DNA of 32,064 nucleotides from positions 1-32,064 of the forward strand of contig JAFURC010000015.1 of the NCBI GenBank assembly GCA_017472015.1, in the 5' to 3' direction. The stretch comes from Bacilli bacterium (lineage in GTDB: Bacteria > Bacillota_I > Bacilli_A > RF39 > UBA660). The notes beneath the pieces are model-generated. The model did no database searches, was not told where the DNA came from, and saw nothing but the letters and a program-made list of their open reading frames with translations. The first letter of the stretch is position 1; every line of letters starts with the position of its first letter. The position numbers were made by a program, and so were the translations under genes. This document shows positions 1 to 32,064 of this stretch, piece by piece.

Positions 1-9
1 GCTAGTCAT
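1..9 (-). CDS. 5' end of a leftward gene (partial)
   Basis: On the minus strand an ATG at 9-7 is followed by Thr and Ser codons and runs off the window. A good SD (AAGGAGA, plus-strand positions 17-23) lies 7 nt upstream, which is what makes the start credible. Only three codons are visible, so no function can be given. It is divergent from the transketolase gene. Confidence 0.5.
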
Positions 10-104
10 TATAGTTTCTCCTTACAATATTCATAATATAACATTTTTTTATCAAAAAATAGTCCTATCTTTTTTTAAAATTTTATTATAAAATAATAGT
101 AAAA

Positions 105-130
105 AGACTAAAGGTTTATTCCTCTAGTCT
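105..130 (-). terminator. Hairpin with U-rich tail on the minus strand, in the leader of the leftward gene
   Basis: Arms 105-114 and 121-130 pair over 10 positions with one mismatch around loop TTTATT. Read leftward, the hairpin is followed by TTTTTACT, as in an intrinsic terminator. A TTGACA box (minus strand, 165-160) lies just upstream. The hairpin would therefore sit in the 5' leader of the leftward gene, like an attenuator. No ligand-binding domain is recognised. Confidence 0.35.
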
Positions 131-219
131 AAACTGTAACATGGTTTATAATTATTTTTTGTCAATTATATTTAAAAATAAAAAAACTTTTGATACAATT
201 AAACTAGGAGGATTTATTT

Positions 220-2148
220 ATGTTTAATAAAAATAAAACAGATTATGAATTAGATTTAAAAGGAACAAATAATTTACGGGGATTAGCAATTGATATGATA
301 CATGAAGCTGGTTCTGGGCATCCGGGTATTTGTTTAGGAGCAGCCGGTATTGTTTATACACTTTTTAAAAGACATATGAATATTGATTTAGATAATTTAA
401 ATTATATTAATCGAGACAGATTTATCTTTTCAGCAGGACATGGAGTACCTTTGTTTTATTCAGTTTTATATATGTTAGACTTATTAACTCTTGATGATTT
501 GAAAAGTTTAAGAAAAATTAATTCTAAAACACCAGGACATCCAGAGTATAAAAGAACTCCCCTTGTAGAGATGTCAACTGGACCTCTTGGACAAGGAGTA
601 GGAACAAGTGTTGGAGTATCACTTGCTTCAATGTTTTTAAATCAAAAAACTAATGGATTAATTGATTATTATACTTATGTGTTATGTGGAGATGGAGAAC
701 TTGAAGAAGGAGTTACTTATGAAGCTCTTAGTTTAGCAGGTAATTTAAAACTTAATAAATTAATTGTTTTATATGATAGTAATAATGTAACTTTGGATAA
801 TGAACTTAAAGCATCAAGTTGTGAAGATATTAAAAAAAGATTTGAAAGTATTAACTTTAATGTTATAGAATCAAATAATGATCCAAAAAGTATTGATGAA
901 GCAATTGAGGTTGCCAAAAATTCTCATTTACCTAGTATTATTATTTTTAAAACAATAATTGGGGAATACTCAAAAAATGCTGGTAAAAATATTGTTCATG
1001 GAAAACCTTTAGAAGAAGATGATATTTTAAGTATTAAAGAACAACTTGATCTTCATAAAACTCCATTTACAATTAGTCAGGATGTAAAAGATGATTTTTA
1101 TGAAACTGTTCTTGAAAGAAGTCGAGAAATATCTAAAGAATGGGATAAAAAAATAAATAAACTAGGTGATAGAACTTTAATAGATAAAATAATTAATGAG
1201 GAAAATACTTTTGATTTAGTAAATCTTGATATCGATTATGAAAATAAATCTTTAAGAGATTTATCAGGAGTTATTTTAAACCAAGTTGCTAATAACTTTG
1301 ATTTATTAATAGGTGGATCAGCAGATTTATCTTCATCTTGTAAAACTAATTTAGTTAATGAAGAAATTTTTAGTAAAGATAATTATTCAGGAAGAAATAT
1401 TTACTTTGGTATCAGAGAACATGCGATGGGAAGTATATTAAATGGACTAGCTTTAGTTGGACTTCGTCCATTTGGTAGTACATTTTTAACTTTTTCAGAT
1501 TATGTAAGACCAAGTATTCGTATGTCTGCTTTAATGAATTTACCAGTTTTATATATATTTACTCATGATTCGATTACTGTAGGTGAAGATGGACCAACTC
1601 ATCATGCAATTGAACAGTTGTATTCTTTAGAATTAATTCCTAATTTAAAAGTTTATAGACCATTTGATTTAAATGAATTAATTGGTTGTTATAAAGAAAT
1701 TTTTAGTTCTAAAGATCCTTGTGTTTTAGTACTACCAAGAGATAATAAAGAAATATCAAATAAAACAAAAGCAACTGGAGTAAATGAAGGAGTTTATGTT
1801 CTAATTGAAAATGAAACTGATAATTATGTTAGTTTAATTAGTCATGGAGAAGAATTAGGTCTTGTTTTAAAAGTTTCAAGTAATTTACGAGAACTAGGAA
1901 TTGATACTAAAGTTTATAGTATTCCATGTAAAAAGAATATGAAAAAAGAAGTATTAGAAAAAATTAGATCTGAAAAAACAATTGGAATTACTTTAGGAGT
2001 AAGTGATTACTTCTATAGGATGACAGATAATGTTATTGGAATAAATGAGTTTAGTTTATCAGGATCAAAGAATGAATTACTTGAACATTTTGGATTTACT
2101 GAGCAAAAACTTGAAAGTAAAATATTGGAATACTTAAATAAAGAATAA
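220..2148 (+). CDS. tkt: Transketolase
   Basis: Transketolase (642 aa, close to the usual ~660) moves two-carbon ketol units in the non-oxidative pentose phosphate pathway, using thiamine diphosphate and Mg. The N-terminal cofactor domain shows GSGHPG (31-36), GHG (73-75), GPLGQG (121-126) and the GDGELEEG motif (157-164) with the metal-binding Asn near 188. The pyrimidine-binding domain shows GIREHAMG with the catalytic Glu at about 400, and THDS (448-451) followed by GEDGPTHH. The start is set by AGGAGG (206-211) before the ATG. It is followed 64 bases later by spoIVB in the same direction. The identification rests on these family motifs and is secure. Confidence 0.97.
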   Translation: MFNKNKTDYELDLKGTNNLRGLAIDMIHEAGSGHPGICLGAAGIVYTLFKRHMNIDLDNLNYINRDRFIFSAGHGVPLFYSVLYMLDLLTLDDLKSLRKINSKTPGHPEYKRTPLVEMSTGPLGQGVGTSVGVSLASMFLNQKTNGLIDYYTYVLCGDGELEEGVTYEALSLAGNLKLNKLIVLYDSNNVTLDNELKASSCEDIKKRFESINFNVIESNNDPKSIDEAIEVAKNSHLPSIIIFKTIIGEYSKNAGKNIVHGKPLEEDDILSIKEQLDLHKTPFTISQDVKDDFYETVLERSREISKEWDKKINKLGDRTLIDKIINEENTFDLVNLDIDYENKSLRDLSGVILNQVANNFDLLIGGSADLSSSCKTNLVNEEIFSKDNYSGRNIYFGIREHAMGSILNGLALVGLRPFGSTFLTFSDYVRPSIRMSALMNLPVLYIFTHDSITVGEDGPTHHAIEQLYSLELIPNLKVYRPFDLNELIGCYKEIFSSKDPCVLVLPRDNKEISNKTKATGVNEGVYVLIENETDNYVSLISHGEELGLVLKVSSNLRELGIDTKVYSIPCKKNMKKEVLEKIRSEKTIGITLGVSDYFYRMTDNVIGINEFSLSGSKNELLEHFGFTEQKLESKILEYLNKE

Positions 2149-2212
2149 TTTAAATAATAAATAAAAATTAGTTAATAATAGTATTGTAGTTAATTTTAAA
2201 AGGAGTGGTATT

Positions 2213-3181
2213 ATGAATTTTAAAAGACGACTACTAATACTTTTTTTAACATTTATTATACTTCCTTTAAATACTTTAGCAATTTCTAAATATCTTGTTC
2301 CAGGTGGTGAAAATTTAGGAATTAATATTCATAGTAATGGTATTTTAGTTGTAGGTTTTTATGAAACTTCACAAAGTCCTAGTGATTTACAAATAGGAGA
2401 CTTGATAACTTCTATTAATAATCAAGAAATATCATCTATTGATGATATGTTAAAAATAATTGATACTAATGATGAAACGATAACTTTAACAATTGGTTAT
2501 CAAAGAAATAACAAATTAAAAACAACTAATTTAACTTTAAAGAAAGATGAGAATGGTGTTTTTAAAACTGGTTTATATGTTAAAGATAGTATAACCGGGA
2601 TTGGTACTTTAACTTATATTGATCCAATTACTAATAAGTATGGGGCTTTAGGACATTCGATAACTGATAGTAAAACAAATGTTAAATTTGAAATTAAGGA
2701 TGGGAAAATATTTAAGTCCGATGTTGTATCAATTGATCGAAGTCGTGATGGGAAAACCGGTGAGAAGAATGCTAAATTCTATTTTGACACAGTTTATGGA
2801 ACAATTGAGAAAAATACAGAAACTGGAATATATGGTACTTATAGTGATGACTATAACTCTAAAGATCTAGTTGAAGTAGGAAATATCTCGGATATTAAAC
2901 TTGGAAGTGCTTATATTAAAACAACTTTAGATGATAATAAGGTTGCAAATTTCAATATTGAAATTTTAAGTATTGATGCCGATAATCCCACAAAAAACAT
3001 TTTATTTAAAGTAGTCGACGAAACTTTACTTCTTGAAACTGGAGGAATTGTTAAAGGAATGAGTGGTTCGCCAATTATTCAAGATAATAAAATAATCGGG
3101 GCAGTAACACATACCGTTATAAGTGATAATACCAAAGGTTATGGAATAAGTATTATAAAAATGTTAGAAAGTATGGAATAG
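2213..3181 (+). CDS. spoIVB: SpoIVB, sporulation serine peptidase (S55 family)
   Basis: SpoIVB is made in the forespore and secreted into the intermembrane space, where it cleaves the SpoIVF complex and so releases processing of pro-sigma-K. The protein (322 aa, shorter than the ~425 of B. subtilis) has an N-terminal membrane/signal segment (about 6-24), a PDZ domain (about 37-112), then the S55 peptidase domain. In that domain GALGHSIT carries the catalytic His (148) and GMSGSPI carries the catalytic Ser (286). An AAAAGGAGTGG SD precedes the ATG. The gene for its eventual target, pro-sigma-K, lies ~580 bases downstream, separated by an RNA gene. The family call is firm; the pathway role is taken from B. 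subtilis. Confidence 0.95.
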   Translation: MNFKRRLLILFLTFIILPLNTLAISKYLVPGGENLGINIHSNGILVVGFYETSQSPSDLQIGDLITSINNQEISSIDDMLKIIDTNDETITLTIGYQRNNKLKTTNLTLKKDENGVFKTGLYVKDSITGIGTLTYIDPITNKYGALGHSITDSKTNVKFEIKDGKIFKSDVVSIDRSRDGKTGEKNAKFYFDTVYGTIEKNTETGIYGTYSDDYNSKDLVEVGNISDIKLGSAYIKTTLDDNKVANFNIEILSIDADNPTKNILFKVVDETLLLETGGIVKGMSGSPIIQDNKIIGAVTHTVISDNTKGYGISIIKMLESME

Positions 3182-3204
3182 GAATTAAATTTCCTATTTT
3201 TTTT
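3177..3204 (+). terminator. Intrinsic terminator of spoIVB
   Basis: AATAGGAA (3177-3184) pairs perfectly with TTCCTATT (3191-3198) around a 6-nt loop, followed by a T run. The left arm includes the spoIVB stop codon. Confidence 0.85.
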
Positions 3205-3223
3205 GAAAAAATAAAAAAAACTA

Positions 3224-3252
3224 TTGACAGGTATTCTCGTATATGATATATT
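3224..3252 (+). promoter_or_regulatory. Sigma-A-type promoter of the orphan RNA
   Basis: A consensus TTGACA (3224-3229) is followed after 17 bases by TATATT (3247-3252). It starts just after the spoIVB terminator and has no convincing coding region downstream, so it probably drives the RNA described next. Start expected near 3259. Confidence 0.75.
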
Positions 3253-3258
3253 ATATTT

Positions 3259-3722
3259 GCTTAGTAAGAATAATACTTCATTTGAAAATTGCTTGACTAT
3301 AATATTTATTCAGTGGAATAATATTATAAGCGATGGACTCAATATTTATTCTTTAGAGAATTTATATTTTAGTCTTTATAAATTAATTGATTTTAATTTA
3401 TATTTATAGTTTTTTAACTATTTGTGATAATTGATTTTATCATTTGGTGCCTTTTTGAGTAAGGGTTTTAGTATTATTAATTTAATACTTTGTAGCAATT
3501 AGAATGAATATTATCAGGTTAGAAAAGTTATATTAGGAATATAACCATTATCGCCACTAAGTAGGACAATTGTTTTGAGAGGAGAAACTCAAAGATAAGT
3601 AAGTTGTAGTAAATACTGATAATATTTATTAAATATTTATATTATCTAAAAAATAATATAAATTGTACGACTTTTTTCTAAACTCAATGTAAATAGTTTT
3701 ATCAGAACTATTTATTTTTTTA
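3259..3722 (+). ncRNA. Candidate ~460-nt structured noncoding RNA, family unknown
   Basis: This stretch lies between its own promoter and its own terminator and holds no ORF with an SD. It has strong internal pairing. A hairpin at 3298-3328 has a 13-bp stem with one bulged T and an AGTG loop. A perfect 11-bp long-range stem joins 3507-3517 with 3616-3626. Inside that domain are an 8-bp stem with an AGG loop (3527-3545) and a short TTGAG/CTCAA hairpin. I looked for the conserved cores of RNase P RNA and tmRNA and saw neither. It could be a new family, a large accessory RNA, or a known RNA too diverged to recognise by eye. The confidence is in the transcript, not the function. Confidence 0.6.
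3691..3722 (+). terminator. Terminator of the orphan RNA
   Basis: AAATAGTT (3691-3698) pairs perfectly with AACTATTT (3706-3713) around loop TTATCAG, followed by ATTTTTTTA. It closes the 3259 transcript before sigK. Confidence 0.8.
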
Positions 3723-3765
3723 TTTATTTATTTTGTATTTTTAACATATACTTAATTGGTGGTAT

Positions 3766-4458
3766 ATGTTTTTAAATTTAATAAATATTATTCGTGAAGT
3801 ATGTTTTTTTATGGGAAGTTATTCTAATAATTTATTTCCAGATCCTTTAGATCGTGAAGAAGAAGATAAATGTATTTTAGAAATGCAAAATGGAAGTCAG
3901 GAAGCAAGAAGTAAATTAATTGAACATAATTTACGATTAGTTGCTCATATTGTTAAAAAGTTTGAACATGATGTATCGTTTCAAGATGATTTAATTAGTA
4001 TAGGAACAATTGGTTTAATAAAAGGAATTGATACTTATTCAAAAGATAAAAATGTAAGACTTACTACTTATTGTGCTAGATGTATTCAAAATGAAATATT
4101 AATGTACTATAGAAGTAATAATACATATAGTAAAAATATTTCAATTAATGAAGGAATTGGTTATGATAAAGATGGTAATGAAATAACGATTATAGATGTT
4201 TTAAAATCTGATAAACCGGATTTTGCAATGGATTTATATGAAAAAGAAAATATTAAGTTATTAAGTAAATATTTTAATGTTTTAACTAAAAGAGAAAAAG
4301 AAATAATTGCTTATAGATATGGACTTAATAATTATGATGAATTAACTCAAAAAGAAATAGCTAAAAAGTTAAAAATATCAAGAAGTTATGTTTCGAGGAT
4401 TGAAAAAAGAGCATTAACTAAAATGCTAAGAGAATTTATTTTAAATAAAAAAGATTAG
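3766..4458 (+). CDS. sigK: Pro-sigma-K, late mother-cell sporulation sigma factor
   Basis: The protein (230 aa) has sigma-70 region 2 (IEHNLRLVAHIVKKF, then DLISIGTIGLIKGI) and a region 4 helix-turn-helix ending ISRSYVSRIEKRALTKM. These match sigma-K better than sigma-E. The N-terminus is a short hydrophobic stretch (about 1-17) before SYSNNLFPDPL, the place where SpoIVFB cuts pro-sigma-K in B. subtilis, so it looks like an inactive precursor. The chosen ATG has GGTGG 3 nt upstream (3758-3762). An internal ATG at 3811 would remove the pro-sequence and is less likely. The gene is uninterrupted, with no skin-type element. Promoter type is unclear; a CATATACT stretch (3745-3752) is a weak sigma-E-like -10. 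Spacing to the next gene is 43 bases. Confidence 0.92.
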   Translation: MFLNLINIIREVCFFMGSYSNNLFPDPLDREEEDKCILEMQNGSQEARSKLIEHNLRLVAHIVKKFEHDVSFQDDLISIGTIGLIKGIDTYSKDKNVRLTTYCARCIQNEILMYYRSNNTYSKNISINEGIGYDKDGNEITIIDVLKSDKPDFAMDLYEKENIKLLSKYFNVLTKREKEIIAYRYGLNNYDELTQKEIAKKLKISRSYVSRIEKRALTKMLREFILNKKD

Positions 4459-4501
4459 TATAAATTATATTTAATTATTAATAATAATAGGGGAGGATAT
4501 T

Positions 4502-4849
4502 ATGTTTGATGATATATTAGATAGTGATACTTATATGAAGTGTGATATATATGATATAGGTGATAAATATTATATCGAAATAGATTTACCAGGTTTTAAA
4601 AGAGATGATATTAATATAGAATTTAATCATGGTTATATAAGCGTTTTAGCTAGTAAAAAAGATAGTAGTGAAGTTGGTAATAAAACTTATATTAAAAGAG
4701 AAAGAACTTTTGGTATTTATAAAAGAGAATTTTATGTTGGTAATGTTGATTATAGTAAAATATTTGCTAAATATAAAGATGGAGTTTTATTTATTGAGGT
4801 TTTGAAAAGTAGTGATGATAATAATAAGAAAACTATTGAAATAAAATAG
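4502..4849 (+). CDS. Small heat-shock protein, Hsp20/alpha-crystallin family
   Basis: A 115-aa protein with the alpha-crystallin beta-sandwich: YYIEIDLPGFKRDDINIEF near 17-35, then an ERTFGIYKREF strand and a DGVLFIEV strand near the C-terminus. Such proteins are ATP-independent holdases. Some Bacillota use relatives in the spore coat (CotM), and its position 43 bases after sigK would fit a late mother-cell role, but that is inference. An AGGGGAGGAT-type SD precedes the ATG. It has short terminal arms and no clear C-terminal IxI motif, which may limit oligomer size. Confidence 0.85.
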   Translation: MFDDILDSDTYMKCDIYDIGDKYYIEIDLPGFKRDDINIEFNHGYISVLASKKDSSEVGNKTYIKRERTFGIYKREFYVGNVDYSKIFAKYKDGVLFIEVLKSSDDNNKKTIEIK

Positions 4850-4857
4850 TTTTTTTT
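4829..4857 (+). terminator. Terminator of sigK-hsp20
   Basis: AAAACTATT (4829-4837) pairs with AATAGTTTT (4845-4853), followed by T8 in all. It overlaps the stop codon. Confidence 0.85.
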
Positions 4858-4874
4858 GTAAAATAAAAACGTAT

Positions 4875-4903
4875 TTGACTTTTATGTCATTTTGTGGTAT
4901 AAT
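4875..4903 (+). promoter_or_regulatory. Strong sigma-A promoter with extended -10
   Basis: TTGACT (4875-4880), 17 bases, TATAAT (4898-4903), with TGG directly before the -10 (extended -10). It drives the 4932 gene. Confidence 0.8.
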
Positions 4904-4931
4904 TTAGCCAATTTAAAGGAGTGAGGTTAGT

Positions 4932-6251
4932 ATGGCAAAAGTTAGAAAAGGTCATTTAGGATCTTTAAGGGAAATATTTTTTGGTAATAATAAAGGAAAT
5001 ATAAATAACAAAGAAACAAATTCTAATATCGTTTCTAAACGTGAAACAAAAGAGATTAGAAAAGGTCGTTTTAGAGCTTTAAGGGAAATATTTTTTGGTA
5101 ATAGTAGCAATATAGATGAACTCGTAAAAAAACGTGTTGAAGGACGAGAAAAGGAATTTAAGGAAATTTTAGAAATTTATGATAAAATAAATTCAGAAAA
5201 TAGTTCTAATTATGACATAAATAAATTAAAAGTGATGATATATGAATATCAAACGAAATATGGTTCTCGTCAAACTGATGAAATAGAAGTTTTGTTGAAA
5301 GCAAAATATGGTAAAAATGTTGCTGATGTAAAAACTGAATTAGAGGAGAAAAAAACTACTTTAGTAAAGGAAGCCCAAGCAGAAGTGCGAGAAAAAACAT
5401 TTGAGGAAAGTGTTGTATCTGATGTAACTAGTACAGATTCTGCAGAAGAACCTCTTCCTAAAGCAGTTATTGAAGAAGGTTCTTATGAAAATTCAATGTA
5501 TGAAATGCAAGAAGATGCTGATGAACAATTGAGTAATGATAATGATTTTTTAGAGAGAATTGGTGAAGTTCGTGATGCTTATGGACGATATACAGTAGAA
5601 TCTTTAACTGCTCGTGGAAATGCTGTTAGACATTTGGAAGAAATGGAGAAAAAAAACAAACAATTTTCCGATTTGATTATGGTTTTGGAGAACATTAATA
5701 TGACTAATTTATCTAATACTAATTTGAATGATGTTTGTTCGGAGCTTAGCTTGGAATCACGTATTAAAAAACTTCAAGAAAATCGTTGGGAATTTTCTCG
5801 ATATGTACAAAATTTTGATGAATTATATACTAATTTAGTATTCGAACAACGTTGTCGCGAAATTTTTGAGAATATCGATAGATATGTTGAAAGAATTGAT
5901 GAAGTGAAGAACGAAATTTCACAGAGTGAAAAAGTTACCGAAACTATTAATTCTATTGAAAATTTATATGAGGATTTTTCGAAATCTTTAACAAGGTTAA
6001 CAAAAATAAAAATTCAAGAAGAACAACAAAGAGATTTTGAAAAGTTTATTACTGCTCCAAGTACTGAGAGATTAAATGATATAAGTTCTTTAAAATCCGA
6101 TGAGTTAGAAATGCTGTTAACTTATATTAAAAATAATGAGCAAAAATTTGCAAATCACGAATATTATTATACGACGCTTATTAAAAACATTGAAGAAAGA
6201 TTGGATGAAATAAGTATTGTTGATGATGAAAATAAATCTAAAACAAGATAG
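4932..6251 (+). CDS. Unknown coiled-coil protein with a duplicated N-terminal motif
   Basis: I do not recognise this 439-aa protein. It has no signal peptide or membrane segment. Near the N-terminus a 15-residue motif occurs twice, at 5-19 and 43-57, of form R-K-G-x4-L-R-E-I-F-F-G-N, joined by a polar Asn/Lys/Thr-rich linker. The rest is highly charged, Glu/Lys-rich and predicted by eye to be mostly helical, with likely coiled coil from about 60 to 160 and from 225 to 430, and an acidic low-complexity stretch near 160-200. Start: AAAGGAGTGAGG SD before the ATG. Codon use is less AT-biased than its neighbours (CGT, CGA, TCG and GAG appear), which suggests transfer. The paired motif could be a docking or localisation peptide; nothing in the window shows its partner. 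Confidence 0.75.
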   Translation: MAKVRKGHLGSLREIFFGNNKGNINNKETNSNIVSKRETKEIRKGRFRALREIFFGNSSNIDELVKKRVEGREKEFKEILEIYDKINSENSSNYDINKLKVMIYEYQTKYGSRQTDEIEVLLKAKYGKNVADVKTELEEKKTTLVKEAQAEVREKTFEESVVSDVTSTDSAEEPLPKAVIEEGSYENSMYEMQEDADEQLSNDNDFLERIGEVRDAYGRYTVESLTARGNAVRHLEEMEKKNKQFSDLIMVLENINMTNLSNTNLNDVCSELSLESRIKKLQENRWEFSRYVQNFDELYTNLVFEQRCREIFENIDRYVERIDEVKNEISQSEKVTETINSIENLYEDFSKSLTRLTKIKIQEEQQRDFEKFITAPSTERLNDISSLKSDELEMLLTYIKNNEQKFANHEYYYTTLIKNIEERLDEISIVDDENKSKTR

Positions 6252-6326
6252 ATTTTAATTGATTTTTTAGGTTATTTTGATGATTATTAGTATTTTTTTA
6301 AAAATAGATAAGTTATAATTATTTAT

Positions 6327-6356
6327 ATAGTCAATGCATTAGCATTGGCTATTTTT
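6327..6356 (+). terminator. Terminator downstream of the 4932 gene
   Basis: Eleven-bp arms 6327-6337 and 6342-6352 (one T·G pair), loop ATTA, followed by TTTT. Confidence 0.85.
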
Positions 6357-6784
6357 AATGTATCTAATAACTTAATAAACTATATCTTAGTTATGTTTAA
6401 AGTTATATTTATCAATGAGAAATTATGTAAAAATGAATTTGTTGATCTAACTTAGATGCCCAGTTGAACAGTAAATTACATTGAACTACCTCCTTAATTA
6501 AAATTAGGGAAATTTTTTTGAAAAATAATGTAAAATTTCACTTGTGAGCCCAATTGGTGTAATTTATTGTATGAAAATGCAGAATGGCTTTTTCTAAATT
6601 TGAAAATTCCACTCTAAATATTTGGCGATAAATTTTGCATTGATGGTGCTTATTTGAGGTGTGTCAGTTAATTATTTCTTAAGTAAGTTAACTGATGAAT
6701 CGTTGTTATTAGAATCAATTTCCTTAATTCTTAAATGAATGGCAATATTATGGCCATTCATTAAGTTAAATTATTGCAATAGAA
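6357..6784 (-). other. Non-genic islet, possible remnant of a foreign element
   Basis: About 430 bases without an intact ORF on either strand, visibly less AT-rich than the flanks. On the minus strand several stop-broken stretches read like protein in different frames; one run of nearly 40 codons spans roughly 6500-6615. A near-perfect SD (AAGGAGG) is followed 7 nt later by ATG and at once by TAA (near 6482-6498), a start-stop arrangement. Inverted repeats occur near 6664-6695 (8-bp TCAGTTAA/TTAACTGA) and 6733-6762 (10-bp AATGAATGGC arms). I could not assign it to a known insertion sequence or RNA family. Confidence 0.35.
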
Positions 6785-6837
6785 CAGCAAAAAAGAAAAA
6801 ACTAATTCACTCTTTTTTGTTGATTTTTTTAATTTTT
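6785..6837 (+). terminator. Terminator-like hairpin before the repeat-protein gene
   Basis: CAGCAAAAAAG (6785-6795) pairs with CTTTTTTGTTG (6812-6822) with one G·T, followed by ATTTTTTTAATTTTTC. It implies a rightward transcript ending here, from an origin I cannot see. Confidence 0.55.
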
Positions 6838-6838
6838 C

Positions 6839-6867
6839 TTGAGTTTTGATTTTTGTTTTGTTATAAT
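6839..6867 (+). promoter_or_regulatory. Sigma-A promoter of the repeat-protein gene
   Basis: TTGAGT (6839-6844), 17 bases, TATAAT (6862-6867). Transcription would start near 6874. This excludes an upstream in-frame start at 6853 and fixes translation at 6898. Confidence 0.75.
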
Positions 6868-6897
6868 AACTGCTACTATGTATGTGGGGAAATTAAT

Positions 6898-8343
6898 ATG
6901 AATTGTAGAACTATTTATGATTATTTTAAAGATTATTCTGAAAAAGAAATTGATGAGGTGATAGAATTATTACCAATTAAGGCTAAGCAAATTTTAAAAC
7001 AAAAATATGGAAATGATTTAAAAAATACAAAAAGGATTAACAAATTAAGCAAAGATGATACTAGTTATTTTGGTTATTATATATTATATACTATTCGAAA
7101 AAAATTACATGAAAAACGTTATGGTAAAAAAAATAAAAATATTTATGATTATTTCAAAGAATATTCTACAGATGAAGTTGATGAAGCAATAAAATTATTA
7201 ACTCCAAGAGCTAAAAAAGTTTTGGAATTAAAATATGGTGACAATTTAAGAAATCCTCTTAAAATTAACAAATTGAATGAAAAAGATGCCTCTTATTTTT
7301 CTTCTACGGTTCTATTTAATATAAGAAAAAAATTAAAATTAATTCGAAATGGTGAAGATATCAAAAAAATATATGATTATTTCAAAGAATATTCTATGGA
7401 AGAAGTAGATGAAGTAATTAAAACTTTATCATATCGAGCAAGATCTGTCTTAATTTTAAAATATGGTGATAATTTTAAAAATCCAATTAAAAATAATTTA
7501 AGTGAAAAAGATAAAGTTTATTTTCAAGATTATATACTTAAAACTATTAGAAGTCGTTTAAAGTTGAAAAAAATGGGAATAGTATTTAAGATAAAAAATG
7601 ATACAATATATGATTATTTTAAAGAATATTCCATGGAAGAAGTAGATAGAGTATTAGAAAATTTATCTTCCAGGGGTAAAGAAGTTTTATTTGCGAAATA
7701 TGGTGATAATTTAAAAAATCCTCAAGATAATTTTAAGTTATCAAATCGTGATTCTAGTTATTTTAAAAGTTTTTTACTATTAAAAATAGAAAGACAATTA
7801 AAATTAAATCGTCAAGGAATTAAATCAAATAAAATAAAAACAATATATGACTATTTTAATGATTATTCTAAAGAGGAAGTAGATGAAGCAATTAAATTAT
7901 TAACTTCAAAAGCAAAGAAAGTTTTAGAAGTTAAATATGGTAGTGATTTAAAAAATCCTATAACTGAAGATCAATTAACTGAAAAAGAAACAAAATATTT
8001 TTATGGTGATTTATTACCGACAATTAGAAAAAAATTAAAGAAAGTTCGAGAAATAAATGAAAATAATTCAAAGAATGATTTAAAAACTAATTTAATAAAA
8101 GAAGACTATAAAAAATTAATAAATATTTTAAAACAGTTTATTTTAAATAAATTATTAACTATTTTTACTTATGAAGAAAGTATAGTTATAATATTAAAAT
8201 TAATATTAAATTATGATATTAAAATAATTTCCAATTTATTAAATGTAAGCGAAGAAGAAATATTAAATATTACAAAGAAATTCTTAACTTATTATAAGTA
8301 TACAATAATCAAAGATATTACTTTGGAAAATAAAATTAAGTAA
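6898..8343 (+). CDS. Protein with five sigma-region-4-like tandem repeats
   Basis: A 481-aa protein not matching a family I can name. Five repeats start at residues 6, 82, 158, 237 and 316 (periods 76-79), each opening IYDYFK-EYS and containing EEVDEAIK-L, a stretch like RAKKVLELKYGDNLKNP, then SYF and a closing IRKKLK. The middle resembles the entry to sigma-70 region 4 (L-x2-RE-x2-VL-x-LRYG). The expected helix-turn-helix is replaced by a more variable segment, yet the basic last helix is kept. The C-terminal ~85 residues (from about 395) look like a clearer HTH (SNLLNVSEEEILNITKKFL). No region 2 is present, so it is not a normal sigma factor. Start: GTGGGGA SD before 6898. It may be a multivalent DNA or RNA-polymerase binder; that is inference. 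Confidence 0.8.
   Translation: MNCRTIYDYFKDYSEKEIDEVIELLPIKAKQILKQKYGNDLKNTKRINKLSKDDTSYFGYYILYTIRKKLHEKRYGKKNKNIYDYFKEYSTDEVDEAIKLLTPRAKKVLELKYGDNLRNPLKINKLNEKDASYFSSTVLFNIRKKLKLIRNGEDIKKIYDYFKEYSMEEVDEVIKTLSYRARSVLILKYGDNFKNPIKNNLSEKDKVYFQDYILKTIRSRLKLKKMGIVFKIKNDTIYDYFKEYSMEEVDRVLENLSSRGKEVLFAKYGDNLKNPQDNFKLSNRDSSYFKSFLLLKIERQLKLNRQGIKSNKIKTIYDYFNDYSKEEVDEAIKLLTSKAKKVLEVKYGSDLKNPITEDQLTEKETKYFYGDLLPTIRKKLKKVREINENNSKNDLKTNLIKEDYKKLINILKQFILNKLLTIFTYEESIVIILKLILNYDIKIISNLLNVSEEEILNITKKFLTYYKYTIIKDITLENKIK
6913..8070 (+). repeat. Five in-frame tandem repeats, ~228-237 bp each
   Basis: Units begin at 6913, 7141, 7369, 7606 and 7843. They are recognisable at both DNA and protein level but diverged, so this is an old internal amplification rather than a recent slippage. 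Confidence 0.85.
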
Positions 8344-8526
8344 AAGTAAAAAAAGAGAGTATTTTATAATATGTATAAAAGCAATAAATTTGAAGTTTAG
8401 ATAATAAACTAAGGGTTAAGAATTTATAAAAAATATTTAAATATGTCATTAAGAAATATAAGTATAAATTATATTTTTTTTTGAATAAATAATATTTTTT
8501 TCAATATAATGAATTGGGAGGACTAT

Positions 8527-9051
8527 ATGGTCAATAAACAAGGATTATGGTTTTTAACTTTAACTAGTTTAGCACTTGTTTTAAGTGTTTATTATATTAC
8601 AATGCCTAATGAATTATTACTAACTAATAATACTAGTTATTTAGATAAGGAAACAAATGAAGAAGTGGTATCAAGTGATGGTGTAGGTGATACTATAATA
8701 ACTGAAAGTGAATTAATAACTAGCATGCGGGTGGAACTTGAGCAAGAAAGATTATTACTTTTAGATGAACTTCAAGATAAACTTACTAATAGTAATTTAA
8801 CTGTTGATGAGAAAAATGAAGTGTATGAAGACTTGAGGTATATTTCAGAAATTAGTACAAGGGAAGAAACTCTTGAAAGAAAAATCAAGGATGAATTTAA
8901 ACTTGATAGTTTTATAAAAATATCAGATGATGTTGTTGATGTGGTTATAAGTAGCACTAATCATGATAAAAGTTTAGCAGTTAATATTATGAAAAGTTTA
9001 CAAGAAGAATTTGAGACAAAAATGTATATATCGGTTTCTTTTAAAGAATAA
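8527..9051 (+). CDS. spoIIIAH: SpoIIIAH-like sporulation channel protein
   Basis: The protein (174 aa) starts VNKQGLWFLTLTSLALVLSVYYI, closely matching the N-terminal membrane anchor of SpoIIIAH. A linker, a helical segment (about 60-105) and a C-terminal ring-building-motif fold related to YscJ/FliF follow. In B. subtilis it sits in the mother-cell membrane and binds forespore SpoIIQ, making the channel that keeps the forespore active. The start at 8527 is chosen because GGGAGGA (8516-8522) lies 4 nt upstream; an ATG at 8509 lies before that SD and overlaps a TATAAT. It is shorter than the B. subtilis protein (218 aa), mainly in the linker. The other spoIIIA genes are not next to it, which is unusual. 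Confidence 0.88.
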   Translation: MVNKQGLWFLTLTSLALVLSVYYITMPNELLLTNNTSYLDKETNEEVVSSDGVGDTIITESELITSMRVELEQERLLLLDELQDKLTNSNLTVDEKNEVYEDLRYISEISTREETLERKIKDEFKLDSFIKISDDVVDVVISSTNHDKSLAVNIMKSLQEEFETKMYISVSFKE

Positions 9052-9054
9052 ATA

Positions 9055-9081
9055 ACAAGAATTAATTCCTTGCATATACTA
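9055..9081 (+). promoter_or_regulatory. Possible sigma-K promoter of gerE
   Basis: CATATACTA (9073-9081) fits the sigma-K -10 pattern CATA-n3-TA, and ACAA (9055-9058) could serve as the -35, with spacing slightly short. gerE is sigma-K dependent in B. subtilis and sigK is in this window, which supports the reading, but the match is short. Confidence 0.4.
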
Positions 9082-9104
9082 CTATTGAATTAGGAAGAGG
9101 AATT

Positions 9105-9308
9105 ATGAAAAATATACTAACGACTAGAGAAAAAGAGGTATTTACATTATTAATTCAAAATAAAACGACTAAAGAAATTGCTAAAATTTTGAGTATTTCT
9201 GAAAAAACAGTTCGTAATCATATTTCAAATGCTATGCAAAAATTAGGAGTTAAAGGAAGAGCAGCAGCCGTAATTGAACTTTTAAAATTAAATGAAATAT
9301 CACTTTAA
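9105..9308 (+). CDS. gerE: GerE, late sporulation regulator (LuxR-type HTH)
   Basis: A stand-alone 67-aa LuxR/FixJ-type helix-turn-helix protein, near the 74 aa of B. subtilis GerE. TTREKEVF opens the domain, then KTTKEIAKILSISEKTVRNH and a second helix block ISNAMQKLGVKGRAAAV, nearly identical to GerE. It binds DNA as a dimer and tunes the last wave of sigma-K-dependent coat genes in the mother cell. An AGGAAGAGG SD precedes the ATG. It lies 53 bases after spoIIIAH and is closed by its own terminator. Confidence 0.95.
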   Translation: MKNILTTREKEVFTLLIQNKTTKEIAKILSISEKTVRNHISNAMQKLGVKGRAAAVIELLKLNEISL

Positions 9309-9332
9309 ACGTACTAAAAAAGTACGTTTTTT
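9307..9332 (+). terminator. Terminator of gerE
   Basis: AAACGTACT (9307-9315) pairs perfectly with AGTACGTTT (9321-9329) around an A5 loop, followed by further T. It overlaps the gerE stop codon. Confidence 0.85.
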
Positions 9333-9354
9333 CATATTCTTAATTAGGTGGAAT

Positions 9355-10269
9355 ATGTTAAGAAAAAAAGCGCTTAATCGAATTTATTTAACAACTCTTG
9401 TTTTGTTTATCATGTTAATATCTTTTACATTTGACTATTTAAGTGAAGAAAAAAATACTAAATTACAAGAAATAGAATATGTTGCTAATTTAAATACAAC
9501 TCATATCTATTTATTAAATGAAGATAATTATTTAGTCAAGGTTGATATTTTATTAAATAAAAAAGATGTAGTAGAAACAGCCAGAGAAATATTAAATAAT
9601 TTATCAGTTAATAATAAAAAATATAATAATTTAAAAGGAATAATACCTAGTAATACTAAAATAAATGATATTAAATATGAAAATAATATAATTACAGTTG
9701 ATTTTTCAAGTGATTTACTTAAAGTAAATAGTTATTTAGAAGAAAAAGTAATTGAAAGTATAGTTTATAGTTTACTTGAAATTGAAGGTGTTAGGAATGT
9801 TATTATTAAAATTAATGGCGAAAATTTAGAAACATTAGAAAAAAGTAATAAAAAATTACCAATTCTTTTAAATGAAACATTTGGTATTAACAAAACTTAT
9901 GATATAAAAAGTTTAAAAGATACAAAAAAAGTAGTTTTATATTATGTTTTTAATAATGAAGATAATGATTACTTTGTACCAGTTACTAAATATTTAAATA
10001 GCAAGGATGATAAAGTTAAAATAATAATTGATTCTCTTCAAGGTAATTATTTTTCAAATACTAATTTAAGTAGTTATTTAAATAAGAAGACAAATATTAA
10101 TTTTACATTAGATGAAGATATTTTAACTTTTACATTTGAAAGTTTAAACGAAGAAAACTTAGAAAGTGTTACTTATTCACTTGCAAGTAGTGTCTTTGAT
10201 TCTATGGATGTTACTAAAGTAATATTTGAAGTTGATAATAAAATAGTTGATGTAAGAACTAAGAGTTAG
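9355..10269 (+). CDS. gerM: GerM-like protein, two GerMN domains
   Basis: GerM is needed for normal spore cortex and germination in B. subtilis. This 304-aa protein has an N-terminal membrane anchor (about 9-29) and two copies of the GerMN domain, roughly 40-160 and 195-300; each has an opening strand like HIYLLNEDNYLV or VVLYYVFNNEDNDYFVPV and a TVDFSSD/TFTFES strand. Unlike B. subtilis GerM no lipobox Cys is seen, so it is probably anchored by the N-terminal helix. An in-frame ATG at 9292 lies inside gerE and before the gerE terminator; 9355 has AGGTGG close upstream (3 nt) and is preferred. Its end overlaps the convergent radical SAM gene by 4 bases. Confidence 0.85.
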   Translation: MLRKKALNRIYLTTLVLFIMLISFTFDYLSEEKNTKLQEIEYVANLNTTHIYLLNEDNYLVKVDILLNKKDVVETAREILNNLSVNNKKYNNLKGIIPSNTKINDIKYENNIITVDFSSDLLKVNSYLEEKVIESIVYSLLEIEGVRNVIIKINGENLETLEKSNKKLPILLNETFGINKTYDIKSLKDTKKVVLYYVFNNEDNDYFVPVTKYLNSKDDKVKIIIDSLQGNYFSNTNLSSYLNKKTNINFTLDEDILTFTFESLNEENLESVTYSLASSVFDSMDVTKVIFEVDNKIVDVRTKS

Positions 10270-11159
10270 ACTCCTTCTAAATTGAAATCAGGAATATATT
10301 TAGTATTACTAGTATCATCTAATTGACAAAAACAATTTTTTAGTCCTAAATTGATTGCATATTCTATTACTTCATCATAATCTTTATTTTTTACTTTTTG
10401 ATTTAATTCTTTGTATTTTAAATTATCAATAACTGTATATTGATTCATGATACTAAGATAAATATTATCATGATAAGTACTATATAAATAATCTAGTACT
10501 TTTTTAGTGTCTTCTTTTAAAGTAGGAAGCATCAGGTGTCTTACAATTACTCCCTTTTTTATATTACCATTAGAATCAAATTTACAAATTCCTACTTGTC
10601 TATACATTTCTTCGATATTTTTAGTTGCTACTAGAAAGTAATTAGGGGATTTTGAATATTTAATAGCATAAGTATCATTAAAATACTTTAAATCTGGCAG
10701 ATAAACATCAATTAAACCATCTAAAAGTTTTAAAGAATTTATATTTTCATAACTTGAAGTATTATAAATAATCGGAATACTAAGTCCTTTACTTTTAGCT
10801 ATTTTTATACTTTCAATTAAACCAATTATGTGTGGAGTAGGGGTTACTAAATTAATGTTAATTGCTCCTTTACTTTCTAGTTCTAACATAATATCAGCTA
10901 GTCTTTCTATTGATATAATCTTACCAAAGTTACCAGTTGAAATCTTTTCATTTTGACAAAAACAACACCCCATATTACAACCTGAAAAGAAAATAGTACC
11001 TGAGCCTTTAGTATTTGATATACAGGGTTCTTCAAAATAAGTTAAACAAGCTTTAGCAATTCTAATTTCATTAGTTTGTTTGCAAAAACCAGTACTTGTA
11101 TATCTATTAACTAAACAATTTCTTTTACATAAATTACATTTTTTAAGTACATCTTTCAT
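10266..11159 (-). CDS. Radical SAM protein, pyruvate formate-lyase-activating-enzyme-like
   Basis: The protein (297 aa from the chosen start) has an N-terminal Cys-rich segment (CNLCKRNC) and the radical SAM motif SGCNMGCCFCQN, where C-x3-C-x2-C binds the 4Fe-4S cluster that cleaves S-adenosylmethionine. TPTPH and DVYLPDLKY follow, typical of the PflA-like subgroup often annotated as PflX. The physiological substrate of this subgroup is not established, and no glycyl-radical partner is in the window. A longer in-frame start (11249) would overlap the upstream gene and its terminator, so the ATG at 11159 next to the Cys motif is preferred; its SD is weak. Confidence 0.85.
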   Translation of the reverse strand: MKDVLKKCNLCKRNCLVNRYTSTGFCKQTNEIRIAKACLTYFEEPCISNTKGSGTIFFSGCNMGCCFCQNEKISTGNFGKIISIERLADIMLELESKGAININLVTPTPHIIGLIESIKIAKSKGLSIPIIYNTSSYENINSLKLLDGLIDVYLPDLKYFNDTYAIKYSKSPNYFLVATKNIEEMYRQVGICKFDSNGNIKKGVIVRHLMLPTLKEDTKKVLDYLYSTYHDNIYLSIMNQYTVIDNLKYKELNQKVKNKDYDEVIEYAINLGLKNCFCQLDDTSNTKYIPDFNLEGV

Positions 11160-11194
11160 ATAAATCACGAATTTATTATACACATTTTTAAAAG

Positions 11195-11219
11195 AAAAAA
11201 CTAGATTATTTTCTAGTTT
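11195..11219 (-). terminator. Terminator of the AAA-ATPase gene (leftward)
   Basis: Perfect 8-bp arms 11198-11205 and 11212-11219; leftward it is followed by T6. It includes the stop codon of the 11206-12870 gene. Confidence 0.8.
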
Positions 11220-12870
11220 CAATTCTAATATCTTTACCTTTAAATACAATTACTATCTTAGTAACATCATATTCACTTAAAGAAGCAGCATAATTTTTAT
11301 CTTCAATTTGTATAAAGGCTTTTTCTAAAGTTTTTTCAAAGTCATTTTCTTCAATAGCCTTAAATTCAATTATATATGCATGGTTACAACTATTATTTTT
11401 AGGTTTTAAAAGTAAATCATATCTACCAAATCCACTTTCACGGTTACTAGTAATATAAAAATTTCTATTCCCAGAATACAAAAGTTCCATTACAAAAGCA
11501 TGATAAAAGTTTTCTCCACTATCATTATTTGGTACATCATAATAACTGAAACTTTTTAAAACAACATCTTTAAAATCACTTTTAAATTTTTCAATACTGT
11601 TTCTAAGTAACAAATTAGAAAAATTATAATTTTCAAATATCTCAGTTGTAAACCATTTTAAACATATTTTTTCTAAATTTTCTTTTATTTCTAAATTAGG
11701 TATTTTTAAAGTAATATTATTAGTTGAATCATTATACTCAATAGGTGTTAAATAACCAGATAACATAAATAAAGTCCAAACAGTATTATCATTTCCTTTT
11801 AAAGTATTTAAATCCATATATAAATCCAAATCAATATTAGTAATAATACCAGTTTCTAGTAATTTGTGATATTCACTCAATAGAATAGAATTATCATTAA
11901 TTCTATAAATTAAATCTTTAAGTAAATCAACACCACCAGTATTTACCCAATAGGTTCTAAAAGAATTTTTAGGATCACTTAAAAAATTTAAAATACTCCA
12001 AGGATTATAAATTTTACTTTCTCCAAATAAATAACCATCATACCATTTTTTTACATCTTCGTACTTTCCACTTAAATTATAATCTTTTAAACTATCTTTA
12101 ACTTCACCTTCTAAAAAACCAAAATAAGTTGAATATTTATAATCACAAACACTATAAACTTTTATATTATTAGCTTCACTAAACATTCCTTCCTTACTAA
12201 CTCTTAAAATTCCTGTGATTATTCCTTTCTTTAAATTTAAATTTCCCTTAAAAGTATTTGTAAATAAATCTTTCATAAAATTTATTACTTCTTTATAAAA
12301 TCCTTTTAAATAACTTTCCATAATAGGTGTATCATATTCATCTAGTAAAACTATCACTTGTTCCTTGTGATAAATACTTAGCATATCAATAAGATTTGAA
12401 ATACATCTTGCTAATTCTATTTCTTGTTTTTTATCTAAACAATTTCTAAAATATTCTTTATCAATTTCTTTAATTAAAGGACTATCAAGTAAATAAGTAT
12501 ATTTACTATATAACTTAGAAATAATTGTTTTAAAGTTATCAATAAAATCATTATAACTATCTTTTTTACATTCTTTTAAACTTAAACTAACAACTGGATA
12601 TTTATTCATTTCGTTTAAATATCTATCTGAACATTTACTAATATTTAAACCATTGAATAAATCTTTAGAAATATCTTTATATTCTAAATTAAAATAATAA
12701 TCAAGCATAGACATATTTAAACTTTTCCCGAATCTTCTAGGTCTTGGAAACAACAAAGCCTTACTTCCATCATCAATTAATTCTCTAATAAGTAAAGTCT
12801 TATCAATAAATAAATAATCATTTTCTCTTATTTCTTTAAAATCATCTGTACCAATACCAATTGCTTTCAT
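11206..12870 (-). CDS. Predicted AAA-ATPase with C-terminal PD-(D/E)XK nuclease domain
   Basis: This 554-aa protein matches the family common in gut anaerobes that pairs an AAA-ATPase-like domain with a PD-(D/E)XK nuclease-like domain. The N-terminus has the hallmark GTDDFKEIRENDYLFIDKT, then a P-loop-like RPRRFGKSLNMSM (about 43-55) and a Walker B-like VIVLLDEYDTP (about 169-179). The C-terminal part has GRYDLLLKP and AYIIEFKA, the D and ExK elements of the nuclease fold. Function is unproven; such genes are multicopy and suspected to be mobile or defence-related. The start has AAAGGAG. It stands alone, with its own terminator. Confidence 0.9.
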   Translation of the reverse strand: MKAIGIGTDDFKEIRENDYLFIDKTLLIRELIDDGSKALLFPRPRRFGKSLNMSMLDYYFNLEYKDISKDLFNGLNISKCSDRYLNEMNKYPVVSLSLKECKKDSYNDFIDNFKTIISKLYSKYTYLLDSPLIKEIDKEYFRNCLDKKQEIELARCISNLIDMLSIYHKEQVIVLLDEYDTPIMESYLKGFYKEVINFMKDLFTNTFKGNLNLKKGIITGILRVSKEGMFSEANNIKVYSVCDYKYSTYFGFLEGEVKDSLKDYNLSGKYEDVKKWYDGYLFGESKIYNPWSILNFLSDPKNSFRTYWVNTGGVDLLKDLIYRINDNSILLSEYHKLLETGIITNIDLDLYMDLNTLKGNDNTVWTLFMLSGYLTPIEYNDSTNNITLKIPNLEIKENLEKICLKWFTTEIFENYNFSNLLLRNSIEKFKSDFKDVVLKSFSYYDVPNNDSGENFYHAFVMELLYSGNRNFYITSNRESGFGRYDLLLKPKNNSCNHAYIIEFKAIEENDFEKTLEKAFIQIEDKNYAASLSEYDVTKIVIVFKGKDIRIETRK

Positions 12871-12954
12871 TGTATCAACTCCTTTTCTATACTTATTATA
12901 TCTTATTTTTAAATATTTGTATATAAATTGTTTTTCTTGTGTTATTATTTATTT

Positions 12955-13701
12955 ATGAAAATAGTAGTTATAATTATAATATGTTTATTAATATTATTTT
13001 GTTTAAATAGATTAATAATTTTTAAATTAAAAAAAGATATAATATATAAAAAATTAAAAGAATTAAATCGATTTTATTTCTTTTATAATACACCTAAAAA
13101 GATTGTAATAGAAGAATTAGTAAATAGTAAGAAAAGTCTTTTAAAATATAATTTTCAAGAAAAAGTTTTATCTTTAATTAATAATAATCAAGATAATTTA
13201 TTAATTTATATTCAAGATATTTATCATAATAAAAAGTATTTAAAAGAGTATAATAAAGAATATTTAAGTATTTTAAATAGTATGAATTATAATAAAATAA
13301 AAAAATATTATTTAAAGAAATTATTAAATAATATTAAATTAAAACCAAGAATTAGTTTTTCTTTAAAAATTAAAGTTATTTATAAAAATTATAAAGTTTA
13401 TAAAATATATAAATATGATGATTTACTTTTATTAGTTAAGAAGTTAAAAGATGTAAAACTAAGAAAAGAGTTAAAAAGAAAATTTATGAAAATGGAAAGA
13501 AATAAAATGTCTTTAGGACTTCGTTATGATGTTTTAAAAAGAGATAATTTTAAGTGTTGTGTATGTGGTTATGGTTCTTTAGATAATGTTAAACTTCATG
13601 TTGATCATATTATTCCGGTATCTCGTGGTGGTAAAACAAAGTTAGATAATTTACAAACCTTATGCAATAGATGTAATTTAGGAAAAAGTGATAAAGTATA
13701 A
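12955..13701 (+). CDS. Membrane-anchored HNH endonuclease
   Basis: A 248-aa protein with one N-terminal membrane helix (about 3-20), a long Lys/Tyr/Asn-rich middle with no recognised fold (about 21-180) and a C-terminal HNH domain. The HNH shows CCVCG, HVDHIIPVSRGGKTKLDNLQ and LCNRCNLGKS, so the two Cys pairs for structural zinc and the metal-binding His are present. The membrane anchor is unusual for HNH nucleases and suggests action at the envelope, for example on incoming DNA; that is inference. The ATG has no SD; TATTAT (12943-12948) ends 6 nt upstream, so the message may be leaderless. The middle region is extremely AT-rich. Confidence 0.85.
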   Translation: MKIVVIIIICLLILFCLNRLIIFKLKKDIIYKKLKELNRFYFFYNTPKKIVIEELVNSKKSLLKYNFQEKVLSLINNNQDNLLIYIQDIYHNKKYLKEYNKEYLSILNSMNYNKIKKYYLKKLLNNIKLKPRISFSLKIKVIYKNYKVYKIYKYDDLLLLVKKLKDVKLRKELKRKFMKMERNKMSLGLRYDVLKRDNFKCCVCGYGSLDNVKLHVDHIIPVSRGGKTKLDNLQTLCNRCNLGKSDKV

Positions 13702-13725
13702 TGAATTAATGCATATATATGTAAA

Positions 13726-13754
13726 AGTAACATATAATATTATTGTATGTAACT
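13726..13754 (+). repeat. 29-bp imperfect palindrome
   Basis: The segment is close to its own reverse complement, with outer arms AGTAACATA and TATGTAACT. No T run follows on either strand. It lies between the HNH gene and the toxin-antitoxin promoter and could be an operator or an old terminator. Confidence 0.4.
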
Positions 13755-13781
13755 AAAACATTATGTATTGTAGTTATTTTG

Positions 13782-13819
13782 TTGACAATATAATATTTTT
13801 GTGCTACAATTGATATTGT
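13782..13819 (+). promoter_or_regulatory. Promoter and possible operator of toxin-antitoxin module 1
   Basis: TTGACA (13782-13787), 17 bases, TACAAT (13805-13810). An inverted pair ACAATAT (13785-13791) and ATATTGT (13813-13819) brackets the promoter, where a RelB-type antitoxin could bind its own operator. The promoter is clear; the operator is a guess. Confidence 0.7.
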
Positions 13820-13836
13820 GAAAAGAGGTGTTATGT

Positions 13837-14127
13837 ATGGAAAGTTTAACAAGTGCTGTTAATGTTCAAGTTGATATGCAGGATAAAGAAGTTGCAAATG
13901 GTATATTAAAAAAATTAGGTTTAAATATGAGTACATTTGTTAATATGGCAATTAAACAATTAATTTATAATGATGGACTTCCTTTTGAAGCGAAAATTCC
14001 TAGACCCAACAAAGAATTATTAGAATCTCTTCAAGAAGGAGAAATTATTTTACAAGAATTGAAAGAAGGAAAACGAAAAGGTTACTCTAATATGGAGGAC
14101 TTAATTAGTGCTTTAAATGAGGAGTAA
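13837..14127 (+). CDS. RelB/DinJ family antitoxin (module 1)
   Basis: A 96-aa antitoxin. The N-terminal ribbon-helix-helix half has the DinJ/RelB pattern (AVNVQVD, then GLNMSTFVNMAIKQ), which would dimerise and bind the operator. The C-terminal half (about 55-96) is a charged tail that would wrap the toxin. The start at 13837 follows AGAGGTG by 6-7 nt. The toxin gene follows after 3 bases. A close relative lies at 22783 in module 2, sharing LTSA-NVQVD, ILK-LGLNMSTF and the GLPFE and RKGY blocks. Confidence 0.9.
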   Translation: MESLTSAVNVQVDMQDKEVANGILKKLGLNMSTFVNMAIKQLIYNDGLPFEAKIPRPNKELLESLQEGEIILQELKEGKRKGYSNMEDLISALNEE

Positions 14128-14130
14128 TTT

Positions 14131-14418
14131 ATGCGCTATAAGGTTGATTTTACAATTAATTTTAAAAAACAACATAAAAAAATAAAAAAACAAGGGAAAA
14201 ATTTAAAAAAATTATATGAAATTATCAATAAATTGGCAAATGATGAAATACTTGAACAAAAATACAGAGATCATGATTTAATTGATGATAAGAAATTTAA
14301 AGATTGCCGTGAATGTCATATCGAACCAGATTGGTTATTAATATATAAAAAACAAGAAAATGAATTAGTATTATTATTGTTTGCAACAGGAAGTCATAGT
14401 GAATTATTTAATAAATAA
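14131..14418 (+). CDS. YafQ/RelE family toxin (module 1)
   Basis: A 95-aa RelE-superfamily mRNA interferase. The family signature is intact: KYRDHDLIDD, RECHIEPDWLLIY and a terminal LFATGSHSELF, which carry the basic and His residues used for ribosome-dependent mRNA cleavage in YafQ. It would cleave translated mRNA when the antitoxin is degraded. It is coupled to the antitoxin by a 3-base gap, with an SD (GAGGAG) inside the antitoxin's last codons. No truncation is seen, so it should be active. Confidence 0.92.
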   Translation: MRYKVDFTINFKKQHKKIKKQGKNLKKLYEIINKLANDEILEQKYRDHDLIDDKKFKDCRECHIEPDWLLIYKKQENELVLLLFATGSHSELFNK

Positions 14419-14449
14419 ACTATTGCATTAATATATTGCGATAGTTTTT
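14418..14449 (+). terminator. Terminator of toxin-antitoxin module 1
   Basis: AACTATTGC (14418-14426) pairs with GCGATAGTT (14438-14446) with one T·G, followed by T run. Confidence 0.8.
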
Positions 14450-14503
14450 ATTATGTAAAAAATATAAAAAATTAAAAATAGGTGTATTTAATTAAATAAC
14501 ATA

Positions 14504-14512
14504 TGATATAAT
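14504..14512 (+). promoter_or_regulatory. Extended -10 promoter of murC
   Basis: TGATATAAT is an extended -10; the -35 is poor. It lies 28 bases before the murC start. Confidence 0.55.
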
Positions 14513-14540
14513 AGGTGTTAATCAAAAAGGAGTTAGTTTT

Positions 14541-15845
14541 ATGAAATATTATTTAATTGGAATTAAAGGATCAGGTATGAGTGCTTTAGCATCACTTTTA
14601 TATGATCTTGGGAATACTGTTGTTGGATATGATGATAGTTTAGAATATAAATTTACCCTTGAAGGGCTTAAAAAACGTGGTATCGAAGTTTATCATGATG
14701 ATTCATTTATTCCTGATAGTGACTTTATTGTTTGTTATTCAAATGCTATAAACGAGAGTCATGAAGAAATAAAAAGGTTAAAAAAAATAAATTTAAAAAT
14801 GATTAGATATCAAGATTTAATTGGTAATTTAACTAAGATGTATGAAACTATTTCTGTAAGTGGAACTCATGGTAAAACAACCACAAGTTTAATGATATCT
14901 AGTATTTTAGATAAACATATGGGTTGTAATTACTTTGTTGGAGATGGACGAGGACATGGTAGTCAAGATAATAAATTATTTGTTCTTGAATCATGTGAAT
15001 ATAATAAGCATTTCTTATCGTATTATCCTAGTACTTTAGTAATTACGAATATTGAACTAGAGCATACAGAGTGTTATAAAGATTTAGATGATATTATTTT
15101 TAATTTTAATAAATTAGCAAGTCAAACTAGTAATAATTTAGTTTTATGTGGAGATGACTTGAATGTTAGAAAAATTAAATCAGATAAAAATATTTATTAT
15201 TATGGTTTTTCTGATTCTAATGATTTGGTTGCTAAAAACTTAAATTTAACAACTGAATTTAGTAGTTTTGATGTTTATTATAAAGGAGAGTATTTTGATC
15301 ACTTTGATTTAAAATTATTTGGTAATCATATGATTCTCGATAGTCTTGCAAGTATCATGGTATCTATTTTATATAATGCACCTAAAGAAATAATTAAAGA
15401 AACTTTAAATAATTTTAAAGGAGCAACTAGAAGATTTAGTGAAACGAAAATAAATAATACGATTATAGTTGATGATTATGCTCATCATCCAACCGAAATT
15501 GAAGCCACTTTAAATAGTGCTCGTCAAAAATATCCAAATAAAAAAATAATTGGAGTATTCTTACCAAATACTTATTCAAGAACTAAGGATTTCATGGACG
15601 ACTTTGCCAGAGTTTTAAGTAATTTTGATTATTCATATATTATGGATATCAAATGTGATCGAGAAGATCCTAAAGACTACCCAGGTGTTTCAAGTGATAC
15701 TTTAATAGAAAAAACAAATAATAGTAGTAAACTTAGTAATGAAACAATTAATAAACTTTTAAATCATCAAGACAATGTTATTTGTTTTATGAGTTGTGCT
15801 AACATTAATCCAATAATAGAAGAGTTTAAGAATATTTTAAACTAA
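14541..15845 (+). CDS. murC: UDP-N-acetylmuramate-L-alanine ligase (MurC)
   Basis: MurC joins L-alanine to UDP-MurNAc using ATP, the first peptide step of peptidoglycan synthesis, in the cytoplasm. The protein (434 aa, usual 430-490) has the N-terminal nucleotide-binding GIKGSGMSALA, the Mur ligase ATP motif SVSGTHGKTTT (about 109-119), TNIELEHTE and a C-terminal domain beginning near GATRRF with DDYAHHPTEI, characteristic of MurC. AAAAAGGAG lies 8 nt before the ATG. Its presence shows that the cell makes a wall, unlike true Mollicutes. Confidence 0.95.
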   Translation: MKYYLIGIKGSGMSALASLLYDLGNTVVGYDDSLEYKFTLEGLKKRGIEVYHDDSFIPDSDFIVCYSNAINESHEEIKRLKKINLKMIRYQDLIGNLTKMYETISVSGTHGKTTTSLMISSILDKHMGCNYFVGDGRGHGSQDNKLFVLESCEYNKHFLSYYPSTLVITNIELEHTECYKDLDDIIFNFNKLASQTSNNLVLCGDDLNVRKIKSDKNIYYYGFSDSNDLVAKNLNLTTEFSSFDVYYKGEYFDHFDLKLFGNHMILDSLASIMVSILYNAPKEIIKETLNNFKGATRRFSETKINNTIIVDDYAHHPTEIEATLNSARQKYPNKKIIGVFLPNTYSRTKDFMDDFARVLSNFDYSYIMDIKCDREDPKDYPGVSSDTLIEKTNNSSKLSNETINKLLNHQDNVICFMSCANINPIIEEFKNILN

Positions 15846-15879
15846 AACTAAATATTTCATATAATACTTTGGTGGTTAT

Positions 15880-16329
15880 ATGAAAATAGAAATAATAGAT
15901 GAGAAAATAGTTTTATATTTATATAACTATTTTTTTAAATCTCTTGATAGAGATAATATTACCAAAGAAATAAAAGATATTTTTATAAGATTAATTAAAT
16001 ATTATAAATTAAAAATAAATGGTATTTATGAAGTACTTGTTTATGAAAATAAGTCTTATGGAACTATATTAGAAATAGTAAAACTAGAAGAGTTATTGTT
16101 TCATCCGGACTTAATAGATATTAAAGTTAAAATATTTAAAGATATAAATATTTATTTAAAAACTAATAATTACTTTATCTTAGATAAGTTTAAAGATATT
16201 TATTATAAAGATAATAATTATTATATAGATATTAAGAATATTAATAATATAATTAATATAATTGAATTTATAGATATTATTTATAATGAAAAAGATAATT
16301 ATTTAGATAATATGTTACTTATCAAATAA
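15880..16329 (+). CDS. Hypothetical protein
   Basis: A 149-aa protein that I do not recognise. It is rich in Ile, Lys, Asn, Asp and Tyr, has no membrane segment and looks like a small alpha/beta fold, with a conserved-looking middle (YEVLVYENKSYGTILEI, about 47-63). GGTGG precedes the ATG, and it starts 34 bases after murC in the same direction, so it may be cotranscribed. Its end overlaps the convergent hydrolase gene by 8 bases. The absence of stops over 450 bases and the clear SD support a real gene. Confidence 0.65.
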   Translation: MKIEIIDEKIVLYLYNYFFKSLDRDNITKEIKDIFIRLIKYYKLKINGIYEVLVYENKSYGTILEIVKLEELLFHPDLIDIKVKIFKDINIYLKTNNYFILDKFKDIYYKDNNYYIDIKNINNIINIIEFIDIIYNEKDNYLDNMLLIK

Positions 16330-17089
16330 TATCTTTTTTTAAATATTCAAATATAATTCGGGATACTAAATATTTTTTTTCAAGATATGGGAAATGTTTA
16401 GTATTAGAAATAGGAATTAAACTGGAGTTTTTAATTAATTTATTAATTTTAATTCCATTGGATATAGGAGTTATATCGTCATATTCTCCCCAAAGAATAA
16501 GAGTTTCAAGTTTTATTTGTTTAATATAATTAGTTAAATCTTCCTGAACTATATTTTGAAATGTTTTTAGCATTTTTTTATCTAAAGTTTTATAATCACT
16601 TGATGAGAATTTATTAAATAAATAATTTAAATATTTTTTCTTTAATTTATTTGGTAAAAATATTTTTAATTTTTTTAATAATTTATAAGTAGTTTGTTTA
16701 ATTAAAAGTTTTATATTTCTTTTTTTCTTTAAACCAGCTATATCAATTAATAATAGTTTCTTTATTTTAATATTTTTAGTAGTTAAAATAGAAATAATTC
16801 TCCCCCCAAAGGAATGACCAATTAAAATAGGGTTTTCGATATTTAATTTAGTTATAAATTTATAAATTAATTCTGTATAATCATATATATTTAAATCTTT
16901 ATTTGGGAAAGTTGAATTACCAAATCCTGGGTAATCTAATATGTAAATCGTAAAATAATCTTGTAAAAAGTTAATTAGATAATCAAATGTACATCGATTG
17001 TTTCCCCAACCAGGTAATATTAAAATAGTTTGTTTTTTAGTACCATATTTTTCGTAGTAAATATTTATATTATTGATAGTTATATACAT
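16322..17089 (-). CDS. Alpha/beta hydrolase
   Basis: A 255-aa alpha/beta hydrolase fold protein. ILILPGWGNN supplies the oxyanion-hole strand, GHSFGG (about 94-99) holds the nucleophile Ser, LWGEYDDITP holds the catalytic Asp, and NTKHFPYLE holds the catalytic His. The substrate cannot be read from sequence. GGTGAT SD before the ATG at 17089. The gene ends in TGA, one of the few TGA stops in the window. Confidence 0.88.
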   Translation of the reverse strand: MYITINNINIYYEKYGTKKQTILILPGWGNNRCTFDYLINFLQDYFTIYILDYPGFGNSTFPNKDLNIYDYTELIYKFITKLNIENPILIGHSFGGRIISILTTKNIKIKKLLLIDIAGLKKKRNIKLLIKQTTYKLLKKLKIFLPNKLKKKYLNYLFNKFSSSDYKTLDKKMLKTFQNIVQEDLTNYIKQIKLETLILWGEYDDITPISNGIKINKLIKNSSLIPISNTKHFPYLEKKYLVSRIIFEYLKKDII

Positions 17090-17136
17090 ATAATCACCAT
17101 AGTATTTTATGTAATATTTGATTTTTAGTTAAATCT

Positions 17137-17217
17137 GACTTTTTTAAAGTAAGTGTGTCGACTTTTTTAAAGTGTGGTATACGACTTTTTTAAAATGATT
17201 GCTTGACTTTTTTTTAG
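17137..17217 (+). repeat. Four phased direct repeats GACTTTTTTAAAG
   Basis: Copies at 17137-17149, 17160-17172 (both exact), 17183-17195 (last base changed) and 17205-17217 (three changes near the end). Starts are 23, 23 and 22 bases apart. The sequences between copies differ, so the conserved part is the 13-mer. The last copy contains part of the -35 box of the promoter at 17203. This looks like a set of operator or curvature elements. Confidence 0.8.
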
Positions 17218-17231
17218 TTAGATAATATAAT
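17203..17231 (+). promoter_or_regulatory. Sigma-A promoter of the ATPase-ttcA-pentapeptide operon
   Basis: TTGACT (17203-17208), 17 bases, TATAAT (17226-17231). The -35 is embedded in the fourth repeat of the array. A start near 17238 would exclude an in-frame TTG at 17236 and favour ATG 17254. Confidence 0.8.
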
Positions 17232-17253
17232 TTTATTGAAAGAAGGGATAGGT

Positions 17254-18468
17254 ATGTATTCAAGAGAAGCGGTAGAAATGATTAAAAATATTAGTGAAAC
17301 TTTTAAAGTTTTATTAGTTACTGGACCAAGACAAGTTGGAAAAACAACACTGTTACTTAGTTTAAAACCGGAAAATATGGAATATGTTACTTTGGATGAT
17401 GAGGTTTTAAGAAATCAAGCAAATGAAGATCCTAAATTGTTTTTAGAGGAGCATAAAGCCCCACTTCTAATTGATGAGGTTCAATATGCACCAAGGTTAT
17501 TTTCCTATATAAAAATGAATGTTGACAAAGAAGATAAAAATGGATTATATTGGTTGACTGGTTCTCAACAATTTCATTTAATGAATAATGTTTCAGAATC
17601 ACTTGCAGGTCGTGTTGGGATAGTTAGTTTAAATAGTTTTTCATATTCTGAAATTGTTCAAAATAAAAATAAGAAATTATTTGATCCAAATAATTTACTA
17701 CCAGCAAAAAAAATTGATGTAAATGATATTTTTTCGATTATTTTTAAAGGTGGAATGCCAAAACTTTATATAGAAGAAAAATTATCTAGGGACGCTTATT
17801 TTCAAGGTTATATAGATACATATATTACAAGAGATGTTAGAAGTTTAAGTGAAATAGGTGATGAATTAGCATTTAGAAAATTTATGGTTAGTGTTGCATC
17901 TCGTACAGGAGAGCAATTAAATTATAGTGCTTTGGCAACAGATGCTGGTGTTAGTGTTCCAACTGCTAGTAAATGGATGAGTATTTTAGTATCCGCAGGA
18001 CTTGTATATTTACTTGAACCATATATGTCAAGTGAATTAAAAAGAATTACGCATATGCCAAAGATTGTTTTTATGGATACTGGATTAGCAGCCTATTTAG
18101 CAGGTTGGGAAAGTGCTAAAGATTTACAATTAAGTTCTAATGCTGGCCATTTTTTAGAAACATACATAGTATCTGAAATAATAAAATCATATAATGCTAA
18201 TGGAATTAGACCAAATATATCTTATTATCGTGATAAAGATAAAAATGAAATAGATTTAATTTTTTATAAGAATAATACACTTTATCCTTTTAAAATAAAA
18301 AAAACGGCTTTACCAACTAAGGAAATGATCAAAAATTTTAATAAACTTATTGATACTAAGAAAAAAATAGGCACTGGGGGAATAATTTGTTTTTATGACA
18401 ATTTGACAAGAATAGATGAAAATAATTATATAATTCCCGTTTCTAGTGTAATAAATAGTGGTGAATAA
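17254..18468 (+). CDS. ATPase of the AAA_14/DUF4143 family
   Basis: A 404-aa predicted ATPase. Walker A GPRQVGKTT lies at about 25-33 and Walker B LLIDEVQYAP near 70-79; WLTGSQQFHLM and GRVGIVSLNSFSY follow, as in the AAA_14 family. The C-terminal half has the DUF4143 features: YIDTYITRDVRSL, a winged-helix-like segment (ALATDAGVSVPTASKWMSIL), and a restriction-endonuclease-like end (SYYRDKDKNEIDLIF). The cellular role of the family is unknown. ATG 17254 follows AAGGGA by about 8 nt. It starts an operon: the TtcA-like gene begins 3 bases after its stop. Confidence 0.88.
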   Translation: MYSREAVEMIKNISETFKVLLVTGPRQVGKTTLLLSLKPENMEYVTLDDEVLRNQANEDPKLFLEEHKAPLLIDEVQYAPRLFSYIKMNVDKEDKNGLYWLTGSQQFHLMNNVSESLAGRVGIVSLNSFSYSEIVQNKNKKLFDPNNLLPAKKIDVNDIFSIIFKGGMPKLYIEEKLSRDAYFQGYIDTYITRDVRSLSEIGDELAFRKFMVSVASRTGEQLNYSALATDAGVSVPTASKWMSILVSAGLVYLLEPYMSSELKRITHMPKIVFMDTGLAAYLAGWESAKDLQLSSNAGHFLETYIVSEIIKSYNANGIRPNISYYRDKDKNEIDLIFYKNNTLYPFKIKKTALPTKEMIKNFNKLIDTKKKIGTGGIICFYDNLTRIDENNYIIPVSSVINSGE

Positions 18469-18471
18469 TAA

Positions 18472-19281
18472 ATGGATAATTTAGATATTATAAAAAGTAT
18501 ATGTAAAAAATATAAAAGAGAAATATGGTCAAGGTTTATTAAAGCTATTAAAGAATTTGAACTTATACGTGAAAATGATAAGATTATGGTTTGTATTAGT
18601 GGAGGAAAAGATTCGATGTTACTTGCTAAATGTTTAGAAGAGTTGAAGCGTCATAGTTATTATAAGTTTGATCTTGAGTATGTTGTTATGAATCCTGGTT
18701 ATAAAGAAGAAAATTTAAATTTATTAAAAGAAAATTTAAGGAAATTAAATATAAATGCTCATATATTTGATAGTGATATATTTTCTGTTTGTGATAAGAT
18801 ATCAAAAGATAATCCATGTTACTTGTGTGCAAGAATGCGAAGGGGTTTTTTATATAGTAAAGCCAAAGAACTTGGGTGTAATAAAATAGCCCTTGGACAT
18901 CATTTTGATGATGTAATTGAAACAATTATGTTAAATATTTTATATGCAGGGGAATATAAAACGATGATGCCAAAACTTAAAAGTACCAATTTCTATGGAC
19001 TTGAATTAATAAGACCTTTTTACTATGTTCATGAAGATGATATTAAATCTTGGGCAAATTATTTAGATTTACACTTTTTAAACTGTGCTTGTAGTGTTAC
19101 TAACGGGGAAGTTTCAAGTAAAAGAAAAGAAGTAAAAGGATTAATTAAAAAGTTAAAAGAAACTAATCCTGATGTTGATATTCATATTTTAAGAAGTAGT
19201 CAAAATATTAATTTAGATGCGGTTATTGGTTATAAAGATAGAGATGGTGAACATAGTTTTTTAGATGACTATGAGGAATGA
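18472..19281 (+). CDS. TtcA-like tRNA 2-thiolation PP-loop ATPase
   Basis: A 269-aa PP-loop ATPase. CISGGKDSMLLA (about 43-54) activates the tRNA base with ATP, and CYLCARMRRGFLY carries the two Cys and Arg pair typical of TtcA-type enzymes, which use an Fe-S cluster to thiolate tRNA. GHHFDDVIETIMLN and a CACSV motif with a further Cys pair also match. In E. coli TtcA thiolates C32; Bacillota relatives may act on another position, so I give no symbol. It is the second gene of the operon and ends in TGA, overlapping the next start as ATGA. Confidence 0.85.
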   Translation: MDNLDIIKSICKKYKREIWSRFIKAIKEFELIRENDKIMVCISGGKDSMLLAKCLEELKRHSYYKFDLEYVVMNPGYKEENLNLLKENLRKLNINAHIFDSDIFSVCDKISKDNPCYLCARMRRGFLYSKAKELGCNKIALGHHFDDVIETIMLNILYAGEYKTMMPKLKSTNFYGLELIRPFYYVHEDDIKSWANYLDLHFLNCACSVTNGEVSSKRKEVKGLIKKLKETNPDVDIHILRSSQNINLDAVIGYKDRDGEHSFLDDYEE

Positions 19282-20969
19282 AAATGAAATTTAGTATTTT
19301 TAACATCTTTAGAAGAAAAAAAGAAGAGTTTGAAACTCAAGAAATAAATATTATTTTAACAACTGATAAAACTTCTAAAACGATTTTTGAAAAAATTCAA
19401 GATTTAAAATCAGAGATAGAAATAAAATTAAATAAATTTGAATTACTTGGTAAATTAAAAACTGAAATTTCTAGTTTAAAACAAGAATACAAAGATTTAA
19501 TTATTAAAGGTGATAGGCAAATTGAATTAGAAAAAGATAAAGAAGAAATTAAATTACATACATATAATTCAGAAACCTATCGAATAGAATTAGAAACTTT
19601 TTTATATAAATTAGAAATTTTAGAGAAAAAAATTAGTTTTTTAACTAATATAGAGAATTATAAAATTGATAAAAGTAATTTAGATTTAAGTATTAAGAAA
19701 ATTTTAGAATTAAAAATAGAGTATAGTATATTAAAAAATGATTTTAGTTATAAAGAGCAAAATGAATTTAAAAAGTTTTTGGGTAAAACTTATTATGAAA
19801 TTATTAAAGAAGAATTAATAAAAACTGATAATTCTAACTTATTTAATAAATTGGATATAACTGATAAAAGAGAAGTTAATTTAGTTTTTCTTGAAGAATT
19901 AAAAGAGTATACTTTAAGTTGTAAGATAAGTGATAATAATTTATTAAAAAAAGCAGTTGATAATGTATTTGAATTAAGTGATATCAAAGAATTTTTGAAA
20001 GTAATTAATATCAAAGAATTTTTGAAAGTAATTAATAGTACTATTAATAAAGTAAAACATGAAAGTTCTTTGCATTTAAATGGTAGTAATGATTTAGAAG
20101 TAAAAAAACAAACTATAACAAATAAAAAAATTGTAAGTGATAAAAGAATAAAATGTGATGAATTTGAAAGATTAACGGGTGTTTCACCACTTCCAATATT
20201 TAGTGATGGTAATGAAAAATTAAGAGAATATGATATTAGTTGTGTTATATATGATGATAAATATTTAACTAATGCAAATTTAAGTTATACAAATGCTATA
20301 ATTAATCCTCAAAAAGTTTCAGATAAGTCACTAAGATATGTTAATTTAGAGGGAGTTGATTTAAGTCAAGCAAACTTTCAGGGAGTTGATATATTTGGTG
20401 CTAATTTAAAAAATACAAATGCCATAATAGATCCCCAACTAGTAAAAAATAAAACATTAACTAATTGTAATTTAGAAGGATTAGATTTAAGCAATGTAAG
20501 TTTTCAAGGTGTTTATATAGCCGGAGCTAATTTAAATGGAACAAGAGCAAATTTAGAGGGAGCTATATTAGTTGATACTAAAAGAAAATCTGATTCAAAT
20601 CGAATTTTTGTAAGTGATAAGAGAATAACATGTGATGAATTTGAAAGATTAACAGGCGTTAGTGCCCGACCTCTTTTTAGAAGTGATAATGAAAAATTAA
20701 GAGAATATGATATTAGTTGTGTTATATATGATGATCGTGATTTGACGAATATCAACTTAAGTTATACAAATGCAATAATTAATCCTCAAAAAGTCATGGA
20801 TAAATCACTAAAATATGCTGATTTAGAAGGTATAGATTTAAGTCAAGCAAACTTTCAGGGAGTAAATATAACTGGTGCTAATTTAAAAAATACAGGTGCT
20901 AAATTAATTGGGGCAATAAATAATCATCAAAAACAAGATGATGAAGTTAAAGTAAATAAAAAAAGGTGA
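19278..20969 (+). CDS. Coiled-coil and pentapeptide-repeat protein with duplicated module
   Basis: A 563-aa protein. The first ~235 residues are Lys/Glu-rich and probably coiled coil. Two copies of a ~150-residue module follow, each starting with DKRI-x-CDEFERLTGVS, then EKLREYDISCVIYDD, then pentapeptide repeats of the A(D/N)LXX type (for example VDLSQANFQGV, GANLKNT). The modules cover about 290-440 and 450-550. Pentapeptide repeats form right-handed beta-helices that mediate binding. There is no signal peptide, so it is cytoplasmic. The gene is translationally coupled to the TtcA-like gene by a 4-base overlap; the ATG at 19284 is an alternative start. It ends in TGA. A 27-bp perfect tandem duplication lies in the linker. 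Function unknown. Confidence 0.8.
   Translation: MKMKFSIFNIFRRKKEEFETQEINIILTTDKTSKTIFEKIQDLKSEIEIKLNKFELLGKLKTEISSLKQEYKDLIIKGDRQIELEKDKEEIKLHTYNSETYRIELETFLYKLEILEKKISFLTNIENYKIDKSNLDLSIKKILELKIEYSILKNDFSYKEQNEFKKFLGKTYYEIIKEELIKTDNSNLFNKLDITDKREVNLVFLEELKEYTLSCKISDNNLLKKAVDNVFELSDIKEFLKVINIKEFLKVINSTINKVKHESSLHLNGSNDLEVKKQTITNKKIVSDKRIKCDEFERLTGVSPLPIFSDGNEKLREYDISCVIYDDKYLTNANLSYTNAIINPQKVSDKSLRYVNLEGVDLSQANFQGVDIFGANLKNTNAIIDPQLVKNKTLTNCNLEGLDLSNVSFQGVYIAGANLNGTRANLEGAILVDTKRKSDSNRIFVSDKRITCDEFERLTGVSARPLFRSDNEKLREYDISCVIYDDRDLTNINLSYTNAIINPQKVMDKSLKYADLEGIDLSQANFQGVNITGANLKNTGAKLIGAINNHQKQDDEVKVNKKR
19981..20037 (+). repeat. Perfect 27-bp tandem duplication within the pentapeptide gene
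   Basis: Units 19981-20007 and 20008-20034 are identical and add nine residues (IKEFLKVIN twice). Perfect identity indicates recent slippage. Confidence 0.9.
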
Positions 20970-21029
20970 GAGTATTAATTTTGGTAAAAAATTCTAATAA
21001 GGAAAAAGGTAAAATTTTTCAAAAAGTAT

Positions 21030-21057
21030 TTGCAATTTATAAAAACTATGCTACAAT
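21030..21057 (+). promoter_or_regulatory. Extended -10 promoter of the second orphan RNA
   Basis: TTGCAA (21030-21035), 16 bases, TACAAT (21052-21057) with TGC directly upstream. Confidence 0.7.
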
Positions 21058-21062
21058 TAAGA

Positions 21063-21308
21063 TGTCTAGATAATTTGATACATTGTAAGTATAAATCCTA
21101 CATTGAATTAGATACGGGAATCCCGATCAATAGTCGGTGTTGAATGCTTGAGTGTGAGTTCTTAAGAATCCTAAAGGCTAGTAAGGATACCCACGTGTGA
21201 AAAACCACGGGTTTAATTCCATCAATGGTCGGTCATCTGGATTTAATATGTAAAGTAAGAAATAGGTTATTTTGACTTTGTTTGTCGAATCTATTTCTTT
21301 TTCTTTTT
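21063..21308 (+). ncRNA. Stand-alone structured RNA, ~245 nt including terminator
   Basis: The transcript is bounded by its own promoter and terminator and has no ORF. Its body is far richer in G and C than its surroundings (GATACGGGAATCCCG, GGATACCCACG, CCACGGG), as in functional RNAs of AT-rich genomes. The ends pair: TCTAGAT (21065-21071) with ATCTGGA (21235-21241). Inner pairings include CATTGA (21101-21106) with TCAATG (21222-21227), CGGG-AAT-CCCG, and CCGATC with GGTCGG. The element ATCAAT-n-GTCGGT occurs twice (near 21126 and 21221). Size and layout fit 6S RNA or an orphan RNA such as the raiA motif, but I cannot confirm either by eye. It sits just before a sporulation sigma factor gene. 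Confidence 0.72.
21257..21308 (+). terminator. Terminator of the second orphan RNA
   Basis: AAGAAATAGGTT (21257-21268) pairs over 12 bp (one G·T) with AATCTATTTCTT (21288-21299), followed by TTTCTTTTT. Confidence 0.85.
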
Positions 21309-21337
21309 ATCTATTATATATTTCATTTGGTGATTAA

Positions 21338-21976
21338 ATGGAGAAAATAGAATTAAGAGATTTAGTTGTTAATAATCAGAATTTGATTTATAGTATTGCT
21401 TCAAAATTTAAAGGAGACTTGGAAGATTTGTTTCAAGTTGGTTGTATTGGACTTATAAATGCCTACAAAAATTATGATCCAAGTTATCCTAATAAGTTTA
21501 CAACCTATGCTTATCCTTATATATATGGAGAAATTTATCAGTATATTTTAAAAAATCGAAATATTAAAATAAGTAATGACACAATTAAATTAAATAGTGC
21601 GATTAATAAAGCCCATGACTTTTTAACTCAAAAGTATAGGCGAGAACCAACAGATTTAGAGTTATCTAGTTTTTTAGAAATTCCAATTTATAAAATAGAA
21701 GAAACTAGAAATTTAATGAATATTTCAAGTTTAGATGAAGAGTATAATGAAGCTAATTTATATAATTTCATTGGATTTGAAGATCAAAATAAAGATGATT
21801 TAATATTACTAAGGGATGCTTTAGAAAAATTAAATGCTGAAGAAAGAGAACTAATTATTAAAAGATATTTTTATAATATGACTCAAAGTGAAATTGCTAA
21901 ACAAAGTGGAGTTAATCAAGTTAAAGTAAGCAGGGAAGAAGGGAAAGTGTTAACAAAGTTAAGAAGTTATATGTAG
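21338..21976 (+). CDS. Sporulation sigma factor of the sigma-F/G (sigma-B) group
   Basis: A 212-aa sigma factor. Region 2 shows DLFQVGCIGLINAYKNYD and FTTYAYPYIYGEIYQYI, region 3 shows KAHDFLTQKYRREPTDLELS, and region 4 ends NMTQSEIAKQSGVNQVKVSREE. The pattern fits the sigma-F/sigma-G/sigma-B group, and the spore genes nearby favour F or G, the forespore factors. It is shorter than either (about 255 aa). No anti-sigma SpoIIAB, SpoIIAA or spoIIG partner is adjacent, so I leave F versus G open. GGTGAT SD before the ATG. Confidence 0.85.
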   Translation: MEKIELRDLVVNNQNLIYSIASKFKGDLEDLFQVGCIGLINAYKNYDPSYPNKFTTYAYPYIYGEIYQYILKNRNIKISNDTIKLNSAINKAHDFLTQKYRREPTDLELSSFLEIPIYKIEETRNLMNISSLDEEYNEANLYNFIGFEDQNKDDLILLRDALEKLNAEERELIIKRYFYNMTQSEIAKQSGVNQVKVSREEGKVLTKLRSYM

Positions 21977-22018
21977 ATTTTTTGTTACAAATATGCTATA
22001 TTCAATTAGAGGTGTGAT

Positions 22019-22678
22019 ATGCAAAATAAGCATAAGTTAACAAGAAATGAAAGTATCTTTTTAATTAAAAATAATTTAGATAGTGTTATTTATAATAGTT
22101 GTATATTAGAAGGGTTAAATGTAACATTTCCGGAAACTCAAACAATTTTAGATGGAATAAATGCTTTCAATCTTAAATTAGATGATATAACTTGTATTTT
22201 AAATTTACGCGATGCTTGGAGGGGAGTACTTAATAACTTAGATTCTGAGTTAAACCTTAATTATATTTGTTTAATTAATTCATATGTTTCCCGAAATGAA
22301 TCTTTAAAATGGAGAGTTTTAAGAGAAGGTAATGTAGGAATTTCAGGAACTGATTATAAACCAAGTATTCTGGTAAAAAGTGAAGTAGAAGAAGAACTTT
22401 CTAAAATATTTAGCATAAAAACACCAAATTTAAGAGCTATAAAATTAATGTTATATGGAGCAAGAAGTCAGTTGTTTTCTTGTGAAAATAAACGAACTAG
22501 TATGATAATTGCTAATAAAGTTATGATTGAAAATGGTGCAGGAATTATTACTGTACCTGAGGAGAATATTATAGAATTTAATAAACTTTTAACTGATTTC
22601 TATAATACCAATGATGATACGAAGATAATAAAATTTATTTATAATAACTGTATCTTTGGAATTGATTATAATAATTAA
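22019..22678 (+). CDS. Fic-like protein with degenerate catalytic motif
   Basis: A 219-aa protein with the Fic fold layout. Near the N-terminus SCILEG (about 28-33) fits the inhibitory helix motif (S/T)-x3-E-(G/N) of Fic AMP-transferases, and TFPETQTILDG follows, as in that family. The active-site loop, normally HPF-x-(D/E)-GN-(G/K)-R, reads QLFSCENKR here, keeping Phe, Asn, Lys and Arg but losing the catalytic His and the acidic residue. It is therefore probably a pseudoenzyme or has another activity. The ORF is intact with a GAGGTG SD, so it is not a plain pseudogene. Its last 44 bases occur again at 23436, beyond the toxin-antitoxin module. Confidence 0.75.
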   Translation: MQNKHKLTRNESIFLIKNNLDSVIYNSCILEGLNVTFPETQTILDGINAFNLKLDDITCILNLRDAWRGVLNNLDSELNLNYICLINSYVSRNESLKWRVLREGNVGISGTDYKPSILVKSEVEEELSKIFSIKTPNLRAIKLMLYGARSQLFSCENKRTSMIIANKVMIENGAGIITVPEENIIEFNKLLTDFYNTNDDTKIIKFIYNNCIFGIDYNN

Positions 22679-22680
22679 AA
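22635..22680 (+). repeat. 46-bp direct repeat, left copy (3' end of the fic-like gene)
   Basis: Identical over 46 bases to 23436-23481. It comprises the last 44 bases of the fic-like gene, including the stop codon, plus two further A. Confidence 0.95.
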
Positions 22681-22722
22681 CAAAAAAATGTTGTTATTTC
22701 ATTGATTTTTGTTGGGGTTTTG

Positions 22723-22751
22723 TTGACAAAACTCTATAAAATTGATATAAT
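22723..22751 (+). promoter_or_regulatory. Promoter of toxin-antitoxin module 2
   Basis: TTGACA (22723-22728), 17 bases, TATAAT (22746-22751): a full consensus. Confidence 0.85.
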
Positions 22752-22782
22752 TTATTTGAAAAAGGAAGAGGTGTTATGTTAT

Positions 22783-23079
22783 ATGGAAACGCTAACAAGT
22801 GCTATTAATGTTCAAGTAGATGCCAGAGATAAAGAAGAAGCAACAAACATATTAAAAGATTTAGGTCTTAATATGAGTACGTTTATAAATATGTCTATTA
22901 AACAAGTTATAAAAAGAGGAGGATTACCTTTTGAAGTAACAAATCCTAAACCAAGTGTTGAATTACTTGAAGCCTTAGAAGAAGGGGAAAAAATTATTCA
23001 AGAATTGGAAAATGGTCAAAGAAAAGGTTATCACAATGTAAGACAAATGTTTGAGGATATTTTAAATGAAAACGATTAG
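22783..23079 (+). CDS. RelB/DinJ family antitoxin (module 2)
   Basis: A 98-aa antitoxin with the same architecture as module 1: ribbon-helix-helix start (AINVQVD, GLNMSTFINMSIKQ) and charged C-terminal tail (ELLEALEEGEKIIQELENGQ). The ATG at 22783 matches the module 1 start; AGAGGTG lies 9 nt upstream, and earlier in-frame starts fall within the promoter. It overlaps the toxin gene by 14 bases. Conservation with module 1 is strong in the first 40 residues and weaker in the toxin-binding tail, so cross-binding between modules is uncertain. Confidence 0.9.
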   Translation: METLTSAINVQVDARDKEEATNILKDLGLNMSTFINMSIKQVIKRGGLPFEVTNPKPSVELLEALEEGEKIIQELENGQRKGYHNVRQMFEDILNEND

Positions 23080-23377
23080 CATAGAAAATACATTGTTAGA
23101 ATTAGATACTACTAATAAATTTGATAAACAATTAAAAAAAATTTTTAAGCAAGGAAAAGACCTTGAAAAATTAATTTCTGTTGTAGAAAAATTAGCTAAC
23201 AAAGGACAATTGGAACCTAAATATAAAGATCATCAACTAATTAATGATAAAACATACAAAGATTGTCGTGAATGCCATATTGAACCTGATTGGTTGCTAA
23301 TCTATAAATACCAAAATGATTCTTTAATACTAGTATTATTTGCAACTGGTACTCATTCTGAATTATTTGATAAATAA
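23066..23377 (+). CDS. YafQ/RelE family toxin (module 2)
   Basis: A 103-aa relative of the module 1 toxin with the same signature: KYKDHQLINDKTY, DCRECHIEPDWLLIY and LFATGTHSELF. The expected action is ribosome-dependent mRNA cleavage. The N-terminus is about 8 residues longer than in module 1 (MKTISIENTLLELDTTNKF), because the start lies inside the antitoxin gene. The residues typical of active YafQ appear intact. Confidence 0.92.
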   Translation: MKTISIENTLLELDTTNKFDKQLKKIFKQGKDLEKLISVVEKLANKGQLEPKYKDHQLINDKTYKDCRECHIEPDWLLIYKYQNDSLILVLFATGTHSELFDK

Positions 23378-23412
23378 GTTAAGACATAAATAAAATCTTG
23401 ACTTATTTTTTT
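23373..23412 (+). terminator. Terminator of toxin-antitoxin module 2
   Basis: AATAAGTTAAGA (23373-23384) pairs with TCTTGACTTATT (23396-23407), one T·G, followed by further T. It lies inside the 46-bp repeats, so the cassette carries its own promoter and terminator. Confidence 0.85.
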
Positions 23413-23435
23413 AGTTATGATAATAAAAGTAGTCA

Positions 23436-23481
23436 TTATTTATAATAACTGTATCTTTGGAATTGATTATAATAATTAAAA
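23436..23481 (+). repeat. 46-bp direct repeat, right copy
   Basis: Exact copy of 22635-22680. Here it is not part of any gene. The 755 bases between the copies hold only the toxin-antitoxin module. From 23482 to the promoter at 23649 the sequence is T-rich and I see nothing else in it. Confidence 0.95.
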
Positions 23482-23648
23482 TAGTAAATTTAATTTGAAA
23501 AAAATTTTTTTCCTATTTTTTTTAATTTATTTTTACTAATCTTTGAATTTGCATATTTAAATTATCTGAATTTTTTGAATTAAAGTTTAATTTTTTATAA
23601 AAATAGAAATTGGTTTAAAAATGTTAATAAAATGTAAATTTACAAAAT

Positions 23649-23676
23649 TTGACATTTTCTATTCTTTCGTTATAAT
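23649..23676 (+). promoter_or_regulatory. Promoter of the surface protein gene
   Basis: TTGACA (23649-23654), 16 bases, TATAAT (23671-23676). Start near 23683, giving a ~37-nt leader. Confidence 0.8.
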
Positions 23677-23719
23677 AGGACTCGTTTCTTGATTTTTTAG
23701 AGAAAGAAAGGAGATTATG

Positions 23720-26700
23720 ATGAAGAAAATATTTATTTTTATATTATGTTTAATTACTTGTTTAATGTTAGATGTTCAGGCAAGTAGTAAATTAAATATG
23801 GAATTTCAAGAAAATATTTATTATGTAAGAAGAGGAGGTGGAGAATATAGTTCGAATATTTTATCGTTTTATACAATTGATGATAAAGTTGTTTATTGTG
23901 TTGAACCAGGAGTATTGGTAACAGATTTTAATTACCAAGAAGAAATTGGTCTTGATAATTTAAATTTAAGTTTAGAAACTAAGGAATTAATTGGTTTAAT
24001 TGGTTATTATGGATATGAATACCCGGGGCATACTACAACAAGATTTAGAATGGCAACTCAGGCTTTGATATGGGAAGTATCAACTAATCATATAGTTGAA
24101 TTTTATACTGAAAGATATGGTTATGGTAATTACATAGATGTATCTTATGAAAAAAATATAATCATGGATTTAGTTAATTCACATCATATAAAACCAACTT
24201 TTGATGGAGATACTTTCAACGGTTATTATAATATGACAATAGCAAGTAGTGATGCTAATAATGTTTTAGATAGTTATGAAGTTTTAGATGATGGTGGTAA
24301 TAGTGTTAAAATTAAAAATAATGAAATAACAATTAATCCTTTAAAAGTTGGTAAAAGTAAAATTATTTTAAAAAAGAAAAAATATGATAATAACCCATCA
24401 ATTCTTTATATCCCAAGTAATGGTACTAGTCAAAAAGTGGCTCATTTAAGAGTAGATATAGATGAATTAGCAACTATTAATTTAAATATTCAAGGTGCTA
24501 AAGTCGAAGTTTTAAAAAAAGATTCTGATACTTTAAATAATCCTATAGGTGATAATAAATTAGGAGGTGCTATCTTTGGTATTTATGATGAAGATAATAA
24601 TTTAATTGATAAAATAGAAACTGATAATGAAGGAAAAGTAAGTAAATATTTAGCTCTTGGTAATTATAAATTGAAAGAAATAGAACCTAGTTATGGTTAT
24701 TTACTTAATTATAAAACTTATGAATTTTCCCTTACTAAAACTGATTTAGTAAGTGAAATAAAAGTTTATGAAGAAGCTATAAAAAAAGATATTACCATAA
24801 AAAAAGTAATGGATAATGAAACTGGAATACTCGATTATGAACCAAATATTACCTTTGATATTTATTTAAAAAGTACTAATAAACTAATAGCAAGTAAAAC
24901 AACCGATCAAAATGGTTATTTAAATATTCGATTACCTTATGGAATTTATATATTTAAACAAAGAAATACAACCGAAGGTTATTTAAAAGCCAATGACTTT
25001 GAAATTGAAATAAACGAAAATACAAAAAATATTGTTCAAAAAGTAGTAGTTAATAAAAAAATAGCAAGTAAAGTAAAAGTTCAAAAAGTTGATCGGGATA
25101 CAGGTGAGAATATTAATTTATCGGGTATTAAATTTAAAATAAAGAATTTAGATACTAATCAATATGTATGTCAAGAAGTAACTTATCCAAATTTAAAAAC
25201 AATATGTGAATTTGAAACAGGATCGGATGGTAGTTTTACAACACCAAAAGGTTTATTTGGTAATTATCAAGTAGAGGAAGTAGAACAAGTAATTCCTGGT
25301 TATAATTTAAATAAACAACCAATTAAATTTACTATATCAAACAAAACAGAATTTCAAAAAAATGAATTTAATGATAATATAATTGTAATTAATTTTCCAA
25401 ATGAAAGGATAAAAGGTAATTTAAAAATAAATAAATTAGGTGAAGAAGTAATAATTGAAGATAAAATTACTTATAATAAAATTCCTCTTCTTGGTGTTAA
25501 ATTTAATTTGTATGCTAAAGAAAACATTTATTTAGGTAATAAATTAGTTTTTAAAAAAGATGAATTAATTGATACTTTAATAACTAATCAAGAAGGAATA
25601 GTTTCTTTAGATAATTTGTATCAAGGTTCTTATTATTTAAAAGAAATAGAAAGTGATAATAATAATTTAATAAGTAATCAACTATATTATTTTGATATAC
25701 CAAAAAATGATCAAGTAGTTCTTAACATAGAAAATTATTTACCTAAAGGATCAATTGAATTAAATAAAATTGATTCAATTACTAAAGAAGGTATATCAAA
25801 TACTTTAATTGCAATTTATAAAGAAGATAAATTAATTTATAAAGGAAAAACTGATAAAGAAGGAAAAATAACTTTAACTAATTTACCAATTGGAACTTAT
25901 TCTATAAAAGAAATTGAAAGTAATCCTGATTATATAAAAAGTGATAGTATATTAGAATTTACTATTAGTGAAGATCAAGAAATAATTAATTTGAGTTTAG
26001 AAAATGAAAAAATAATAACAGGAAGTATTAAGATAAATAAACGAGGTGAAGAATTGGTAATTAATAAGGGAATAACTTATAATAAAGTACCTCTTCATGG
26101 AGTTAAATTTAATTTATATGCTAAAGATGATATTTATTTAGGTAATAAATTAATTCATGAAAAAGATAAATTAATAGAAACTTTAATTACAAATGAAGAT
26201 GGAGTTGCTTCTTTAGATAATTTATATCTTGGCTCATATTATATAGAAGAAATGGAAAGTTCAAATGGAAATTTAGTTAATAAAGAAAGATATTACTTTG
26301 ATCTTACATATAAAGATCAAGATACTGATATTTTAGAAATTATAAATTTAGAAAATTATTTACCTAAAGGATCAATTGAATTAAATAAAATAGATTCAAT
26401 TACTAAAGAAGGTATATCAAATACTTTAATTGCAATTTATAAAAAAGATAAATTAATCTATGAAGGAAAGACTGATACGAATGGTAAGTTAAATTTAACT
26501 AATTTACCAATTGGAACTTATTCTATAAAAGAAATTGAAAGTAATCCTGATTATATAAAAAGTGATAGTGTATTAGAATTTACTATTAGTGAAGATCAAG
26601 AAATAATTAATTTGAGTTTAGAAAATGAAAAAATAGTCCAAGTTATTGAAGTACCTAATACTTCTAAAGATAAAATTGATAAATTGAATGTTATGAGTTT

Positions 26701-26785
26701 TATTTTAATGATAACTGGAATAAGTTTGATATTTTATGTTTTTAAAATAAATGGAGCTGAATGTGAAACAGAATATGTTAAATAA
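23720..26785 (+). CDS. Cell-surface adhesin: thioester domain plus SpaA/Cna-B repeats, sorting signal VPNTS
   Basis: A 1021-aa exported protein. It has a signal peptide (about 1-22), then a TQXA-type thioester domain in which Cys60 (VYCVEPG) and Gln114 (ATQALIW) could form an internal bond used for covalent attachment to host surfaces. From about 250 onward there are SpaA/Cna-B-like beta-sandwich domains, each ending in forms like GTYSIKEIE or GSYYLKEIE; several have the Lys and Glu positions used for isopeptide bonds. The last four form two pairs, a tandem duplication of about 610 bp. The C-terminus has VPNTS (978-982), a hydrophobic helix and a charged tail: a sortase signal differing from LPXTG. 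AAAGGAG is 6 nt before ATG 23720; ATG 23717 is possible. No sortase gene is in the window. Confidence 0.88.
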   Translation: MKKIFIFILCLITCLMLDVQASSKLNMEFQENIYYVRRGGGEYSSNILSFYTIDDKVVYCVEPGVLVTDFNYQEEIGLDNLNLSLETKELIGLIGYYGYEYPGHTTTRFRMATQALIWEVSTNHIVEFYTERYGYGNYIDVSYEKNIIMDLVNSHHIKPTFDGDTFNGYYNMTIASSDANNVLDSYEVLDDGGNSVKIKNNEITINPLKVGKSKIILKKKKYDNNPSILYIPSNGTSQKVAHLRVDIDELATINLNIQGAKVEVLKKDSDTLNNPIGDNKLGGAIFGIYDEDNNLIDKIETDNEGKVSKYLALGNYKLKEIEPSYGYLLNYKTYEFSLTKTDLVSEIKVYEEAIKKDITIKKVMDNETGILDYEPNITFDIYLKSTNKLIASKTTDQNGYLNIRLPYGIYIFKQRNTTEGYLKANDFEIEINENTKNIVQKVVVNKKIASKVKVQKVDRDTGENINLSGIKFKIKNLDTNQYVCQEVTYPNLKTICEFETGSDGSFTTPKGLFGNYQVEEVEQVIPGYNLNKQPIKFTISNKTEFQKNEFNDNIIVINFPNERIKGNLKINKLGEEVIIEDKITYNKIPLLGVKFNLYAKENIYLGNKLVFKKDELIDTLITNQEGIVSLDNLYQGSYYLKEIESDNNNLISNQLYYFDIPKNDQVVLNIENYLPKGSIELNKIDSITKEGISNTLIAIYKEDKLIYKGKTDKEGKITLTNLPIGTYSIKEIESNPDYIKSDSILEFTISEDQEIINLSLENEKIITGSIKINKRGEELVINKGITYNKVPLHGVKFNLYAKDDIYLGNKLIHEKDKLIETLITNEDGVASLDNLYLGSYYIEEMESSNGNLVNKERYYFDLTYKDQDTDILEIINLENYLPKGSIELNKIDSITKEGISNTLIAIYKKDKLIYEGKTDTNGKLNLTNLPIGTYSIKEIESNPDYIKSDSVLEFTISEDQEIINLSLENEKIVQVIEVPNTSKDKIDKLNVMSFILMITGISLIFYVFKINGAECETEYVK

Positions 26786-27746
26786 AAAAAGAAATTTAAA
26801 ACCAGGTGAGATGATTGAACTTTGCTATGACGAAGCATTTAAAATCATGTTTGCCAACACAGAACATTTAGAAATATTAACCGTATTACTATCAAGAATT
26901 CTAAAAATCGAATACAAAGATTTAGAAGGAAAAGTATCTTTATTACCACTTAAAAATTCCAATAAGACAATTGGTGAAAAGAAACAAGAAAAAGATGTTT
27001 TGGTATCTATTAAAACAAGAGATAAATATAAATTAGTTTTAGAAATTAATGTTAAAAAGAAATTTTATGAAAGTGTAACTGATAGAAATTTATATTATTC
27101 ATTTGAAGTTGCTGGAAGAAGTTTACCTGAGGGTGAAAGTTATTCTAATTTAGGAATTACATTATTAATCAATTTTAATACTTATTTTACGGATTTAGAA
27201 AATAAAAAAGTATTTGATGAATATTTACTAAGAAATGAAGAGGGAAATATTCTAAGTAAAAAATTTAAAGTTTTCAATATTAATATTGCTGAATGTCACA
27301 ATCTTTGGTATCATAATGAATATCAAGGGAAATTCGAATTATATGAAGAGGATTTAATGCTTTTATGTGCAGCTATGAAAGTATCAAAACAAGAAGATTT
27401 TAAAAAGATAATAGATTTAGTTCGAATAAAACCTGAAATTAAAGAATTAATGGAAGGAGTGGTATCTACCATGAATGAAAACGAAGAACTTGTAGGAAGT
27501 TACCTTGATTGGAAAGAAGAAAACGAGAAAATTAATCAAGCAATTATTGAAGAAGAAAAAGCTGAAAGTTTTAAAGAAGGTATCAAACAAGGAATAGAAC
27601 AAGGAAATGCAAATAAACAAAAAGAAATTGTTCTTAATATGTATAATAAAAATTTTAAATTAGAAGATATATTATCTATCACTAATTTAACTTTAGAAGA
27701 AGTTGAAACAATTATTAATACATTTAATAATGATACTAATAAATAG
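26751..27746 (+). CDS. Rpn/PD-(D/E)XK family nuclease (transposase-like)
   Basis: A 331-aa protein of the Rpn (recombination-promoting nuclease) group. CYDEAFKIMFAN near the N-terminus is typical, and EKDVLVSIKTRDKYKLVLEINV carries the Asp and Glu of the PD-(D/E)XK core, with Asn where the family usually has Gln. After the core come helical segments and a basic-acidic tail (KEGIKQGIEQG, then a NMYNKNFKLEDILSITNLTLEEVE helix pair) seen in many gut homologues. It overlaps the adhesin gene by 35 bases; GTG at 26763 has a GGAG 6 nt upstream and may be the true start. A terminator follows. Function unproven; possibly DNA mobility or phage defence. Confidence 0.85.
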   Translation: MELNVKQNMLNKKRNLKPGEMIELCYDEAFKIMFANTEHLEILTVLLSRILKIEYKDLEGKVSLLPLKNSNKTIGEKKQEKDVLVSIKTRDKYKLVLEINVKKKFYESVTDRNLYYSFEVAGRSLPEGESYSNLGITLLINFNTYFTDLENKKVFDEYLLRNEEGNILSKKFKVFNINIAECHNLWYHNEYQGKFELYEEDLMLLCAAMKVSKQEDFKKIIDLVRIKPEIKELMEGVVSTMNENEELVGSYLDWKEENEKINQAIIEEEKAESFKEGIKQGIEQGNANKQKEIVLNMYNKNFKLEDILSITNLTLEEVETIINTFNNDTNK

Positions 27747-27781
27747 TAATAATATTATTTAAATTAAAAGGATTTTTAGGA

Positions 27782-27818
27782 AAATGAAGGTAGATCAAAT
27801 TTACTTTCATTTCTTTTT
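27782..27818 (+). terminator. Terminator of the Rpn gene
   Basis: AAATGAAGGTA (27782-27792) pairs with TACTTTCATTT (27802-27812), one G·T, followed by CTTTTT. Confidence 0.8.
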
Positions 27819-27850
27819 AATAACTAATATAAAATTTCATATAATTTAAT

Positions 27851-28588
27851 ATGAATATATTAGCAAGTTTTATATTAACAAGTTTAGCAGGTCTTTCAAC
27901 GATAATTGGTTATTTTATAATTTTTATTAAAGGAAATAAGGATAAAATAATTACCTTTTCTTTATCGTTTGCAAGTGGAGTTATGTTAACTATTTCAATT
28001 ATAGATTTAATTCCATCTTCTTTTAATTATTTAAGTAATTATCATTTATTATTTAGATTATTACTTATAATATTTTTCTTTATATTAGGTATTAACTTAT
28101 CATATTTTATATCTTCGAAAGTAGATAAAGAAAATTCTAATTCTTTAAAAAAAGTTGGAATTATTTCCATGTTAGCAATTGTTTTACATAATATACCTGA
28201 AGGGATTATTACTTTTATGGTTTCAGGAGTTGACTTTAATTTATGAATAAAACTAGCTTTTGCAATTAGTTTACACAATATCCCTGAAGGAATAAGTATA
28301 GCAATTCCTCTTTATTATGCAACAAAAAAGAAATTAAAAACATTCTTTATAGTTTTAATTTCTGGTTTTAGTGAAATATTTGGTGCAATTATATGTTATC
28401 TTTTTCTAAGTAAGTTTGTAAATAACTTTATAATAGGTCTAGTATTTAGTTTAATAGCAGGTATCATGACAACTATTAGTTTAAGAGAATTATTGCCTGA
28501 GTCATTTAAATATCATGAAAATAAAATTTTATATCTTGGCTTTCTAATAGGTAGTTTTGTTATGATTATAAGTCATATTATTATTTAA
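27851..28588 (+). pseudogene. ZIP-family metal transporter interrupted by an in-frame TGA
   Basis: The reading frame encodes a 245-residue ZIP (ZupT-like) transporter of Zn/Fe with about eight membrane helices and both metal-binding signatures, LHNIPEGIITF and SLHNIPEGISIAIP. A single TGA at 28244-28246 falls between them. The frame continues unbroken afterwards (IKLAF, then the second signature) to TAA at 28586-28588. ZIP relatives often have Gly here, so a GGA-to-TGA change is the simplest cause. Sequencing error, strain polymorphism or readthrough remain possible. The ATG has no SD; TATAAT (27840-27845) ends 5 nt before it, so the message would be leaderless. The end overlaps yigZ by 4 bases. 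Confidence 0.85.
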
Positions 28589-29154
28589 AAATAATTATCA
28601 TCAATTATTTGATATTTAAAATTATACGAATCTATTTTTTTTAATATTTCTTCATTTACTAATAAAAGATAAGTAATATCATCTGAATAAATTTTATCTA
28701 TTATATTATTATCATTTATTAAAGTATTTATTACTTTATTATCTGAATAAGAAATAGTTAAACTTATTTTAGATAATTTTTCTAATTTTTTAATATTGGT
28801 ATTTTTTAAACAACTACTACAACTATTAGAATAAGCCCGAATTAGACCACCACTTCCGAGTTTAATACCTCCAAAATAGCGAATAACAAAACAGACAACA
28901 TAGTTTAAGTTATTTTTCTTAAGTACTTCTAAAATAGGCATTCCAGCAGTTCCAGTTGGTTCATTATCATCATTAAATCTTTCTTGATTATTTAGAATAT
29001 ATGCATAACAAATATGGGTTGCATCTTTATATTCTTTTTTTAAATTATTTAAATAATTATTAATTTCAAGGGTTGTTTTAACTTTATAGATATAAGTTAT
29101 AAATTTTGATTTATTAATTATTAGTTCATTATAAGCATTATTTTCAATTATCAT
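28585..29154 (-). CDS. yigZ: YigZ/IMPACT family protein
   Basis: A 189-aa member of the UPF0029/IMPACT family. The N-terminal domain shows KSKFITYIYKVKT, KDATHICYAYIL, DDNEPTGTAGMPIL and the hallmark RYFGGIKLGSGGLIRAYS (about 92-109). A short C-terminal ferredoxin-like domain follows. Eukaryotic IMPACT acts on translation control; the bacterial role is not settled. The start at 29154 has AAAGGAA upstream and matches the family N-terminus; a longer in-frame start at 29202 lacks an SD. It is convergent with the ZIP gene. Confidence 0.9.
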   Translation of the reverse strand: MIIENNAYNELIINKSKFITYIYKVKTTLEINNYLNNLKKEYKDATHICYAYILNNQERFNDDNEPTGTAGMPILEVLKKNNLNYVVCFVIRYFGGIKLGSGGLIRAYSNSCSSCLKNTNIKKLEKLSKISLTISYSDNKVINTLINDNNIIDKIYSDDITYLLLVNEEILKKIDSYNFKYQIIDDNYF

Positions 29155-29331
29155 ATATAAATTCCTTTTCTTCATTATACTATTAAAAAAATATTGTGTC
29201 AAATTGTGTAAAATATAAAATTCAATTTTTAAGAAATATTTATGTTAATTTGAATTTTTCTTTTAGAGAAAAATTCATTTTGAAGTTAAAAAAATAAAAA
29301 AATAAGTAATTTCCCTAGAGAAAATCGATTT

Positions 29332-29382
29332 TTGTATTTTCTAATTATTTTTGCTATAGTTAACTTGTTCATGAGCAAGTTA
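29332..29382 (+). promoter_or_regulatory. Promoter with palindromic operator or leader hairpin
   Basis: TTGTAT (29332-29337), 17 bases, TATAGT (29355-29360) with TGC before the -10. Immediately after it lies a near-perfect 22-bp palindrome (29361-29382; arms TAACTTG and CAAGTTA) that covers the expected start, so it may be an operator. The SD of the next gene follows. Confidence 0.6.
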
Positions 29383-29400
29383 TAGAAAGAAAGGAGATTT

Positions 29401-29601
29401 ATGGAGATACAATTATTTAATAATGCACTAGATTACTTTGAAGGTGTGAAAGAAGGATATCATGAAGGTATTTATGATGGAGTAAGTGAAACTAGAAAAC
29501 AAATTATCTTTAATATGTATAAAAATGATATGTCTTTAGAATTAATTTCTAAGTGTATTAATTTATCATTAGAAGAAATTAAAGAATTATTAAAAAAATA
29601 A
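29401..29601 (+). CDS. Small protein matching the C-terminal tail of Rpn proteins
   Basis: A 66-aa protein with a strong SD (AAAGGAG) and its own promoter. Its sequence parallels the last ~60 residues of the Rpn protein encoded at 26751: an EGVKEGYHEGIYDG stretch, a FNMYKNDMSLELIS helix and an NLSLEEIKELL helix. It lacks the nuclease core. It may be a remnant of a lost Rpn gene or a free regulatory tail that pairs with full-length Rpn proteins; the intact promoter and SD favour an expressed gene. Confidence 0.7.
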   Translation: MEIQLFNNALDYFEGVKEGYHEGIYDGVSETRKQIIFNMYKNDMSLELISKCINLSLEEIKELLKK

Positions 29602-29688
29602 ATTTAAATATAAGTAAACTATATTGATTTTCTAAATTAAAGAAGATACAATTACTTTAGAAGATAGAAGTAGTTTATAAGGAGGATT

Positions 29689-30699
29689 ATGAATAATACA
29701 AAAAAAGATATTGATAAAACATTAGAAAGTGTTTTACAAGACTTGGAAAAACAATTTGGAAAAGGGGCTGTAATGCGACTTGGGGATAATACTCATGCTA
29801 AGGTTGAAGTAGTATCAAGTGGTAGTTTATCTTTAGACATTGCTCTTGGAGCTGGAGGTTATCCTAAGGGAAGAATAATTGAAATATATGGACCAGAGTC
29901 AAGTGGTAAAACAACATTTGCTCTTCATGCGATAGCAGAAGTTCAAAAACTTGGAGGAAGAGCCGCTTTTATTGATGCTGAACATGCGCTTGATCCCGTG
30001 TATGCTAAAAACTTAGGAGTTAATATAAATGAATTATTATTAGCTCAACCAGATACCGGAGAACAAGCCTTAGAAATATGTGAGGCATTAGTTAGAAGTG
30101 ATGCCATTAGCATAGTTGTAATTGACTCAGTTGCCGCTCTTGTTCCTCAAGCAGAAATAGATGGTGAGATGGGAGACAGTCATGTTGGTCTTCAAGCCAG
30201 ATTAATGAGCCAAGCCTTAAGAAAGTTATCTGGAACCATTAATAAAACCAAAACAATTGCTATTTTTATTAATCAATTACGAGAAAAAGTTGGGGTTATG
30301 TTTGGAAACCCAGAAACAACACCAGGTGGTCGTGCATTAAAGTTTTACTCATCAATAAGACTTGATGTCAGGAAAAGTGAACAAATTAAAATAGGTGACT
30401 CAGTCATGGGAAATCGAACTAATATAAAAGTAGTTAAAAACAAAATTGCACCACCATTTAGAATAGCAAGTGTTGATATCATGTATGGTGAAGGAGTAAG
30501 TAAAGAAGGAGAAATTATTGATTTAGGAGTAGAAGCCAATGTAATTGAAAAATCTGGTTCTTGGTTTTCTTATAAAGGAGAAAAACTTGGACAAGGTAAA
30601 GAAAATGTTAAACTTCTTTTAAAACAAAATACTAAGTTAAAAGAAGAAATCGAAAATCAAATAAGAAAATTTTATAATATAAATGAAGAAGAAAAGTAA
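29689..30699 (+). CDS. recA: Recombinase RecA
   Basis: RecA (336 aa, typical) forms ATP-dependent filaments on single-stranded DNA for homologous recombination and the SOS response. Seen are Walker [10 protein letters not shown] (about 69-77), the catalytic-Glu region [12 protein letters not shown], Walker B-like [11 protein letters not shown], loop 1 and 2 segments ([33 protein letters not shown]) and the lysine-rich C-terminal domain. AAGGAGG SD before the ATG. I see no clear LexA-type operator upstream. The next gene starts inside its 3' end. Confidence 0.98.
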
Positions 30700-31741
30700 A
30701 AAGGTATTAATGTTTTTAGACTATTACAACATAGGTGGAATAGAAAAAGTTATAAATGATTTAAAATTAAATTTAAATAATTATCAAATAGACATATTAA
30801 CGTTCGTTAATAAAAGTAATAATAAAACAATTGTTTCATTATTAAAGAAAAATTATCGAAATTTCTTTTTAAGAAATATTTTATCTTTAAATAAATTAAA
30901 AAAATATTTAAAAAATAATAACTATGATATTATTCATATTCATTGTTATAATGCCTTTGGGTTAATATATGCTAGAATTGCTAGTAAATATATTAAAAAA
31001 GTTATTATTCATGCTCATAATACTAATATTGATAATGATAAATTTAAAATTAAATTATTAATCAATAATTTAATAAAAAAAATATATAAAAATAATAACT
31101 ATATTTATATAGCTCCAACTATTAATTGTTCTAAATTTTGTTTTAATAAAAAAAGTTTAATAATTCCAAATAGTATTGATTATAATAAATATTATCAAAA
31201 TAATAAAGATAGAATAAAATATAGGAATTTATTTAATATAGATAAAAAAGATATAGTAATAGGTCATATAGGAAGATTTGAAAGTCAAAAGAATCATGAA
31301 TTTATAATTGATATTTTTAATGATATTAACAAATTAAAAAATAATTATAAATTAATTCTTATAGGAGAAGGTAATTTACTTAATAAAATAAAAGATAAAG
31401 TAAATAACTTAAATTTAAATAACAAAGTAATATTTCTAAATAATAGATTAGATATACCTAATTTAATTAATATGTTTGATATTTATTTGTTTCCATCTTT
31501 ATATGAAGGATTCCCAATTTCAGTAATTGAACAACAAGTTAATAATAAAGATGTATATGTATCAGATAAATTAGATAAGTCTATTACTATAAGTAATAAA
31601 ATTCATTTTATTTCTTTAAATAAAACAAGTTTAGAGTGGGCTAAAATAATTATTAATAATAAAAACAATAAATTAATATTAAATAATAAATTAGATATAC
31701 ATAACTATGTAAAGAAAATAGAAGAAATTTATAAAAAATAG
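30683..31741 (+). CDS. Glycosyltransferase, GT4 family
   Basis: A 352-aa GT-B glycosyltransferase. The N-terminal domain starts [17 protein letters not shown], with the Gly-rich acceptor loop; the C-terminal domain has [26 protein letters not shown] and the donor-binding [20 protein letters not shown], with the family's E-x7-E pattern. It probably builds a surface glycan from a nucleotide-sugar; donor and acceptor cannot be read. The start overlaps recA by 17 bases and lacks an SD; ATG 30710 has AAAAGG upstream but would remove the first strand. It is extremely Asn/Lys/Ile-rich, more AT-biased than recA. Confidence 0.88.
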
Positions 31742-31794
31742 TTGATAAATGTAGAAAAGTATTGTATGATAAATGCATATGATAAGAAAGGTAG

Positions 31795-31884
31795 TTGATT
31801 AGAGTGATTAAAGTTTTTTCAAAAAAAGTTACAAAATTTCTAAACAAAAAAGTTAACTCAGAGTCAACTACGGGGGGGGTATAG
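31795..31884 (+). CDS. Possible short ORF ending in a G8 tract
   Basis: A TTG (or GTG at 31804) after AAGAAAGG opens a basic 29-codon ORF (VIKVFSKKVTKFLNKKV) that stops just after eight consecutive G (31872-31879). One extra G would extend it to 31994. It could be a phase-variable start, a remnant, or chance; no homology is recognised. Confidence 0.25.
   Translation: MIRVIKVFSKKVTKFLNKKVNSESTTGGV
31844..31869 (-). terminator. Leftward intrinsic terminator
   Basis: On the minus strand AGTTGACTC (31869-31861) pairs with GAGTTAACT (31859-31851, one G·T) and is followed by TTTTTTG. It implies a leftward transcript entering from beyond about 31890. The rest of 31742-32064 holds the G8 tract and a possible TATAAT (31952-31957); I see no other gene. 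Confidence 0.6.
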
Positions 31885-32064
31885 TCCGCCAATTTTATTC
31901 TGATTTAATTATAAATTTGAATATTATTAATAGACGTATAAGAAGTGGTAGTATAATGAATATTATCATCTTTTTGTGCGTTTTTCTTTTATAAGAATAA
32001 TAAAAATTATGTTGAATTTTTATTGTAGTTAACACACAAAAAAGTCATAAAAATAAATAACATA

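Follow-up and report, generated by a model that had tools for sequence, protein, structure and literature searches.

A RelB/DinJ-YafQ toxin-antitoxin cassette between 46-bp copies of a fic gene end in an uncultured Bacilli genome and its probable insertion with target duplication

The fic-like gene, the 46-bp repeat and the cassette

The window, i.e. the whole analysed stretch of 32,064 bp, is contig C46 of a 1.33-Mb metagenome assembly consisting of 49 contigs, and it was compared with 16 other genomes of the genus. It has a G+C content of 23% and contains, in this order, a 6S RNA, a sigma-factor gene, a fic-like gene, a small toxin-antitoxin cassette and a surface-protein gene, with the features around the cassette listed in Table 1. 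The RNA motif PGK (Rfam RF03040) was found above the gathering score at positions 3540-3629, and a gene of the PD-(D/E)XK "transposase" family (PDDEXK_2) at positions 26751-27746 overlaps the end of the surface-protein gene.

Table 1 Features of the fic-like gene and of the adjacent cassette (positions in the window)
Feature	Position	Strand	Remarks
Fic/DOC-like host gene	22019..22678	+	cassette sits at the 3' end of the gene; eight of nine homologues match Fic
Left repeat copy	22635..22680	+	last 44 nt of the fic-like ORF and 2 nt more; 100% identical to the right copy
Inserted DNA, 755 bp	22681..23435	+	lies between the repeat copies
Promoter, TTGACA-17-TATAAT with extended TG	22723..22751	+	12/12 consensus positions; sigma-70-type
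RelB/DinJ-family antitoxin, 98 aa	22783..23079	+	PF04221, E 6e-12; TIGR02384 above cut-off; DinJ structures
YafQ/RelE-family toxin, 103 aa	23066..23377	+	PF15738, E 2e-30; TIGR02385 above cut-off; YafQ structures, e.g. 4ml0
A+T-rich hairpin with T tract, probable cassette terminator	23372..23415	+	13-bp stem; RNA fold -10.2 kcal/mol, z -2.9
Right repeat copy	23436..23481	+	in no ORF; directly before the strong hairpin
Strong hairpin just after the right copy	23482..23538	+	RNA fold -13.6 kcal/mol, z -5.9

The two 46-nt copies lie at an offset of 801 bp and can be extended to an alignment of 53 nt with 94% identity, the longest exact direct repeat expected by chance being 17-20 nt according to 20 order-3 Markov simulations of the window. 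In a search of the window's own genome, which sampled stretches of it, the full 46-mer was present at these two places only, and the best other match within the genus was a chance 80% match in unrelated coding DNA of one relative (G006), so a dispersed repeat was rejected. Repeat comparison and the ORF list thus agree with the first-pass annotation, which had described two perfect copies, the left one being the fic 3' end and the right one lying outside genes; of the two circumstances which it had named as speaking against its reading, the repeat did not prove to be a dispersed element, and no relative was seen to carry both copies. The repeat codes for a C terminus that is conserved among Fic homologues and so is part of fic rather than of the cassette; it is target sequence specific to this site and no part of the element.

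The Pfam profile Fic (PF02661) is matched by eight of the nine homologues and not by the window's own copy, in which the Fic core motif is degenerate (FSCENKRTS at 22459-22500 vs the pattern FxDGNKR). As the motif is intact in close homologues (FWDGNKRTS), the fic gene of the window may be inactive. The strong hairpin following the right copy is probably the original fic terminator, in which case the ancestral order would have been fic with its last 46 bp present once, the hairpin and the surface-protein gene. No fic allele with a single copy of the 46 bp and no cassette was found among the relatives of the genus, where the close Fic homologues cannot serve as empty sites because they sit in other contexts, and it is for this reason that we infer the direction of the event in the window. 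The A+T-rich stretch 23480-23660 before the surface-protein gene has matches of about 70% over about 180 bp at many sites in the genus and may be a shared promoter region.

Between the copies, the genes coding for the antitoxin and the toxin are adjacent and overlap by 14 nt. The profile matches, the fully consensus promoter and the hairpin bear out the earlier description of this DNA as promoter, antitoxin, toxin and terminator; a simple terminator scan reported no terminator for the cassette, having missed the hairpin because its stem is A+T-rich. The cassette is accordingly assigned to the type II toxin-antitoxin modules as a small autonomous unit with a promoter and hairpin of its own, the toxin activity being predicted. 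It resembles the DinJ-YafQ system in the antitoxin and toxin families and in the overlapping gene order, although the toxin score of 74.9 is below the narrow YafQ cut-off of NCBI (87.25) and above the RelE/StbE cut-off. Likeness to other RelB-YafQ cassettes of the genus starts only near the promoter and ends at the toxin stop codon. The 755-bp insert codes for RelB and YafQ only, with no integrase, transposase or terminal IS found in it. A second RelB-YafQ pair with 70% DNA identity to the first is located at positions 13828-14418 of the window, with an HNH nuclease gene on one side and a murC-like gene on the other, and no long flanking repeat was detected around it.

The sigma-factor gene preceding fic is present in 17/17 genomes, and the 6S RNA upstream of it is detectable in 16 of the 17; in the window it lies at 21060-21247, where its detection required a separate search of this stretch, and the pair of RNA and gene is conserved across the genus. 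A fic gene occurs at this locus in two genomes only, namely in the window, downstream of the sigma-factor gene, and in G009, between the 6S RNA and the sigma-factor gene. As just these two genomes have fic there, the fic gene of the window is, like that of G009, a newcomer at its place, followed by the cassette as a second insertion; this fic gene has no detectable flanking repeat of its own.

Insertions of the same anatomy in relatives

Ten further insertions with the same anatomy were found, comprising six RelB-YafQ cassettes and four Fic genes, which makes eleven cases with the window. Relatives identified by toxin similarity have been deposited as uncultured Bacilli, Erysipelotrichaceae or Tenericutes. 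The repeats of these siblings are 38-78 bp long (38-78 bp for RelB-YafQ, 46-73 bp for Fic), derive from the 3' end or the terminator of the host gene or RNA, and are unrelated between loci: for ten loci the mean longest common stretch was 7.2 nt vs 7.0 nt for shuffled letters, so there is no shared core.

Two of the siblings are in the window's own genome. One is a fic gene on contig C22 with repeats of 52 bp (96% identity) containing a terminator and the mutL promoter; fic was found upstream of mutL in 0/15 relatives. The other is a RelB-YafQ cassette on contig C34, located between pflA and a DUF192-like gene, with repeats of 61 bp (90%) that correspond to the 3' part of the latter; in four relatives these two genes are close neighbours without a toxin. 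At this C34 site (locus L103), the present end of the DUF192-like protein is GDKLKVINKKK, and the stray copy codes for GDILEIEE, which is nearer to relatives such as GDILKIKN; the final codons of the gene seem to have been exchanged in this insertion.

The remaining RelB-YafQ siblings have a 51-bp repeat ending at the stop codon of a gene (G002:C87), a 38-bp repeat from the 3' end of an ABC-F gene (G003:C55, counted once as it is apparently the same contig as L165), a 48-bp repeat from a terminator (L196), a 54-bp, 100% identical repeat from a terminator directly behind the toxin stop codon (L214) and a 78-bp repeat from what is apparently a gene end (L220). The remaining Fic siblings are a gene that precedes a MazEF-like pair and has a perfect 46-bp copy of a terminator on either side (G035:C6), a gene between 73-bp copies of a tRNA-Arg 3' end and terminator (G077:C28) and the G009 gene, which is flanked by a 64-bp direct repeat of the 6S terminator region with 97% identity. 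For the G009 gene, empty sites with no fic between the 6S RNA and the sigma-factor gene are provided by the window and by every other relative in which this region could be seen. Insert-free relatives are thus available for three siblings (the fic genes of G009 and C22 and the C34 cassette), and none was found for the window's own cassette.

The strength of the association was measured for 94 YafQ loci as the score of the best direct repeat shared by the DNA upstream of the antitoxin and that just behind the toxin, with 1100 placements of the same geometry elsewhere within the same loci serving as the control. A score of at least 32 was obtained for 7/94 loci vs 0/1100 control placements, and a score of at least 18 for 11/94 vs 4/1100. 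The other 87 of the 94 loci have no strong flanking repeat, which may reflect age or another route of arrival; as the copies have diverged in several siblings, older cases were probably missed. A screen of stretches totalling 799 kb, taken from eleven genomes of the genus, gave only a handful of repeat pairs outside single genes, among them the fic/mutL case and the copies of about 390 bp around a small insert that are described below. Three weak pairs (L177, 25 bp; L150, 20 bp; L229, 28 bp) are suggestive and were left out of the count, as was a seemingly flanked fic gene (L307), the repeats of which contain similar short reading frames and may constitute a separate repeat family. Little tight flanking was seen at MazF loci.

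Several other repeat arrangements were observed. In G006:C22 (L025, L094), three RelB-YafQ units of about 62% identity follow one another in tandem every 800 bp or so; the outermost is partly decayed, and the array could be an old tandem amplification or the result of serial insertion. In G004:C7 (L126), copies of about 390 bp with 93% identity (13678-14064 and 15220-15557) surround a small insert, DUF1016-like by eye, as if this were an insertion with a much longer target duplication. At positions 42-209 of L077 (G000:C6), the 36-bp repeat GTTTTAATACCATTTAAAATGTCATAGAACTAAAAC is present in two copies 132 bp apart and looks like part of a CRISPR array.

Origin of the duplication

We consider it probable that the RelB/DinJ-YafQ module was inserted at the 3' end of fic with duplication of 46 bp of target sequence, so that the last fic codons now stand on both sides of the cassette and the gene has stayed intact. 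With ten further insertions of the same anatomy, the one in the window is evidently not an isolated accident. The reading offered in the first-pass annotation, namely entry at the gene end with duplication of the target and preservation of the gene in the manner of integrating elements, is upheld in its first part by the ten siblings, three of them with insert-free relatives, and is not upheld with regard to integration of the integrase type, given the lack of both an integrase and a shared core.

The latter point bears directly on site-specific integration, according to which the copies would be attL and attR and the integrase (an integron integrase, Xer or another tyrosine recombinase) would act in trans. 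Insertion at a gene 3' end and the att-like length of the repeat would suit such an event, as would the sibling Fic insert at the end of tRNA-Arg, the window itself containing no tRNA. However, besides the missing integrase gene and the absence of a core common to the insertions, the GTTRRRY box is absent from both strands of the 46-mer, which led to the rejection of an integron attC and, taken together with the rest, leaves this origin highly unlikely. The cassette is similar to the toxin-antitoxin cassettes of chromosomal integrons in being a single operon with its own promoter (PMC2654758) but differs from them in having no attC-like box in the repeat, no repeat in common with other cases, and in occurring as isolated insertions vs arrays.

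It is also quite unlikely that the right copy is the remnant of a second, tandem fic gene, with fic having been duplicated, the cassette placed between and the second gene deleted down to its last 46 bp. Fic genes have evidently moved around the locus, fic being found downstream of the sigma-factor gene in the window and upstream of it in G009, yet no fic sequence beyond the 46 bp precedes the right copy, and two unrelated events would have had to yield a repeat that falls within the length class seen at ten other insertions behind different genes. An artefact in which the second copy was made on joining contigs might be suspected in a metagenome assembly where the copies are identical and of k-mer-like length; the right copy, however, runs into a plausible fic terminator, and there are sibling cases with diverged copies (90-98% identity) from different assemblies, making an artefact barely credible.

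Insertion of the module with duplication of the target, the reading preferred here, has a known counterpart. Passages of PMC3874152, PMC3031569 and PMC1643837, citing Nobusato et al. 2000 and Furuta et al. 2010, describe insertion with long target duplication in the case of Helicobacter pylori restriction-modification genes, with duplications described as "in the order of 100 bp" (PMC3874152); the passages of PMC3874152 do not state that toxin-antitoxin modules insert in this way. The literature search, in which the two original papers were covered through papers citing them, returned no report of such an insertion for YafQ, and an earlier report is possible. By its anatomy, the insertion in the window matches this type, because it combines target repeats peculiar to the site, located like those of the siblings at gene or RNA 3' ends, with a single small operon and no integrase or transposase. 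As with restriction-modification insertions, the module has no transposase of its own, the direct repeats of the target are long and variable in length, insert-free relatives exist (here for three siblings, with none found for the window's own cassette) and the cargo is of the addiction-module type. Unlike them, the cargo here is a toxin-antitoxin pair, or Fic in siblings, with no DNA-cutting enzyme, the repeats are 38-78 bp vs lengths of the order of 100 bp, and the hosts are uncultured Bacilli and other Firmicutes.

As toxin-antitoxin and Fic modules have no DNA-cutting enzyme, the duplication cannot be made by a nuclease of the module, and host DNA repair or an enzyme acting in trans is indicated instead. 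We infer that host DNA repair formed the duplication. Two offset nicks about 50 nt apart could have been filled in with a captured fragment joined between them, or a replication fork could have switched template to the donor and returned upstream of the point of departure. The bias towards gene ends would arise by selection, because a duplication covering the stop codon spares the gene, so that such insertions would be kept. Rpn-type nucleases were rejected as the agent, since the RecA-independent transfer described for them in E. coli produced replacements of very large size rather than duplications (PMC4498929). Excision of the cassette between the copies is plausible; as proposed in the first-pass annotation, recombination would remove it, with a loss of 801 bp that leaves fic and the downstream hairpin, and addiction to the antitoxin would oppose such a loss. 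In E. coli, short direct repeats have been reported to undergo deletion with no known recombinase involved (PMC5426353).

Significance for the movement of addiction modules

Chromosomal toxin-antitoxin modules are patchily distributed among genomes, and how they arrive without a vehicle is an old open question. The recurrence of the same anatomy, each time with another duplicated sequence, at toxin-antitoxin and Fic genes of related gut bacteria suggests a general way for such modules to move without a mobility enzyme of their own. It is rather doubtful that a dedicated system acting in trans, unknown as yet, places small addiction modules, including RelB-YafQ, Fic and possibly further ones, at gene 3' ends and in terminators as cassettes of one operon each, with fairly uniform duplications of 40-80 bp; if it did exist, addiction modules would be mobile elements with no mobility gene of their own. 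The scar of about 50 bp left by single insertions shows exactly where they begin and end, how they are oriented and roughly how old they are, which makes the question of arrival testable across genomes.
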